From Opitutaceae bacterium (GTDB lineage: Bacteria > Verrucomicrobiota > Verrucomicrobiia > Opitutales > Opitutaceae), in assembly GCA_003151515.1 (NCBI GenBank), contig PLXS01000041.1:1-64000 (forward strand): DNA of 64,000 nucleotides, in the 5' to 3' direction. Shown one piece after another: positions 1-64,000 of this stretch. The notes under the pieces are model-generated. The model had not been told where the DNA came from and ran no database searches. It was given only the letters and a program-made list of their open reading frames with translations. The stretch's first letter is position 1; each line of letters opens with the position of its first letter. The translations under genes were made by a program, and so were the position numbers.

Positions 1-583
1 GGGTGGGCGTCGGGGTATGGGTGGGCGTCGGGGTGGGCGACGGCGTCGGAGTGGGCGACGGGGTATGGGTGGGCGACGGAGTCGGGGTCGGCGACGGGGT
101 ATGGGTGGGCGTCGGAGTGGGCGACGGCGTCGGAGTGGGCGACGGTGTCGGGGTGGGCGACGGTGTCGGGGTCGGCGACGGCGTCGGGGTATGCGTGGGC
201 GTCGGGGTCGGGGTCGGAGTCGGGGTCGGCGACGGCGTCGGGGTCGGCGTGGGCGTATGGGTCGGCGTGGGCGTCGGAGTCGGCGTGGGCGTCGGAGTCG
301 GCGTGGGCGACGGCGTCGGCGTGGGCGTCGGAGTCGGGGTGGGCGACGGAGTATGGGTCGGCGACGGGGTCGGGGTGGGCGACGGTGTCGGCGACGGAGT
401 CGGGGTGGCGGTCGGCGCAGGCGTGGGCGTGTGCGTCGGGCTCGGGGTGGGCGTCGGGCTCGGGGTCGGCGTCGCGGTCGGAGATGGAGTCGGGCTCGGA
501 GTCGGACTCGGCGACGGAGTGGGTGACGGAGTGGGGGTGGGCGAAGGCGTCGGGGTCGGCGTGGGCGACGGGGTGGGCGTCGG
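1..583 (-). repeat. Imperfect hexamer tandem repeat coding for a (T/S)-P dipeptide array
   Basis: On the plus strand the block is a GGNGTN-like hexamer array built from gtcggg, gtgggc and gacggc variants. Read on the minus strand in the frame of the prepilin-like gene it gives ACN/TCN-CCN codon pairs, that is Thr-Pro or Ser-Pro, over about 97 pairs. His (from atg or gtg triplets) and Ala are the only visible substitutions. The phase is kept throughout, which shows that selection acts on this frame. The Gly-Val-rich plus-strand frames over the same bases are shadows. The array continues past the left edge. Confidence 0.9.
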
Positions 584-1522
584 CAGGTACACCAGGCTGA
601 AGGACTGCCCGGACCTGTTCGCGAAGACCGCGTTTATCGTGTTATTCGAGTAGAAATTCGACTGGCCGGCCTGGACCTGGACTTTCTCGTTCGAGGGCGC
701 CGCAAGCGCCAGCTGGACGCCGACGTAGACCGCGCCGGTGTACGGGGTTCCCGTCGGCACGCCCGTCGGGGTCGGCACCTTGGGCTGCGGGATGAAGGGA
801 AACTGGCCGGCCGGAAGCGAGTTTGCGACGACCATAGTCGTCGGCAGGGATGTCGTCGCCGGGTACCACCAAAGCTCCGTGTCGCCCGAGGAGCCCACCT
901 GGATGGAATAGGAGCGCTGGCGCTGGATGGTCGCGATGCTGCTTGCCGGAACGGAGTTGGTCGGCGCCTGGCCCGACAGGTTGGCGAGCGTGTTGGAGAG
1001 AGTCAGCGCGTACGTGTTGCCCGAGACGGACACCGCGGTGATCTGCGCTCCGCTCGAGCCGAGGTTCGGGTACGGGAGCAGGAGGTAGTCGCCCGCCTGC
1101 GGGACCAGGTAGTCCGGCGGGGCGGCAGGGGGGAGCGTCACCGAGACCTGCTGCGAGGAGAGCAGGCACGTCGTCGTGTAACCGGGGCCGCCCACCGCGA
1201 TGCGGTACGAGAAGCCGCCGTACGCCGTCGGGTTCGCCATGCTGTTCGGCGTCGTGAAGTTGGGCACCGACAGGTCCGCCGAGCGCGCCATCTCCTTGGA
1301 GATGTGCTCGAAGACGTACCGGCCCTTCGTGGTCGTGTCATTGATGGCCGTCGTCTTCGCCGTGCTGACCATCCCGTTGACGAAGAACGCGACGACCGCG
1401 ACCATCAGGATGCACGCGACGCCGAGGGTCACCACCAACTCGACCATCGTGAAGCCCACCGGCATGATGCTGCGCCGGGCTCCCCCGCGGGCGGAACTGG
1501 GGTGGTGGCCGTCTTTTCTCAT
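1..1522 (-). CDS. Prepilin-like protein with Thr/Ser-Pro repeat tail (partial, runs off left edge)
   Basis: The minus-strand frame opens with ATG at 1522 and has no stop down to base 1, so at least 507 residues are coded and the C-terminus lies outside the window. Residues 20-40 carry a type IV/type II prepilin signal: Gly23 is followed by FTMVE, with the hallmark Glu at +5 of the mature protein, then a hydrophobic helix. A Ser/Thr/Gly-rich globular stretch follows to about residue 313. From about residue 314 the protein becomes an alternating (Thr/Ser)-Pro chain, with rare Ala or His, for at least 190 residues. The start overlaps the stop of the upstream prepilin gene by ATGA, so the two are probably translationally coupled. 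The pilin part is expected to be processed by a prepilin peptidase and sit in the inner membrane or a pseudopilus. The role of the Pro-rich tail, perhaps a rigid spacer, is inference. Confidence 0.82.
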
Positions 1523-2112
1523 GGGACCGACCTGAGGACGGTGAGGGTGAGCGGGTGCAAAGGCAGCCCTATGTAGGTCTGCGCGCTGTTGTCATACGTT
1601 ACCGTGAAGTCCGCCCGAAGCACGTAGCCGGCGGATCCGATCTGGGGCAACGAGGTCGGCTGGCCGGACTGGGTGCCCGATGCGAAGACATACCAAACGG
1701 CACGGCTAACGTAGGCCGTTATCGGAGCGCCCGTGTTGTCGCCCAGCAGCACCGGGATCGATGCGGGAGCCGTCGACTGGTTGGTGCCGCCCGACGCGGT
1801 CGAGCCGTCGTAATTGGTCCAGCTCAGGCCGTACCCGGTCTGGCTCGTCGGCAGGAAAAGCGGGAGGACATTGCCGGATGTGTCGGTCGTCTGCTGGGTG
1901 AGGAACTGGTCCGCGAAGGACTTTATGACGTAGCGCGCATGGTCGTTGTAGCGCGCCTTTGCCGCGATGCGGTACGCGCCTATCATCGCCGAGAGGATGC
2001 TAAGGATGATGAACGAGAGCAGGACCGTGGCCACCATCACCTCGACAAGGGTGAAGCCCGATTGGCCGCGGCGCGGCTCCTGACTGGGGCTTTGCGCGAG
2101 TGCAAAATTCAT
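1519..2112 (-). CDS. Type IV pilin-like / type II secretion pseudopilin (prepilin)
   Basis: This 197-residue protein starts at ATG 2112 ([10 protein letters not shown]). Residues 13-40 form a prepilin signal: basic residues, then Gly19 followed by FTLVE with Glu at mature position 5, then about 20 hydrophobic residues. The rest looks like a small periplasmic globular domain rich in Thr, Ser and Gly. A longer frame starting at 2169 is open, but it would give an unusually long leader, so the internal ATG is preferred. The stop overlaps the start of the next prepilin-like gene by four bases. The gene is divergent from the DUF2298 membrane protein. No secretion ATPase, platform or peptidase gene is visible nearby, so the partner machinery must be encoded elsewhere. 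It resembles GspI/GspJ-type minor pseudopilins, but the exact class cannot be settled by eye. Confidence 0.85.
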
Positions 2113-2239
2113 GGCGTCTTGGTTGATCGGGCTGACTTGTGGACCTGGCCTTGCTTCTCGTGATTGCATTGCAAGCGGATTGCTGTTTCAACGCAATTCT
2201 ACGTCAAACAATCGTAATACGTAACTACCGCATAACGGC

Positions 2240-4258
2240 ATGCAATACTTGGGACTGGCGTTCACCCTTGGCCTTCTCGCAGCCAATCTGTGGGGGTTGA
2301 TGCTCATTGCGGGCCTGTACTGGCGCAACCGCTGGTTCGCCCTTCCCGCCGGCCCAATGCTCGCTGTCACGGGGGTCTACGCAATCGAGTGCCACCATGG
2401 CCTGGGGCCCTCCCTCGCCTGGCTTGGGCTGCTCTCAACGCTCGTCTCGGCGGCCCTGATAGCCCTGAGCGCCGTCTCCTGGGAGCCCGCCTGGCTGGCC
2501 GGCCGGGCGGCGGCGCTGGTGCGCGAGTGGCGCTCCGAGTTCGCCCCCAGGCGGCTGATCGGGTGCTTCGGCGTCCTCCTGGCGGGCTTCGGGTATGAGT
2601 TCCTCTGGCGGTTCACCTCCCCGGACATTGACGGCTCCTCGGAGAAGATCGCGGACTTCTCGTACATCTGCAGCTACTTCACCGGGGCCACGATCCCGGT
2701 CCCGGATGCCTGGCTCTACCCCTACCTCTCCACCCAGTACTACAGCTTCCAGCACTACGGCGCCGCCCTGATGGGCCGGGTGCTGGCGCTGCCGACCGGC
2801 ACCACGTACAACCTCTCGCTGTGCCTCATCATCGGCCTGAGCGTCGCGGCCTTCTCCGGGGCGGTGTTCCTGGTCGCGCGCAGGGCCTGGGTCAGGTCGC
2901 TCCTCGTGGCGGCGTTCCTCGTGGGCGGCACCGGGATGACGCTCATTGTCCACCTGACCGACACGGACGTGCAGCCGTGGACCAGCATGCGCTTCATAGG
3001 GAGCGCGCCGATGGACAAGGCCCCGGTGGGCACCTGGATGAAGGCCTACCAGGACAAGTTCACGCACCTGGAGCTGCCGGGGGAGATCTTCTCGTACGTC
3101 GCCTACTTGGGCGACTACCACGCGCCGCTCTCGGGCTACTACATCATGGGCCTGGCGGCCATGGGGATGATCCTCTGGTCGCGGGTTCGCCAGGCGCGCT
3201 ACGCGTTCATCGTGGGCTGCACGCTCACGTGGACCATCCTCTCGGACACGTGGGTGCTGCCCCTGATGGCGATCGGCGTCGTGAGCTGGCTCGTCGCGAA
3301 CTACCGCGCCTGGCGCGCTCTCTTGCCGGCCGTCGCCGGAGGCGCCGCCCTGGTGTGGCTCCTCTCGTGGGCCTACCTCTCGCAGTTCATGACCTCCGCG
3401 GCCGGCTACAACACGGCGATCCGCCCGGTTGCGTGGCACCAGCACACGCCGCCCCTGCTCTTCGTGCTCTTCATGCTTCCCACGATCGCGCTCATCCTCC
3501 TCGCCTTCGCGTCCGGGCGGGCGCAGGGGCTCAAGCTGGGGCTGCTCTGGCTCGGGCTCTTGCTCTTCACCGAGTACTTCTACGTCGATGACATCTACTC
3601 GGGGATGTACGAGCGCTTCAACACGACCCTCAAGTGGTGGCCTTGGGTGTCCGCCGGGGCGCTGATGACGCTCGGGCCCTTCGTTCTCGAGCAGGCGCGC
3701 TGGCGCTGGGTGCGCGCCGCGGGCTTCCTGTTCTGCCTCTACCCCTGCTTCTTTGTCGTGGACCTCTGGCGGCCGTTCCTCGGGGGCCCGAGGGACGCCT
3801 TCGGCAAGCTGGAGGGGACGAACTACCTCGTGAAGGAGGAGTTTTCGCGGCTCATGCTCGGGCGCCTGCGCCTGGAGCGGCCGGGCGTCGTGGTCGAGAG
3901 GCCGGAGAAGGAGGGCGGCTTCACGAACTCCGCGGTGATCCCGCTCTTCGCCGGCCAGAGCATGTGGCTCGGCTGGTACGGCCACGAGCTGCTCTGGCGC
4001 GAGTTCCGCGAGGACGTACGCAGGCGCCACGACAGGCTCATGCGCCTCTACGGGGGCGAGATCCCCGACGCCGGCACGTGGCTGATGGCGCAGGGCATCG
4101 ACTACGTTCTCTGGTACCGGCCCGGCGACACGCCGGAGCTGTGGGAGAAGGTGAACAGGACGATGGGACCCGGCTACCTCTGGACCGACATCCTCACGTA
4201 CCCGGACGACGGCCGCAGGGTGGGCTTCTGGCGGCGCATCCGCGCGGCCGGGCGCTGA
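2240..4258 (+). CDS. DUF2298 (YYY-type) polytopic membrane protein
   Basis: This 672-residue protein has about 12 hydrophobic segments and a soluble C-terminal tail. Residues 140-185 hold the family signature: Asp-Phe-Ser-Tyr, a Pro-x-Pro-Asp-Ala-Trp turn, then Tyr-Tyr-Ser-Phe-x-His-Tyr-Gly. This matches DUF2298 proteins, which resemble GT-C/PMT-type transferases with an Asp and aromatic residues in the first outside loop. The C-terminal 130 residues (Trp-Tyr-Gly-His, then an acidic and basic region) face one side of the membrane. It is convergent with glf, with an 8-base gap, so it is near glycan genes but not in their operon. The likely role is transfer of a lipid-linked sugar outside the inner membrane, by analogy with GT-C enzymes. 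No activity has been proved for the family as far as I know. Confidence 0.75.
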   Translation: MQYLGLAFTLGLLAANLWGLMLIAGLYWRNRWFALPAGPMLAVTGVYAIECHHGLGPSLAWLGLLSTLVSAALIALSAVSWEPAWLAGRAAALVREWRSEFAPRRLIGCFGVLLAGFGYEFLWRFTSPDIDGSSEKIADFSYICSYFTGATIPVPDAWLYPYLSTQYYSFQHYGAALMGRVLALPTGTTYNLSLCLIIGLSVAAFSGAVFLVARRAWVRSLLVAAFLVGGTGMTLIVHLTDTDVQPWTSMRFIGSAPMDKAPVGTWMKAYQDKFTHLELPGEIFSYVAYLGDYHAPLSGYYIMGLAAMGMILWSRVRQARYAFIVGCTLTWTILSDTWVLPLMAIGVVSWLVANYRAWRALLPAVAGGAALVWLLSWAYLSQFMTSAAGYNTAIRPVAWHQHTPPLLFVLFMLPTIALILLAFASGRAQGLKLGLLWLGLLLFTEYFYVDDIYSGMYERFNTTLKWWPWVSAGALMTLGPFVLEQARWRWVRAAGFLFCLYPCFFVVDLWRPFLGGPRDAFGKLEGTNYLVKEEFSRLMLGRLRLERPGVVVERPEKEGGFTNSAVIPLFAGQSMWLGWYGHELLWREFREDVRRRHDRLMRLYGGEIPDAGTWLMAQGIDYVLWYRPGDTPELWEKVNRTMGPGYLWTDILTYPDDGRRVGFWRRIRAAGR

Positions 4259-4266
4259 GGCCGCGC

Positions 4267-5403
4267 CTACGCCGGCGTACCGCGCAGCGTGTCGAAGGTG
4301 TGGAGGGCCGCGCCGACCACCTGGTCCATGTTCAGGTAGCGGTACTGGGCCAGGCGCCCGATGAAGGTGACGTTGGGCTCGCGCTCGGCGAGCTCGCGGT
4401 AGCGGGCCGCAAGGGTGTCGCTCTCGGCGCCCGGCACGGGATAGTTGGGGTCGCTCTCGCCCGGCCGGTACTCCGCGGAGAACTCGCGCACGATGTTCGA
4501 GCAGCGGCTGTCCTGGCCCGTCGCGTGCTTGAGCTCGACCGTGCGGGTGAAGGGCTCGGGCCCCGGGTAGTTGACCTGCAGGACGGGCTGGACGAAGCCG
4601 CCGGACGGGACCTTGTCCTCGTCCAGCTCCTCGAGGACGTAGCGCGCGGTGCGGTAGGGCAGGGGGCCGAACCTGCAGTCGAAGTACTCGTCGAGGGGGC
4701 CGGAGTAGATCAGGTGCCTGTAGCGCACGTGCGGCAGGACCTCGCGGTAGTCTGTCTCCAGGCGCAGGTCGGCGCCCGAGGCCTCGAGGAGCGCCTCGAA
4801 CATCGGGTGGTATCCCTTGCTCGGCAGCGCCTGGAACTCGTCGCGGAAATAGCGCTCGTCGAGGCCGCTGTGGATGGGGATCCTGCGGCACACGGAGGGG
4901 TCGAGCGCCTCGGCGGGCCGGCCCCACTGCTTCTGCGTGTAGCCCTTGTAGAAGAGCTCGTAGAGCTCGGTGCCGACCGCGGCCAGGATGGCCTCCTTGG
5001 AGTTCGCCGGGGAGGCGATCGGGTGGGCGCTTCGCTCGAGGTAGGCCTTGAAGTCGGCCTCCGTGGCCGAGGGGTTGGCGCTCAGCTGGCGGTAGGTGCC
5101 GAGGTTCACGGGGAAGCTCCAGTACCTGCCGGCCGTGAACACGCTCACCCGGTACTTCGCGTGCGTCCACCCGGTGAAGCGGCTCAGGTAGGTGCGCACG
5201 AGCTCGGAGTTGGTCCTGAAGTAGTGCGGCCCGTAGACGTGGAAGAACAGCCCGTTGCGGTCCTTCCTGTCGTGGCAGTTGCCGCCGATGTGGTTCCTGC
5301 GCTCCACGACGAGGCAGGTGCGCCCGAGCGAGCCGAGCCGCTCGGCCAGGACCAGGCCGGAGAGCCCGGCCCCGACGATCAGGTAATCGTAGCTGTCGCG
5401 CAT
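4267..5403 (-). CDS. glf: UDP-galactopyranose mutase
   Basis: This 378-residue flavoprotein begins with an FAD-binding Rossmann motif (residues 10-15, GAGLSG) followed by an acidic pair and the HIGGNCHD stretch typical of Glf. Further landmarks are the HVYGPHYFRT segment and the KQWGRP motif. Length and motif order match bacterial Glf. The enzyme interconverts UDP-galactopyranose and UDP-galactofuranose in the cytoplasm using reduced FAD, which supplies galactofuranose for surface polysaccharides. It starts 3 bases after the stop of the upstream GT2 gene, so the two form an operon. In context it suggests that this organism makes a galactofuranose-containing glycan. Confidence 0.95.
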   Translation of the reverse strand: MRDSYDYLIVGAGLSGLVLAERLGSLGRTCLVVERRNHIGGNCHDRKDRNGLFFHVYGPHYFRTNSELVRTYLSRFTGWTHAKYRVSVFTAGRYWSFPVNLGTYRQLSANPSATEADFKAYLERSAHPIASPANSKEAILAAVGTELYELFYKGYTQKQWGRPAEALDPSVCRRIPIHSGLDERYFRDEFQALPSKGYHPMFEALLEASGADLRLETDYREVLPHVRYRHLIYSGPLDEYFDCRFGPLPYRTARYVLEELDEDKVPSGGFVQPVLQVNYPGPEPFTRTVELKHATGQDSRCSNIVREFSAEYRPGESDPNYPVPGAESDTLAARYRELAEREPNVTFIGRLAQYRYLNMDQVVGAALHTFDTLRGTPA

Positions 5404-5406
5404 CGG

Positions 5407-6117
5407 CTACCTGCCTAGCCGAAACACGTCCCTGTGCAACCGCACCGCCTTGGGTACAAACCCCCACAGGCGCACTGCGGGCTGGCCGCCGATCCGGTCC
5501 CTGAAGTGGATGGGCACCTCCTCGAAGCCCTCGGGCTCGAGGAGGAGCGCGATGGCGATGTTCGCCAGGTTGAAGTCCCTGGGCACCCGCGCGGCGGCGG
5601 CGGCGGCGAGCGGGGCGCGGTAGAGGCGGAACGGCACGTTGGTGTCGTTGAGGCGCGTGTGCCTCGCCACCTTGAGCGAGAGCCGCAGCACGCGGCTGAT
5701 GAGCACCCTCGCCCAGCCGTCGTCGCGGCTCGTGCGCCGCCCGTACACCGCGGCCGCGTCTTGCCTTCTCGCCCACACCGCGGCGAACCTGGCAGGGTCG
5801 CATTGGCCGTCCGAGTCGATCTGGAAGACGTACGGCGCCCCGGTTCGCGCGGCCTCGATGTAGCCGGCGAGGCAGCTCTGCCCGTGGCCGCGGTTCGCGT
5901 GCCTGTGCACGCGCAGCTCCGGCCAGCCGAGCGCGGCCAGGCGCCCGGGCGTGGCGTCGGTCGAGCCGTCGTCGACCACGAGGATCAGGAACCTGCCCGC
6001 CCCGACGGTGCGCTCAAGCTCCGCCCGCCATTCCGACAGGACGACCGAGATCGCCTCCTCCTCGTTGTAGACGGGGACGACGAGCACGAGATCGGGCGGC
6101 GTTTGGGGCACGGACAT
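5407..6117 (-). CDS. Family 2 glycosyltransferase (dolichyl-phosphate-mannose-synthase-like)
   Basis: This 236-residue GT-A fold protein starts with LVVPVYNEEE at residues 12-21, then VVDDGSTDAT (residues 48-56) for nucleotide-sugar binding. A DSD metal motif lies near residues 101-103 in QIDSDGQ. The pattern NDTNVPFRLYR near residue 157 is common in polyprenyl-phosphate glycosyltransferases. No C-terminal membrane anchor is obvious, so it is probably peripheral at the inner membrane. It is expected to transfer a sugar from a nucleotide donor to polyprenyl phosphate or a lipid-linked acceptor. It directly precedes glf on the same strand, which argues for a shared glycan pathway. The precise donor cannot be read from the sequence. 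Confidence 0.88.
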   Translation of the reverse strand: MSVPQTPPDLVLVVPVYNEEEAISVVLSEWRAELERTVGAGRFLILVVDDGSTDATPGRLAALGWPELRVHRHANRGHGQSCLAGYIEAARTGAPYVFQIDSDGQCDPARFAAVWARRQDAAAVYGRRTSRDDGWARVLISRVLRLSLKVARHTRLNDTNVPFRLYRAPLAAAAAARVPRDFNLANIAIALLLEPEGFEEVPIHFRDRIGGQPAVRLWGFVPKAVRLHRDVFRLGR

Positions 6118-6259
6118 GGCGCTGGCTGTGCGGGCGTACTTCGCCGCGAATCGTCATCGGCGCCGGCCGGGCTATGCAACGCCAAATCCGGGGGATCCGC
6201 GGGCCCGGACCCTCCGAAGGCATTGATTCAAAGATTTTTAACCCCCCGGGGCCCCCGGC

Positions 6260-7324
6260 CTACGGCGAGTCGGCCAGCTTGGGGTAGTCGGTGTAGCCCC
6301 TCGGGCCCGCGCTGTAGAAGGTCGAGGGATCCGGCGCGTTTAGCGGCGCGCCAAGCGCGAAGCGGCGCGGCAGGTCCGGGTTCGCGATGAAGGGCGTGCC
6401 GAAGGCGACGGCGTCCGCCTCACCGGCGCCAAGCGCGCGGTTCGCGTCCTCGAGCGTGAACTTCTCGTTGGCGATGTAGGTCCCGCCGAAGGCGGCCTTG
6501 AGCTCCGTCCCGATCCTGCCGCTCCCCGCGTGCTCGCGAACGCAGATGAAGGCGATCTTTCGCCGCCCGAGCTCGCGGGCGACGTACCCGAAGGTGGCCC
6601 TCGGGTCGGAGTCGCCCATCGACTGGGCGTCTCCCCGCGGCGCCAGGTGCATGCCGACCCTCGCCGGACCCCACACCGCGATGGCGGCGTCGGCGACCTC
6701 CAGCATGAGCCTCGCGCGGTTCTCGACGCCGCCTCCGTACTGGTCGGTGCGCCGGTTCGAGCTGTCCTGCAGGAACTGGTCGAGCAGGTAGCCGTTCGCC
6801 CCGTGGATCTCGACCCCGTCAAAGCCGGCGGCCCGGGCATTCTCGGCGCCCTTGCGGTAGGCCTCGATGATCCCCGGGATCTCGGCGGTCTCGAGCGCGC
6901 GCGGCGTCACGTAGGGCCTCTCCGGGCGCACGAGGCGCACATGGCCCTTCGGCGCGATCGCGCTTGGCGCCACGGGCAGGGCGCCGTCCAGAAAGCAGGG
7001 GTCGGATATCCGCCCCACGTGCCAGAGCTGAAGGAGGATTCGTCCGCCCGCGCCGTGGACGGCCGCGGTCACAGCCTTCCACCCCTCGACCTGCTCCGCC
7101 GACCAAATGCCGGGCGTCTCCGCGTAGCCGACGCCCATCGGTGTGACCGCGGTCGCCTCCGAGAGGATGAATCCCGCCGACGCCCGCTGCCGGTAGTATT
7201 CGGCCATGAGGGTGTTCGGCACCCGCCCGCCCCCCGTTGCGCGGGAGCGGGTGAGCGGGGACATGATGACGCGGTTCGGAAGTTGGAGGTCTCCGATCGT
7301 GATGGGATCCAGGATGGTCGGCAT
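6260..7324 (-). CDS. Old Yellow Enzyme-type alkene reductase (NADH:flavin oxidoreductase, NemA-like)
   Basis: This is a 354-residue FMN TIM barrel. The N-terminal LPNRVIMSPLTRSRA segment, the LQLWHVGRIS region and EIHGANGYLLDQFLQD are classic OYE blocks. In the last, the His-x-x-Asn pair binds the substrate carbonyl or nitro group and the Tyr donates a proton. The SSNRRTDQYGG motif follows. The C-terminal AFGTPFIANPDLP binds the FMN phosphate. The enzyme reduces activated C=C bonds or nitro compounds with NAD(P)H in the cytoplasm, often in electrophile stress. It is transcribed alone, in the same direction as the flanking esterase gene. The GC-rich inverted repeat just past the stop (about 6241-6258) has no clear T-run. 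Confidence 0.93.
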   Translation of the reverse strand: MPTILDPITIGDLQLPNRVIMSPLTRSRATGGGRVPNTLMAEYYRQRASAGFILSEATAVTPMGVGYAETPGIWSAEQVEGWKAVTAAVHGAGGRILLQLWHVGRISDPCFLDGALPVAPSAIAPKGHVRLVRPERPYVTPRALETAEIPGIIEAYRKGAENARAAGFDGVEIHGANGYLLDQFLQDSSNRRTDQYGGGVENRARLMLEVADAAIAVWGPARVGMHLAPRGDAQSMGDSDPRATFGYVARELGRRKIAFICVREHAGSGRIGTELKAAFGGTYIANEKFTLEDANRALGAGEADAVAFGTPFIANPDLPRRFALGAPLNAPDPSTFYSAGPRGYTDYPKLADSP

Positions 7325-7403
7325 GGTCGGCGAAAAGCACTAGCCGCGAGTCCGCGATTTGTCGAATCCGCGCGCCTGGCGCGCCGCGTGGCCCGCGCCG
7401 GCT

Positions 7404-8531
7404 TCAGAGGAACGGCCGCATGAACGGCTGCACCCTGAGCCAGGATTCCAGCTCGTTTGCCAGCGCCCTGTGGTCGGCAACCCGCGGGTGGTTCATGGTC
7501 CAGTGGCTGAACACGAAGTGGCACGCCCGCCGGTCGCCCGCCTCGACCTGCGACACCGCGGCCTCCCAGGCCGAGCGAAGCTCCGCGCTCCTGGCGCCGC
7601 CGAACATCCCGCCCCGGACCATGACGATCTCGGCGAGGGGATGGGTGCTGCGGATGGCGCGCACCAGGGACACGTACGCGCTCGTGTAGCTTGGCGGGAA
7701 CGGCTGGTGGTGGGCCCTCGGGAACGAGACGTCGTTCTCGCCGAGGTTGACGAGGATGACGTCGGGCCTCCACGAGGAGGCGTCGGCGCGCGGGGATTCC
7801 GCACTCGGGTAGAGGGCGTCCCAGGCTTCGCCGGCCGTGAGGCCGACCCAGCCCGCGGCGACCCCCATCCCGCTGACGGCGATGTTGCGGTAGTCGGCTT
7901 CGAATGCCCCCGCGGTCAAGGCCGCGTAGCTGAGCGCGTTGTCGTGCGTGCGCCGGTCGTCCCACTGGTCCTGCGCCCCGTCCTCGTCGCAGGCGCCCAC
8001 GGTGATCGAGTCCCCGATGAACTCCATGGCGAGCCTGTAGTGCGGGGCGCGCGGCGCCCAGGCGCGGGCGCCCGCCGCCAGGTCGACGCCCAGGAACGGG
8101 ACCGTGCCCGCCGACGCCTCGCTGCGCTTGAAGAGCACGAGGCTGTGCCTGCCGGCGCCGAGACCCGTGAACGCGGCCCCCTTTGGGGCGCTTCCCCGGC
8201 GAAGCTCGACGACGCTCGTGCTGCCGTCGATCTCCGCGTTGAAGAAGCACTGGTCGGTCGGCTCCCCGAATCTGAGGCCGAGCGACCCGCCATCGAAGTC
8301 TATCCTGATTCGGCTCCCCTGCCAGATCGTCACGGGCGCCGAGCGGTTGGCGAAGTCGAAGCGCCCCTCGTAGAGGAACCGCGGGTCGGATGCCGCGACG
8401 AGCGGGGAGGGGGCCGCGCCGAGGAACGCATGCTGGCCCACCCCCAAGGCGAGTGCCAATGCGGCCGCGAGAGCGAGCGCGGCTGCGGGGACCCGCCGCC
8501 GGGTCGAGGGGGTCACGCCGAGGGGGTTCAT
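7404..8531 (-). CDS. Secreted SGNH/GDSL esterase, carbohydrate esterase family 2-like
   Basis: This 375-residue protein has a signal-like N-terminus (basic RRR then an Ala/Leu run, residues 10-35). Residues 45-165 look like the beta-sandwich domain found before the catalytic domain in CE2 acetyl esterases. The SGNH domain starts with FIGDSIT (Ser175). It continues with a conserved Gly near residue 221 and NLGEND (residues 262-267), and has NHPRVADH near the end with the likely catalytic His348. No Asp stands two residues before this His, as reported for the dyad in some CE2 enzymes. The expected role is removal of acetyl groups from plant or microbial polysaccharide in the periplasm or outside. 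It sits divergent from the DNA glycosylase gene. Confidence 0.82.
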   Translation of the reverse strand: MNPLGVTPSTRRRVPAAALALAAALALALGVGQHAFLGAAPSPLVAASDPRFLYEGRFDFANRSAPVTIWQGSRIRIDFDGGSLGLRFGEPTDQCFFNAEIDGSTSVVELRRGSAPKGAAFTGLGAGRHSLVLFKRSEASAGTVPFLGVDLAAGARAWAPRAPHYRLAMEFIGDSITVGACDEDGAQDQWDDRRTHDNALSYAALTAGAFEADYRNIAVSGMGVAAGWVGLTAGEAWDALYPSAESPRADASSWRPDVILVNLGENDVSFPRAHHQPFPPSYTSAYVSLVRAIRSTHPLAEIVMVRGGMFGGARSAELRSAWEAAVSQVEAGDRRACHFVFSHWTMNHPRVADHRALANELESWLRVQPFMRPFL

Positions 8532-8670
8532 GGTTCGCGCGCGGGGGGGAGCCCTCCAGCATTAGGGTGGCAGAGGCACGATGGGAATCCCTTTCTTGCG
8601 CGCCAGGCGGCACCCGGGGGGCGGCCGCGGCACTTGCCTCGGGCCCGCGTTCGCTATGCTTGGTCAGCCC

Positions 8671-9237
8671 ATGGGAAGGATCATCACCGAGGCCGAGCTG
8701 CGCTCGCCGGACACGGTCGGCCTGGCGCGCTGGCTGGTCGGCAAGGCGCTCGTTCGCACGCGCCGGGGAGGCTCCACGGTTCATGTGATCACGGAGGTGG
8801 AGGCGTACGACTCCGAGCGCGACCTCGCCTGCCACGCGAGCCGCGGGCGCACGCCAAGGACGCAGACCCTCTACGCCGCGGGCGGCGTCTGGTACGTGTA
8901 CCTGGTGTACGGCATGCACCACATGCTCAACATCGTGACGGGCCCCCAGGATTACCCCGCCGCCGTGCTCATCCGCGGCGCCGGGTCGGTCACCGGGCCG
9001 GGCAGGCTCACCCGGGCCCTCTCGATAGGCCGCAGCCTGAACGGCGCCCACGCCAGCCCGGCAAGCGGCCTGCATCTCGAGGACGTAGGCTTGAAGGTGG
9101 GCGCCGCCGACATCGTCGCGACTGCGAGGATCGGGGTCGATTACGCCGGGCCGCTCTGGGCCCGCAAGCCGTGGCGCTTCGTCCTCTCCGGGCCCGGGCG
9201 CGGGGAGGGCGGCAGCGGCCGCCCGGCTCCACAATAA
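8671..9237 (+). CDS. mpg: Alkyladenine DNA glycosylase (3-methyladenine glycosylase, AAG/MPG family)
   Basis: This 188-residue protein is counted from ATG 8671 (MGRIITEAEL). Longer in-frame starts exist but add a non-conserved GC-coded leader. The residue 41-46 block TEVEAY contains the catalytic Glu region of AAG. It is followed by CHASRGRTPR, the YVYLVYGMHHMLNIV block that forms the base-binding pocket, and the RGAG and GPGRLTRAL segments. Order and length match bacterial AAG enzymes of about 190-200 residues. It cleaves alkylated purines such as 3-methyladenine and hypoxanthine from DNA, which starts base excision repair. An O6-alkylguanine methyltransferase gene lies 10 kb downstream, so alkylation repair is represented twice in this window. 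Confidence 0.92.
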   Translation: MGRIITEAELRSPDTVGLARWLVGKALVRTRRGGSTVHVITEVEAYDSERDLACHASRGRTPRTQTLYAAGGVWYVYLVYGMHHMLNIVTGPQDYPAAVLIRGAGSVTGPGRLTRALSIGRSLNGAHASPASGLHLEDVGLKVGAADIVATARIGVDYAGPLWARKPWRFVLSGPGRGEGGSGRPAPQ

Positions 9238-9403
9238 ATGCGCATTCTTCGTCAAGTGGCGCGCAGCGCCGCCGGCGCCCCTTCGCTAAACTCTTGCAGA
9301 TGCTATTCCCAACAAAGACTGCCGGTCTCCAATGCGGGCGAGGAACAAGGCCATTGCGCGCGGGCCGGGAGTGGGCATATTGGGGGATCGGCGATCCGAC
9401 GAC

Positions 9404-10807
9404 ATGGTCCTCCTGAGAAAATCCCCGTCCGGCGCGTCGGCCCCCCTCGACCTTAACTTGATCCGCAAGTACTCGGTCGCGGGCCCGCGCTACACGTCGT
9501 ACCCCCCGGCCACGCGCTTCAGGGCCGACATCCCCGCGGAGCGCTACGACTCGGCCATAGCGGACGACAACAGGGCCGGCTCCGGGCCGCTTTCGCTGTA
9601 TTTCCACCTGCCCTTCTGCGAGTCGCTCTGCTGGTACTGCGGCTGCAACACGGTGATCACGAGGCGCACGGGCGCCGCGAAGGAGTACCTGGTGGACCTC
9701 GCCCGCGAGGTCGCCATGGTCGCGTCGCGCCTCGACCCGAGGCGGCCGGTCACGCAGGTGCACCTCGGCGGCGGCACGCCGACCTTCTTCCCCCCTGAGG
9801 ACCTCGCCGAGCTCGGGCTTCTGATCAACAGGCACTTCAAGATCGCCGACGATTGCGAGTTCAGCGTCGAGGTGGACCCCAGGCGCCTGACGAGGGATCA
9901 CGTCGAGGCCCTGCGGGTGATTGGAGCCAACCGGGCGTCGGTGGGCATCCAGGACACCGACCCCAGGGTCCAGATCGCCGTCCACAGGTGGCAGCCCTTC
10001 CGGCTGAACCGCCAGAGCGTCGACTGGCTGCGCGAGGCCGGGTTCGAGTCGGTGAACGTGGACCTCATCTACGGGCTGCCGCTGCAGACCGTGGCCTCGT
10101 TCGCGAGGACGATAGACGAGGTCTTCCAGCTGGGCCCGGACCGGCTCTCCATTTTCAGCTACGCCCACGTGCCCTGGATTAGGCCGGCCCAGAGAATCTT
10201 CGACAGCCGCTGCGAGCTTCCGGCCCCGGAGGAGAAGCTCGCGATGTTCGCCCTGGCGCACGAGAAGCTGACCGAGGACGGCTACGTGGACATAGGGCTG
10301 GACCACTTCGCGAGGCCCGACGACGAGCTGGCGCTCGCGCGCGCGAGCGGGAAGCTGCAGCGCAACTTCCAGGGATACAGCACCTCCGCGGGTGCGTCTC
10401 TCTACGGCTTCGGCATCTCGGCGATATCCTCGACACGGGACAGCTACCGCCAGAATATCAAGGAGCTCGACGACTGGCGCGCGGCGATCGCCGCGGGCCG
10501 GCTGCCCACGGAGCGCGGGCTGATCCTCGACGAGGAGGACCGCCGCCGCCGCGCCCTGGTAATGGGCATCATGTGCGAGCGCCAGATAAACTACGCCAGG
10601 CTTTCCGGGGAGCTGGGGGTCGACGTTGCGCAGAGGTACTCCCGCGAGATCGCCGGCCTCGGCGACCTGGAGGCCGACGGCCTTCTCATGCGGACGTCCG
10701 AGGGGATCGACGTCCTGCCGGCGGGAGCGCCGCTCCTCAGGGTGATCGCGATGCGTTTTGACGCGACGCTCGCAACGGGCGAGGGGCATCACTCCAAGAC
10801 CATCTAG
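9404..10807 (+). CDS. hemN: Oxygen-independent coproporphyrinogen III dehydrogenase
   Basis: This 467-residue radical SAM enzyme starts at ATG 9404; an upstream in-frame start adds a leader without conservation. The cluster motif is Cys72-x3-Cys76-x2-Cys79 with the extra Cys81 seen in HemN proper (CESLCWYCGC). It is preceded by GPRYTSYPPA, which is typical of true HemN rather than the HemW paralogue. HLGGGTPTF supplies the SAM-binding glycines. The C-terminal HemN domain is present. The enzyme decarboxylates coproporphyrinogen III to protoporphyrinogen IX without O2 in the cytoplasm. It lies directly upstream of the cbb3 oxidase cluster on the same strand, which fits haem supply under low oxygen. 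I saw no FNR-type box (TTGAT-N4-ATCAA) in the upstream gap. Confidence 0.95.
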   Translation: MVLLRKSPSGASAPLDLNLIRKYSVAGPRYTSYPPATRFRADIPAERYDSAIADDNRAGSGPLSLYFHLPFCESLCWYCGCNTVITRRTGAAKEYLVDLAREVAMVASRLDPRRPVTQVHLGGGTPTFFPPEDLAELGLLINRHFKIADDCEFSVEVDPRRLTRDHVEALRVIGANRASVGIQDTDPRVQIAVHRWQPFRLNRQSVDWLREAGFESVNVDLIYGLPLQTVASFARTIDEVFQLGPDRLSIFSYAHVPWIRPAQRIFDSRCELPAPEEKLAMFALAHEKLTEDGYVDIGLDHFARPDDELALARASGKLQRNFQGYSTSAGASLYGFGISAISSTRDSYRQNIKELDDWRAAIAAGRLPTERGLILDEEDRRRRALVMGIMCERQINYARLSGELGVDVAQRYSREIAGLGDLEADGLLMRTSEGIDVLPAGAPLLRVIAMRFDATLATGEGHHSKTI

Positions 10808-10932
10808 GGCGGCTGGGGGCAAGGGGTTACGCGCCGCGACGGGGGAGCGCCGCGCGCGGCCCACGCAATTAATGCGCAAAGGCCGCCAAAAGGCGCGGAG
10901 CGAGGCGGGGCCCCGCTCCGATAGAATCGCTC

Positions 10933-11127
10933 ATGGCCGTTATACCGCTCACACTAACCATCAGCCTGGCGCTGGTGCTCACGTTTGTCGTATTTTTCCT
11001 GAGGGAGCATGAGCGCGGGCGCCGCGCCGGGGCGGAGCACGACTCGCTGCTTCCGCTGGCCGAGGAGTCAAGCCGGACAGTCGCGGCTGACGAGGGTGCG
11101 GGCGACGCGGCGATGCCGCGCAGCTGA
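10933..11127 (+). CDS. Small membrane protein, CcoS-like oxidase assembly factor
   Basis: This 64-residue protein has one N-terminal hydrophobic helix (residues 3-23) ending in a charged REHERGRR stretch, then a short acidic soluble tail. Size, topology and position immediately upstream of ccoNO fit CcoS, a small protein needed for cofactor insertion into cbb3 oxidase. No sequence motif is strong enough to prove the family. It ends 20 bases before ccoNO and is probably co-transcribed. A 12-base GC palindrome (10905-10916) lies just upstream of its start. Confidence 0.55.
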   Translation: MAVIPLTLTISLALVLTFVVFFLREHERGRRAGAEHDSLLPLAEESSRTVAADEGAGDAAMPRS

Positions 11128-11147
11128 AGCAGCCCCGACCCCAGGCC

Positions 11148-13475
<2,328 letters not shown>

Positions 13476-13491
13476 CCCGCAAGGAGCGCCC

Positions 13492-13695
13492 ATGTTCCAA
13501 CGCCTGATACTCGAAGACTCGTCGGTTCTCTACACGATCGCCGCCTTCATTGTGGCGTCCTCAATCTTCATCGGGTTCGCCTGGCGCGCCTTGCTGATGA
13601 GCCGCTCCCAGCTGGAGCACCTCTCCAAGCTTCCCTTCGAAACCGCAACCCCAGCCAGCAAGCATGAGCGCCGATCCGAATCATCCCCAGAGTGA
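13492..13695 (+). CDS. ccoQ: CcoQ-like small cbb3 oxidase subunit
   Basis: This 67-residue protein has one transmembrane helix (about residues 12-33) and a polar C-terminal tail. It lies between ccoNO and ccoP, where ccoQ is normally found, and ccoP begins inside its last 32 bases. CcoQ stabilises the assembled oxidase. The assignment depends on position, length and topology more than on conserved residues. An AAGGAG ribosome binding site stands 6 to 7 bases before the ATG. Confidence 0.7.
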   Translation: MFQRLILEDSSVLYTIAAFIVASSIFIGFAWRALLMSRSQLEHLSKLPFETATPASKHERRSESSPE

Positions 13696-14260
13696 ACCGG
13701 AGTTTCGTCCCCATACCTACGACGGCATTCGGGAATTCAACAAGCGCCTGCCGAACTGGTGGCTGTTCACCCTCTACGGGGCCATCGTCTTCTGGATAGC
13801 GTACTGGAGCTACTACGAGTGGTTCAGGGTCGAGCCGGAGGGCCCCGCCGGAATCCAGCTTGCGATGACGCGCATCGAGGCGGCGAAGCTGGCGGCAACC
13901 GCGGCGGCGAACCTGAACGACAAGAGCCTCTGGGAGATGAGCCGCAACCCGGTCATCGTCGAGGAGGGTAGCAAGACGTTCCAGTCGAACTGCATACCGT
14001 GCCACCTGGCGAGCTTGAGGGGCAAGCACGAGAGCCCGGCGGCCATCGGGCCCGACCTCACGGACCAGTACTGGATCCACGGTGGCAACCCGCTCGACCT
14101 CTATCGGACGGTCACCGAGGGCGTCCCGATCAAGGGCATGCCCACGTGGGGCCCCGTGCTTGGCGCAAGGCGAATTAGCGAGGCGGTGGCCTTTGTGCTA
14201 AGCTACCACAAGGAAGGTGAGCCGATGCTCGTGGACCCGTCGGTTCTTCCCGCAAAGTAA
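13664..14260 (+). CDS. ccoP: cbb3 oxidase subunit III, mono-haem CcoP
   Basis: This 198-residue protein begins with a CcoP N-terminal region: YDGIREFNKRLPNWW then one membrane helix (about 32-52). The periplasmic part holds one c-type haem site, Cys110-x2-Cys113-His114 (CIPCH), and a downstream Met in KGMPTWG as likely sixth ligand. Classical CcoP is about 300 residues with two haem c domains, so this is a single-haem version. Electrons would pass from a soluble donor through this haem and the CcoO haem to the active site. The frame overlaps ccoQ by 32 bases and ccoG follows 3 bases later, which indicates tight operon coupling. Confidence 0.92.
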   Translation: MSADPNHPQSEPEFRPHTYDGIREFNKRLPNWWLFTLYGAIVFWIAYWSYYEWFRVEPEGPAGIQLAMTRIEAAKLAATAAANLNDKSLWEMSRNPVIVEEGSKTFQSNCIPCHLASLRGKHESPAAIGPDLTDQYWIHGGNPLDLYRTVTEGVPIKGMPTWGPVLGARRISEAVAFVLSYHKEGEPMLVDPSVLPAK

Positions 14261-14263
14261 CGG

Positions 14264-15706
14264 ATGCAGCACACCTCGCCCTACAAGCCGCAACGCGACA
14301 CTGTCACCACCATCCGAGATGACGGCTCGCGCCGGTTCCTTTACCCGGCCGACGCCCCTGGCAGGTTCGACGCGGGCCGGCGACTGACGGCCCTGGTCCT
14401 CATAGCGATCTATGTCCTGCTCCCGTGGATCAAGGTGGGCGGCTACCCGGCCGTGTTCCTGGACGTCGCGAACAGGCGCTTCCACCTCTTCGGCCTCACC
14501 CTGGCCGCGCAGGACGCCTGGCTCCTCTTCTTCCTGATCAGCGGGCTTGGCTTCGGCCTGTTCTTCGTCACGGCGCTCTTCGGGCGGGTCTGGTGCGGCT
14601 GGGCGTGCCCCCATACCGTGTTCCTCGACCACGTCTACAGGCGCGTCGAGCGCTGGATCGAGGGCGACGCCGTCAGGCGGCGCGCGCTGGCCGAGGCTCC
14701 GATGAGCGCGGGCAAGTTCGCGCGCCGCGGTGCCAAGCACGCGCTCTACTTCCTGCTCTCGGCCGCGATCGCGCACATGTTCCTCTCGTACTTCGTCTCG
14801 ATGCCGGCCGTCTGGGGCATGATGAGGGGCGCGCCCACGAGCAACTGGGGCACGTTCGTCTTCATCGCTGTCGCGACCGGCATCGTCTACTTCAACTTCG
14901 CGTGGTTCCGCGAGCAGCTCTGCATCGTCATCTGCCCCTACGGCCGTCTGCAGTCGGCGCTGACCGACGACAACACCCTCGTCATCGGCTATGACTGGGC
15001 ACGCGGCGAGCCCCGGGGCAAGCCCGACGCCGAGGGGGTGGGCGACTGCGTCGCGTGCGACCGGTGCGTCAACGTGTGTCCGACGGGGATCGACATACGC
15101 CATGGGCTGCAGATGGAGTGCGTCGGATGCGCGGCGTGCATCGACGCGTGCGACGACGTGATGCAGAGGCTCGGGCGCAGGAAGGGGCTCATAAGGTACG
15201 ATTCCCTTGCGGGCCTCGCCGGCCGCGCCACGAGGTGGATACGGCCGAGGACGATCGTCTACGGCATCCTGCTGGCCATCGGCGCCATGGTGGCCGGCTG
15301 GAACATCGCGGGGATCAGGCCCGCGGTCATCGGCGTGACGAGGCTTGTCGGCGCGCCCTACTACGTCGACGGGGACAGCATCCGAAACCAGTTCTTCGTC
15401 AGGCTCGTCAACAAGCGCTCGGCGCCCGTCGCCCTCACCGTCGCGGTGCGCGACCTGCCGGAGGGCGCAAGCGTGCGCGGCGCCGAGGCCCCTGTCTCCA
15501 TCGGTCCGCTGGGCGAGGAAATCCGGCCGCTGATCGTCATCGAGCCGCGCAGCCGCTACTCGTCGCCTTTCACCTTCAGGGTCGAGGCGAGTGACGCCGC
15601 CGGGTCCTTCAGGATATCGCGATCGATGGAGTTCCTCGGCCCCGAGCCCGGAACGGGCCCCGGCCAGACGGGCAATCCGCATGGACCGGGCACGGGAAAC
15701 CCCTGA
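14264..15706 (+). CDS. ccoG: CcoG/RdxA/FixG-type ferredoxin-like oxidase accessory protein
   Basis: This 480-residue polytopic protein has membrane helices near residues 45-62, 80-105, 160-180, 195-215 and 325-345. Motif VWCGWACPHTVFLDHVYRR matches NapH/CcoG proteins. Two 4Fe-4S sites follow near residues 262-297 (CVACDRCVNVCP and CVGCAACIDACD). The C-terminal domain after about residue 350 is a periplasmic Ig-like fold typical of CcoG. In studied organisms CcoG reduces Cu(II) to Cu(I) for delivery to cbb3 oxidase. It lies between ccoP and the copper transport genes, in keeping with that role. Confidence 0.95.
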   Translation: MQHTSPYKPQRDTVTTIRDDGSRRFLYPADAPGRFDAGRRLTALVLIAIYVLLPWIKVGGYPAVFLDVANRRFHLFGLTLAAQDAWLLFFLISGLGFGLFFVTALFGRVWCGWACPHTVFLDHVYRRVERWIEGDAVRRRALAEAPMSAGKFARRGAKHALYFLLSAAIAHMFLSYFVSMPAVWGMMRGAPTSNWGTFVFIAVATGIVYFNFAWFREQLCIVICPYGRLQSALTDDNTLVIGYDWARGEPRGKPDAEGVGDCVACDRCVNVCPTGIDIRHGLQMECVGCAACIDACDDVMQRLGRRKGLIRYDSLAGLAGRATRWIRPRTIVYGILLAIGAMVAGWNIAGIRPAVIGVTRLVGAPYYVDGDSIRNQFFVRLVNKRSAPVALTVAVRDLPEGASVRGAEAPVSIGPLGEEIRPLIVIEPRSRYSSPFTFRVEASDAAGSFRISRSMEFLGPEPGTGPGQTGNPHGPGTGNP

Positions 15707-15842
15707 GGCCGCGGGGAGGCGCGCCGGCTGGTGGTTTGCCGCCGCCGCGCTCCTTTACCTCCTGGCCTGGGCCGCCTGGTTCACCATAGCGGCGCGCCAT
15801 CCCGTGGCCGAGGTGCCTCTTGCCAGGGCGCCGGGCCGCTGA
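15681..15842 (+). CDS. Small single-pass membrane protein in the cco cluster
   Basis: The frame from ATG 15681 codes 53 residues: a charged N-terminus, one helix (about residues 18-38, rich in Ala, Leu and Trp) and a short tail. It overlaps the end of ccoG by 26 bases and ends 5 bases before the SafE-like gene. This is the place of ccoH/fixH in classical clusters, but FixH is about 150 residues with a periplasmic domain that is missing here. It may be a reduced stand-in or a new small subunit. The evidence is position and topology only. Confidence 0.45.
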   Translation: MDRARETPEAAGRRAGWWFAAAALLYLLAWAAWFTIAARHPVAEVPLARAPGR

Positions 15843-15847
15843 AAGCC

Positions 15848-16546
15848 ATGGAACTAGCAAGCGTCAGCTCTCCCGAGGCCGCCTTCGTGGCCGGGTTGGT
15901 GACCAGCCTTCACTGTATTGGGATGTGCGGGCCGCTCGCGTGCTCGGTTGTTCCCGTGAGGAGGGAGCAGGGAGACGCGGCGGCCGCCGCGACAGCCTAC
16001 CACGTGAGCCGCCTGGGCTCCTACCTCGTCTTGGGCGCCGTCGCAGGTGGCCTCGGGCGGATGCCGCTCGCGTGGGTGTCGGCGTCCGTCTTCAGGTGGC
16101 TTCCCTGGCTCGGCGTCGTCTTTTTCGTGGGTCTGGCCCTGAGGTGGGACCGCTACTGGCCGAGGATCCCGCTCCTCGGCCGGGCGTTCCTTGGCGTGGC
16201 GCAGCGCTTCCGCGGGCGCCCCCCGGCCGTGTCGGCGGCCGCGCTGGGCCTGGCGACGCCGCTTCTTCCCTGCGGGCCGCTCTACTTCCTCATCGGCCTT
16301 GCTCTCCTTTCGGGTTCCGCGGCGCGCGGCGCCGAATTCATGCTCGCGTTCGGGCTGGGAACCGTGCCGCTCCTGTGGGTCGCCCAGACGCAGCTCGGGC
16401 GCAGCCAGCGATGGATGTCGCCCGCATGGAGCGAGCGCATCCGCGTCGGCCTCGCCCTTGGCGCGGCGTTCGTGGTCGCTTGGCGCCTGCGCGCCACCCT
16501 GGGCCTCGGCGGGCCCGACCTCTCGTCGATGATATGCTGCTTCTAG
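15848..16546 (+). CDS. SafE/DsbD-like six-helix membrane protein (urease accessory UreH-type domain)
   Basis: This 232-residue protein starts at ATG 15848. It has about six hydrophobic segments and the signature SLHCIGMCGPLA near residues 21-32, followed by a second half-repeat with ATPLLPCGPLYF. Cys-Gly-Pro occurs in both halves, as in the DsbD_2/SafE family. Members next to ccoI are often labelled sulfite exporter TauE/SafE or CcoS-linked proteins and are linked to copper or thiol handling during cbb3 biogenesis. The stop lies 13 bases inside ccoI, so the genes are coupled. The transported species is not known from the sequence. Confidence 0.85.
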   Translation: MELASVSSPEAAFVAGLVTSLHCIGMCGPLACSVVPVRREQGDAAAAATAYHVSRLGSYLVLGAVAGGLGRMPLAWVSASVFRWLPWLGVVFFVGLALRWDRYWPRIPLLGRAFLGVAQRFRGRPPAVSAAALGLATPLLPCGPLYFLIGLALLSGSAARGAEFMLAFGLGTVPLLWVAQTQLGRSQRWMSPAWSERIRVGLALGAAFVVAWRLRATLGLGGPDLSSMICCF

Positions 16547-18936
16547 ACCAGTCGCAGAAGGCGCAGGGCAGGCGGCCCGCGGCCTGCCGGCACTGCGGCG
16601 CGCCGCTCTCGGACCCGCGCCTCGAGCAGACCGGCTTCTGCTGCAGCGGATGCGCGTACGTCTATCGGCTCGTCCACGAGCACGGCCTGGACGCCTATTA
16701 CAGGATCAAGGACCCGGTCACCGCGCCGGCCGACGCCGCCGTGTTCCAGCCCAGGGACTATGCGTGGCTCGCCGAGGCCCAGGGGCGCGCCGAGGCCGCG
16801 GCCGGCGCCCGCCCGCCCGAGCTCGTTGTCGACGTCCAGGGCGTCTCCTGTGCGGGCTGCGTTTGGCTGATCGAGAGGGTCTTCCAGCAGGAGGAGGGGG
16901 CCCGCGACATCGTCGTCAACGCGCAGCTTGGCTCGGTGCGCCTGCGCTGGTTCCCGGGAGCGTTCGACGCGGCCCGGTGGGCCCGCCTCGTGCAGTCGTT
17001 TGGCTACCTGCTCGGCCCGGCCGGCGAGAAGCCCGCCGTCCTGGAGAGCACGGCGCTCGTCAAGCGCATCGGCCTTTGCGCGGCCTTCGCCCTGAACGTC
17101 ATGCTGTTCGCGCTCCCGGCGTACTTCGGCATGCGCCCGGACTTCGAGTACGCGGGCCTTTTCCGCTTGCTCTCGCTCGTCTTCGCGACCCTGAGCGTCC
17201 TGGTCGGGGGGACGTACTTCATCGGCCGGGGCGCCGCGGCGCTGCGCACCGGCGTGATGCACATCGACCTGCCAATAGCCATGGGGATCGTGGGCGCGTA
17301 CGCGGCGTCCGTGTTCGGGTGGCTCGCCGCGGACAGCCGATTCTTCTACCCGGACTTTGTCGCTACCTTCATCCTGCTCATGCTCGTCGGGCGCTGGGCG
17401 CAGGTGATAACGGTCGAGCGCAACCGGCGCCGGCTGCTTCAGCAGCAGCCGGTTCCCCCTCGGGTCAGGATCGCTGGGGGAGGCGGGGTGCCGAGGGAGG
17501 GCATCGAGGCCGGGCAGGTGATGCTCATCGGGCCGGGCGAGACGGTCCCCGTCGACGCCACGGTCGAGGCCGGGGCGGCGGCATTCTCGCTGGCCTCGAT
17601 AAGCGGAGAGGCCGAGCCCCGCGTGTTCGGGGCCGGCCAGCGCGTCCCCGCCGGCGCGGTGAACCTCGACCGCTCGGAGACGACGTTGCGGGCATCGCAG
17701 CCCTGGGGCCGCTCGCTCCTCGCGCAGCTGATGGCGCCCGCCGAGCGGCGGGGCCACCGCCAGGTACTCCTGGAGCGGGTCGTGCGGGGCTACGTCATCG
17801 GGATTGTCGCCGCGTCGGCGCTCGCCGCGGCCGGCTGGTGGCTTGTGGGGCATGACGCGCATCGCGCCGCCGAGACGGCGATAGCGGTGCTTGTCGTGTC
17901 CTGCCCGTGCGCGATCGGCCTGGCGCTGCCTTTGGCGGACGAGATCGCAGCGGCAACGCTCAGGCGCAGGGGGGTCTTCGTGCGCGAGAATGACCTGTGG
18001 TCGAAGCTGCGGCGGGTGAGGAAGGTGGTGTTTGACAAGACCGGCACGCTCACCCTTGAGAGCCCGGTGCTGCTCAACCCGGAGGCTCTGGAGTCGCTAT
18101 CCGCCCCCGAAAGGCAGGCTCTCCTGGGCCTCGTGCAGTCAAACCTGCACCCGATTGGAAGGTGCCTCCACGAGGGGCTCCTTGTCGGCGGATGCGGCTT
18201 CGTGCCCGAGGGCCTCGTCGAGGAGGAGGTCGGCGGCGGCGTCTGGATGGGGCCGTGGAGCCTCGGGCGAGCCGGGTGGCGCGACTCGGGCCCGCAGGGG
18301 CCCTTCACGGTGTTCGCCCGGGACGGCGAGCCCGTCGCGAGCTTCCGGTTCGCCGACGCGGTGCGGCCGGGAGCGGCCGCCGAGGTGGCGGACCTTCGCA
18401 GGCGGGGGCTAAGCGTGTACATCCTGAGCGGCGACAGCCGGGAGAAGGTCGAGGCCCTGGCGGGCGAACTCGGCCTGCCCCTGACCCACGCGCTGGGCGA
18501 GATGGCCCCCGGCGAAAAGGCGGGCTGGATCGAGCGGCACGCGGCCGACGACGCCCTGATGCTTGGCGACGGCGCCAACGACAGCCTCGCGTTCGACAGC
18601 GCCCTGTGCCGGGGAACCCCGGTCATCCACACGGGCGTGCTCGAGGGCAAGGCCGACTTCTACTACCTGCGCAGGGGGATCGGTGGGATCCGCGAGCTCC
18701 TCGACATGAGCGGAACCCACGCGCGCGTGCAGGCGTGCATCGTGGTCTTCTCCGTGGCCTACAACCTGGCTGCATGCGGGTTCGCGCTGGCGGGCCTGAT
18801 CAACCCGCTGGTGGCGGCGGTCATCATGCCCGCGAGCTCCCTCGCGTCGCTCGCCATCGTCACCTTGGGGATGAGGGCGGGGCGCGAGGCCGGGGCGGCC
18901 CGGCCGCTCGGCGCGGCCCCCGCGGCGCGGGCCTAG
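16534..18936 (+). CDS. ccoI: Copper-transporting P1B-type ATPase for cbb3 oxidase maturation (CcoI/FixI)
   Basis: This 800-residue protein is counted from ATG 16534, inside the end of the SafE-like gene. The N-terminus has a Cys-rich zinc-finger-like segment (CRHCG ... CCSGC, residues 19-40) typical of FixI/CcoI. Then comes a heavy-metal domain with Cys106-x2-Cys109 (VSCAGC). The transmembrane Cys-Pro-Cys is at residues 457-459 and the phosphorylated Asp501 lies in DKTGTLT. The hinge GDGAND is near residue 679. CcoI exports Cu(I) from the cytoplasm for insertion into the CuB site of the oxidase. It is the last gene of the cluster. Confidence 0.95.
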   Translation: MLLLDQSQKAQGRRPAACRHCGAPLSDPRLEQTGFCCSGCAYVYRLVHEHGLDAYYRIKDPVTAPADAAVFQPRDYAWLAEAQGRAEAAAGARPPELVVDVQGVSCAGCVWLIERVFQQEEGARDIVVNAQLGSVRLRWFPGAFDAARWARLVQSFGYLLGPAGEKPAVLESTALVKRIGLCAAFALNVMLFALPAYFGMRPDFEYAGLFRLLSLVFATLSVLVGGTYFIGRGAAALRTGVMHIDLPIAMGIVGAYAASVFGWLAADSRFFYPDFVATFILLMLVGRWAQVITVERNRRRLLQQQPVPPRVRIAGGGGVPREGIEAGQVMLIGPGETVPVDATVEAGAAAFSLASISGEAEPRVFGAGQRVPAGAVNLDRSETTLRASQPWGRSLLAQLMAPAERRGHRQVLLERVVRGYVIGIVAASALAAAGWWLVGHDAHRAAETAIAVLVVSCPCAIGLALPLADEIAAATLRRRGVFVRENDLWSKLRRVRKVVFDKTGTLTLESPVLLNPEALESLSAPERQALLGLVQSNLHPIGRCLHEGLLVGGCGFVPEGLVEEEVGGGVWMGPWSLGRAGWRDSGPQGPFTVFARDGEPVASFRFADAVRPGAAAEVADLRRRGLSVYILSGDSREKVEALAGELGLPLTHALGEMAPGEKAGWIERHAADDALMLGDGANDSLAFDSALCRGTPVIHTGVLEGKADFYYLRRGIGGIRELLDMSGTHARVQACIVVFSVAYNLAACGFALAGLINPLVAAVIMPASSLASLAIVTLGMRAGREAGAARPLGAAPAARA

Positions 18937-18964
18937 CGCGACGCCGGAGGCAGCCGCGTCGGGG

Positions 18965-19486
18965 CTATTCCGAAAGGAGCTCCGCCCCTTCAAGGGCGAG
19001 AAGCCGGGTCTTCGTCCTCACGCCTCCCGGCGCGGAGAAGCCCGTCATCTTGCCGCCCGAGGAGACGACCCGGTGGCACGGCACGAGTAGAGGCCAGGGG
19101 TTCGAGCCGAGGGCGGCGCCCACGGCGCGCGCGCCCTCGGGGCCCAGGCCAAGGGCCCTAGCAATGTCGCCGTAGCTCGTCGTGAAGCCGGGGCCGACCC
19201 GCTGCGTCTGCGTGTAGACGGCGCGCTGGAACTCGCTCGCGCGGCCCCACTCAAGCCGGACGTCGGAGAAGTCCTGGGGGGTGCCTTCCAGGTGCAGCCG
19301 CACCCGCGCGACGACCCGCTGGACCCACTCGGGGGCAGCGTCGCTGCGCAGGGAGGCGCCCCCGGCCGCCAGGCGACCCTCCGTCCGCGCCTCCGTGTCC
19401 TCGGGCAGCTGCAAGCCCGAGATCCCGTTTTCGCCCCAGGAAATCCCGCAGATGCCGAACGCGGTTGGGAAGAGCATGTGATTCAT
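18965..19486 (-). CDS. ogt: Methylated-DNA--protein-cysteine S-methyltransferase
   Basis: This 173-residue protein is taken from ATG 19486 (MNHMLFPTAFG); the longer frame upstream has no conservation. The C-terminal domain carries the acceptor motif VPCHRVV with Cys137. It also has the helix-turn-helix region SYGDIARALG and GSNPWPLLVPC, which form the DNA-binding and active-site part of MGMT. The N-terminal 85 residues are the variable ribonuclease-H-like domain. The enzyme removes O6-alkyl groups from guanine by irreversible transfer to its own Cys. It is convergent with ccoI, with a 28-base gap. Confidence 0.95.
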   Translation of the reverse strand: MNHMLFPTAFGICGISWGENGISGLQLPEDTEARTEGRLAAGGASLRSDAAPEWVQRVVARVRLHLEGTPQDFSDVRLEWGRASEFQRAVYTQTQRVGPGFTTSYGDIARALGLGPEGARAVGAALGSNPWPLLVPCHRVVSSGGKMTGFSAPGGVRTKTRLLALEGAELLSE

Positions 19487-19674
19487 GGCCGGCGCGATCA
19501 CCCAAGCCGAGGCGGGCGCCTTTGTCAAAAGGGAGAGGACCCTGCGGTGCCCCGTCCGGGCGTGCGGGCCCCGCACTGGCCGGTTGCGTCGGCCCCGCCC
19601 TGCGGCTTGGATCTGCGAAAGCGAATGACCCACGCGACAGTCCAGCGAATCAGCCCGGTGCGCGGCGCACGGCC

Positions 19675-21219
19675 ATGGTGAGCGCGCGTGCCTCCAGGGT
19701 CGGCCTTGCCGCAATCCTTGGCGCCAGCGCGGCCCTGCGCTTCATCGCCTGCTGCCGGGGCGGCCAGTACTTCTTCGGGGACGAGGAGCGCTACGACCGC
19801 TCGGTGCGCCTTTACCTGGCGCTGGCGCACGGCGACTGGCGCGCCGCCCGCGCCGTCCTGGCCATGCCCGAGCACGCGCTGTTCGCGTGGGTCGGCGCCG
19901 CCGCGACCGCGATCCAGCACCTCCTGGCCCAGGCCACGGTGTTCGGGGACTGGGACCGCCACCCGGAGGGGATCCTGTTCACGGTGGGGCTCGGGGCGTG
20001 CGTCCTGTCGCTCTTCTCGACGGCGAACATCCTGCTTGTCTACCGCCTGGCGCGCTCGCTCGGCGCGGACCGGGAGGAGGCCCTTTGGGCGGCCCTGCTC
20101 ATGGCCGCTTCGAACACGTCCTTCTACTTCTCCAGGCACCTGCTGCCGTACGACTGCGCGATCTTCGCCGGCCTGCTGGCGCTTGCCGTGGGCCTGCGCG
20201 CACCGGTTTCGTGGCGCGCCGCGGCGAGCGGCGCGCTCGCCGCCTGCGCCTGCCTGCTCTACAACGGATACTGGTTTCTGCCGCCGGCGCTGGCCTCGTC
20301 GCTCCTCGTCGCCTGGCGCAGGCAGCCTGGGCGCCTGCGCCTTTCGGGGCTCTGGGGCGCGGGCTTCGCCCTTGGGCTGGGGATCGCCCTGATGGCCGGC
20401 ACCCTGGCGGGCGGATCCGGCTACTGGGCCACGATGGCGGCCTTCGGCCGAAGCGCGACCCAGGGCCTCTTTTCCGAGGGCTGGTCCCTGCCGTGGGCGT
20501 ACCTTTGGGAGTCCGAGGGCCCCATCGGCGCGGCTGCAGCGGCCTGCGTCATCCTGGCCGTCGGCTCCGAGCTGGGCCGGGGACGGACGCCGGCCGCGCG
20601 CCTTCTCGCGTGGTTCGCCGCCCTAGCCGCGGGATACGGCCTGCTGGCCCTCTCCTCGTCGGGCCTCGGGGCGTTTGTCGTCTACGGGAGGTCCGTGAAG
20701 CCGCTCGTGCCGTTCCTTTGCCTCGCCGCGGGGTGGGCGCTTAGGCTCCTCATATCCGAGCGCGGCTGGCTGCGGGCGGCGGCGGCCGCCGCGCTCGCCG
20801 TCTCGGGCGCCTGGCACATCGAGTCGCACCTGGGTCGCGTTTTCCCGAGGGAGTTCGAGATCGCGGTGCTTCGGGCCTGGGGGAACCCCAAGCGCACGCT
20901 GAGCGTGTCCGGCTCCCTCTACGTCCCGGTCGCCATGGCCGTCGAGAGGCCCGACCTGGCGCTCGTGAACGCGCAGTTTCTCTATCCGATACGCGGCTAT
21001 ATCGGCTTCCCGCCGGGGGTGACCATCCTCACGGCCGAGAACCCGCTCTCGTATCGGCCGTACCAGTACGAGGGTTTCACGCCCCGGGAGCGGGCCATCC
21101 TGCGCTCGAATGACGTCTCGATGCGCCTGATCAGGCTCGCGGAGCCCGCCGGGGTGCCGGACGATCTTCCGGTCAGCCAGCGGTTCAATCCCACCGAGAA
21201 GCCCACGGGCCGCCGATAG
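19675..21219 (+). CDS. Polytopic membrane protein, glycosyltransferase 39-like
   Basis: This 514-residue protein starts at ATG 19675. It has one helix at the N-terminus, then the polar loop GGQYFFGDEERYDRS (residues 26-40). The acidic residues follow the first helix as in GT-C/ArnT-type sugar transferases. Around ten further hydrophobic segments extend to about residue 385 and a soluble C-terminal part of about 130 residues follows. The acidic loop, helix number and tail fit a dolichyl-phosphate-mannose-protein mannosyltransferase-like enzyme, but no specific family motif proves this. It is divergent from the methyltransferase gene and convergent with the GH5 gene. Confidence 0.65.
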   Translation: MVSARASRVGLAAILGASAALRFIACCRGGQYFFGDEERYDRSVRLYLALAHGDWRAARAVLAMPEHALFAWVGAAATAIQHLLAQATVFGDWDRHPEGILFTVGLGACVLSLFSTANILLVYRLARSLGADREEALWAALLMAASNTSFYFSRHLLPYDCAIFAGLLALAVGLRAPVSWRAAASGALAACACLLYNGYWFLPPALASSLLVAWRRQPGRLRLSGLWGAGFALGLGIALMAGTLAGGSGYWATMAAFGRSATQGLFSEGWSLPWAYLWESEGPIGAAAAACVILAVGSELGRGRTPAARLLAWFAALAAGYGLLALSSSGLGAFVVYGRSVKPLVPFLCLAAGWALRLLISERGWLRAAAAAALAVSGAWHIESHLGRVFPREFEIAVLRAWGNPKRTLSVSGSLYVPVAMAVERPDLALVNAQFLYPIRGYIGFPPGVTILTAENPLSYRPYQYEGFTPRERAILRSNDVSMRLIRLAEPAGVPDDLPVSQRFNPTEKPTGRR

Positions 21220-21236
21220 GGCGGGGCTCCGCCCGC
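21219..21236. terminator. Possible bidirectional terminator hairpin between convergent genes
   Basis: A 6-base GC stem (GGGCGG pairing with CCGCCC) with loop GGCT lies right after the stop of the GT39-like gene and before the stop of the convergent GH5 gene. There is no clear T-run on either strand, so intrinsic termination is only suggested by position and stem strength. Confidence 0.35.
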
Positions 21237-21256
21237 AAAGGGGCCGGCTTCGACGT

Positions 21257-22321
21257 TCAGTTTCCCTCGGGCGGCCTCGGGCCGAAGCCTGGTACGAGCG
21301 CCCCGTGGATCTCGGGCACCCACTCGGACTTGGCAATGCTGTAGGCCACGAAGTCGCCGTCGAACTGCCAGTAGGCCCAGCTCCACTCGAACTTCTCCGC
21401 AGTCCTCGCCACGCAGTCGGTGTAGCGCGCGCGCGAGGCCATGTCCCCCTTGTCATACGCGCCAAACTCACCGAGGAAGATCGGCCTCTGGTGCTGCACG
21501 GACCAGGCCTGGACCTTGGAAAAGTCTGACTCGACCGCGGCCCGCTCCGCTGGCGTCCCTTCCCAGCGGGTGCCCAAGGGGTACTTCGTCTTTGTCCAGG
21601 AGGCGCCCTGGTGCGTGAAAGCCATCGGCAGGTAATAGTGCACCGTGACTATCAGGTGCCTGTCCTGCTCCGGCAGCGCGAGCTCGTCGAGGTGCTTGAC
21701 CGAGTTGTAGAAAGCGGGCCCCACGATCACGGTGCGCGCCGGGTTGCTGGAGCGGATGATGGACAGTGCGTCCGCCAGGTACCGGTTCCAAAGCTCCGGG
21801 GAAAGGGCGTTGTTGGGCTCGTTCAGGATCTCGAAGAGAACGCCGGCCGGCGCGTCCTTGAAATGGGGCGCCGCCTGCCCCCAGAACGAGAGGAACCGCG
21901 CCCTGTTCTCCTGGGGACTGGTTCCCATCTTCTCGTACTCATGAAAGTCGAGCACCACGTTGAGGTGGGACGCCAGGGCGCCGCTCACGATCCAGTCGGC
22001 CGTGCGCCACCAGGAGGCGTCGAGGCGGTAGTCCGGCGCGTCCCCCATGTGGGCGAACGGGTAGAGGTTGACGCGCAGGCTGTCGAATCCGCCCGCGCGG
22101 ATCAGCCCAAAGTCCTCCTCCTTGAACCTGGCCTTTTCCGGGGACTGCCAGACGGGGTCGTAGCCAAGGACGTTCATGCCGCGCCCGAGAGCCCGGTTCT
22201 GTGCAAAGGCGTCGTCGCCCGGCGCATCGGCCGCGGGGCAACGGCTCGGGCTAAGGGCTAGGAGCAGCGCTCCAAAGCCGACGGATGTGGCAAGAAACAA
22301 GCGGACAAATCGTCGAATCAT
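21257..22321 (-). CDS. Secreted glycoside hydrolase family 5 (cellulase-like)
   Basis: This 354-residue protein has a signal peptide (residues 1-31, ending near CPAADA). The catalytic TIM barrel holds FEILNEPNN with acid/base Glu168, VHYY (His228, Tyr229-230) and the nucleophile Glu285 in IFLGEFGAYD. The N-terminal GMNVLGYDP and SLRVNLYPF blocks match GH5. It probably cleaves beta-1,4-glucan or mannan outside the cell or in the periplasm. A second GH5 gene is found at 50877. The start codon lies within a 16-base inverted repeat. Confidence 0.9.
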   Translation of the reverse strand: MIRRFVRLFLATSVGFGALLLALSPSRCPAADAPGDDAFAQNRALGRGMNVLGYDPVWQSPEKARFKEEDFGLIRAGGFDSLRVNLYPFAHMGDAPDYRLDASWWRTADWIVSGALASHLNVVLDFHEYEKMGTSPQENRARFLSFWGQAAPHFKDAPAGVLFEILNEPNNALSPELWNRYLADALSIIRSSNPARTVIVGPAFYNSVKHLDELALPEQDRHLIVTVHYYLPMAFTHQGASWTKTKYPLGTRWEGTPAERAAVESDFSKVQAWSVQHQRPIFLGEFGAYDKGDMASRARYTDCVARTAEKFEWSWAYWQFDGDFVAYSIAKSEWVPEIHGALVPGFGPRPPEGN

Positions 22322-22335
22322 AGCGCAAACGCTAT
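22320..22335. promoter_or_regulatory. Inverted repeat at the start codon of the GH5 gene
   Basis: ATAGCG and CGCTAT flank a CAAA spacer, and the repeat overlaps the first bases of the GH5 start codon. It could be an operator for a transcription factor or a small mRNA hairpin at the start. No regulator gene lies next to it. Confidence 0.3.
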
Positions 22336-22562
22336 AGCATCCGCCGCAAAATTACGAGTGGCTTAATGGTATAAGCGTTGGGCAGGACAGTCACCATCAG
22401 CGAGATGGGTCGCTCGGGCCCGCGGTCCGGGCGCCGGGCGGGCGTTATTCCTTCTAACCGCAATTGCTCCGCCCCATAATGTGACGAGTACAGGGTCTAA
22501 CACCACAGGCAGAGTTCCGAAAAAACCGGGGCCGCAGCCCTCCCTTTGTTCCCATCCGCAAC

Positions 22563-25500
22563 ATGAAGCCGACGAAACCCAGCATCGCCGACGCTGAGCG
22601 GACGCCGACGCCGGGCGGCGAGAACGCTCTTCTGGCCCGTTGGCGGGCGGCCGCCTCTCGCGCCGGTGATGGGATGCACCTGATGCCCCTGGGGGCGCCG
22701 GAATCCGAACTGGCCGCATTCCTGCTTGGCAATGAAACACCGGCGGCGGGCGCCGGGGAGCGCGACGCCATCACGCTGCCCGAGATCGAGGCCGTTAGGT
22801 CCCGGCGCGCGCGAGCCGTGCTCGCCGGGGAGGCGCGCCTCGAGCACGAGTTCAGGATCGTTCTCAACCAGCGGCTCTTCTGGGTGCGCGAGTCCGTGGA
22901 GATCCGGGCAAGCGGACCGGACTCATGGGAGCTCGAGGGGCGGGTGACGGACATCACGGCTAGCCGTGACACCCGCGGGACGCGCGACCGCGAGGTCCAG
23001 CAGATCCTCGGCTCGGCCGACTGCATGCTGTGGCGCGCGTGCGTGTTCAGGAAGGGCGAGGGAATCGACCCGAATTGGGTCACCTTCATCCCCTCGTCCA
23101 ATCTCTACCGGAAGATATTCGGCCAGGATCCGCCCGAGCACCCGAAGGAGTTCTGGAACCCCAGGATAGCCCCGGACCTCGCGGAGATGAACGCGCGCTG
23201 CAGCGAGGCGCTCCTAGGCGGAGAGGCCGAGTACAAGCAGGAGTTCCGCATCCTCAAGGACGGCCGGGTCCTTTGGATGCACGAGCATGTGTCGGTCGTC
23301 GCCGAGGGCCCGCGGGAGTGGTCCCTCACCGGGATCATCATGGACGTGACGGCGATCCACGAGGCCAATGAGGAGCGCAGGAGGAAGAGCGAGGCCCAGA
23401 TCCGCGAGATCCTCGCGCGCGCCGACTGCATGATCTGGCAGGCGCGCGTCAGCTCGCTGGACGAGGAGGGCATGGCCCTGAGGTGGGACCTCTACCTGCC
23501 CGAGTCGGAGCTCTACCGGCGGCTTTTCAACGCCGCTCCGGGAGGCACCCCAATCCTCGACTGGGAGAGCCTCGGGGTCCCCGAGTACGAGCAGATGCGC
23601 GCCTACGCGAGGTCGGCGCTGCGCGCGGGGGAGCCCGGCTACGAGCAGGAGTTCCAGGTGCCGCGCGGGCAGAATCCCCCGATCTGGCTGCAGGAGCACG
23701 TGACCATCAAGCCCGTCGGCCCGCGGCAGTGGGACCTCATCGGATTCATAACCGACGTCAGCGCGCGCAAGGCCGCCGAGGAGGCGCGCCATAAGAGCGA
23801 GACCCAGCTCGAGCACATCCTGACGACGGCCAACTGCCTGATCTGGATGGCGCTTGTGCGGGAGGACGGGGCGGGCGACTACACCTGGGAGGTGTTCGCG
23901 CCGCGCTCGGTCCTCTACAAGAAGCTTTTCGGGGAGGAGCCCGTTTACACCAGCAACGGCCGGCTGATCCTGAACTGGTGGAAGCTGAGGGTGCCCGAGC
24001 TGCCGGAGATGGAGGCCCTCTACAAGGAAGCGTTCCGGAAGGGTCTCCCGGGATACGAGCACGAGTTCAGGGCATTCGTCGGCCCGAGGACCCACTGGCT
24101 GCGCGAGCAGGTCTCGATCAAGCCGCTGGAGGCTGGGCTCTTCGAGCTAGTCGGCGTCATCACCGACGTCTCCGACAGGCGGGAGGCCGAGACCGCCCTG
24201 GCCGCGGAGAAGGAAAGGCTGGCGGTGACCCTCAGGGCGATGGCCGAGGGGGTGATCACGACGGACCCGAAGGGGTGCATACTCTTCATCAATCCGGTGG
24301 CGGCATCGCTCGCGCAGTGCGACGCAGCGAATGCCGTCGGGCGCGCCATGAGCGACGTCTGCTCGCTCCGGGACGCGAAAAACGGCGCCCTGGTCGGCAT
24401 CTCCCGCGATCCGTCGGCCCTGTTCGAGCGCGTCGCCAACCTGCCTCCCCAGACCCAGCTCGTCACACGGTCGGGGACCCGCCGCGCGGTGGAGGGATGC
24501 TGCGCGCCCATCCACGCCGCCGACGGCAGGATCATAGGCACGGTGTTCGTGTTCCGCGACGTCACCGAGCGGGAGCGCATGGAGCTGGAGCTCGTGCACG
24601 CGTCGAGGCTGGAGTCGGTCGGCATCCTCGCTGGCGGGATTGCGCACGACTTCAACAACATCCTGACGGCCATCATGGGCAACATCTCGATGGCGAAGCT
24701 TGAGGCGGCGCCGGACACCGACATGTTTAGGTGCCTCGGCGAGGCCGAGCGCGCCACGATGCGCGCCCGCGACCTTACGCTGCAGCTGCTCACCTTCGCC
24801 AAGGGCGGCGAGCCCGTGCGCTCCTCCGTCAACCTGACGTCGGTCGTCCGGGAGGTGTCGGAGTTCTCGCTCCATGGCTCCCTTGTCAGGAGCGTGTTCG
24901 ACCTGCCCGGCGACCTTTGGCGGGCGGACGCCGACGAGGGGCAGATCGGCAGGGTCGTTCAGAACCTCGTCATCAATGCGGCGCAGGCGATGCCGGACGG
25001 GGGGACCGTGCGCATCTCGGCCCGAAACGAGGCGGTGGGCGTCCCAGGCCGGCAGGCGCTCGGCCCCGGGGACTACGTCCACATCTGCATCGCCGACACG
25101 GGCGTCGGGATAAAGCCGGACGTCCTGCCTCGCATTTTCGACCCGTACTTCTCGACGAAGGAGACGGGCAGCGGCCTGGGCCTCGCCGCCAGCTACTCGA
25201 TCGTCAGGAAGCACGGCGGGCTCATCAACGTCGAGTCGGAGTACGGGCGCGGCACCACGTTTCACATCTGGCTGCCGGCGCTGCGGGAGAGTGGCCCGGC
25301 CAAGGAGCCGGACAGGCCCGGCCGCGTGAGGCTTGCCGGGGCCCGGGTGCTTTTCTTGGACGACGAGGCCAGCATCCGCCAGATGGCGGCCGTGCTGCTG
25401 CGCAGGCTGGGGCACGATGTCGTCACCGCGGCCGACGGACGCGAGGCCGTGGAGCAGTTCAGGGCCGCGAAGGCCGAAGGGAAGCCCTTCTCGCTGGTCG

Positions 25501-25718
25501 TCATGGACCTGACGGTGCCGGGGGGGATGGGCGGCCTCGAGGCCCTCGGCCACCTGCGCGCGATCGATCCCGGCGTCAGGGCGGTCGTCTCAAGCGGTTA
25601 CTCGATCGACCCCGTCCTCTCCAACCACCTGGAGCACGGCTTCTGCGGGGTGATCACGAAGCCCTACGACGTCGAGAGGTTCAGCCGCGTCATCGCCGAG
25701 GCGCTCGGCCAGAGGTGA
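22563..25718 (+). CDS. Cytoplasmic hybrid histidine kinase with tandem PAS-like repeats
   Basis: This 1051-residue protein has no membrane helix. Three homologous repeats of about 134 residues start near residues 144, 277 and 412. Each opens with a (Q)xxIL..A(D/N)C(M/L)(I/L)W motif and ends in a TDV or MDV strand, as PAS-PAC units do. A more divergent copy occupies residues 20-140. A standard PAS follows near 545-665. The kinase core has phospho-acceptor His695 in GIAHDFNNILTAI, the N-box LVINAAQA and G-boxes DTGVGI and GSGLGL. The C-terminal receiver has the phosphorylated Asp982 (VVMDLTVPGG) and KPYD. It probably senses a cytoplasmic cue. The GH5 gene upstream is divergent and the next gene downstream is convergent, so no dedicated output gene is adjacent. 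Confidence 0.92.
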   Translation: MKPTKPSIADAERTPTPGGENALLARWRAAASRAGDGMHLMPLGAPESELAAFLLGNETPAAGAGERDAITLPEIEAVRSRRARAVLAGEARLEHEFRIVLNQRLFWVRESVEIRASGPDSWELEGRVTDITASRDTRGTRDREVQQILGSADCMLWRACVFRKGEGIDPNWVTFIPSSNLYRKIFGQDPPEHPKEFWNPRIAPDLAEMNARCSEALLGGEAEYKQEFRILKDGRVLWMHEHVSVVAEGPREWSLTGIIMDVTAIHEANEERRRKSEAQIREILARADCMIWQARVSSLDEEGMALRWDLYLPESELYRRLFNAAPGGTPILDWESLGVPEYEQMRAYARSALRAGEPGYEQEFQVPRGQNPPIWLQEHVTIKPVGPRQWDLIGFITDVSARKAAEEARHKSETQLEHILTTANCLIWMALVREDGAGDYTWEVFAPRSVLYKKLFGEEPVYTSNGRLILNWWKLRVPELPEMEALYKEAFRKGLPGYEHEFRAFVGPRTHWLREQVSIKPLEAGLFELVGVITDVSDRREAETALAAEKERLAVTLRAMAEGVITTDPKGCILFINPVAASLAQCDAANAVGRAMSDVCSLRDAKNGALVGISRDPSALFERVANLPPQTQLVTRSGTRRAVEGCCAPIHAADGRIIGTVFVFRDVTERERMELELVHASRLESVGILAGGIAHDFNNILTAIMGNISMAKLEAAPDTDMFRCLGEAERATMRARDLTLQLLTFAKGGEPVRSSVNLTSVVREVSEFSLHGSLVRSVFDLPGDLWRADADEGQIGRVVQNLVINAAQAMPDGGTVRISARNEAVGVPGRQALGPGDYVHICIADTGVGIKPDVLPRIFDPYFSTKETGSGLGLAASYSIVRKHGGLINVESEYGRGTTFHIWLPALRESGPAKEPDRPGRVRLAGARVLFLDDEASIRQMAAVLLRRLGHDVVTAADGREAVEQFRAAKAEGKPFSLVVMDLTVPGGMGGLEALGHLRAIDPGVRAVVSSGYSIDPVLSNHLEHGFCGVITKPYDVERFSRVIAEALGQR

Positions 25719-25736
25719 ACGCCCGTGGCCGGCCCG

Positions 25737-27140
25737 TCAGGCCAGCGCCGGCCGCACCACGCCGGGCTTCGACTCCACCTCGGCTATGTAGCGGCGCGTC
25801 GCGGGCGGCAGCTCGAGCCAGAGCTTCACCGCGATGATCAGACCGATGACCGCGAACGGGACGAGGAAGAGGGGCCACCAAACCCAGTTGATCGAGGCGA
25901 GGTACCCAATGCTCACGGACTGGATGGTGCTGCCTAGGTAGGCGAATCCGTCGACTATCCCGGCGCAGGTGGCGGTTGCCTTGCGCCCGCCGAAATCCGT
26001 CGCCGCGGTGCCCGACATCAGGGACGTGATCCCGACCGCGCACATGGTGATCGCCACGGCGGCGACTCCCATGGTGACCGGGAAGGACTTGAGCGCGAGC
26101 GCCATCACCAGCGAAAAAACAAGGACAAGGCCGCTCAGGATCGCGGCCGGTGGGCCGCGCCGGGACTGGTAGAACTTGTCCGAGACGTAGCCCGCGGCGA
26201 ACCCGCCTACGATGCCGAAGATGCACAGCAACCATCCCCAGTGCTCCACGATGAAGGCGCTGCGCGCGGTCGGCAGCTCCTTGGCGAAGAAGGGGTACCA
26301 GTACGAGATCCCGTTGCGGAAAACGCCCGAGGTGAGTTCCACGATGGCGATCATCATCATGAGCGGGCTGAAGAACACTTTCTTGAGAAGCTGCAGGTAC
26401 GTGAAATCGATGTGCATCAGCCCCGACGAGGCGTCGTGCGTGTCGAACGCGGGGAACCCCACGTCCTCGGGTGTGTCGGCAACCGCCCAGATGTCCGAGA
26501 GGGTCCACGCGGCGATGATGGCGGCCGGGACGAAGAACACGGCGGGCACGCTGCCGGTGAAGTTGACGATCGCCTGGCTCCAGTCGATGGCGAAGTACAC
26601 TCCGACCGAGATCAGCGTTCCGAAGATGGCGCCGAAGATGCCGCGCTCCCGGACATGGAACCAGTACGCCTTGACCTTGATGATCGAGACGGCGCCGTAG
26701 CTCTGGAAATACATGTTGAGAGCGTAGAGCACGCTGTAGGCTGCTACTAGGTGGCCCCGCGCCCTTCCGGCCAGGACGGCGACCGTCAGCACCCCGAGCA
26801 GCGCGTTCGACAGCGCCGAGCCGAACCCGGCGATCAGCATCCCGCGCTTGCCCCCGATCCGGTCGACCAGCGGCCCGTTCACCACGAAGGAAACGGCGTA
26901 GACCAGGGTGCCCACCCCGGTGATGATCCCGAACATCTCCTTGCTCATCAGAGTGCCCATCGCCTTGGACGAGACGATGATGTTCAGCCGCCCCATGTAG
27001 AGGAACGAGTAGGTCATCCCCAGGGGGAACCAGTTCAGGAAGCGCCGGAGGATGAAGCGCCGGCTGTGGTGGAGCGGGTTGTTGGCGAAGTAGGCTACGA
27101 TGACCGCGACCAGGCAGACGGCGATGACGGCAAGGTACAT
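25737..27140 (-). CDS. MFS transporter, organophosphate:phosphate antiporter (GlpT/UhpT) type
   Basis: This 467-residue protein (start ATG 27140) has about 12 hydrophobic helices. The first half includes the YMGRLNIIVSS loop and GPLVDRIGGKRGM, the MFS loop 2-3 motif. A cytoplasmic middle loop lies around residues 210-235. Family-like patterns such as FRNGISYWYPFF and GTAATDFGGRKATATCAGIVDG near residues 290 and 390 are typical of GlpT/UhpT-like carriers. It likely exchanges a phosphorylated or anionic solute at the inner membrane. It is convergent with the PAS kinase, with an 18-base gap. The substrate cannot be read from the sequence. Confidence 0.88.
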   Translation of the reverse strand: MYLAVIAVCLVAVIVAYFANNPLHHSRRFILRRFLNWFPLGMTYSFLYMGRLNIIVSSKAMGTLMSKEMFGIITGVGTLVYAVSFVVNGPLVDRIGGKRGMLIAGFGSALSNALLGVLTVAVLAGRARGHLVAAYSVLYALNMYFQSYGAVSIIKVKAYWFHVRERGIFGAIFGTLISVGVYFAIDWSQAIVNFTGSVPAVFFVPAAIIAAWTLSDIWAVADTPEDVGFPAFDTHDASSGLMHIDFTYLQLLKKVFFSPLMMMIAIVELTSGVFRNGISYWYPFFAKELPTARSAFIVEHWGWLLCIFGIVGGFAAGYVSDKFYQSRRGPPAAILSGLVLVFSLVMALALKSFPVTMGVAAVAITMCAVGITSLMSGTAATDFGGRKATATCAGIVDGFAYLGSTIQSVSIGYLASINWVWWPLFLVPFAVIGLIIAVKLWLELPPATRRYIAEVESKPGVVRPALA

Positions 27141-27347
27141 GGAATGGGCCGACGATGCCTGCGGCCCAAGCTGGCACAATCCCATTTCGCCCCGGCCGCC
27201 ACAATTCTGGCGACTCATTCAGCACGGCCGACTTCCAAAGGCGCTTTTGCGCGCACACTTGCGCCGCGCAATGCCGCACAATTGCAATCAGCGCGCCTCA
27301 TCGAGGCGGTCTCCCTGTCCCTGGGAGCTCCCTTTCGGCGAACCGGG

Positions 27348-29450
27348 CTAGATCGCCCAACCTCGGCGCTTCGCCACGTTTAGCGTGAGCATGCTCCCGA
27401 GGTAGGCGGCGATCACCAGCAACGCGAGCCGATGGCCGCCGACCGCCATCGTGAGGTACTCGCAGAATCCGCCCAGCATCGCCCCGATCAAGTTCGCGCC
27501 GAACACGGCCGAGGGGGCGGCGGACTCCCGGAACGTCGTCGAGAATATGATGCCCGCGAAGAATATGGGCAGGGGCACCGCCAGGAGCGTCCATGCCATG
27601 CGCGCCGCGAAGGAGAGCCCGAGCACCTGCTCGCGCGGAACGAGAACCAGGACCACGAGGGCGACGAACAGCGGAGCGTACATCCCGAACGAGAACCTCG
27701 CGGTGCGCTCCGCGGCCAGGTTTGCGGCCAGCACCATGAGAAGCACACCCGCCACCACGAGCATCGTGACAAACCAGGTGGCGCCGAAATACAGCGTGCA
27801 GTCGTTGATGCTTTTCGTCTCGAGCAGCATGAAGCCCATTCCCAGGAGGCCGAAATGCAGGTCGCCCGCGCCGAACGAGCGCCGCCGCAGGCCGGTGACG
27901 CAGATGAGGGAGAAGGCGAGGAGGCTGCCGATCGCCGTCAGGTAGTCCGAGGGGATGTTCTTTCCGTTGAGGTAGAGGAACGGCCAGTCATCCGTCGGCA
28001 GGTCGATCCGCGACATGGGCCCGGCGATCGCCTGCTCCCTGAAGTGGACCCGCCGGAACTGGGAGATGCGCTCGGGCAGCTGCTGGCGCGCGTCCCTGGG
28101 CACGCACAGGATGACGAAGCGGTCCAGGGAGTACATCGCGGGCTGGCGCCCGGTGGCCGCGGACAGAGCCTGGTAGAGCTTCGGCGGAAGCCAGTCCGTC
28201 GGGGCGTAGAATGACAGGACGAGCATCCCGCTCCCGTTGAGCAGGCGGTACGCCGAACGCAGGCCCTCCACGGTGTAGACATAGCCGTCGAGCCTGACGC
28301 TGCTCATGCTGCTGAAGAGGACATGCGAATCGAGGAGGCCGAACACGACCATGTCGTATCCCGGGTGCGCCTTCGCGAGATAGGAGCGCGCGTCGTCGAC
28401 GCGGACGCTGACCCTCGGGTCCGAATACGGCGCGGCCGCGTTGAACCGCCGCGATATCTGCGAGACGACCGGATCGATGTCGACGGCGTCGACGTGGCGG
28501 GCCCCGGACGCGAGCGCAGCCGAGACGTCGCCTCCTCCGCCGGCGCCAAGGATCAGGATGTTGTCCCTGCCGCTGGCCAAGGCGTAGGGAATGCGGTAGT
28601 AGCCCGTCCAGAGCGCCACGACCGAGCGGCCCGCGTGCGATCCCTTGGTGTAGCGGGCGGGGTCGAACGCCCCGTCAAACTGGTAGAAGAACTGGTTGAT
28701 CCCGACGGAGTACACCGGCGGATTCACCATCGTCAGGAGCCCCGGCGGCGGATCCGTCTCCGAGACGCCGGGGGTCTCGATCCGGCTGATGGTCAGGTAC
28801 TGGTACGGCGACCAGATCGCGGCCCGGTCGCTGTTGAGGAACACGACCGCCAGGATCGCGCCGAACACAGGGAGGCTCAGCACCCACCGGCCCCTCGCCG
28901 AAATCAGCAGGTAGACCGTCATCACGGCCGCCATGCCCAGTATCGGGGAGAAGTGCATGAGCGAGAAGAGGCCGAAGCACAGGGTGCCGAAGAGGCTGCC
29001 GGCCAGGTCCCACGCATAGGCGCTGAGGCGGGGCAGCGAGTTGAAGAGGACGCCCATGCGCTGGCCCAGCGGAACGAAGACGAGCGCGTTGCTGGCGAAG
29101 ATCCAGATGAGGACGGCCGTGTTGAGAAGGGTGCGGTCCGAGGCGAGCGTGAAGAAGCGGGCCTCGCCCGAGCTTCCGCCTAGCATCACCTCGCGGCAGA
29201 GGACCAGCGTCACCACCTCGCAGGCCAGGAAGCACGGGAACCAGTTGAAAAGCGCCAGCCTCGCCTTGCCGGCCATCGCGCCGGCGCCCAGGCCCAGGAA
29301 CGAGCTCAGGAGCATCAGGTTTGCGTAGTACGCGATGAACGGCACAACGGACGGCACCCAGCGGATCACCATCAGCTCCAGGAAGAGCGCTGTGAACGAC
29401 AGCGCGAACATCTGGATTCTGAGTCGGCTCAGGGGCTCTGTCGACGGCAC
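27348..29450 (-). CDS. Membrane-embedded spermidine-synthase-like protein
   Basis: This 700-residue protein starts at GTG 29450. About six or seven helices cover residues 14-210. A cytoplasmic Rossmann domain follows (about 215-480), with SAM motif I ILGAGGGGDV, AVDIDPVV and VDDARSYLA, all as in the polyamine synthase fold. Another six or seven helices complete residues 485-695. In this architecture the SpeE-like domain sits between two membrane halves, a type known in many bacteria without a clear role. Whether it acts on polyamines or another acceptor is open. It is divergent from the YfhO-like gene, which suggests shared control. Confidence 0.85.
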   Translation of the reverse strand: MPSTEPLSRLRIQMFALSFTALFLELMVIRWVPSVVPFIAYYANLMLLSSFLGLGAGAMAGKARLALFNWFPCFLACEVVTLVLCREVMLGGSSGEARFFTLASDRTLLNTAVLIWIFASNALVFVPLGQRMGVLFNSLPRLSAYAWDLAGSLFGTLCFGLFSLMHFSPILGMAAVMTVYLLISARGRWVLSLPVFGAILAVVFLNSDRAAIWSPYQYLTISRIETPGVSETDPPPGLLTMVNPPVYSVGINQFFYQFDGAFDPARYTKGSHAGRSVVALWTGYYRIPYALASGRDNILILGAGGGGDVSAALASGARHVDAVDIDPVVSQISRRFNAAAPYSDPRVSVRVDDARSYLAKAHPGYDMVVFGLLDSHVLFSSMSSVRLDGYVYTVEGLRSAYRLLNGSGMLVLSFYAPTDWLPPKLYQALSAATGRQPAMYSLDRFVILCVPRDARQQLPERISQFRRVHFREQAIAGPMSRIDLPTDDWPFLYLNGKNIPSDYLTAIGSLLAFSLICVTGLRRRSFGAGDLHFGLLGMGFMLLETKSINDCTLYFGATWFVTMLVVAGVLLMVLAANLAAERTARFSFGMYAPLFVALVVLVLVPREQVLGLSFAARMAWTLLAVPLPIFFAGIIFSTTFRESAAPSAVFGANLIGAMLGGFCEYLTMAVGGHRLALLVIAAYLGSMLTLNVAKRRGWAI

Positions 29451-29574
29451 GGCCCGCTGATATCAGGCTGAACCGAACCGGAGGCAATACGTATCCGGTC
29501 GCGGGGCACTCCGCGCGCGCGCCGCCGCTTTGTTCCGTTGACCCGCCGGTCGAGCGCCGGATCATCCGTGAATC

Positions 29575-31815
29575 GTGGATATTCGCGGCGAGTGGCACAG
29601 GTCTTCGATTCACCGGTTCTCCGAGGCCCGACCCAGGACCGCTCTCTTGCTCGGCGCGTCGCTCGCCGCGGCATTCTCGACCGCCTGGCTCCTGCTGCAG
29701 AAGCCCGACTTCTTCCTGGGCTATGACTTCGTGCGGATGCACGTCTTTTACAAGGAGTTCTTCCGCGAGGCCCTGCTCGGCGGCCGCCTGCCTCTCTGGA
29801 ACCCGTTCATCGGGCTGGGGCGCCCCTTCCAGGCCGACATCGAAACGGCGGTCTTCTATCCTCCCAACTGGCTCGTGCTGCCCATGGGCGTGTATTGGGG
29901 GGTCGCCCTCTCGGTGCTGCTGCACCAGGCGCTCGCGATCTACGGCGGCGTGCGCCTGGGCCGGGTCCTGGGCGCAGATGCGGGGCCAAGCTGGCTCTTG
30001 GGAGCCGGGGTCGCCCTGGCGAGCCCGTTCACCGGGCGCCTGGCGGCGGGGGTCGTCGAGGGCTACTTCACCCTCTGCTGGTGGCCGGTCCTCCTCTGGC
30101 TCGGGGCCCGGCTGCAGGACCGCTGGAGCCCGAGGCTGGCCGCCGGGTTCGCAGCGGCGGCGGCGCTTGCGATCCTCGCGGGCCAGCCCCCGCTCTTCTT
30201 CGTCGAGTCCCTGGGCGTCCTCGTGTTCCTAGCGTTTCGGCAGGAATGGCCCTCCGGCCGGGCGGACAGTCGCGCGGCCCTGGGAAGGGCTTGCGGGCTG
30301 GCCGCGGCCGCGCTCCTGGGGGCCTGCCTGGCCGGCGTCCAGCTCCTGCCGTTCCTCGAACTGGTGGGGCAGGGCAACCGACCGCTCCAATCGGCCGCGT
30401 TCGCCACGGCGGACGGCATGCGTTCGCTCAGCTGGCTCTCCCTCATCATCCCGGCGTCCACAACGTTCAGCGACAACTGGGAGCAGAACCTGCATTGCGG
30501 CCTTCCCGTTCTGTTCGCCGCCCTGGGAGCGGCGTGGTTCTGGCGCGACAGGAACGTGAGGGCGCTGCTGGGGCTCGGGCTGCTGGGCGCACTCTTTGCA
30601 GCCGGGGCCGGGACGCCTCTGCTCGGCTGGGCGCTGCGGGTCGTGCCCGGGGCGGGGGCGCTTCGCCTGCCGTCCCGTTACGGGGTGTGGCTCGCAGTGG
30701 CGCTGCTTGGCCTTGGCGCGGTCTCGCTGTCGCGGCGCCCACCGCGCGCCTTTGCCACGCTTGCGCTGGGCCTCGCGGCCTGCGCGGCCGCTCTGGCCTG
30801 GCTTGGCCGTTTCGTGTCGGCCGACCCCCGCAGCCTCTTGCAGTTTTTTGCCGGGCACGCGGCCGCGGTGGCCGCGGCCGCCGTGCTTGTCGGGCTCTGG
30901 CACGGGCGCGAGCGCTGGCCGCAGGGCGCGAGTGCCGTCGGGTGCCTCCTTGCCGCCTTCTGCGCGGGCAACTGGCTCTGGGCCATTTCCCTGCAGGCGC
31001 CCGTGTATTCGATGGCGTCGGCCCCTGCGCTCGAGGCTGCGGCCAGGGACGCGATGGCCGAGAGGGGCCTGTTCACAGCCAGCCACGTGCCCCCAAGAAT
31101 CTCGTTCGACCCGGCGGACATCCGGGAGAACGCGGGGATGGCCCTGGGCTTCGCTTCCTACAACGCTTACTGCGCCCCGGCGCTCGAGCGCGTCTGGAAC
31201 TACCTGCATGCCGCGGCCAGGCTGCCGCTTTCGGCGGTGGACTACATCCAGATGCGCCGGGAGGTCTACGCCGCGGCCCCGGGTTTCGGCTCCATGAACC
31301 TTGCGGCGGCGCTTGGCCACCCGCGGCAGGTCCTCGTATTCTACGCGCACCCGGATCCGCGCGCCTACCTGAGCTTTGACATGGAGGTCGTGCCCGACTG
31401 GGCGGCCGCCGAGGTGAAGATGGCGGACGGCCACGACTTTCACCGGGTTGCGCTCGCCGAGGAGGGCTCGGCGCCGGTCTACGCGCCGCAGCCGGGTGCC
31501 CATGCATCCGAGGCGGCAATCACCCGGTTCGAGGCCGGGCGCCTAGAGGTGCGCGTGCGGGCGGACGCGCCCGCGGTTCTTGTTCTGAGTGAGGCCTGGT
31601 ACCCCGGGTGGCGCGCGACCGTCGCCGGCCGGCCGGCGCGGGTGTTTCCCGTGAACGGCTGGATGAGGGGAGTGCTTGTTCCCGCCGGGGAGAGCGAGGC
31701 CATGTTCGCCTATCATTCGCGCTTCCTCGGCTTGGGAGCCGTCCTCAGCCTGGCCGGGGCGCTGATGGTCGGCATGCTCGCCCTGCGCAAGGACCCGGAT
31801 CCCGCCGGCGCATGA
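29575..31815 (+). CDS. YfhO-like polytopic membrane protein
   Basis: This 746-residue protein starts at GTG 29575. About 12 hydrophobic segments span residues 22-480 and one more near the C-terminus. The first large loop holds GYDFVRMHVFYKEFF and LPLWNPFIGLGRPF, which match YfhO/membrane-bound glycosyltransferase-like proteins. The C-terminal soluble region contains EAWYPGWRATV and PVNGWMRGV, the hallmark of YfhO beta-domains. YfhO proteins are thought to glycosylate cell-envelope polymers such as teichoic acids in Firmicutes. Here the target would be an envelope or lipid-linked glycan. The gene is divergent from the spermidine-synthase-like gene. Confidence 0.87.
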   Translation: MDIRGEWHRSSIHRFSEARPRTALLLGASLAAAFSTAWLLLQKPDFFLGYDFVRMHVFYKEFFREALLGGRLPLWNPFIGLGRPFQADIETAVFYPPNWLVLPMGVYWGVALSVLLHQALAIYGGVRLGRVLGADAGPSWLLGAGVALASPFTGRLAAGVVEGYFTLCWWPVLLWLGARLQDRWSPRLAAGFAAAAALAILAGQPPLFFVESLGVLVFLAFRQEWPSGRADSRAALGRACGLAAAALLGACLAGVQLLPFLELVGQGNRPLQSAAFATADGMRSLSWLSLIIPASTTFSDNWEQNLHCGLPVLFAALGAAWFWRDRNVRALLGLGLLGALFAAGAGTPLLGWALRVVPGAGALRLPSRYGVWLAVALLGLGAVSLSRRPPRAFATLALGLAACAAALAWLGRFVSADPRSLLQFFAGHAAAVAAAAVLVGLWHGRERWPQGASAVGCLLAAFCAGNWLWAISLQAPVYSMASAPALEAAARDAMAERGLFTASHVPPRISFDPADIRENAGMALGFASYNAYCAPALERVWNYLHAAARLPLSAVDYIQMRREVYAAAPGFGSMNLAAALGHPRQVLVFYAHPDPRAYLSFDMEVVPDWAAAEVKMADGHDFHRVALAEEGSAPVYAPQPGAHASEAAITRFEAGRLEVRVRADAPAVLVLSEAWYPGWRATVAGRPARVFPVNGWMRGVLVPAGESEAMFAYHSRFLGLGAVLSLAGALMVGMLALRKDPDPAGA

Positions 31816-31884
31816 GGGAGCCGCCAGCCTACGCGTCGTCTCGCGCGCAGCCAAGGCAGGAGGAGCTCGTGGCGTTGCCCGCCC

Positions 31885-33081
31885 TCACCCCGCGGGAGCC
31901 AAGGATCCAAGAACCATGCCCAGGAATGCATCGATGGACTTTCCCTGGATCCAGCGCGCGACGACGACAAGGTCGTTGTCCCAATCCACGTAGATGATGT
32001 TGGAGCCGTTTCCGACGAAGACCACGCTGTCGGCCGGCGTCGAGGGCCGGTCCCTCCGGCCGGGGTTCAGGTACCAGTTGGCGAATCCGTAGGAGGGATT
32101 GGCCGTGCCAGGCGTCCTCGCCAGGGAAATCCACTTTTCCGACACGATCTCCTTTCCAGCCCATCGGCCGTGCTCGAGGAAGAGGTAGCCGAAGCGGGCC
32201 ATGTCCCAGGCGCTGATGAACATTCCGCCGCCATAATGGCCGCCGCCCGTCACGGACTGAATGCGCCGTCCGTCAATCTCCACCCATGAGTTCCCATAAC
32301 CCTCCCAGTGCCACGTGTCCGACGCGCCGATGGGATCCATGAGCTGCTCGCGGAGCACCTCCGGCAGCGGACGCTTCCAGACATAGAGGGTGGCCAAGGC
32401 GAGCAGATTCACGCGGACATCGTTGTATTTGAAGTGCGTTCCCGGCTCATGCATCTGGCGACGGGCATGATCGGCGGGTGTCGCGCCCTCAGGGCGGTCG
32501 GCCCAGTCGGGGATTCCCCAGAGCGTTCCCGACCAGTCGCTCGTCTGGCGGAGCATGTGGTCCCAGGTGATCTTTGCGTTGTGCTCCGACTCGAATAAGT
32601 CGGACGGGGGAACGTAGCCCTTTGCGCGGTCCGAGAGGTCGCTGATGAGGCCCCGCTGCCATGCAAGCCCGACCACCGTCGTGAGAAAAGTCTTTGTGAC
32701 GCTGTGCGTCATGTCGACCCGCGCCGGATCGCCCCACTCAGCGACGACATAGCCGTGATGGATGACAAGCCCGGTCATCCCACCCCGAGGCTGGGTCGGG
32801 CCGAGCAGCTTCCAAAGCGGCTCACGGGCGCCGAAGGTCTGCTTGAGGTCGAGCGCGACGTCCGCCGATCCGAGGCTTTCGTGGGCTTTGGAGAAATCGA
32901 TGGCCTGCCGGATCCGGGCGGAATCCATGCCAGACCGCTCCGGCAGGCGATGTTCCCAGCTGCCGCGCGGGGGGAAATAGACGGCCTCCTGCCCCGACGA
33001 GAGGGCCTGCGCAACGCAGAATGCCAGGGCAATCCCAAACTGCGGTGCTCGGCAGAAGATCCTCCAGAGGGGGAACACCAT
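31885..33081 (-). CDS. Secreted serine hydrolase of the beta-lactamase class C fold
   Basis: From ATG 33081 (MVFPLWRIFC) this is a 398-residue protein. Residues 1-30 form a signal-like leader. The Ser-x-x-Lys nucleophile motif is SVTK (in MTHSVTKTF). The Tyr-x-Asn equivalent is Tyr-Asn-Asp in HFKYNDVRVN, a variant seen in this subfamily. The third box is GNGSN in place of KTG. It is more likely an esterase or peptidase than a true beta-lactamase. The frame extends upstream to 33309, but that part lacks a signal peptide. Codon use looks less GC-extreme than in neighbours, which hints at transfer but is not proof. Confidence 0.88.
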   Translation of the reverse strand: MVFPLWRIFCRAPQFGIALAFCVAQALSSGQEAVYFPPRGSWEHRLPERSGMDSARIRQAIDFSKAHESLGSADVALDLKQTFGAREPLWKLLGPTQPRGGMTGLVIHHGYVVAEWGDPARVDMTHSVTKTFLTTVVGLAWQRGLISDLSDRAKGYVPPSDLFESEHNAKITWDHMLRQTSDWSGTLWGIPDWADRPEGATPADHARRQMHEPGTHFKYNDVRVNLLALATLYVWKRPLPEVLREQLMDPIGASDTWHWEGYGNSWVEIDGRRIQSVTGGGHYGGGMFISAWDMARFGYLFLEHGRWAGKEIVSEKWISLARTPGTANPSYGFANWYLNPGRRDRPSTPADSVVFVGNGSNIIYVDWDNDLVVVARWIQGKSIDAFLGMVLGSLAPAG

Positions 33082-33250
33082 GGCCCATGCATGGGCTGCC
33101 GAGCAGTGCTGGCAATTGAGAAACCCGTAGGGAGGCCAATCTCTGCCGCGTCGATCGAGCTTGGGAACCTTGCGTCGGCATTGGGCATGGCGATACTGGC
33201 TGCGATGATGCTGAGCCGTGTCAGATACGCGAAGTCCACAAATTGAGCCC

Positions 33251-34189
33251 ATGAGCACGCAGTCGCCGATTGAGCAGCACCAGACGGCCAACACGGTGAT
33301 GAGCCACATCTACAACCATTTCTTCATTCACGAGTCCTCCACGGGGATCCGGATCCTGATCATCGTCCTGATGGCGATTATTGCGCATCTGGCGGTGAAG
33401 GCGATCCGGCGCGTCAGTGAATGGATGCTCGTCCGCGGCCACGGGCAGGGGGGCCCCCTCGGCGTGATGACGCACAGGCCGAAGTTCGACACGGTGACTC
33501 GGCTGACCGTCAGCGGGGTCACGTTTGTGATCTATTTTGTGGCGATAGGCCTGATCGTGCAGGAAATCGGGTTCAGCCTCACCGCCTACCTTGCGAGCGC
33601 TTCGGTGGTGGGCCTCGCGATCAGCTTCGGCTCTCAGGGGTTGATCCAGGACATCGTGATGGGAATGACGCTGATATTCTGGGACGCCATGGATGTGAAC
33701 GACCTGGTCGAGGTCACAGGGACGACAAACACCGTGATCGGCCGCGTGGAGGAGATCGGGATGCGATTCACGAAGCTCGTGAACTTCTACAACCAGAGGA
33801 TATTCATCCCCAACCGCACCATTGGAAACGTCAGCAGGTTCCCGCCGGGGGGCGTCGACGCCTACGCGGACCCCCAGATACCCAGCGGCGCGGACCAGCA
33901 GGAGGCGGCGCAAATCGTCGGGACCATCGCCGGAGGGATGTGGGACCAGTTCGGCGCGATCATCCTGAGCGAGCCCGTCGTCGGCAAGGTGGAGCCCGCG
34001 CGCGGCGGCAGCTGGAGCTTCATCCGCGTGCATTTCAAGATCTGGCCGGGGCAGGGGGGATTGATCGAGACGACCTTTCGGCAGGAGGTGGTCAAGGCCA
34101 TGAGGGCCTTTGACCCCCAGTATGCCGATTGGCAGGTGCCGGTGACCTACCGCTCCGGCAGCACGTCCAGGGACTTTGGGGCGAGATGA
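33251..34189 (+). CDS. Small-conductance mechanosensitive channel (MscS family)
   Basis: This 312-residue protein starts at ATG 33251. Helices lie near residues 32-50, 85-105 and 113-140. The pore helix region has the Gly/Ala-rich pattern ASASVVGLAISFGSQGLIQD, the MscS TM3 signature. The beta domain follows with RVEEIGMRFT and IPNRTIG. The channel opens under membrane tension to release solutes on hypo-osmotic shock. It is divergent from the serine hydrolase gene, and the MscS start lies in the gap between the two. Confidence 0.92.
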   Translation: MSTQSPIEQHQTANTVMSHIYNHFFIHESSTGIRILIIVLMAIIAHLAVKAIRRVSEWMLVRGHGQGGPLGVMTHRPKFDTVTRLTVSGVTFVIYFVAIGLIVQEIGFSLTAYLASASVVGLAISFGSQGLIQDIVMGMTLIFWDAMDVNDLVEVTGTTNTVIGRVEEIGMRFTKLVNFYNQRIFIPNRTIGNVSRFPPGGVDAYADPQIPSGADQQEAAQIVGTIAGGMWDQFGAIILSEPVVGKVEPARGGSWSFIRVHFKIWPGQGGLIETTFRQEVVKAMRAFDPQYADWQVPVTYRSGSTSRDFGAR

Positions 34190-34299
34190 GTTCGGTGATG
34201 ATGCCGACGGGCGGGCCACGCCTGGACGGGCAGGCTGGGCTTCGTTTGCATTGCCACATGCGGGCCCCGCATCCGGACCCAAGGTGAAGGCGTTTGAAA

Positions 34300-34377
34300 T
34301 GGGGCGGCCAACGGGACTCGAACCCGCGACCCCAAGATCCACAATCTTGTGCTCTAACCAACTGAGCTATGACCGCC
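34300..34377 (-). tRNA. tRNA-His (GTG anticodon)
   Basis: The minus strand folds as a cloverleaf. The acceptor is GCGGTCA pairing with TGGCCGC and the D-arm begins with TAGCTCAGTTGGTTAGAGC. The anticodon stem CAAGA/TCTTG has loop TTGTGGA, giving anticodon GTG for His. The T-arm GCGGG/CCCGT carries TTCGAGT. A G at position -1 pairs with C73, the identity mark of tRNA-His, and the CCA end is encoded. It lies in the gap between the MscS and EEP-hydrolase genes. Confidence 0.97.
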
Positions 34378-34439
34378 GTAATATCTAGAAGGTTAATCCT
34401 CTCGGGGCGCGGAAAGGACTGTCAACCCGTTTCCCGGTT

Positions 34440-35252
34440 GTGTCGCCTCCCGGTGGGATTTATTATCGGGCCGTGTTAACGCACCGGCTGCGCATCGTCA
34501 CCTTCAACATGGCGCATGGGAGGGGCCTTACCCCGATCCAGGGCATCACCTCTTCGCGCAAGCTCAGGCACAACCTGCGGCGGATAGCGGCGCTTTTGGG
34601 CAGGCTGCGGGCCGACGTCGTGGCCCTGCAGGAGGTGGACGAGCGCTCGGTCTGGTCGGGCAACTTCGACCACCTCGACTACATCAAGGCCCACGCGGGA
34701 TACCCCTACGCCGCCTTCGGCATCAACAACCGCCGCACGGGCCTCATGAACCTGTGCTACGGAAACGCCATCCTCTCCAGGTTCCCGATCGCGGCCACGG
34801 AGACGGTCGTCTTCGGCAAGCGGAAGGTTGGCGAGAAGGGCTTCCTCTTCACGGAGATAGACGTCGGCGGCCGGATCATCCCGCTGGTGAACCTTCACCT
34901 GCACTTCAGCTCAAGGCGCAGGCGCCTCCTGCAGTTGGACCAGCTGGTGGCGTGGCTCAGGGTCAAGCAGCACGATCGCGGGGAGGGCTGGGCGGTGCCG
35001 CCCGTCGTCTGCGGCGATTTCAACAACCCGGACACCCGAGACGACGCCACGTCGTCGCTCCTGGGCCTCCTGCACGAATACGGCGACTACACGCTTCACC
35101 CGCGCCTCAGCCCGACATTCCCCTCGCCGCTGCCGCGCCGGGCGCTGGACTTCATCTTCGTGCCCCCTCGCTGCCGGCATGTGCACTGCGAGGTCGTGCG
35201 CTCGATCCTGTCGGACCACAGGCCGGTCCTTGTGGAGTTTTCTGTGGCGTGA
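34440..35252 (+). CDS. Endonuclease/exonuclease/phosphatase family protein
   Basis: The frame is open from GTG 34440; a second in-frame GTG at 34473 would also work, so the start is uncertain. The family blocks are present: TFNMAHGRG near the start, VVALQEVDE for the metal-binding Glu, GNAILSRFP, VCGDFNNPDTRDD, and SDHRPVLVEF with the catalytic Asp-His. Length (up to 270 residues) is usual. Substrates in this family range from DNA to phospholipids or sphingomyelin. There is no signal peptide, so a cytoplasmic role is more likely. It precedes trpA by 30 bases. Confidence 0.88.
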   Translation: MSPPGGIYYRAVLTHRLRIVTFNMAHGRGLTPIQGITSSRKLRHNLRRIAALLGRLRADVVALQEVDERSVWSGNFDHLDYIKAHAGYPYAAFGINNRRTGLMNLCYGNAILSRFPIAATETVVFGKRKVGEKGFLFTEIDVGGRIIPLVNLHLHFSSRRRRLLQLDQLVAWLRVKQHDRGEGWAVPPVVCGDFNNPDTRDDATSSLLGLLHEYGDYTLHPRLSPTFPSPLPRRALDFIFVPPRCRHVHCEVVRSILSDHRPVLVEFSVA

Positions 35253-35282
35253 CGGGGCGAATTGCTCTTGAAGGGTCATTCC

Positions 35283-36086
35283 ATGTCACGGATTAAAGAC
35301 GCATTCGCGCGCGCCCGGGCCAAGAAGCGCTCGGCGTTCATCGCCTACCTGTGCGCCGGCGACCCCGACTTCGACACGTCGCTCGAGGCCTGCCGCGCCG
35401 TGGTCTCGTCCGGGGCGGACATCCTCGAGCTAGGGGTGCCGTTTTCCGACCCCCTTGCCGACGGCCTGACGAACCAGCTCGCGGCCCAGCGGGCGCTTGA
35501 GGCCGGCATGACCTGCGCCCGCGTGTTCGAACTGGCCAGGCGTATCCGCGAGGCAAGCGAGATTCCGATCGTGTTCTACACGTACTACAACCTCGTGTTC
35601 TCAAACGGGGTCGACGCGTACCTGCGCTCCGCGCGGGCGGCCGGGGTCGACGGCATACTCATCCTTGACCTCCCGCCCGAGGAGTCGGGCGAGGCTGCGG
35701 CCTCGTCCAAGGCGCACGGCATCGACACCGTGCGCATCGTCGCCCCAACGACGCCGGACTCGAGGCTGCCCAGGATCGCCGCAGCGGCGTCCGGCTTCAT
35801 CTACTACGTCTCGCGCGAGGGCGTGACCGGCGTGCGCGACCAGCTCGCCGGCGGCATCCCGGAGGCCGTCGAGCGTATCCGCCGGCACACGGACCTTCCG
35901 GTCGCGGTGGGGTTCGGGATATCCACGAGGGAGCAGGTGGCGCGGGTGGCGGCCTACGCCGACGGGGTCGTCGTGGGCAGCGCCCTCGTGAACGTGATCC
36001 GCGACGGGCTTGGCCAGCGCTCCGGGATCGCCGCGGCCCTCTCAAGGAGGGTCGCGGACCTGAGCGCCGGCGTCTCGGCACAATGA
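35283..36086 (+). CDS. trpA: Tryptophan synthase alpha chain
   Basis: This 267-residue TIM barrel starts at ATG 35283 (MSRIKDAFA). Catalytic Glu49 (ELGVPFSDP) and Asp60 sit at the Salmonella numbering positions. YYVSREGVTG and VGFGIST match the glyceraldehyde-phosphate binding loops. The enzyme splits indole-3-glycerol phosphate into indole and glyceraldehyde-3-phosphate for TrpB. No trpB lies next to it here. The stop overlaps the start of the GGDEF gene by ATGA. Confidence 0.97.
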   Translation: MSRIKDAFARARAKKRSAFIAYLCAGDPDFDTSLEACRAVVSSGADILELGVPFSDPLADGLTNQLAAQRALEAGMTCARVFELARRIREASEIPIVFYTYYNLVFSNGVDAYLRSARAAGVDGILILDLPPEESGEAAASSKAHGIDTVRIVAPTTPDSRLPRIAAAASGFIYYVSREGVTGVRDQLAGGIPEAVERIRRHTDLPVAVGFGISTREQVARVAAYADGVVVGSALVNVIRDGLGQRSGIAAALSRRVADLSAGVSAQ

Positions 36087-36985
36087 CCCGGGTGCTCGTC
36101 ATCGACGACGACCGGCTCCAGTTCCGGCTGGTCAAGGAGCATTTCAGGAACTTCCGCAGGGGCACCTACGAGCTCGACTGGTCCGAGACATACGAGGACG
36201 GGCTTGCCCGCCTTCTGAGCGGCAACTACGCGGTGTGCCTGCTCGACTTCCGCCTGGGCGACAGGGACGGGCTTCAGCTGATCAAGGAGGCCACCCGCAA
36301 GGGCTGCCACACGCCGATCGTGTTCCTGACCGCGGAATCCGCCGAGTGCGTGGACATCCAGGCGATGGAGGCGGGCGCCCTCGACTACCTCGTCAAGGGC
36401 GAGATTAGCCCGGGCGCCCTCGAGCGCTCGCTGCGCTACGCGCTCAAGCTGGGCGAGACCCTCGATGCGCTCCGGCGCCTGGCGACGAGGGACGAGCTGA
36501 CCGGGCTCGCCAACCGGCGCGAGTACGAGCGCATCCTCTCGGAGGAGGAGGAGCGTGCCCGCCGCTTCGGGCAGCCGCTCGGGCTTGTGATCCTGGACCT
36601 GGACCACTTCAAGCGGGTCAACGACACCCACGGCCACGGTGCCGGCGACGCGGTCCTCAAGGAGGCGGCGCGCAGGATCGCGGCCTCCATACGCACGGTC
36701 GACAGGGCCGCCCGCATCGGCGGCGAGGAGTTCGCCCTGATCCTCGTGCAGACGGACGGCGACTCGGCGCTCGAGGTCGCCTGCCGGGCGATCGCGGCGG
36801 TCGCGAAGGAGCCGATCGACGCGGGTGGCGGCCTCATGCTGGGCGTGACGGCGAGCGCCGGTGTGGCGGATTTCCCATCGGACGCGTCGTCGTCGGCGGA
36901 GCTGTTCGCCGCTGCGGACCGCGCGCTCTACGCCGCGAAGGAGCGCGGCCGCAGGAGGGTTGTGGCCGCCAGGGAGGCGCGGTGA
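36083..36985 (+). CDS. Response regulator diguanylate cyclase (REC-GGDEF)
   Basis: This 300-residue protein has an N-terminal receiver (IDDD at residues 7-10, phosphorylated Asp55 in LLDFRLGDRDG, and Lys105 in YLVKGE). A short helix leads to a GGDEF domain with the active signature GGEEF (residues 213-217). The inhibitory I-site R204-T-V-D207 stands five residues upstream, so product feedback by c-di-GMP is expected. It makes cyclic di-GMP from two GTP on phosphorylation. The partner kinase is not adjacent. The start overlaps trpA and the stop overlaps miaA, in both cases by four bases. Confidence 0.95.
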   Translation: MTRVLVIDDDRLQFRLVKEHFRNFRRGTYELDWSETYEDGLARLLSGNYAVCLLDFRLGDRDGLQLIKEATRKGCHTPIVFLTAESAECVDIQAMEAGALDYLVKGEISPGALERSLRYALKLGETLDALRRLATRDELTGLANRREYERILSEEEERARRFGQPLGLVILDLDHFKRVNDTHGHGAGDAVLKEAARRIAASIRTVDRAARIGGEEFALILVQTDGDSALEVACRAIAAVAKEPIDAGGGLMLGVTASAGVADFPSDASSSAELFAAADRALYAAKERGRRRVVAAREAR

Positions 36986-37941
36986 GCGCCCGGGGCGATC
37001 CGGCGGCCGAGGGCCGGGTGATCCGCGTCCTTACGGGGTGCACCGCAGCCGGCAAGACCGAGTGGGCGATCCGCTGGGCCGAGGCGAACGCGGCGGAGAT
37101 CATCTCCTGCGACTCGCTCCTGTTCTACCGGGGCATGGACATAGGTACGGCCAAGCCGACGCGCGAGGAGCTCTCCCGCGTGCCGCACCACCTGATTGAC
37201 ATCCGCGACGTCTCGGAGCCGATGAATGTCGCCCTCTACTGCGCGATGGCCCTGAAGGCCGCGCAGGAGATCGTCTCGAGGGGCCGCGCGGTGCTCGTCG
37301 TCGGCGGCAGCGGCTTCTACCTCAAGTCGTACTTCGCCCCCGTCGCGGACTCGGTGGCGGTGCCCGGCGACGTGCGCGCCGCGGTCGCCTCGCTCATGCG
37401 CGACGGGGGGCTTGCCGGGCTCATCGGGGAGCTCGCGCGGCGCAACCCGGAGGGGATCGCCGGGGTCGACCCGGCCAACCCGCGCCGGGTTGCCGCGGCC
37501 CTCGAGCGCTGCCTCGCGTCGGGAAAGACGCTCGCCGAGCTCGCATCGAGCTTCGGGAGGGCGCCCTGCGCCTTCGCCGGGTGGGACGTGAGGCTCGCCA
37601 GAATCGACCTGCCGGCCGCGCGGCTTGAGGAGCGGATATCGGCGCGCGTCGACGCGATGCTCGGGGCCGGGCTTGTCGACGAGGTCCGGCGCCTCGCCGC
37701 GGCCGGGCTGCGCTCAAATCCGAGCGCCGCCCGGGCGATCGGCTACCGGGAGACCCTGGACGCGCTCGAGGGCAGGCTCGAGATCGGGTCGCTTGCGGCG
37801 GCCATCGCCAAGGACACCCGCGCCCTCGTCAAGAAGCAGAGGACATGGTTTCGCACGCAGCTGCCCGGACACGAGGTCCACGACGCCTCGGACCCCTCGG
37901 GCGCCGCGCGCCTGTTCGCGGGGTCAGGGGCGGCGCCTTAG
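36982..37941 (+). CDS. miaA: tRNA dimethylallyltransferase
   Basis: This 319-residue protein starts at GTG 36982, in a GTGA overlap with the GGDEF gene. The P-loop is GCTAAGKT (residues 19-26), followed by the catalytic Asp region ISCDSLLFYRGMDIGTAKPT and the DVSEP loop. GGSGFYLK and ARAIGYRE are further MiaA motifs. It adds a dimethylallyl group to A37 of tRNAs that read UNN codons. Its last 18 bases overlap the end of the convergent single-TM protein gene. Confidence 0.96.
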   Translation: MSARGDPAAEGRVIRVLTGCTAAGKTEWAIRWAEANAAEIISCDSLLFYRGMDIGTAKPTREELSRVPHHLIDIRDVSEPMNVALYCAMALKAAQEIVSRGRAVLVVGGSGFYLKSYFAPVADSVAVPGDVRAAVASLMRDGGLAGLIGELARRNPEGIAGVDPANPRRVAAALERCLASGKTLAELASSFGRAPCAFAGWDVRLARIDLPAARLEERISARVDAMLGAGLVDEVRRLAAAGLRSNPSAARAIGYRETLDALEGRLEIGSLAAAIAKDTRALVKKQRTWFRTQLPGHEVHDASDPSGAARLFAGSGAAP

Positions 37942-38673
37942 GTAGACGTCCTTGTAGTACACGAGGTTGTCGCCTGACAGGTCCACGACGCCGTTCTCGG
38001 CCGTCGAAAGGCAGACCACCCCGTCGTGCCGCCCAAGGCCGTAGGTGTCCCGGCTGTCGTTGATCGGCCCCTTGAGCCCGACCTCGTAGAAGCGCACCTG
38101 CCCGTTGGCCAGGACCTCGATCACCCGGTCCCCCGTCTTGTTGCCGGTGGCGTAGACCCCGACTACCGACGCCTTGCGCGCCTTGAGCTCGTCAGCGTCG
38201 GTGATCAGCTTCACCTCGGGCTTCTTGTTGACGCTGTCGACGTAGAAGACCGAGTAGAGGATGTAGCCGTTGAGCACCAGGCCGACAAGGAGCATGGCGA
38301 AGGCGATGCCGCGGTGCGGCGCCGTAGGCGCCGGCAGCTCCTTCTCCTCCGCGAAGGGGAAGGTGGGCTCGCCGACGAAGTCGAGCCGCTCGATGATGCG
38401 GGGAACAGTCATCTCTATGCCCGGCGCGGCATGGTCGCGCACGTCGTAGACCTGCAGGCGGCCCCGGCTCGTGCGGATGATGAGCTTCGCGCTTCGCCCG
38501 CTCACGACGATGTGGGGGTCGTGCTCCTCGTTGTCCACCGGGTCGACCTCCGCGAACGCATCGAGGAGCACCGTGAGCTCGACGGCGCTGAGCTCCCCGC
38601 GGTCGATGTTTTCGCTGCCCGAGCTCACCCTGCGGGCGTCCGGACCGAGGCGGGATGTGGTTACACGGTACAT
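37924..38673 (-). CDS. Single-pass membrane protein of unknown function, linked to prepilin and tolC-like genes
   Basis: This 249-residue protein has about 120 cytoplasmic residues, one helix (about 124-145), then about 100 periplasmic residues. The first part holds segments such as AKLIIRTSRGRLQVYD, without a motif that I recognise. The ATG follows the TAG of the prepilin gene with no gap, so it is probably co-translated. The gene order tolC-like, prepilin, this gene is the best clue to function: an envelope or export role. I do not know the family. Confidence 0.75.
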   Translation of the reverse strand: MYRVTTSRLGPDARRVSSGSENIDRGELSAVELTVLLDAFAEVDPVDNEEHDPHIVVSGRSAKLIIRTSRGRLQVYDVRDHAAPGIEMTVPRIIERLDFVGEPTFPFAEEKELPAPTAPHRGIAFAMLLVGLVLNGYILYSVFYVDSVNKKPEVKLITDADELKARKASVVGVYATGNKTGDRVIEVLANGQVRFYEVGLKGPINDSRDTYGLGRHDGVVCLSTAENGVVDLSGDNLVYYKDVYLRRRP

Positions 38674-39167
38674 CTAGTGCTCAAGGACAAAGACCGGATA
38701 GTTGCGATACCCAAGGAAGAAATTGCCCGTGGTGAGGTTACCGTCGTCGAGCTTGCGGTCGATGTCGGAGAGCTGGTTCGAGTCGGACGAGACGGCATTG
38801 TTCAGCGTGGAGGCGATGATGATCACCGCCGCGTAGCGGCCGCCCGCCTGCGGGCTCTGGGTCGCGAATTGGTAGTTGCCCCCGATCGGGGTCGTGCGGC
38901 TCCAGTTCGTCTGGCTCAGGTAGCCGTCCATGCCCGGGGGGAACACCCCCGGGGCCCCGCCGCCCGGGGGCCAGTCGCCGTGCTCCTGGGCATAGGCCTG
39001 GAAGGCGCCCGAGTAGACGCGCAAGTCATTCATCACCGCGCTGCTGCGCGCGCTGATCATGTTCTTCTTGAGCTGCGGCACCGCGACCGCGGCCAACATG
39101 CCGATGATCAGCACGACCACCGCCAGCTCAAGCAGCGTGAATCCGGCCTCGCGGCCGGATTCGTCAT
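38674..39167 (-). CDS. Type IV pilin-like prepilin with unresolved start codon
   Basis: The frame carries the prepilin signature: Gly followed by FTLLE with Glu at mature position 5 and a hydrophobic helix (LAVVVLIIGMLAAVAVP). A 130-residue globular part follows, with PPGG and Asn-rich loops, as in GspG- or PilA-like proteins. The open frame has no ATG, GTG or TTG near the expected start; the first options are TTG codons about 50 residues upstream, inside tolC. An ATG at 39167, overlapping the tolC stop as ATGA, is one base out of phase with the pilin. A missing base just after it would restore an ideal start. Confidence 0.75.
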
Positions 39168-40678
39168 TCCGGAAGGTTGATTCTGTAAAGCTGCAGGGAG
39201 CTCCCCTCGAGGAAACGCAGGTCTGCGATCGCCAAGAGCAGAGATACCTTCGCCTGCAGCTCACTGACGCGGGCGGTTTCAAGCGTGTTTTGAGCTTGGA
39301 GCACAAGGTAGCTTGTTGCAAGACCGGCGTCGAATTCGGCCTTCTGCAGCTCGTACGCCTTCTCCGCGAACCGGGTCTCCTCGGCCGAGGAGCGCACGCT
39401 CGCGTTGCTCGTCTCGACCGCGCGCACGGCGGCGCGCACCTGCACCACGAGGTTCTGGTCGGCCTGGTCGTAGACGACCTCCTGGCTGCGCACGTTGTCG
39501 AGGGCCTGGCGGTAGAGCGCTCGGTTGGCCTTCATGCCCCAGGGCACGCTCACGGTGACGCCCGCGTTCCAGTTGTAGCCGGACCAGGCGCCGGTGACCG
39601 ACTGGCTGGCGGTCGCCGCGTACGAGTTGTACCCCAGCCCGCCGTTCACGTTGAGCTCCGGCAACGTGTTGCGCTTCGCCTTGAGCGCGGCGAGCTTGAA
39701 CTGGTCGATGGTCGCCTGCGCGACGGCGAGGTTTGGCCCGCTCTCCCTCGCGAGCTTGTAGGAGCGTGCGAAGGACACCTCGGGCTCGCCGATATCGGGG
39801 AAGGCCACGTTGCCCACGCTCGTCTTGAACTCGCGGTCGCCGAGCAGCTGCAGCAGCTGGTCCTCGCTGTTGTGCACGGACTGCTCGTCCAGGATCAGCT
39901 GGTTCTGCGCCGTGGCGACGCCCGCCCTCGCGTTCATGACGTCGAGGTCGGTCAGGACCCCGGTCTGGCGCTTGACCGTGTTCTCGTCGAGCAGCTGCTG
40001 CGCCTGGCGCAGCGTGTCCTGCGCGACCTTGTACTGCTCCCGCTGGTAGAGCAGGTTGTAGTAGGTCGTCTCCACGTTGTAGATGATCGTGAGGACCGTG
40101 CTCTTGAAGTTCAGGTTCGAGATGCGCACGCCGAGGCGCGCGGACTCGATTGCCGCCCGGTTGTAGTCCGTCCCGGCGCCCTGCAGAAGGGGCTGCGCGA
40201 CGGAGATGGACGCCGTGCTGCCGAACGCGGGGTTCGGCAGGGTGTAGGCCGGGTTGTAGTCGGAGCGCACCAGGTTGTAGCTCGCCGTCACGGTCGCTCC
40301 CGTCAGCAGGGTGTCGTTCACGGAGAGGGCCGCGCTGTCGAAGCTCGCGTAGGGCAGCACGCCCAGCGCCTCCTCGTTCACCGGCGTCACCGTGACCTGG
40401 CGGCCCCCCGTGAAGCCGAACACCGGCTCGAACACCGCCTTCTGGATCTCGACCGAATCGGAGGCCTCCAGGACGTTGAACTGCTGGATCCTGACCGTGA
40501 AGTTGCGCCCCAGGGCGAGGCCGATGCAGTTCTGCAGCGAGACCTCCCCCTCAAGGTTGATGGGCGTCAGGGCCTCACCGGTGGCGGGGGCGGCGGGGGG
40601 GGCGTCGCCTGCCAGGAGGGCTGGCGCGAGCAAAAGGCATAGCAATGCGGCGCCTGCGGGAGCAATGGGTCGTGACAT
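39164..40678 (-). CDS. TolC-family outer membrane efflux protein
   Basis: This 504-residue protein starts with a signal peptide (residues 1-23). It then shows the TolC repeat pattern: an N-terminal LQNCIGLALGRNFTVRI segment and long amphipathic helices around residues 145-240 and 350-480, with beta-rich inserts. Length and helix/strand order fit an outer-membrane factor. It would form the exit duct of a type I secretion or RND/MFP efflux system. No membrane-fusion or inner-membrane pump gene is next to it. The stop overlaps the expected prepilin start, so it leads a three-gene run with the prepilin and the single-TM protein. Confidence 0.9.
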   Translation of the reverse strand: MSRPIAPAGAALLCLLLAPALLAGDAPPAAPATGEALTPINLEGEVSLQNCIGLALGRNFTVRIQQFNVLEASDSVEIQKAVFEPVFGFTGGRQVTVTPVNEEALGVLPYASFDSAALSVNDTLLTGATVTASYNLVRSDYNPAYTLPNPAFGSTASISVAQPLLQGAGTDYNRAAIESARLGVRISNLNFKSTVLTIIYNVETTYYNLLYQREQYKVAQDTLRQAQQLLDENTVKRQTGVLTDLDVMNARAGVATAQNQLILDEQSVHNSEDQLLQLLGDREFKTSVGNVAFPDIGEPEVSFARSYKLARESGPNLAVAQATIDQFKLAALKAKRNTLPELNVNGGLGYNSYAATASQSVTGAWSGYNWNAGVTVSVPWGMKANRALYRQALDNVRSQEVVYDQADQNLVVQVRAAVRAVETSNASVRSSAEETRFAEKAYELQKAEFDAGLATSYLVLQAQNTLETARVSELQAKVSLLLAIADLRFLEGSSLQLYRINLPE

Positions 40679-40814
40679 CGGAGGGAGATAGGGAACTGTT
40701 ACGCCTTAATCAACACGCACGGGCGCCCCAAAGTTACTCTTTTTCTACGTGCGGCGCGCCGGACAGCCGTTGCGGTCAAAAGCCGGGGTTGAGCGGCGCG
40801 CGGGGCGCTTGAGG

Positions 40815-42467
40815 CTACTTGACCGAGGCTTCCATGCGCTTGACCTCGCGGTCCACGACGTCGGTCAGGATCCCGGCCGAGTCGGTCTGCGCAAACGTCA
40901 TCGCGAGCTGGGCCCAGACCTGCATGAACCTCGGGTTGGAGGGGTCCACGGCCGGAGGCTTCTTGTCCGCCGCGTACACGAAGAGCCCCTTCTCCGCCGT
41001 CGGCTGCATGGCCGACACGGCGCCCTTGTCGAGGTTCTCCAGGGCGTTGAAGACCGACGGATCAAGCCCCTGGGGCATGGTCCTCAGGGTGAACGGGGGG
41101 TAGCTCCTCACGGCCAGCTTGACGGGGCCCGCGGCCTCCGTGGCGGCCTTCTCGAAGGGCTCGCCGGACTTCAGGCGCTTGTCGACCGCCGCCTTGAACG
41201 TCTGGCCGAACTCGATGAAGCGCCTGCGCTTCTCGGCGTCGAAAGCGTCAGCCACGACCTTGTCGCGCACCTCCGCCAGGAGGGGCTCGCGCGAAGGCAG
41301 GGACTCCTTCCAGATGAGGACGAGCGCGCCGTTCTCCGTGGGGATCCCCTCGGAGTAGAACCGGCTGGCGCTCAGCTCGAAGGCCGCCTTGGCGACCTCG
41401 CGCGACCCGCCGAGCTCCGCCGGGCCCGCCTCCAGGGTGAAGGGGGCCAGGCTTCGCGTCTTGAGGCCGTGTGAGGAGAGGTACGAGTCGAGGGACGCGC
41501 CCCGCGAGACCTTGCCGTCGTAGATGGCGTACGCGAAGTCCGACGCCGCCTTGATCGAGGACCGCTTGGCCTTCTCAAGGAGCAGGGCGGCCTTCACCTG
41601 CGGCTGCACGGCGGCGAAGTCGGCGGCCGGGTCGGCCTTCACAAGCGGGGACTTGGCCGATGCCGGCTTCGGGAAGCGCGCGGGGTTCGCGGCATAGAAG
41701 TCGCGGACCTCCCCATCGGTGGCGCTCATCTGGGGCACGTACGCCTCGGCCGGGAACTCCACGCAGTCCGCCGACACCCGGGGAGCTATCGTGTAGCGGA
41801 AGGCATTTTCCGTGAAAAACTTGGCTATGTCGGACTCCGACGGCTTAACACCCGGGTCGAACGCGGCATAGTCGACCGTGGCCGTCGAAACGCTCCAGAC
41901 GGTGTCGCCCTTGACCAGGACCTCGACCACGTCGCGCGGCATCACGTATCCGGGGCCGGCGAGGTACATCTCGACCTTGTTCACGCGCACGTCCTCGGAG
42001 AGGATCCGCACGATGTCGGCCTGCGTGACGGGGCTGCGCGTGGTGAGCGACGTGCGGAAGGAGTCGTAGCGCGCCACGTCGAACCTGCCGTCCGAGTTGC
42101 GGAACATCCGCAGGCTCTGGATGAAGTCCTTGAGCTCGGCGGGGGTCGCCTGCGGGATGTGCATCTCGTCGGCAAAGTGCAGCGCGGCGAGCCGGTGGAA
42201 CGCGTAGTACTGCATCTGGTCCGCGGAGACCTGGCCGGCGTACTTGAGCGTCGCGCTCAGGCGCGCGTCCTCGCCGATGCGGTCTTTCTCCTCCTGGGAT
42301 GCAAGGTTGTAGCCGAAGAAGTTCTGCGTCACGGCCCTGTGCTCGGCGCGGCCGATCCCGGGGGTCGAGCCGATCGTGAAGACGAACGACAGGACGGTGA
42401 CCGCCAGGACGATCGCAAAGATGACCTGGAAGTGGTGCTGGAACGTGCGCTGGATCCAAGAAATCAT
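40815..42467 (-). CDS. SurA/PpiD-like periplasmic chaperone without a PPIase domain
   Basis: This 550-residue protein has a cytoplasmic stub, one N-terminal helix (about residues 14-32) and a long periplasmic part. The N-terminal periplasmic region (about 40-190) matches the SurA_N/PpiD-type chaperone domain: FHRLAALHFADEMHIP and SLRMFRNSDGRFDVARYDSF. The usual PpiC parvulin motifs are not visible in the rest, although repeated VRDFYAANPARF-like helices follow. It probably binds unfolded outer membrane proteins. The upstream YihY gene is on the same strand, 50 bases away. Confidence 0.8.
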   Translation of the reverse strand: MISWIQRTFQHHFQVIFAIVLAVTVLSFVFTIGSTPGIGRAEHRAVTQNFFGYNLASQEEKDRIGEDARLSATLKYAGQVSADQMQYYAFHRLAALHFADEMHIPQATPAELKDFIQSLRMFRNSDGRFDVARYDSFRTSLTTRSPVTQADIVRILSEDVRVNKVEMYLAGPGYVMPRDVVEVLVKGDTVWSVSTATVDYAAFDPGVKPSESDIAKFFTENAFRYTIAPRVSADCVEFPAEAYVPQMSATDGEVRDFYAANPARFPKPASAKSPLVKADPAADFAAVQPQVKAALLLEKAKRSSIKAASDFAYAIYDGKVSRGASLDSYLSSHGLKTRSLAPFTLEAGPAELGGSREVAKAAFELSASRFYSEGIPTENGALVLIWKESLPSREPLLAEVRDKVVADAFDAEKRRRFIEFGQTFKAAVDKRLKSGEPFEKAATEAAGPVKLAVRSYPPFTLRTMPQGLDPSVFNALENLDKGAVSAMQPTAEKGLFVYAADKKPPAVDPSNPRFMQVWAQLAMTFAQTDSAGILTDVVDREVKRMEASVK

Positions 42468-42517
42468 GGGTGTAAAAGGGTCAGGAGGCTAGATTACGCG
42501 CCGGGGGTGGCAACGCT

Positions 42518-43936
42518 TTATTTGCCGGCGGCCTCGGCGCACAGGAGATCCTCGACCGACCGGTTGAAGATCGCCTCCTTGCCTACGCCCTCCAGGGCGG
42601 TCCCGAAGCTCTTGACGATGGGGTCGCTCCACCCGAGCGAATCGCCCCCCGGGTCGGCCCCGTGGTTGTCGGCGGCCGCCTTGAACCGCAGCAGGCTTAT
42701 CTCGGACAGCGGCCGGGCGGGCCTGTAGCCGTCCTCCGTCGAGGCGCTGCCGGGCGGCGAGGGCACCTGCGCGACGAACCCGAGGTCGATGATCAGGTTG
42801 AGGCACTCGTTGAGCACCTGGGCGGGCAGCCTCACGGAGGCGGACAGCTCGGAGGCCGAGATCGGGGGTCCCCCCGCGTGGAAGCGCCGGCATATGGCCA
42901 TCAGGACCGCGAGCGACAGTCGCTCGCGGTTGGCGGAGCTCAGGTGGCTCCACGCAAGCTTGCTCTCGCGCACGTCGACGTTCTGGACGGCGTAGCTGAT
43001 CTGGCCCCCGATCAGCACGATCAGCCAGAAGACGTACAGGCCGAAGACGAGCACCGGTATGATCCCCAGCGAGCCGAACAGGCTCTTGGTGAGGAGCACG
43101 CGGCGCAGGTAGAGGAACTGCAGGTAGTTGTTCGCCGTCAGGAGCAGGGCGACGACCACGGCCCCCGTCAGGGCGGCCGACCAGCGCACCCTGGTGTTGG
43201 GGATCGCCCTGTAGAACGCCGCGAGGACGGCCACCAGGAGCACGAAGGAGGCGACCGGCAGCGACCTCTTTATCATCCGCACGATCTCGCCGCCGAAGGG
43301 CAGCCTCTCGACGACGACGTTAAGGAACGGGCCGGCCCCGACGAGCGTCACGGCCGCGAAGAAGATGACCCCGCCCAGGGTGACGAGCGCCCAGTAGAAG
43401 ACGAAGCGCATGAGTATCGTGCGGCCCCGCCGCACGCCCCAGATGTCGTTGAAGACGTCCTCAATCGACTTGAACAGGAAAAGGACGACCAAGACCAGGG
43501 AGACCGCGCCGACCCAGCCGACCGTGCTCGAGCGCGCGCCCGTGATGAAGCCGTTGAGGAGCGCGACGAGCTCCGGGTTCACGCTCACGGGCCCGGCGCC
43601 CCCGTGGTAGTCGTACTGGTTCAGCTGGGGGGCGACGAAGCTTATGAGGCGCTGCAGGAGGTCGACGGCGAGGTGGGGGTTGCGCCCGCCGAAGACCGTG
43701 GAGGCGACCAGGATCGCGATCGCGGTCAGGGGCCCCAGGCCCAGCATCGAGCTGAAGCTAAGGTCGGCGGCCCGGCTCACCGCCTTTGTCTGGCCGAAGG
43801 TGGCCCATGAGATCGACACCATCCGAAGGAAGGCGTAGAGGCAGCCCTTGGGCGAGCGGTCCGACCGGAGGGTCGTCTGCCAGATGTCCTTCTGCCAGAC
43901 GCGTGCGAGCGTCGAACGAAAGCCCTGCGGCGGCAT
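42518..43936 (-). CDS. YihY/BrkB-family membrane protein with C-terminal winged-helix-like domain
   Basis: This 472-residue protein has about six hydrophobic helices (residues 60-330) and the family features ADLSFSSMLGLGPL, TVGWVGAVSLVLVVLFLFKSIE and FGLYVFWLIVLIGGQI. YihY proteins were once mislabelled ribonuclease BN; their function is not settled. A C-terminal soluble extension (about 345-472) contains a region like a winged helix (SASELSASVRLPAQVLNECL). Such an extension is not part of short YihY proteins. It lies 9 bases after the GYF_2 gene. Confidence 0.85.
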   Translation of the reverse strand: MPPQGFRSTLARVWQKDIWQTTLRSDRSPKGCLYAFLRMVSISWATFGQTKAVSRAADLSFSSMLGLGPLTAIAILVASTVFGGRNPHLAVDLLQRLISFVAPQLNQYDYHGGAGPVSVNPELVALLNGFITGARSSTVGWVGAVSLVLVVLFLFKSIEDVFNDIWGVRRGRTILMRFVFYWALVTLGGVIFFAAVTLVGAGPFLNVVVERLPFGGEIVRMIKRSLPVASFVLLVAVLAAFYRAIPNTRVRWSAALTGAVVVALLLTANNYLQFLYLRRVLLTKSLFGSLGIIPVLVFGLYVFWLIVLIGGQISYAVQNVDVRESKLAWSHLSSANRERLSLAVLMAICRRFHAGGPPISASELSASVRLPAQVLNECLNLIIDLGFVAQVPSPPGSASTEDGYRPARPLSEISLLRFKAAADNHGADPGGDSLGWSDPIVKSFGTALEGVGKEAIFNRSVEDLLCAEAAGK

Positions 43937-43945
43937 CTCGGGCGC

Positions 43946-44695
43946 TCAGACGGAGAGCAGGAAGTACGAGGCCCCGGCCATGCCCGCGAGCCCGAGGCCC
44001 GCGGCGATGGTCACGGGGAGCATCTCCACCCAGACCGTGGAGAAGTACAGGCCGACGGCGCCGGCCGCGGCGGCGAGCATGGAGAGCATGTGGCCCTGCG
44101 CGAAGAAGACGAAGCCGAAGAGGCCGAGCCCGGCCGCCGCCCTGAACCGCACGACCGGGTAGAAGCTGACGACGCCCAGGCCGAGCATCGTGGCGATGAA
44201 CACGTCGGCTGCGCCGAGGAAGACGAGGGGCTGGTCGAGGATCTTGCCGAGGTCGAGCGCCGTGATGGCGTCGGCGGCGGGGAGGATCTCGCCGGCCGCG
44301 GCGAGAGCGAGGCAAACCACGGCGGACCACATGCCGATTCGCGCCGCGTTCGCCTGGGCGATGGCGGGGTCGATCTTGTCCTTGGTCTCGGCGGTCCTCC
44401 CCTCGGCGCCGGCCAGCATCTCCTCGACCGTGATCGGGGGAAGAGCGTCCGCGGCGCGCACCTGCGGCAGGGACTCGCGTATCTTCATGCGCAGCTTGCG
44501 CTTCTCCGGGAACAGGGCGTTTCGCAGCTCGTCGTTCGCCCCTATCGCCGCCCAGTCCTCGACGGACGGGTCGTACCAGAGGGTCTCGAAGGAGACCTGG
44601 CCCGTCTCCGCAAGAGAGGACAGCTGCTCAAGGTTGAAGGGACCACGAGCCTCGGTCTCCGACGCCTCGCGAATGTAGATCTCCTGCGTGGCCAT
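43946..44695 (-). CDS. GYF_2-domain membrane protein
   Basis: From ATG 44695 this 249-residue protein starts with a GYF_2 domain (residues 4-55: a GPFNLEQL turn, then FETLWYDPSVEDW). These domains bind Pro-rich or adaptor sequences in the cytoplasm. A charged linker and four hydrophobic helices (about 125-248) follow. Its partner and function are unknown. It shares an operon with the YihY-like gene. Confidence 0.8.
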   Translation of the reverse strand: MATQEIYIREASETEARGPFNLEQLSSLAETGQVSFETLWYDPSVEDWAAIGANDELRNALFPEKRKLRMKIRESLPQVRAADALPPITVEEMLAGAEGRTAETKDKIDPAIAQANAARIGMWSAVVCLALAAAGEILPAADAITALDLGKILDQPLVFLGAADVFIATMLGLGVVSFYPVVRFRAAAGLGLFGFVFFAQGHMLSMLAAAAGAVGLYFSTVWVEMLPVTIAAGLGLAGMAGASYFLLSV

Positions 44696-44746
44696 GCGCG
44701 GGGGTAGGGTGGTCGGGCGCCGCCCCGGCGGCAAGCGCGATTTGAA

Positions 44747-46504
44747 TCACATGCGCCCGAGGGTGCGTAGCCCGAGAAGGCCAAGGCCGGTCTCCATGAC
44801 CAGGAGCGTCCTCGAGCACAGCATGAGCCTGCGGGCGCGCACGACCGGGTCGTCCACGATCACCTTGTCGGCGCCGTAGAAGGTGCTGAACTCCCCGGCG
44901 AGCTCGTAGAGGTACAGGCAGAGGAAGTGCGGGCTCAGGGTCTCGGTCGCGAGCCTGACCGAGTCGGCGAACTTGAGGAGCTTGCGCGCAAGGGCGGCCT
45001 CGCCGGGCGTCGCGGGCGCGTCGGCGGCCGCCTCCGCCGCGGGGTCGGGGCACTCGAGCCCCCCCTTGCGGAAGATCGAGCGGATCCGAGCCAGGGCGTA
45101 CAGGAGGTAGGCCGCCGTGTTGCCCTCGAGCGAAATCATCTTTTCCCACGAGAAGACGTAGTCGCTCGAGCGGTTCTGCGACAGGTCCGCGTACTGGACG
45201 CTTCCGACGCCGACGACCTCGGCGATCGCGCGGCGCTCGTCCTCGGGGAACTCGGGGCTCTTCTTGGTCACCAGGTCGAACGCTCGCTCGGCCGCCTCGT
45301 CCAGCAGGTCGCGCAGCCTGACGTTGTCGCCGGTTCGCGTCCTCAAGGGCTTGCCGTTCTCGCCCAGGACCGTCCCGAAGTCGACGTGCTCGAGCCTGGG
45401 CAGCGCCCGCCCGGTCCTCTCGAACCACTTGCGCGCCGTGAGGAAGAGCTGCTCGAAGTGGTCCGACTGGCGTTTGTCGACCACGTAGAGGATCACGCCG
45501 GCGCGGAAGTGCTCGCAGCGGTACAGGATCGTCGCCAGGTCCGTCGTCGCGTAGTTGGCCGCCCCGTCGGACTTGCGGACGATGAGCGGCTGGGTCTTGA
45601 ACCTCGGGTGCTCGGGGTGGAAGACGACCTGGGCCCCCTGGCTCTCCGAGGAGACGCCGCTCCCGGAGAGCCCGCTGTAGACGGCCTCGACCTTGTCGTT
45701 GTAGAAGCTCTCGCCCAGGGTCACGTCGAAGCGAATGCCGAGGCGCTCGTAGATCCCCTGGAAGGACGCCAGGCTCGCCTCGTTGATCCGCCTCCAGATC
45801 TCGGTGTTCGCGGCGTCGCCCGCCTGGAGCCTGACCAGTTCCGCGCGCGCCTCCTCCATGACCGCCGGGTCCGACTCCGCGGCCGCGTTGCCGAGCTTGT
45901 ACAGGCGCTCGAACTCCTCGAGCGGGTCGCGCCCGAGCGCGGGCCCGTCCAGGTGGCGCTTGTAGGCCCAGATCAGCTTGCCGTACTGGGTGCCCCAGTC
46001 GCCGACGTGGTTGTCGCGAACGACGCGCGCGCCCGTGAAGGAGACAAGCCTCGAGATGGCCTCGCCGATGACGGCCGAGCGCAGGTGCCCGACGTGCATC
46101 TGCTTGGCGCTGTTGGGCGAGCTGTAGTCGACGACCCAGGTCTCCCCGGCGTGGGCCGCGGCCGCTCCGCGCGCGAGGTCGTCCGGCGACGTGTGCGCCC
46201 TGAGCCAGGCGAGGAGCAGCGCCGGGCGCGCGGCGAAGTTGACGAAACCCGGCCCGGCGACCGACACATCGAAGGCCTCCCGAACGTCCGGGCCCAGCCG
46301 CGCGACGATCGCCTCGGCCAGGGGCCGCGGCGGCCGCCCCGCCTTCTTGGCCGCGGCAAGGACCCCGTTGGCCTGGAAATCCCCGTGCCTGGGGTCCGAC
46401 GTGCGTACCCCCGGCATGAAATCCCCGTCCGCAACGCCCGCGGCTGCCGCCGCCCCCCTAAGGGCGGCCTCGAGCTCCCCGATCATGTCAAAAGCAACAC
46501 GCAT
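44747..46504 (-). CDS. argS: Arginyl-tRNA synthetase
   Basis: This 585-residue class I synthetase starts at ATG 46504; ATG 46486 is an alternative. The signature HIGH-equivalent HVGHL is at residues 137-141, preceded by VVDYSSPNSAKQM. The DALR anticodon-binding C-terminal domain includes YLLYALARIRSI. As in many ArgRS enzymes no canonical KMSKS is evident. It charges tRNA-Arg. It is divergent from the pyrimidine phosphorylase gene. Confidence 0.97.
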   Translation of the reverse strand: MRVAFDMIGELEAALRGAAAAAGVADGDFMPGVRTSDPRHGDFQANGVLAAAKKAGRPPRPLAEAIVARLGPDVREAFDVSVAGPGFVNFAARPALLLAWLRAHTSPDDLARGAAAAHAGETWVVDYSSPNSAKQMHVGHLRSAVIGEAISRLVSFTGARVVRDNHVGDWGTQYGKLIWAYKRHLDGPALGRDPLEEFERLYKLGNAAAESDPAVMEEARAELVRLQAGDAANTEIWRRINEASLASFQGIYERLGIRFDVTLGESFYNDKVEAVYSGLSGSGVSSESQGAQVVFHPEHPRFKTQPLIVRKSDGAANYATTDLATILYRCEHFRAGVILYVVDKRQSDHFEQLFLTARKWFERTGRALPRLEHVDFGTVLGENGKPLRTRTGDNVRLRDLLDEAAERAFDLVTKKSPEFPEDERRAIAEVVGVGSVQYADLSQNRSSDYVFSWEKMISLEGNTAAYLLYALARIRSIFRKGGLECPDPAAEAAADAPATPGEAALARKLLKFADSVRLATETLSPHFLCLYLYELAGEFSTFYGADKVIVDDPVVRARRLMLCSRTLLVMETGLGLLGLRTLGRM

Positions 46505-46516
46505 CCAGGCACTTCA

Positions 46517-46534
46517 CCACCCCCTCGCCAAGGG
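46517..46534. promoter_or_regulatory. Inverted repeat between divergent argS and deoA
   Basis: CACCCC and GGGGTG arms flank an 8-base loop-like spacer in the short gap between the two divergent starts. It may be an operator or a leader hairpin. Arm length is six bases, so chance is possible in GC-rich DNA. Confidence 0.3.
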
Positions 46535-46642
46535 GTGCAAGCGTGTAGTCTATGCGCCGTTTTGGCTCGACATTTTCATTGGAGGATGTTGGCTCGTACG
46601 CTTACCCGTCCCCCGGGGCCCTCTTTCCCGCTGATCAACTCC

Positions 46643-47989
46643 ATGACGAGCAAACGCACCATACCGGCAAGGCGCTTCATCAAGCCTACGTTTAACTTCT
46701 TGATTGAGAAGAAGAGGGACGGGGGCGAATTCACGCAGGAGGAGATTCGATACATCATTGACAGCACGCTGGACGGCGAGATGCCGCTCCACCAGCTGGC
46801 CGCGCTGGCCATGGCGATCTACTTCTCGGGGATGTCGGCGCAGGAGACGGCGGACCTCACCGAGGAGATGATGCTATCAGGGGAGGTAATAGACCTCTCG
46901 CACATCGCCAAGCCCAAGATCGACAAGTACTCCACGGGCGGGGTGGGCGACAAGACGGCCTTGGTCCTCGTCCCCCTGGCCATGGCCTCGGGCGTCGTCG
47001 TCCCGATGATGTGCGGGGTCGAGCACGACTACGTCATCAACACCTTGGAGAAGCTCGCGGCGATCCCCGGCTTCAAGGGGCACCAGACAAACGAGCAGTT
47101 TGCCGCGCAGCTTGCGAAGATCGGCGGCGCCATCGTCGCGCAGAACGAGGACCTGGCCCCGGCCGACGCCAAGCTCTACGAATTGCGCCGCGACACGGGC
47201 ACCATCCCGAGCCTTCCGCTTATCACGGGCAGCGTCCTCTCCAAGAAGCTGGCGGAGGGCGCCGAGGGGCTCGTGATCGACGTGAAATGGGGCAACGGTT
47301 CGTTCATCAAGGACTTGGAGCAGGCCAAGCAGCTCGCGCGCTCGATGACCCGGGTTGGGCGCTCCATGAAGCGCCGCTGCGTGGCCCTCGTCACCGACAT
47401 GAACCAGCCGCTCGGCGACTCGGTCGGCACGGCGCTCGAGGTGAAGGAGGCGATCCAGCTGCTTAGGGGCGCGGGCCCCGAGGACGTGAAGGAGCTCGTC
47501 CTGAAGCTCGGCATGGAGATCGTCCGGCTGGCCGGCGTCGCCGGCTCGACGCTATCGGCGAAGCAGACGGTCCAGCGCCACCTCACCGACGGATCGGCCC
47601 TCGAGAAGTTCAAGGAGCTCGTCAGGGCCCAGGGCGGCGACACCAGCTTCATAGACCACCCGGAGAAATTCCCGCAGGCGCGCCACATCCGCAAGCTGCC
47701 GGCGCCCAAGCGCGGCTACGTCCACACCATCAACGCGGCCATGATCGCCCGGGGGGTGCACCTCCTCGGCGCCGGCAAGGAGAACGCGCACGACAAGATC
47801 GACCATTCGGTCGGCGTCTCCGAGATCAAGAAGGTCGGCACCCAGGTGAAGCAGGGCGAACCCCTGATGATGATCCATTACAACGACGAGGCCAAGCTCG
47901 AGCTGGCGCTTGAGTACTTCAAGAACGCCTACCGCCTCGCGCCGAAGCGCCCGACGCCGCCCCCGGCGATCGTTGAGCGCGTGGCCTGA
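46643..47989 (+). CDS. deoA: Pyrimidine-nucleoside (thymidine) phosphorylase
   Basis: From ATG 46643 (MTSKRTIPA) this is a 448-residue protein. Features include FLIEKKRDGGEFTQEE, the phosphate-binding KYSTGGVGDKTAL and the ALAMAIYFSGM helix, all as in DeoA/Pdp. The C-terminal PYNP domain is present. It splits thymidine or uridine with phosphate into base and deoxyribose- or ribose-1-phosphate. Whether thymidine or uridine is preferred cannot be read from the sequence. In-frame ATG 46586 and TTG 46589 follow a GGAGG and would add 18-19 residues. Confidence 0.93.
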   Translation: MTSKRTIPARRFIKPTFNFLIEKKRDGGEFTQEEIRYIIDSTLDGEMPLHQLAALAMAIYFSGMSAQETADLTEEMMLSGEVIDLSHIAKPKIDKYSTGGVGDKTALVLVPLAMASGVVVPMMCGVEHDYVINTLEKLAAIPGFKGHQTNEQFAAQLAKIGGAIVAQNEDLAPADAKLYELRRDTGTIPSLPLITGSVLSKKLAEGAEGLVIDVKWGNGSFIKDLEQAKQLARSMTRVGRSMKRRCVALVTDMNQPLGDSVGTALEVKEAIQLLRGAGPEDVKELVLKLGMEIVRLAGVAGSTLSAKQTVQRHLTDGSALEKFKELVRAQGGDTSFIDHPEKFPQARHIRKLPAPKRGYVHTINAAMIARGVHLLGAGKENAHDKIDHSVGVSEIKKVGTQVKQGEPLMMIHYNDEAKLELALEYFKNAYRLAPKRPTPPPAIVERVA

Positions 47990-47999
47990 GCGCCCGCCC

Positions 48000-48557
48000 T
48001 CAGGCCCTTCCGAGGTAGTTTCCGTCGATCGTGCTGACGCGCACGATCTCGCCCTCCTTCACGAAGAGGGGCACCTGGATCATCAGGCCTGTCTCCAGCT
48101 TGGCGGGCTTCTGCACGTTGCTCGTGGTGTCGCCCTTGATGCCCTCGGCGGACTCGACCACCTTCAGGTTCACGGCCGAGGGGAGCTCCACGGTGAGCGG
48201 CTTGTCGTCCACGAAGAGCACGTCCACCTTGCCCCCGGCCGTCAGGAAGTTCCTCACGTCGCCCAGGGTCGTCCCGCTTATCTCGATCTGATCGAACGAG
48301 GAGGGGTCGATGAACGCGTACGTGTCGCGGTCGGCGTAGCTGAACTCAAGGGTGCGCCGGTCGGTCGGCAGGACCTCGATCGTGTCGCTCGAGGCGAAGC
48401 GCTGGTCGAGCGCCTTGCCGTAGCGCAGGTTTCGCATCTTCACCTGCACGAAGGCGCGCAGGTTTCCGGGCGTGCGGTGCTGCGTCTCCATGACGAGGTG
48501 CGGCTCACCGTTGTATTTGATTACCTGTCCCTTGCGGATGTCGTTGGCGGCGGGCAT
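48000..48557 (-). CDS. efp: Translation elongation factor P
   Basis: This 185-residue protein has the three-domain EF-P architecture: an N-terminal KOW-like domain, a middle OB domain and a C-terminal OB domain, with no extension. The loop that reaches the ribosomal P-site tRNA reads TPGNLRAF, so the tip residue (equivalent of E. coli Lys34) appears to be Asn32. EF-P relieves stalling at poly-proline. Pro-rich proteins such as the repeat tail at the left edge of the window would need it. The gene is divergent from lpxC-fabZ. Confidence 0.95.
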   Translation of the reverse strand: MPAANDIRKGQVIKYNGEPHLVMETQHRTPGNLRAFVQVKMRNLRYGKALDQRFASSDTIEVLPTDRRTLEFSYADRDTYAFIDPSSFDQIEISGTTLGDVRNFLTAGGKVDVLFVDDKPLTVELPSAVNLKVVESAEGIKGDTTSNVQKPAKLETGLMIQVPLFVKEGEIVRVSTIDGNYLGRA

Positions 48558-48706
48558 GGCGTCTAGGCGTGTCGGGCTGGGCGTTCTGTTGTTCTGGAAG
48601 GGTCAAGTCCTAAGGGGACGGCCTTGCCTGTCAAGGCCGGCACGGGGGACTCTAAGCGCTTGCGCTGGCCGCCACGAGCCGCCGACACTCTCCGCCTTAA
48701 CACCCC

Positions 48707-50041
48707 ATGAAACAACGGACCCTGTCGCGCCCGGTGAGCATCAAGGGAAACGCGCTTCACACGGGCGAGGCGGTGACCCTCGTCCTGAAGCCGGCGCCGG
48801 CCAACCACGGGGTCGTGTTCAAGCGCGTCGACCTGACGGGCGCGCCCGAGATCCTGCCGCGCGTGGACCACGTGACCGACCTGGTGCGGGCCACGACGAT
48901 CCAGTCGGGCCACGCCAAGATCCACACCGTCGAGCACGTGCTAAGCGCCCTGAGCGGGTGCGGCATCGACAACGTCCTTGTCGAGATGACGGCCTCCGAG
49001 CCGCCGATCCTGGACGGCTCCGCGCGCCCGTTCGTGAACCTGATCATCGAGGGCGAGCCGGTCGAGCAGGACAAGGAGCGGGAGTACTACGTGCTGGACG
49101 CGCCGGTGTCCGTGTCGCGCGGCAACTCGTCAATAATCGCGATCCCCCACGACGGGCTCAAGATCTCGTGCACGTCGGCCGACGACCGCGGCATCCACAC
49201 GCAGCACCTCTCGCTATCGATAGACCCCGAGACCTACGTCTCGCAGCTCGCGCCGGCGCGCACCTTCACGATCTACGAGGACATCGAGGAGCTCCTCAAG
49301 CTGGGCAAGATCCGCGGCGGCTCGCTCGACTGCGCGGTCGTCATCAAGGGCGACAAGATCATCTCGAAGGAGCCGCTGCGCTTCAAGGACGAGTTCGTGC
49401 GCCACAAGATCCTGGACATCATCGGGGACATCTCGCTCCTCGGCATGCCGCTCAAGGCCCACATCGTGGCGACGCGCCCCGGGCACGCGATCAACGCGGA
49501 GCTGACGAAGGCGCTCTTCGAGCGCCTGCAGGAGGGCAGGAGGGGCGGGGCGAGGAAGAAGGGGGCGGCCAAGCAGCCCCTGGGCGACGGCGTCGAGACC
49601 CTGGACATACGCAGCATCCTCGACATCCTGCCGCACCGCTACCCGTTCGTGATGATCGACCGCGTGGTCGAGATGAAGGGGGACGACGAGCTGGTCGCGA
49701 TCAAGAACGTCACCTTCAACGAGCCGTACTTCAACGGGCATTTCCCGGGCAACCCCGTGATGCCGGGGGTCCTGCAGCTCGAGGCGATGGCCCAGGCGGC
49801 CGGGATCCTGATCATCAAGCGCAACAAGTGGGTGCCCCTGCCGGCGTTCTTCATGAGCGCCGACAAGGTCAAGTTCCGCCGGCCCGTGCGCCCGGGCGAC
49901 CAGGTGAGGATCCACGCCAAGCTCACCAAGGTGCGCGGGGGCAAGATCGCGGCCGCGGAGGTGACCTGCTCGGTCGACGGACAGGTGGCGTCGAGCGCCG
50001 AGCTCGTGATCGCCGTCCTCGAGGACGGCGACGGCGCTTAA
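48707..50041 (+). CDS. lpxC-fabZ: Bifunctional UDP-3-O-acyl-GlcNAc deacetylase / 3-hydroxyacyl-ACP dehydratase
   Basis: This 444-residue fusion has LpxC at residues 1-276. Zinc ligands are His77 in HTVEHV, then His233 and Asp237 in HKILDIIGD, with catalytic His260 in [11 protein letters not shown] basic linker (about 277-298) leads to Fab[14 protein letters not shown], active-site His345 in [10 protein letters not shown], and Glu359 in LQLEAMAQ. The first activity commits to lipid A synthesis; the second feeds fatty acids. The fusion is known in Bacteroidota, Chlorobi and some PVC bacteria. It ends 4 bases inside the convergent hisI. Confidence 0.97.
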
Positions 50042-50523
50042 GGGGCCTGCTTCTTCGCGTAGACCGTCGCCGGGTCGAACGCCCGCGCGGCCGCGAACTC
50101 GAGGGCCAGCGAGGACGCGACGTCGGGGTTCGCCCCCTTGGCCAGCCTGCGGTAGAAGCACGAGCGGTACCCGTTGTGGCAGGCCCCGGGGCCCGCGTTC
50201 TCGACGCGAAGGAGCAGGACGTCCTGGTCGCAGTCGACGTAGAGGTCCACGACCTTGAGGGTGTGGCCCGACTCCTCGCCCTTCACCCAGAGCCTGCTCC
50301 GCGAGCGGCTCCAGTAGGCGGCCTTGCCCGTGCGGATCGTGTGCGCGAGAGAGGCCGCGTTCATGAACGCGAACATGAGCACCTCCCCGGAGGCGTGATC
50401 CACCGTGATGCAGGGGATCAGCCCGTCCTCGCCGAACTTCGGCTGCAGGAGCGTGCCGAGCTCGACCTCCTGGGCGGTCGTGCGCGCGGGAAACGTGGGT
50501 GCATTTGCCATGGAGGGACTCAT
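50038..50523 (-). CDS. hisI: Phosphoribosyl-AMP cyclohydrolase
   Basis: This 161-residue protein starts at ATG 50523, in an ATGA overlap with the DUF971 gene. The zinc and magnesium binding motif DCDQD is followed by [12 protein letters not shown], the key signature. A typical [22 protein letters not shown] stretch precedes it in parts. No HisE domain is fused. The enzyme opens the purine ring of phosphoribosyl-AMP in histidine biosynthesis. Other his genes are not in this window. Confidence 0.94.
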
Positions 50524-50828
50524 TGGGTGCTCGGTGCCTCTCCCAGTTTTCGGAGATAGTCGTAGGTGTAAAGCCCGGTCCCGTGCCCGTCGCTGAACTC
50601 AAAGCGGATGGCGTAGTTGCCGATGCGCTCCCAGCCGGTGACGCGCACGCCGCTGTGGCTTTTCCTGGCGCCGCCGTACTGGTTGCCGAAGACGTCCCTC
50701 TCGCCGGCCGTCTCGGCGCTTGGCGACATCTGGCGCAGCACCTCCTGGCGGATGTAGGACTCTGCGCCGTCCGGCCAAGCTATGGCCACCTCGTCCCCTA
50801 TCAGCTGGATGTTTGAGGGCGCCTGCAT
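50520..50828 (-). CDS. DUF971 (gamma-butyrobetaine hydroxylase N-terminal-like) protein
   Basis: This 102-residue protein has the DUF971 pattern: IQLIGDEVAIAWPDG, an ESYIRQEVLRQMSPSA region, and IGNYAIRFEFSDGHGTGLYTYDYLRKL near the end in parts. The usual Cys pair after the Leu-Arg motif is missing. In other bacteria DUF971 proteins are linked to iron-sulfur assembly (ApbC/Mrp). It is translationally coupled to hisI. The function here is not known. Confidence 0.85.
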   Translation of the reverse strand: MQAPSNIQLIGDEVAIAWPDGAESYIRQEVLRQMSPSAETAGERDVFGNQYGGARKSHSGVRVTGWERIGNYAIRFEFSDGHGTGLYTYDYLRKLGEAPSTQ

Positions 50829-50876
50829 TGCGGCTCTTGCCTTGGGTCGGTCCCTGGGGGGGTCGCGGCGTGGCCC

Positions 50877-52013
50877 CTAGGGGCGCAGGCCCAGAGCGCG
50901 CAGGCAGCCCGGGTCGGCGCTGCGCCGCCCGTCCTTGTCGGTCACGGCGACCGCGAATCCCCCGGCGTAGTCCCACATGCACCAGCCCACGCCGGCCTCC
51001 TCGCACAGCTGGCGCACGTCGCTGATCCAGCGGTAGCGGCTGTCGGGCGCCGACACGCGCGTGTACACCCCGAACTCGTTGCACGTCAGGGGGACCTTGT
51101 TGGCGCGGCCCCACTCGACGGCCTTCGCCAAACGCGCCGCGATCCAGGCCCTGTTGGCGTGGTAGTCCTCGAGCACCTTGCGCGCCGCCGGGTCGGTGAT
51201 GGCCGCGAGCTGCGCCGCCTTGCCCGCCTCGTCGACCGGGTAGGCGACCGCCGAAAGGAGCCTCTCGCCCCCCGTGGTCCAGGAGGCTCCCTGGTGGGTC
51301 TCGGCCATGGGTTCGTAGAAGTGGAAGTTGTAGACCACGTTCGGGTCGGCCAGGGGGCTAAGCGCGGCCAACGCGTCGACGCCGCTCCAGCGGTTTGGCG
51401 TGACGATGATGGTGTGCCTCGGGGCCCCGGCGCGCATCGCGGCAAAGAGCGCGTTCTGCACCCAGGTCCAGCGCTCCAGGGACATCCCGCCCGCCGGCTC
51501 GTTCATGGTCTCCAGAAACACCCGCTCGGGGTCGCGCGCCGCCAGGCGCGTGGCCATGGCCCCCCAGAGCGCCGCCGCCTTGAGGGCCAGCCCGTCGTCG
51601 GTGCTCAGCCGCCGCTTCGTGTCCTCGCGCGCGTGCCAGTCGACGATGACCGAGAGCCCGGCCGCCAGGATGTGGTCGATGGCTGCGTCGAAGTCGGGCA
51701 GGAACTCGCCCCTGGGGACGCCGGGGTTCTGCTCGTCCATGAACATCTCGAACTCCACGGGGAAGCGCACGTGGGTGAAGCCGCTATCGGCTATGAGGGC
51801 GAAGTCGGCCGGCTTGTCGTAGGAGGCGAACCGGGCGTGGGAGTACGCCCCGCCGCTAGCCGGTATCTGCGAGAACCAGTGCGATAGGTTGACGCCCTTG
51901 GACAGCCGCTCAAGGCGGGAGGCCGGCACGTCGCTGGCCGCCGCGGAACCCGCGGCGAGGATGGCGCCCAGCAAGAGCGCGGTGCGGTTGCGGGGCGGGC
52001 GCGTAAGAATCAT
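50877..52013 (-). CDS. Secreted glycoside hydrolase family 5
   Basis: From ATG 52013 this 378-residue protein has a signal peptide (about residues 1-26). The barrel shows GVNLSHWF, HVRFPVEFEMF, VIVDWHA, the acid/base Glu172 in TMNEPAG, NFHFYEPMAETHQG, and nucleophile Glu313 in CNEFGVY. These are clear GH5 marks. It is related in pattern to the other GH5 at 21257, with a shared FTHQGASWT/THQGASWT region, which suggests paralogues acting on similar glucans. Confidence 0.92.
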   Translation of the reverse strand: MILTRPPRNRTALLLGAILAAGSAAASDVPASRLERLSKGVNLSHWFSQIPASGGAYSHARFASYDKPADFALIADSGFTHVRFPVEFEMFMDEQNPGVPRGEFLPDFDAAIDHILAAGLSVIVDWHAREDTKRRLSTDDGLALKAAALWGAMATRLAARDPERVFLETMNEPAGGMSLERWTWVQNALFAAMRAGAPRHTIIVTPNRWSGVDALAALSPLADPNVVYNFHFYEPMAETHQGASWTTGGERLLSAVAYPVDEAGKAAQLAAITDPAARKVLEDYHANRAWIAARLAKAVEWGRANKVPLTCNEFGVYTRVSAPDSRYRWISDVRQLCEEAGVGWCMWDYAGGFAVAVTDKDGRRSADPGCLRALGLRP

Positions 52014-52101
52014 GGAAAGGCCAATCTGGACCGCCCGCGCAAAAATTCCAGCCTGTTTGCAATTGCCCGCGCAGGGCCGTCCTGCTAGGCACAACCCTCC
52101 C

Positions 52102-52833
52102 ATGGGACGTCAATGGCTCCACGCTAAGCGCGCGATCGTAAACCTGAAGAAGGGCCAGGTCGTCGGGAAGATGGTCAGGGAGATCTCGATAGCAGCCAAG
52201 CTGGGCGGGCCGGATCCCGCGGGCAACGCCAGGCTCTTCGCCGCCCTCGAGAAGGCCCGCAAGGCGAGCGTGACGCGCGACGCCATCGAGCGCGCGATCA
52301 AGAAGGGCGCCGGCATCGGGGACGAGAAGCAGGTGCTCGAGCACGTCGTGTTCGAGGGCTACGCGCCCCACAAGGTGCCGGTGATAGTCGAGATGTACAC
52401 GGACAACCACCAGAGGACCGCCTCGGAGATGCGCCAGCTCTTCAAGAGGGGGTCCCTGGGCACCAGCGGCAGCAACAAGTTCCTGTTCGACCACGTGGGG
52501 ATCGTCGAGGCCCACCACCCGGATGCGGCGGCCGACCCCGAGGCGGCGGCCATCGAGGCGGGCGCCAACGACTTCGAGGCGCTCACGCACCTGCAAAACG
52601 ACGACATTCCCGAGGGCCGAGCGGGCGCCCGGTTCATGACCGACCGGGCGGCCGTCCACGCCGTGAGCACCTGGCTCTCCGCCCACGGCTGGTCGGTCGT
52701 CACCAGCGAGCTCGGCTACATCGCCAAGAGCTTCCCCGAGCTGGACGAAGCGGCGAGGTCCGAGGTGGGGGAGTTTCTCCAGGAGCTCGAGGACCACGAC
52801 GACGTCCTGCGGGTCTGGGCGGCGGTCAAATGA
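52102..52833 (+). CDS. YebC/PmpR-family protein (TACO1-like)
   Basis: From ATG 52102 (MGRQWLHAKR) the protein is 243 residues. The block IVNLKKGQVVGKMVREI, GGPDPAGNARLFAALEKAR and DAIERAIKKGAG form the conserved YebC N-terminal domain. The acidic C-terminal parts follow. YebC proteins act as DNA-binding regulators (PmpR) or as translation factors that relieve ribosome stalling at proline-rich stretches. The window also has EF-P and a Pro-rich repeat gene, which is suggestive. Confidence 0.93.
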   Translation: MGRQWLHAKRAIVNLKKGQVVGKMVREISIAAKLGGPDPAGNARLFAALEKARKASVTRDAIERAIKKGAGIGDEKQVLEHVVFEGYAPHKVPVIVEMYTDNHQRTASEMRQLFKRGSLGTSGSNKFLFDHVGIVEAHHPDAAADPEAAAIEAGANDFEALTHLQNDDIPEGRAGARFMTDRAAVHAVSTWLSAHGWSVVTSELGYIAKSFPELDEAARSEVGEFLQELEDHDDVLRVWAAVK

Positions 52834-52860
52834 CCCGGGACGCCTCCCAACCGCCAACGG

Positions 52861-52890
52861 TTGACACCGTGGCCCGATTTCCCGAAATGG
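52861..52890 (+). promoter_or_regulatory. Possible -35 promoter box before the response regulator
   Basis: A perfect TTGACA at 52861-52866 lies 44 bases before the GTG start. The match at the -10 position is poor. A 5-base hairpin (AACCG/CGGTT) partly precedes it, after the yebC stop. Confidence 0.3.
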
Positions 52891-52909
52891 AAGCGGTCCA
52901 CCACCAGCC

Positions 52910-53665
52910 GTGAACATCCTTATTGTCGAGGACGAGGCCACTTCGCGCGAGATCCTGCTCAACATCCTCAAATCCGAGGGGGATCACCGCATTCTGACGG
53001 CCTCGGACGGCGACACGGCGCTCAAGCTGATGGAGGACCCGCGCCACCCCTTCGACGTGGTGTTCCTTGACCTGCAGCTGCCGGCGATCTCGGGGCTCGA
53101 CCTGCTCGAGCGCGTCAGGGCGACGACGGCCTGCCGGTACGTCCGGGTGATCATCTGCACGACATCGACCGACAGCGCGACGGTCGTGCGGGCGGCGCGA
53201 CTCGGGGTGCGCCACTACATGGTCAAACCCCCCGACAGGATCCGCGTGTTCGAGCAGCTCAACATCATCAAGGCCGAGATCGCGGGCCTGCAGAAGATCG
53301 AGAAGCCCGAGGAGACCGCGAGCCGCCTCGGGATCGACATACCCACCTACAAGTCGAGGGTCGGCAACACCCTGGAGAGCATGGAGCGCTGGCTGACCGA
53401 CGCCAAGGCGGCCGCCAAGTCGGACGACCGCCAGCATATGGTGGTCGACTCGGGCCGCCTGAAGGCCGAGGCGCTTGACCTGGGCCTTCGCGAGGTCGGC
53501 CGGCGCTTCTCGACCCTGGAGACGCGCCTTTCCATCGACCCCCAGGGCGACATGCCCGAGTCCAGGGCCATCGAGATAGCCTTCATCATGAGCCACCTGC
53601 ACGGGGAGCTCAACCGGGTGCGCTCGGTGCTGAAGATCATCGTCCCGGACAAGATAGGGACCTGA
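52910..53665 (+). CDS. Receiver-domain response regulator with unassigned helical output
   Basis: This 251-residue protein starts at GTG 52910. The receiver (residues 1-125) has Glu8-Asp9, phosphorylated Asp54 in FLDLQLPAISG, Thr in ICTTST and Lys in YMVKPP. The remaining 125 residues look helical (with IDIPTYKSRVGNTLESMERW and MSHLHGELNRVRSVLK segments in parts) and match no output domain I know. Phosphorylation may control protein-protein contacts rather than DNA. The partner kinase is not adjacent. Confidence 0.85.
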   Translation: MNILIVEDEATSREILLNILKSEGDHRILTASDGDTALKLMEDPRHPFDVVFLDLQLPAISGLDLLERVRATTACRYVRVIICTTSTDSATVVRAARLGVRHYMVKPPDRIRVFEQLNIIKAEIAGLQKIEKPEETASRLGIDIPTYKSRVGNTLESMERWLTDAKAAAKSDDRQHMVVDSGRLKAEALDLGLREVGRRFSTLETRLSIDPQGDMPESRAIEIAFIMSHLHGELNRVRSVLKIIVPDKIGT

Positions 53666-53668
53666 GGG

Positions 53669-54022
53669 CTACGGGCGCCGATGCTCGAGGTCGGGCAGGC
53701 CACCGCTGGTGCCCGACCAGATTGCGAAGAGTATGTAGAATGCCGTCCCGACGTCGAGGTGGACGATGCCGAGAGAGACCTCGCGCACGCCCACGCCGAG
53801 CGTCCGCATCCGGGATTCGGAGGCGGCGGCGGCGTGCGCCCTCTGGATGTCCTCGCCGAGCTTTGCCAATCTCGCCGTATCGCGGACCGTGTACGGCTCC
53901 ATGAGAACGACCTGCGCCCCGTTCGGCCGGCCAGCGACGGTCCCCTCGGGCCGGGCTGCCTGCGAGAGCACCGCGGGCCGCGCCTCGGCGGCCACGAGGA
54001 GCGCGGCGGCGCCCACGGCCAA
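53669..54022 (-). CDS. Small exported or membrane protein of unknown function
   Basis: The open frame begins with TTG 54022, 24 bases after the ROK kinase stop, and codes 117 residues. It has a hydrophobic Ala/Leu/Val-rich N-terminus, a central charged helix (about 45-75) and a C-terminal hydrophobic segment near 87-105. The rare start and short length make the call modest. It could be a small envelope protein co-transcribed with the kinase. Confidence 0.5.
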   Translation of the reverse strand: MAVGAAALLVAAEARPAVLSQAARPEGTVAGRPNGAQVVLMEPYTVRDTARLAKLGEDIQRAHAAAASESRMRTLGVGVREVSLGIVHLDVGTAFYILFAIWSGTSGGLPDLEHRRP

Positions 54023-54046
54023 CGCCGCGGCGGCGCGGCCCCTGCG

Positions 54047-55090
54047 TCAAGCCGGGGCCTTCGAGGTGTAGAGGGCGACAAGCGCCGCTCCGATCGACTG
54101 CGAGAGCTCCCCGAGCTCGGACGCCGCGAACTTGATGGTGGCGCGCTGCGCCGGCCAGAGGAACGGCAGAGCGGCCTCGCGCAGCACCCTGATGTAGCGC
54201 TCGCGGAACTGCGGCGTCGTGGATTCGTGGTCCATGAGCCCGCCTCCTATCACGACGAAGCCGGGGTCGAGCGCGAGGCACAGCGAGGCGGCATGGTAGC
54301 CCAGGGCGCGCGCCTGGAAGTCGAAGATCTCGGTCGCCAGCGGGTCGTTCTTCTGGGCGAGGCCGCGCAGCACCATCGCCTTCTCCTTCGGGGAGAGCGG
54401 CGAGCGGGCGAGCTCGTGCTCGCGGTGACGCTTGAGCATCTCCTCGAGCAGGTGGGGGAGCCCGGAGAGGGTCGTGTAGGCCTCGACGCACCCCCAGGTG
54501 CGCCCGCAGCCGCACGGCAGGACCCTCATCCCGAGCAGTTGCAGGGCCGCCGGCATGTGCGCCGCCTCCATCCCCGCGAGCGTCTCGCCGTCCAGGGGCA
54601 GGCCGTTGGGGTCGATGTAGGCGCAGCCGAGCCCGGAGCCGGGAGCCAGCAGGATGACGGACGCCTTCTTGCCGGCGCGCACGAGCTTCGCCTCCGCGAC
54701 GCCGCCGAACTTCCCGTCGTTGCCCACGCAGAGCGGGATGGCCCTCCCGGCGGCCTGGGCGAGCGCCCGGCTGTATTCGGCGTGGAAGTTCCATCCGTCG
54801 AAGCTCGCGGGCAGGTTGGCCGCGCGCCCGAGGACGCCGTAGCGCTGGTACGGCCCGGGGATCGCGAGGCCGACCCCGCGGACCTGGTCCCACGTGAGCT
54901 TGTTCTCGGCAAGGAACCCCTCGGCTCCTTGGATCCATCCCTCGATGACGGCGGCCGTTCCCAGCTGGCTGTTGGTCGAGCTCTGCCGCAGCTTCATCGA
55001 GACCATGGAGCCGTCGGCCCACACCCCTCCCGTCTTCGATGTCGTCGCGCCGCTGTCGGTTCCGATGAATACCTCCTTGTTTGTGCTCAT
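54047..55090 (-). CDS. ROK-family sugar kinase
   Basis: This 347-residue protein begins with FIGTDSGATTSK, the ATP-binding phosphate-1 motif. It has GLAIPGPY, the VGNDGKFGG sugar-binding Asp region, APGSGLGCAYI and the Cys-rich zinc loop LPCGCGRTWGCVEAY, typical of ROK kinases. GGGLMD completes the second ATP motif. It likely phosphorylates glucose or another hexose from glycosidase products. No N-terminal helix-turn-helix is present, so it is a kinase and not a NagC-type regulator. Confidence 0.93.
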   Translation of the reverse strand: MSTNKEVFIGTDSGATTSKTGGVWADGSMVSMKLRQSSTNSQLGTAAVIEGWIQGAEGFLAENKLTWDQVRGVGLAIPGPYQRYGVLGRAANLPASFDGWNFHAEYSRALAQAAGRAIPLCVGNDGKFGGVAEAKLVRAGKKASVILLAPGSGLGCAYIDPNGLPLDGETLAGMEAAHMPAALQLLGMRVLPCGCGRTWGCVEAYTTLSGLPHLLEEMLKRHREHELARSPLSPKEKAMVLRGLAQKNDPLATEIFDFQARALGYHAASLCLALDPGFVVIGGGLMDHESTTPQFRERYIRVLREAALPFLWPAQRATIKFAASELGELSQSIGAALVALYTSKAPA

Positions 55091-55312
55091 CTTCTGGGGT
55101 GGGGAAAATCACAACAAGCCGCGCAACAACTGCAAGACCGCAGGATGGGCCTTGCGGAGTTTCCGCGGGCCGGGCCCCGCATCGGCGCCTTCGCCTCGAC
55201 AAGCCTCGTTGGGGCGGGCTATACCGCCGGACCGCACCGCACCGAACATGAGACCCGCGACCTCCGAGCCAGCACAGCCGCTCTCCCCGGCGCGGCGCCC
55301 CCTCCCCGGGCG

Positions 55313-56344
55313 ATGAAGATAGTCTACGGCGTCGCCGGCGAGGGCCTGGGTCACGTTTTTGAGGCCATTGAGATGGTCGCGCGCCTGCGCCGCGAGGGCC
55401 ACTCGGTCAAGGTGCTCACGTTCGGGGAGCGCGCCCTGGGGGTCATGAGGGACCTGGACCCCACGCGCATCGAGGGCATCCAGCTGTACTTCGGGCGCGG
55501 CGGCCTCTCGCTGCCGGCGACCGTCCGAAGGAACCTGCGCTGCATCCCCTTCTACATGCGCAACTGGCGGCGGCTGCGCCGGGAGCTCGAGGGCTTCGCG
55601 CCGGACGCCTTCATCACCGCCTACGAGCCCTTCACGACGTTCGCCTCGCACCGGCTGCACCGCCCGCTGATCAGCATGGACAACCAGAACGAGCTCCTCT
55701 ACATGCGCGCGCCGCGCGGCCCGGGCTCGTTCGACTTCCGCCTGGCGAGGCTCGCCACGCGCGTCTGCACGCACGGCGCCGCCCACTACATCGTCAAGTC
55801 GTTCGACCGCACGCCCCGGGGCGGCGCCAACGTGCACTTCGTCTACCCGGTCGTGCAGGGCGTGATCCGGGAGCTCAGGCCCTCGGACGAGGGCCACATC
55901 CTCGTGTACCTGACCAAGCCCAATCCCGGGCTCGTGCGGGTGCTCAACTCCATGGACGGGCGCTTCATCGTCTACTGCAACAACAGGGTGGGCGAGGAGG
56001 GCAACGTGACCTACCGGGCGCAGGGGCCGCAGTTCCCAAAGGACCTGGGCTCCTGCCGCGCGATAATCGCGACGGCGGGCTTCTCGCTCATCGCGGACTC
56101 GGTCTACCTGAGAAAGCCGTACTTCGCCGTGCCCTTGAGGAGGCAGTTCGAGCAAACCCACAACGCCCAGTTCCTGCTCGAGTCGGGGCTGGGCGAGGCC
56201 TGCGAGAACCCGGGCAGGGCCGAGCTCGAGGGGTTCCTCGGGCGCCTGGACGTCTACCGGGAGCGCCTCGCCCGCTACCGGATCGACCCGGCGGAGCAGG
56301 AGGAGAAGATGCTTGAGCTCCTCAGGATTGTGCGGGCGGCGTGA
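55313..56344 (+). CDS. MurG/GT28-like glycosyltransferase of unknown acceptor
   Basis: From ATG 55313 this 343-residue protein starts with KIVYGVAGEGLGHVFEA, a Gly-rich GT-B N-domain like MurG, and has a C-domain with IIATAGFSLIADSVYLRKPYFAVPL in parts, the usual donor-binding region. These are features of the GT28-like/MJ1255 family. The donor and acceptor are not evident. It is convergent with the GH116 gene, with a 23-base overlap, and divergent from the ROK kinase. Confidence 0.82.
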   Translation: MKIVYGVAGEGLGHVFEAIEMVARLRREGHSVKVLTFGERALGVMRDLDPTRIEGIQLYFGRGGLSLPATVRRNLRCIPFYMRNWRRLRRELEGFAPDAFITAYEPFTTFASHRLHRPLISMDNQNELLYMRAPRGPGSFDFRLARLATRVCTHGAAHYIVKSFDRTPRGGANVHFVYPVVQGVIRELRPSDEGHILVYLTKPNPGLVRVLNSMDGRFIVYCNNRVGEEGNVTYRAQGPQFPKDLGSCRAIIATAGFSLIADSVYLRKPYFAVPLRRQFEQTHNAQFLLESGLGEACENPGRAELEGFLGRLDVYRERLARYRIDPAEQEEKMLELLRIVRAA

Positions 56345-58898
56345 AGCGGATCTCGCGGGCGTCGATCCTGCCCGCGGCGACCTTGAGGAAGGGCTTCCCG
56401 TCGGTGACGCCGACCGTGCCATAGCCGGTGGCCGTGCTGATGAAGCTGCGGAAGTCGCCCGACATCTTGGGCTCGAGGTGGAGCACGCCGTCGACGGCGT
56501 CGAAGCGCGCGCCGCTGAGCGCCTGCAGCAGGCCGTAGGAGGCCATGGCCCTCGCGTACCAGTGGCCCCATTCGTACTCGTCGAAGGGGTTGCGCACGCG
56601 CCCGTCGTAGCGGGCGCGGCACGCGCGCACGATCTCGAGGCCCTCGCCGACTAGCCCCATCGCGATCATGTGCGAGGCCACCTGGTACTCGATGCCGGTC
56701 CACACCTCGTTGGCGTACACCATCGGCAGCGAGGGCATCCCGCCGCGCGGCCACGTGCACAGGACGAGCCCGCCCTCGGCCCCGGTGGCGTAGGTCGGGC
56801 GCTGCGGGTTCGCGTGGGCCGACAGGTCGCGGATGAAGTTGTGCCTGTAAACCGAGCGCAGGTGGCTCACGACCTTGTCGCGGTCGAGGACCTGGCCGAC
56901 GCCGCAGGCCAGGGCGATCCACGAGCCCAGGACGCCGTCGGAGAGGCAGCCCGTGCCGTACTGGTACTTGGGGCCCTCCCGCTCAAGGATCTCCGCCGCC
57001 TCCTCGGAATACGACTCGCCGTAGCCCTTCTCGAAGTCGGAGACCTTGGCCTTGAGGCCCTTCCACTCGACCCTCTGGTAGAAGTACTCGCCGTTGAACA
57101 GGTCGCCGTTCGCCCGGGCGCTTCCGCGCGCAAGCAGGTCCTCGTATTGCGCGACGGGCAAGCCGAGCGAGCGCCCCATGATGGTCACGGCCTGGAGGGC
57201 GCCCAGGTACATGCTGGTCACCATGCCGCCCGGCCCCCAGAACTCGATGTCGTACGTGTTGTGGTGCGGCTCCTCGACCCATCCGCGCTTCTGCGGATCC
57301 CAGGTCTCTATGCAGTAGTCCATGCTCGAGCGTATCCTGGGCCAGAGGCCCCTGAGCCAGCCGGTGTCGCCGCTGATGCGCCACTCGCGGTGGGCCCTCA
57401 TGATGCCCCCGAGCTGGCCGTCCGCCGCCGCGAGGTCGTGGTGGTCCGTCGCCTGGATCGGGATGGCCACCCGGCAGTTCTGGTGGCCCCTGTCGTCCTG
57501 GCCCACCGTGAACTCGGTCTCGCGCAGCGTGCGCTCGAGGGCGGGGAAGAGGTGGGGGATGGATTGCGCGTAGTTCCAGACGTGCGTGCACGTGCCCGGC
57601 CCCTGCGCCCGGTCCTCGTCGCAGCCCTCCCACCCCCAGAGCCGCCCGTCGGCCTGGCGCAGTATCGTCGACGACTTGAGGATTGAGAGGTTCGCCGCTG
57701 CCGCCTCCACGGCCTCGGGCGGCAGGGTCGAGTCGAAGAAGCAGCTTGAGAAACGCTCCGATGCGAGGCGCAGCTCGGCGCAGTGCGCGCGCCAGTAGGC
57801 ATCGACCTCGTCGATGCTCGAGAAGCGCCCGGCGTACCAGGGCCTGTAGTAGTCGTCCGCGGTGCCGCGCTTCGCCGAGTCGGGGGCGATCTCGCGAATG
57901 AGCGTCCTCGGCGCGTACCACGAGAGGCGCACCCGGACCGTCTTGGTCTCGCCGGGCACGATGCGGAAGGGGACGAAGATCGTCGCCCCGGTCGCGGCGT
58001 TGCCCTTGGCCGGGAGCGGCCGGTCGTAGGCGGCCCCCTGCTCGACGTCGCGCCACGCCATCGTCTGGGGGTCCCACCAGTCGCCCCTGAACCACGCGAG
58101 GTTAACCTTCGCCGCCGGATCGTCGACGGCGACAGCCATCCAGGCCTCCTCCTGCTCGGCTTGGGGCCACGCCCCGCCGTAGAATATGAAGCCCCCCTGG
58201 GTCGCACGCGTTGAGCGATCGGGCTCGGGCAGCCCCCTCCACGTCTCGACCTCCGCGGGCAGGAAGTTGTGGGCATTGAAGGAGAACACCGCGTCCAGCG
58301 CCTCGTCGCCGTTGTGCGTGAACGCGTACTCGAGCGCCGCGACGGGCAGGCTCGAGCTGTCGGCGTCGCCGGGCTCGAAGGGGCTCCACCCCGTGACGCG
58401 GGCCGCGAGGACGAGCGCGGGGTCCTCGAGCTCGACCCTGGCGAAGGGGAAGTGCGCGCGGAACCTCGCGCGGGCGTACCGGGGAAGGCCCGTCCCGATG
58501 GGGGCGCTCCCGCTGCACGCGTGGCGGCGCTCGTAGAGCTTCCACCTGGGAACCGGGCCCTCGACGACGCGCGCGGCCTTCTGCGGGCCGAGCACCGAGA
58601 TCGCAGCGAAGAAGCCCGGCTGCTGCTGGATGACGGGGCGGTCCCTCACGGAGGCGTTGGTGAGCGCGCCCGCGCCCTCAAGGCAGATCATGCCGGCGCC
58701 GAACCCGCCCATGGGGAAGGCGATGTTCTCAAGCTGCTCGCCCGAGTACGTCGCGTCCGGGTCCCTCGCCGCGAGCGGCGGGGGCGCCGGCTCCTCGCCC
58801 GCCGCGCTGCGGGGCAGGGAGGAGCCGGCTGCGATCGCCCCCAGCGTGCCCAGGGAGCGCATGAAGAATTCCCGGCGGCCGATAGAGTTTGCTGGCAT
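56322..58898 (-). CDS. Tat-exported GH116 glycosidase (GBA2-like)
   Basis: This 858-residue protein has a twin-arginine leader: Arg8-Arg9 in GRREFFMRS and a hydrophobic stretch, then a cleavage-type AAG. The N-terminal beta-rich domain (about 50-385) and the C-terminal alpha6 barrel match GH116. Near residue 546 the VEEPHHNTYD block lines up with the GBA2 nucleophile region; Asp654 in LSDGVLGSW lines up with the acid/base. Substrates in this family include beta-glucosides and beta-xylosides. Tat export implies folding in the cytoplasm. Confidence 0.9.
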   Translation of the reverse strand: MPANSIGRREFFMRSLGTLGAIAAGSSLPRSAAGEEPAPPPLAARDPDATYSGEQLENIAFPMGGFGAGMICLEGAGALTNASVRDRPVIQQQPGFFAAISVLGPQKAARVVEGPVPRWKLYERRHACSGSAPIGTGLPRYARARFRAHFPFARVELEDPALVLAARVTGWSPFEPGDADSSSLPVAALEYAFTHNGDEALDAVFSFNAHNFLPAEVETWRGLPEPDRSTRATQGGFIFYGGAWPQAEQEEAWMAVAVDDPAAKVNLAWFRGDWWDPQTMAWRDVEQGAAYDRPLPAKGNAATGATIFVPFRIVPGETKTVRVRLSWYAPRTLIREIAPDSAKRGTADDYYRPWYAGRFSSIDEVDAYWRAHCAELRLASERFSSCFFDSTLPPEAVEAAAANLSILKSSTILRQADGRLWGWEGCDEDRAQGPGTCTHVWNYAQSIPHLFPALERTLRETEFTVGQDDRGHQNCRVAIPIQATDHHDLAAADGQLGGIMRAHREWRISGDTGWLRGLWPRIRSSMDYCIETWDPQKRGWVEEPHHNTYDIEFWGPGGMVTSMYLGALQAVTIMGRSLGLPVAQYEDLLARGSARANGDLFNGEYFYQRVEWKGLKAKVSDFEKGYGESYSEEAAEILEREGPKYQYGTGCLSDGVLGSWIALACGVGQVLDRDKVVSHLRSVYRHNFIRDLSAHANPQRPTYATGAEGGLVLCTWPRGGMPSLPMVYANEVWTGIEYQVASHMIAMGLVGEGLEIVRACRARYDGRVRNPFDEYEWGHWYARAMASYGLLQALSGARFDAVDGVLHLEPKMSGDFRSFISTATGYGTVGVTDGKPFLKVAAGRIDAREIRFTPPAQS

Positions 58899-59062
58899 GG
58901 TTTTCTTCCGCGAGGCCTCAGGCGGGGGACGCTGCGGAGCCGCCGGCGATTCCAGGGTTTGTCACGGGGTTGCGCCGGCACGCTAGGCGGGCGGGGGGCG
59001 CCCGACAAGAGACAATTGGACGGGGGCCCCGTTTCCCGGCGCCGCCGCCCGCGCCCGTTGCG

Positions 59063-60337
59063 CTACGCCTCCGGATGGAGGAGGGCGGCCACAGCCTGCA
59101 GCAGCGCGTCCGCCTTGAACGGCTTGAAGAGGAATCCGCCCGCCAGCTGCTTCATCTCCTCGGCGTCCGCGCCGCTCGATAGCCCGCTGATTGCAAGCGT
59201 GAGCACGGACGGGTTGAGCCGCCGCACGATGTGGGCAAGCGCGGCGCCGTCGAGGTTGGGCATGCGAAGGTCGGTCATTACCAGGCTGATATCGTTGCTT
59301 CGCGAGGCGAATATGGCGACGGCCTCGATTCCATCTGCGGCCATGAGCACGCGGTAGCCGTGCCTCGAGAGTATGGCGGCCGTGACGTCGCGGATCTGGG
59401 GCTCGTCGTCGACGATGAGGACAAGCTCCCCATTGCCCCTCGCAGCGAGCACGCGGGGGGGTGTGTCCGCGGTGCCGCTGGCGGGGATCTCGGTCGCCGG
59501 CAGGTAGACGCGGAAGGTCGTGCCGCTCCCGGGCAGCGTCTTCAGGCTGATGAAGCCCTTGTGGCTCTCGACGATGCCCCGCACCGTGGACAGCCCCAGC
59601 CCCGTCCCCTTTCCCGCCGCCTTGGTCGTGAAGAAGGGCTCCCAGATCTGCGCGATGTTCTCGTCGGGGATTCCCGCGCCCGTGTCCTCGATGTGCAGGA
59701 CGAGCCAGCTGCCTGCGGCCGCCCCGTCGAACTTGGAGGCCGCCTCCTGGTCCAGGCGGCAGTTCTCCGCCCTCAGGCGCAGGGTGCCGCCCGACGGCAT
59801 CGCGTCCCTCGCGTTCACGCAGAGGTTCAGGATCACCTGGTGGATCTGCGTCGGATCGGCCAGGATCGGCACCAGGTTCATCGGCACGCTGTCCTCAAGG
59901 CGGATGCTCTTCGGGAACGTCTCGCGGATCACGCTGATGGTTTCCCGAAGCAGGTGCCTGACGTCGACAAGCTGGCGGCCGCCCCCGACGCCCTGGGCGA
60001 ACGCGAGGATCTGGCGCACGAGGGCCACGCCTCGCTCCGCGCTCTTCTCAAGCGAGCTGATGATGCGCTGGTCGTCCGGGTGGGTGGCATGCTCGCGCAA
60101 CACGGGGGCCGCGAGGATGATGGGCGCGAGGACGTTGTTGAGGTCGTGGGCGATCCCGGAGGCCAGCATCCCGATGCTCTCCAGGCGCTGGGCGCGAAGA
60201 ACCTGCTCGTCCATTACGCCCACCTCAGGGCCGGCCTTTTCCTTGGGCCTGAATTCGGGCCCGGCGAGTTCGCCCGGTCCGACCTCCGGATCGGCGCATT
60301 CCACGGCGCGGACTGCCTGGGCCCCGAATGCTTCCAT
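59063..60337 (-). CDS. Orphan histidine kinase-receiver hybrid without sensor domain
   Basis: From ATG 60337 this is a 424-residue protein; GTG 60373 and ATG 60214 are alternative starts. The N-terminal 45 residues are Pro/Glu-rich and no PAS, GAF or membrane helix is visible. The HisKA helix has His64 in GIAHDLNNVLAPI, then the ATPase domain with N-box LNLCVNARDAMP, DTGAGI and GTGLGL. The C-terminal receiver has VDDE and a phosphorylated Asp in TDLRMPN. It is likely soluble and may be driven by another sensor. It is divergent from the NarL-type regulator. Confidence 0.92.
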   Translation of the reverse strand: MEAFGAQAVRAVECADPEVGPGELAGPEFRPKEKAGPEVGVMDEQVLRAQRLESIGMLASGIAHDLNNVLAPIILAAPVLREHATHPDDQRIISSLEKSAERGVALVRQILAFAQGVGGGRQLVDVRHLLRETISVIRETFPKSIRLEDSVPMNLVPILADPTQIHQVILNLCVNARDAMPSGGTLRLRAENCRLDQEAASKFDGAAAGSWLVLHIEDTGAGIPDENIAQIWEPFFTTKAAGKGTGLGLSTVRGIVESHKGFISLKTLPGSGTTFRVYLPATEIPASGTADTPPRVLAARGNGELVLIVDDEPQIRDVTAAILSRHGYRVLMAADGIEAVAIFASRSNDISLVMTDLRMPNLDGAALAHIVRRLNPSVLTLAISGLSSGADAEEMKQLAGGFLFKPFKADALLQAVAALLHPEA

Positions 60338-60380
60338 CGTAGCAGCAAGGTGGCAACGAACTTGCACCTTCACTACTTCG

Positions 60381-60402
60381 CATTTTACGTCTTTTTACGT
60401 AA
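60381..60402. promoter_or_regulatory. AT-rich tandem direct repeat and TTACGTAA palindrome in divergent promoter region
   Basis: TTTTACGT occurs twice with a 10-base period (60383 and 60393), and the second copy extends into the palindrome TTACGTAA. It lies in the 146-base gap between the kinase and the NarL-type regulator, where DNA is otherwise very GC-rich. One helical turn spacing suits binding of a dimeric regulator to one face. Confidence 0.45.
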
Positions 60403-60483
60403 GCGCATGGCTTAACGTTGGTGCGCAATCCGTTATTGCATGAGGGCTTGAGGTCAATTCCAGCCGACCATAGCATCGCCTGC

Positions 60484-61146
60484 GTGAAGATCGTAATCGT
60501 CGAAGACCATCTGATGATCAGGGACGTTGTACGAAAAGTCTGCAGCTCGGAATTTGGCTATACGGTCGTGGGCGAGACCGACTCCGGGGTCGAGGCGGTC
60601 GCCCTGATCCTCAAGCACAAGCCCGACGCCGTCGTCCTCGACCTGTCGCTGCCGGACATGGACGGCTTCAACGTCGCGGACCGGGTCCTGAAGGCGATCC
60701 CGAACCTTCGCATCCTGATGCTCTCCTCGCACTGCGACGACTACACGCTCTTCCGGGTGGAGAAGTCGGGGGTCCACGGGTTCATCGACAAGAACTCGAA
60801 CACGGTCGAGATCCTGAGGGACGCCCTCAAGGCCATCTCGGAGGGCCGCATCTACTTCTCCCAGGCCTTCCAGGCCGCGAGGATTGCCCGGCGAACCGAC
60901 CCGAGATCCTTCATCAAGGTCCTCTCGGACTGGGAGCGGGCCATCCTTTCTCTGATCGGCCAGGGTCTGAGCGACGAGGAGATAGGCGAGCGCCTGAGCC
61001 TGTCGCCCCGGACGGTCCAGACGCACCGCAGCAACATCCTTCGCAAGCTGAACCTCAAGGGCACCCCCAAGCTCATCGCGTTCGCGGTGGAGCACGGGTT
61101 CACACAGGTGCAATCGAAGAGCGGATCGATTCCAGTTTATACCTGA
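60484..61146 (+). CDS. NarL/FixJ-type LuxR response regulator
   Basis: From GTG 60484 this 220-residue protein has a receiver with Glu7-Asp8, phosphorylated Asp53 in VVLDLSLPDMDG, Ser in MLSSH and Lys in FIDKNS. A LuxR helix-turn-helix follows, with LSDEEIGERLSLSPRTVQTH and RSNILRKLNLKG. It binds DNA as a dimer on phosphorylation. Likely partners are the divergent orphan kinase or the hybrid kinase encoded on the other strand. The last 47 bases overlap the end of that hybrid kinase gene. Confidence 0.95.
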   Translation: MKIVIVEDHLMIRDVVRKVCSSEFGYTVVGETDSGVEAVALILKHKPDAVVLDLSLPDMDGFNVADRVLKAIPNLRILMLSSHCDDYTLFRVEKSGVHGFIDKNSNTVEILRDALKAISEGRIYFSQAFQAARIARRTDPRSFIKVLSDWERAILSLIGQGLSDEEIGERLSLSPRTVQTHRSNILRKLNLKGTPKLIAFAVEHGFTQVQSKSGSIPVYT

Positions 61147-64000
61147 AGACGGCGAATTCCGCCTCGAACTCGGCGAAGAGCTGCTGGAGGCGATCGGGGC
61201 TCGCGCTGGCGGAGCTGCGCTGAATCTCGACCGCGATCTCGCTCAGGCGCCGGTGCTTGACGACGCTGCAGTGGGACAGGAGGCGGTGGGCTATGCGGTG
61301 GATCTCCGTGCGCTCGCCCGTGGCGATGATGCCCCGCGCGGCGATCCTGTCGCTGTCGAAGGAGCCCATGAACCGGTCGATCTGGTTGCCGAGGCCCTCG
61401 AGCGTCTCGTTGCCCAGGAACCGGAGCATCTCAAGGTCGATCTCGCCCGGCGGCTCCAGCGTGATGTTCTGCGAGCGCACCTCGATCGAGGCGGCCGTGC
61501 GCAGCGATCCGCGCAGGTCCCGCAGGGCCGCCGCGATCTTGTCGGGCGTGATGGGCTTCGAGATGAACGCGTCCATCCCGGCCTTGAGGCACGCCTCGCG
61601 GTTGATATCGGCGGAATGCGCGGTCGTCGCGATGATGATGGAGCGCCTGGTCGGGGGCTCCGCTGCCCTGTACTTCGCGGCGACCTCGATCCCATTGATC
61701 CCGGGAAGGTTCCAGTCGAGGAAGACCACGTCGTAGAACGACGCCTTGAGGCGCTCAAGCGCCGTGTTCCCGTCGGTGACGACGTCGGACTGGATGTCCA
61801 GCTTTCGAAGCACCGCCTGCATCGCGATCACGTTGTAGTCGATGTCCTCGACGATGAGCGCCCGCAGGGTCGTCGTCTTCCCGAACTTCGGGGCCTCGGT
61901 CTTTGCCGATTCCTTGACCTCGAGGAACGGTATCTCGGCCCAGAACGTCGAGCCCTCGCCGGGCTTCGATTCGACCCCGACCCTTCCCCCCATCTTCCCC
62001 GCCAGCAGGCGGCAGACCGCGAGGCCCAGGCCGGTCCCCCGGATGTTGTTCGTGCGCGCCGACTCGAGCCTCGTGAACTTCGTGAAGAGGGTCGCCATCT
62101 CGGCCTCAGTCATCCCGGGCCCCTGGTCCTTGACGAAGTAGCGCACGCGGTCGTGGAAGCCGGGCGTCGCGCCGACGACGATCGGCTTGCCGCCGCCGAA
62201 CTTGAGCGCGTTCGTGAGGTAGTTGAGCACGATCTGCTGCACCCGCGCCGAGTCGCCGATGAACTGCTCGGGCAGCCGGCCCGCTATCGACACCGAGATG
62301 CTGCTTCCCTTGGCGCGGGCCTCCTCGTTCACCATCGCGACGCACTGCTCAAGGAGGATGCGCGGCGAGAACGGCGCCGAGCGAAGCTCGATCTTGCCGG
62401 CCTCGATCTTCGAGAAGTCGAGAACGTCGTCGACCAGGGTCGCGAGCAGGTTGGCGCAGCTGTTGATCGAGTCCGTCAGGTGCTTCTGGCGCTCGTCCAT
62501 GGGCGTGTCCTCGAAGGCCATGGCGAGGCCCAGGATGCCCTGGATCGGGTTTCGGATCTCGTGGCTCATGTTCGCGAGGAACTCGGACTTGGCCTCGTTT
62601 GCCTTCTCGAGCTGCTCGGTCTTCTTCTTGACGAGGGCCTCGAGCCGGACGTTCTGGCGCCTGAGGAACGCGAGGCGCCACTGCAGCGCCCCGTAGAATC
62701 CCGCGATCACCAGCAGAGCGAAGCCGACCAGGGCGGGCAGCGTCCGGTACCACGGGGGGAGGACCGTGAACCTCAGGACGGAGGCCGGGCCGGTCACGCC
62801 CGCCTCGTTCACCAGGCGAACGGCGAACTCATAGTGGCCGCTCTGGAGGCCGGCCAGGAGGATGTGGTTGTCGCTCGTGGGCGCCGACCATTCGTTGCGG
62901 CCCCCGGAAAGGCGCGTCTCGAAGCGGTACGCCGACCTCCGGCTGAATTCCACGGCAGAGAAATCGAAGCCGACGGAGTTCCTGTCGGCGGGAAGCCTCT
63001 CGTCCCGGCCGACGCTCGCAACGAGGAGCGGCGTCCGCGGCGTTTCGACCGGCTCGAGGTGGGCGGGATCGAGCCGGAGCAGGCCGTCGGAACCTCCGAC
63101 CCAGACGATGCCCCGGTTGTCCACGAACAGGGACAATACCTCGCCCAGCTGCGGAAGCCCGGGCACGGCGTACGGCTTCCACGAATTCTGCCCATTCGGG
63201 GCCACAGAGAGGCGTCCTATGACAGGAGTCCTCTTGCCCTCGGTGAAGGGGCTCTCAAAGGCAATCCACATGGAGCCGGATGCGTCGCAGTTCGATGTCG
63301 CAACGGCTGCCGCCTTAGGAGTGGCATCAAGAGGAACCGGCGGCCTTCCAAAGCTCGAGTAGAGCTTTGCGCCGCTCCTCGTGAATACCGCGACGTAGTC
63401 ACCCACCCGCGAAACGGCGACCGGCGTTGTCTCATCCTCTCCCGTTGGTCCGCCGACCCGTATCCGCTGCGCCGGGGCGTTGCCACGCCGGTCAATGAGA
63501 TAGGCGCCATTCTTCAAGGTGGCGACCCAGATGTTTCCATCACGGTCCTCCGCCATGCTTGTCGGCCCGTCGGGAACGTGCCCAAGCATCGCTGCTGCAG
63601 GGCCGTTTTCGGCGTTCTCAACAACCCGCATTACGTCGTAATTGCTAACAGCTATGAAGCTGCCGGGTTCAGTCGACGATGGGCGGAAGAGGAAGATGTC
63701 GTTGATGGAGGAGAACACCTTGTTGACGTGCCCCAGTCCAATCCGGTCGACTCGCTTGAATCCCGCGGCGTAAACCGATCCGTCCTTTGAGGTCTCCAAA
63801 CTGTAATAAAGGCCGGACATCTCCGGCAGAGAGTGAAAAGGTTCGGGTGAGCCGCCGATAGGGAGGCCAAAGACCCCCTCGGCTGTCGCGACTAACACCT
63901 CGTTGCCACATTGAGCGATGCTGTGGCTCGGCTTTCCCGTTAGGCCCTGCCTGGAATCGAATGCCGTAACACCTGAAACAAAATCGATTCGGGTGATGCC
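61100..64000 (-). CDS. Hybrid sensor kinase with propeller sensor, kinase, receiver and HPt domains (partial, runs off right edge)
   Basis: The frame is open from base 64000, so the N-terminus is outside the window; 966 residues are visible. The first 330 visible residues are beta-propeller-like repeats (for example NIWVATLKNG and IVWVGGSDGLLRL), as in Reg_prop sensors. A Y_Y_Y-type beta domain follows, then one membrane helix and a coiled coil. The kinase has the HisKA site NMSHEIRNPIQG (His codon near 62562), and the ATPase domain has NALKFGG and GTGLGL. The receiver has its Asp in FLDWNLPGING. A C-terminal HPt-like helix holds IAHRLLSHC. This is a full phosphorelay. Propeller sensors of this kind are often tied to polysaccharide sensing. 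Confidence 0.93.
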   Translation of the reverse strand, partial: GITRIDFVSGVTAFDSRQGLTGKPSHSIAQCGNEVLVATAEGVFGLPIGGSPEPFHSLPEMSGLYYSLETSKDGSVYAAGFKRVDRIGLGHVNKVFSSINDIFLFRPSSTEPGSFIAVSNYDVMRVVENAENGPAAAMLGHVPDGPTSMAEDRDGNIWVATLKNGAYLIDRRGNAPAQRIRVGGPTGEDETTPVAVSRVGDYVAVFTRSGAKLYSSFGRPPVPLDATPKAAAVATSNCDASGSMWIAFESPFTEGKRTPVIGRLSVAPNGQNSWKPYAVPGLPQLGEVLSLFVDNRGIVWVGGSDGLLRLDPAHLEPVETPRTPLLVASVGRDERLPADRNSVGFDFSAVEFSRRSAYRFETRLSGGRNEWSAPTSDNHILLAGLQSGHYEFAVRLVNEAGVTGPASVLRFTVLPPWYRTLPALVGFALLVIAGFYGALQWRLAFLRRQNVRLEALVKKKTEQLEKANEAKSEFLANMSHEIRNPIQGILGLAMAFEDTPMDERQKHLTDSINSCANLLATLVDDVLDFSKIEAGKIELRSAPFSPRILLEQCVAMVNEEARAKGSSISVSIAGRLPEQFIGDSARVQQIVLNYLTNALKFGGGKPIVVGATPGFHDRVRYFVKDQGPGMTEAEMATLFTKFTRLESARTNNIRGTGLGLAVCRLLAGKMGGRVGVESKPGEGSTFWAEIPFLEVKESAKTEAPKFGKTTTLRALIVEDIDYNVIAMQAVLRKLDIQSDVVTDGNTALERLKASFYDVVFLDWNLPGINGIEVAAKYRAAEPPTRRSIIIATTAHSADINREACLKAGMDAFISKPITPDKIAAALRDLRGSLRTAASIEVRSQNITLEPPGEIDLEMLRFLGNETLEGLGNQIDRFMGSFDSDRIAARGIIATGERTEIHRIAHRLLSHCSVVKHRRLSEIAVEIQRSSASASPDRLQQLFAEFEAEFAVFRYKLESIRSSIAPV

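Follow-up and report, generated by a model that had tools for sequence, protein, structure and literature searches.

A tandem-PAS hybrid histidine kinase from an Opitutaceae bacterium contains a repeated PAS variant with a Cys-Trp opening

Introduction

Hybrid histidine kinases with several PAS domains are known as a kind, and thiol control has been reported in sensor kinases such as ArcB, EvgS and AccS. In ArcB, control is reported to be exerted through the cytoplasmic PAS domain and to involve a Cys180 disulfide, and an AlphaFold dimer places the two Cys180 residues over 25 Å apart (PMC10578306). In EvgS it is reported to run through C671 and C683 of the cytoplasmic PAS domain, located in H-beta and I-beta (PMC8174306), and for AccS a thiol control involving quinones is reported, with conserved cysteines in the autokinase domain (PMC6456745). 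PpsR is a transcription factor with three PAS domains. The helices that join its tandem units are reported to run into the N-cap that follows; its dimer is held together mainly by an interface made of the N-cap, the loop leading from there to the core and one beta strand, and in N-capped PAS dimers of this sort the alternate A-beta face is covered by cap helices (PMC3949515).

Here we describe a kinase of an Opitutaceae bacterium encoded in a 64-kb window, the whole stretch of DNA that was analyzed. Like ArcB, EvgS and AccS it is a sensor kinase; thiol control is reported for those three. It differs from these proteins in having one Cys per repeated unit, located at the joint between a helix and the A-beta strand. 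The redox cysteines of ArcB probably also lie at other places. Tandem PAS units joined by helices are shared with PpsR as described, but PpsR is not a kinase. A literature search did not find PAS kinases of this group described.

Results

The gene, the domains of the protein and the three cysteines considered below have the following window coordinates.

22563..25718, + strand: hybrid histidine kinase gene, an open ORF of 1051 amino acids with Pfam domains
22620..22967, + strand: U0, degenerate first PAS unit, residues 20-135 (alignment and array model)
22998..23393, + strand: U1, PAS unit, residues 146-277, with ADCMLW (alignment; PAS_3)
23022..23024, + strand: Cys154 of U1, first residue of A-beta in the array model
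23394..23795, + strand: U2, PAS unit, residues 278-411, with ADCMIW (alignment; modeled singly)
23427..23429, + strand: Cys289 of U2, first residue of A-beta in the single-unit and array models
23796..24197, + strand: U3, PAS unit, residues 412-545, with ANCLIW (alignment)
23835..23837, + strand: Cys425 of U3, first residue of A-beta in the array model
24216..24563, + strand: fifth PAS domain, residues 552-667, of another PAS type (Pfam, alignment)
24627..24809, + strand: HisKA, residues 689-749, phospho-acceptor by motif His695 in AHDFNN (Pfam)
24933..25280, + strand: HATPase_c, residues 791-906 (Pfam), with strings taken as the N, G1 and G2 boxes
25347..25685, + strand: receiver domain, residues 929-1041, likely phospho-acceptor Asp982 in VVMDLTV (Pfam, motif)

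The assignment as a hybrid kinase, already made in a preliminary description of this DNA, was confirmed by HisKA (27.1 bits), HATPase_c (86.8 bits) and receiver (52.7 bits) matches, all above the Pfam cut-offs, with a thin margin for HisKA (cut-off 26.9 bits). As judged by domain and motif, the HisKA-HATPase-receiver output half is complete. The same description proposed three related PAS-like units of about 134 residues plus a diverged fourth, and pairwise alignments agree with it. Identities were 51/129 for U1-U2, 46/121 for U1-U3 and 57/126 for U2-U3, i.e., a mutual identity of 38-45%, with scores 33-42 SD above those of 500 shuffles. U0, tested as residues 40-135, aligned with U1, U2 and U3 at 15-23 SD above shuffles. 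The description needs correcting here: the diverged unit, a degenerate copy of the others, lies at the N-terminus (about residues 20-135) and lacks the Cys. The next PAS (546-680) gave no alignment with any unit beyond shuffles (z -0.4 to 1.9). The shared opening A(D/N)C(M/L)(I/L)W was found as described in U1 to U3, and the spacing between the motifs containing Cys154, Cys289 and Cys425 is 135 and 136 residues. U0 also lacks the N-cap helix, and its equivalents of Trp308, Trp334 and Tyr360 are Met, Arg and Leu, a combination seen in no other unit. In a Pfam scan of the full protein the best PAS_3 stretch was 182-257. When the pieces were given singly, PAS_3 (PF08447) matched U1 at 33.7 bits (gathering cut-off 25.6), and residues 1-140 (including U0), U2 and U3 had no Pfam match at E up to 1.

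A model of U2 built from a 69-row alignment (pLDDT 92.6, pTM 0.84) has the PAS fold, a five-stranded sheet with flanking helices, so that aligning the repeats and modeling one unit, as the preliminary description advised, upheld its PAS assignment. The top solved folds, treated as tied because their Z scores lie within 1, were the FixL PAS 8js5_B (Z 11.7, 2.2 Å over 116) and the Brucella LOV-HK PAS 6ph4_B (Z 11.6, 2.6 Å over 119); identity is only 17%, and a shared fold does not settle function. A model of the array (residues 20-554, pLDDT 82.5) contains four PAS folds, U0 to U3, with connecting helices; its pTM of 0.42 is low, and the relative placing of the units is not to be read from it. 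Since U0 has a whole PAS fold in this model, the reading of U0 as a mere fragment was rejected. The helices occupy indices 113-133, 244-267 and 381-403, and strands start at 135, 270 and 406, which correspond to Cys154, Cys289 and Cys425 (index plus 19). In the U2 model A-beta spans unit residues 12-21, with Cys289 as residue 12. In the models, then, A-beta begins with the Cys, directly behind the helix between units. Positions W292, A294 and V296 are conserved (A294 128/153, V296 135/153) and alternate with the variable positions 293 and 295. Therefore, from strand alternation, the Cys side chain should face the opposite side of the sheet. We infer that it lies outside the pocket, on a joint used for dimer formation and signal transmission.

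Searches were made for relatives of these units. A protein search gave matches in 35 of 95 genomes and a 51-row unit profile in 50 of 387 genomes of the phylum at E 1e-6, the window's own genome being included both times. Among the matches listed for this profile, those above 100 bits were found only in the window's own family, Opitutaceae; two places in another family of the phylum (f53) scored about 71 bits and the remainder at most 40 bits. A 69-row profile matched three of the four f53 genomes, one of them at 115.8 bits, a result that weakened the notion of a subfamily sharply limited to Opitutaceae. Within that family, 37 of 252 genomes and 12 of 49 genera were positive at E 1e-12. A scan of genome contigs with a Cys-containing peptide pattern located 26 loci, 25 in records named as Opitutaceae or other Verrucomicrobiota and one in a record named as Poribacteria. 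The units thus form a PAS subfamily that, in the searches made, is mainly from Opitutaceae (Verrucomicrobiota). There are one to seven units per protein. Two proteins (L042 and L155) have seven, in open frames of 1689 and 1554 residues. PAS_3 recognized 18 of the 69 units scanned at E 0.01 or better and left 51 unmatched. The subfamily resembles the PAS_3 S-box domains in its PAS fold, its DIT end motif and the 30 residues from the Asp of that motif to the next Trp. It differs in its CLLW opening, invariant H-beta Glu and extra Trp residues, which on sequence grounds mark it as separate.

Conservation was scored in 66 non-redundant proteins with 155 units of at least 60 bits, from the matches fetched among those listed. 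They remained from 89 proteins once lower-scoring units, and proteins with a repeat region nested within another, had been dropped. Two units have no Cys column, hence 153 were scored. In this set the Cys was present in 115 of 153 units and the Trp of the motif (W292) in 152 of 153. The D and S that one first unit (L049_u1) shows in the Cys and Trp columns are artefacts of masked letters; when this unit is removed the figures become 115/152 for Cys, 152/152 for Trp and 9/35 for the Cys of first units. Absence of the Cys from homologues, the outcome named beforehand as telling against a sensing role, was not what was found. The Cys depends on the position in the array: among the fetched matches all 38 last units of arrays had it, as did 42 of 50 middle units and 9 of 36 scored first units (38 arrays, two first units having no Cys column and one of the 36 being masked), and so did 23 of 25 single-unit proteins. 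These counts cover 63 proteins, 151 units and 38 arrays from loci of the genome searches only, with the Cys-pattern loci left out; they carry a small bias, as the genome-search profile itself contained the Cys, the first or last unit may be wrong for a few proteins cut by contig ends, and the proteins are related and not independent events. On a unit tree made with the Cys column omitted, the Cys state changed at least 11 times. The pattern of stacked units, three of them with a Cys at the same joint, is real and old.

The units were inspected for known cofactor motifs. LOV flavin domains carry their adduct Cys in the motif GxNCRFL(Q/R), which was found in none of the 155 units. A CxxC pair was absent from all 155 units and from the window protein. 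FixL-type heme PAS domains have a conserved heme-ligand His in helix F; no conserved His was found in the units, where the best His column reached 41%, at residue 377 in H-beta. These counts give no support to a FixL-type heme ligand, to LOV flavin or to CxxC-type metal binding; heme and metal sensing were among the proposals of the preliminary description.

The link from the DIT Asp to the Trp of the following unit measured 30 residues in 86 of the 88 pairs taken as adjacent; a pair separated by 552 residues was left out of this count. Both exceptions are in the window protein: 27 residues for U0-U1 (22950-23033) and 31 for U1-U2 (23343-23438). Since generic PAS_3 links caught by a narrow pattern also measured 30 residues (5/5), the link was dropped as a novelty. 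The 30-residue step looks general, with the window protein as the odd case, and given its links of 27 and 31 the window stack may be partly out of register.

The window protein has no membrane segment, in keeping with the preliminary description: the best 19-residue hydrophobic mean was 1.28, and none reached the transmembrane level of 1.8. Inspection by eye of the three upstream forward frames showed no such segment hidden by a wrong start or frame. Among 39 proteins with at least two units, a hydrophobic segment precedes the first unit in 33 and is missing from three (the window protein, L132 and L158); the other three are cut there. When the start-cut arrays are set aside, 33 of 35 scorable array relatives have the segment, the stretch before the units being an open frame with no proven start codon. 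For this reason the missing segment, and with it the cytoplasmic location, looks derived in the window protein. The protein begins inside its first unit, without the N-cap helix of that unit. It probably descends from an array in which the membrane anchor was lost and the first unit degenerated. A paralogue in the same genome (L009:8280-10850, 856 amino acids) has an N-terminal hydrophobic helix and two units, the first with SNVLLWW and no Cys and the second with AGCLLWQ, followed, by eye, by another kinase type and receivers.

The internal duplications of the preliminary description stood in that the repeats are homologous; a recent copying of U1 to U3 was rejected. The unit tree does not join these three as sisters. 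It places U1 and U2 among units from other proteins, leaves U3 without a resolved position and sets U0, on a long and unsure branch, beside second units from four further arrays. This tree is weakly resolved, with many weak forks from 128 columns for 155 rows. As read from it, the duplications are old. A quick kinase tree, in which several long branches make the wider placing unsure, put the window protein in a set of 13 rows (SH-aLRT 96) with arrays of other genera and seven same-genus kinases in a separate set (98). Orthology with the same-genus two-unit kinases was not supported. Kinase-core identity to the window protein was 49-56% for the same-genus cores listed and 63% for L133.

Discussion

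The reading that we favor, at slightly better than even confidence, is that of a cytoplasmic tandem-PAS hybrid kinase that signals as a stacked-PAS dimer, with the Cys tuning the joints between helices and A-beta strands. In a parallel dimer, the PAS units would be stacked on signaling helices, and a change in the pockets or dimer contacts of U1 to U3 would be passed down these helices and set autophosphorylation at His695, followed by transfer to Asp982 and then to some Hpt or regulator. U0 would have lost sensing and would serve as a cap. The conserved Cys, located where each signaling helix meets the next A-beta strand, would most likely be a small packed thiol that tunes the joint; in the unit closest to the kinase it may in addition serve as a lock sensitive to redox state.

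Several readings of the Cys and of the units were weighed. It is quite plausible, if short of an even chance, that the Cys has a structural role and nothing more: at the start of A-beta it would pack beneath the N-cap helix as a small hydrophobic residue, fixed by descent. The 38 replacements are I (12), V (10), S (4), A (3), G (3), F (2), T (2), L (1) and D (1, the masked unit), so that Ile and Val make up 22 of them; among first units that lack the Cys the share is 19 of 27, as fits a packed position. By its commonest residue the column ranks 30 of 132, among ordinary core positions and outside the most conserved set, and the corresponding residues of five generic PAS_3 links are L, L, I, Y and D. 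A purely structural Cys sits less easily with its retention in all three units fetched from f53 (L184-L186), or with the absence of any replacement in 38 last units when most first units have no Cys.

A tentative but credible reading moves the sensing function elsewhere: the pocket of each unit would bind a small ligand, the aromatic residues and the invariant Glu being the sensor and the Cys incidental. It is compatible with a structural Cys, and the probabilities assigned to the readings do not add up to one. E378 in H-beta is Glu in 155 of 155 units and the aromatic positions are nearly as constant (W292 as given above, W308 152/153, W334 143/154, Y360 151/155); the degenerate U0 is the unit that has Met, Arg and Leu at three of them. 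This set suggests a shared pocket or a structural core, and the Trp and Glu residues may be structural.

A thiol redox switch is possible as judged from sequence, though we regard it as rather doubtful. Oxidation, for example by quinones or peroxide, would join the two protomers at each joint or weaken the dimer and so turn the kinase on or off. The inferred location of the Cys near the dimer interface, its presence in every last unit and in nearly all single units, and the conservation of the Cys, Trp and Glu in the f53 units are in line with such a switch. A unit from a Poribacteria bin keeps the same three residues, but it is a biased case, found with a Cys-containing pattern. The ArcB disulfide, the EvgS cysteines and the AccS thiols and quinones, as reported in the papers cited above, are precedents for thiol control; yet the EvgS and AccS cysteines occupy other sites, and the ArcB dimer model keeps its Cys180 pair well apart. 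Replacement of the Cys in 38 of 153 scored units also speaks against a switch. There is one conserved Cys per unit, the next-best Cys column reaching 12%, so a disulfide would have to be formed between protomers. That the PAS stacks are chains of thiol rivets, in which the Cys of the two protomers meet on the dimer axis and oxidation locks the helix joint by joint, is unlikely. If it were true, the grading or integration of redox signals by the kinase would be set by the number of units (1-7), and the master lock would be the last joint, which has a Cys in all 38 arrays counted.

Binding of heme, flavin or a metal through the Cys is highly improbable: the nearest solved folds include FixL and LOV proteins, but the matched FixL stretch is residues 22-140, which we take to be a non-heme PAS, the units have no LOV motif, CxxC or conserved His, and a single Cys per unit outside the inferred pocket would make a poor metal site.

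What the analysis offers is a PAS subfamily mostly missed by Pfam and built in stacks of one to seven on a fixed step. With such a natural series one could learn in what way signals are passed or summed along the helix of a multi-PAS kinase, and whether the Cys of the helix joint acts as a switch or is only packing. The position rule, by which every one of the 38 last units has the Cys and most first units lack it, is clear and testable.

The kinase gene is flanked upstream by a GH5 cellulase gene (21257-22321, - strand) and downstream by an MFS transporter gene (25737-27218, - strand), and no regulator gene was found among these two. Elsewhere in the window, 59063-60373 encodes a second hybrid kinase with HisKA, HATPase_c and receiver domains. 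A 700-residue ORF at 27348-29450 has a spermine synthase-like domain at residues 291-380 (26.8 bits, cut-off 22.9) and ends that by eye are hydrophobic.
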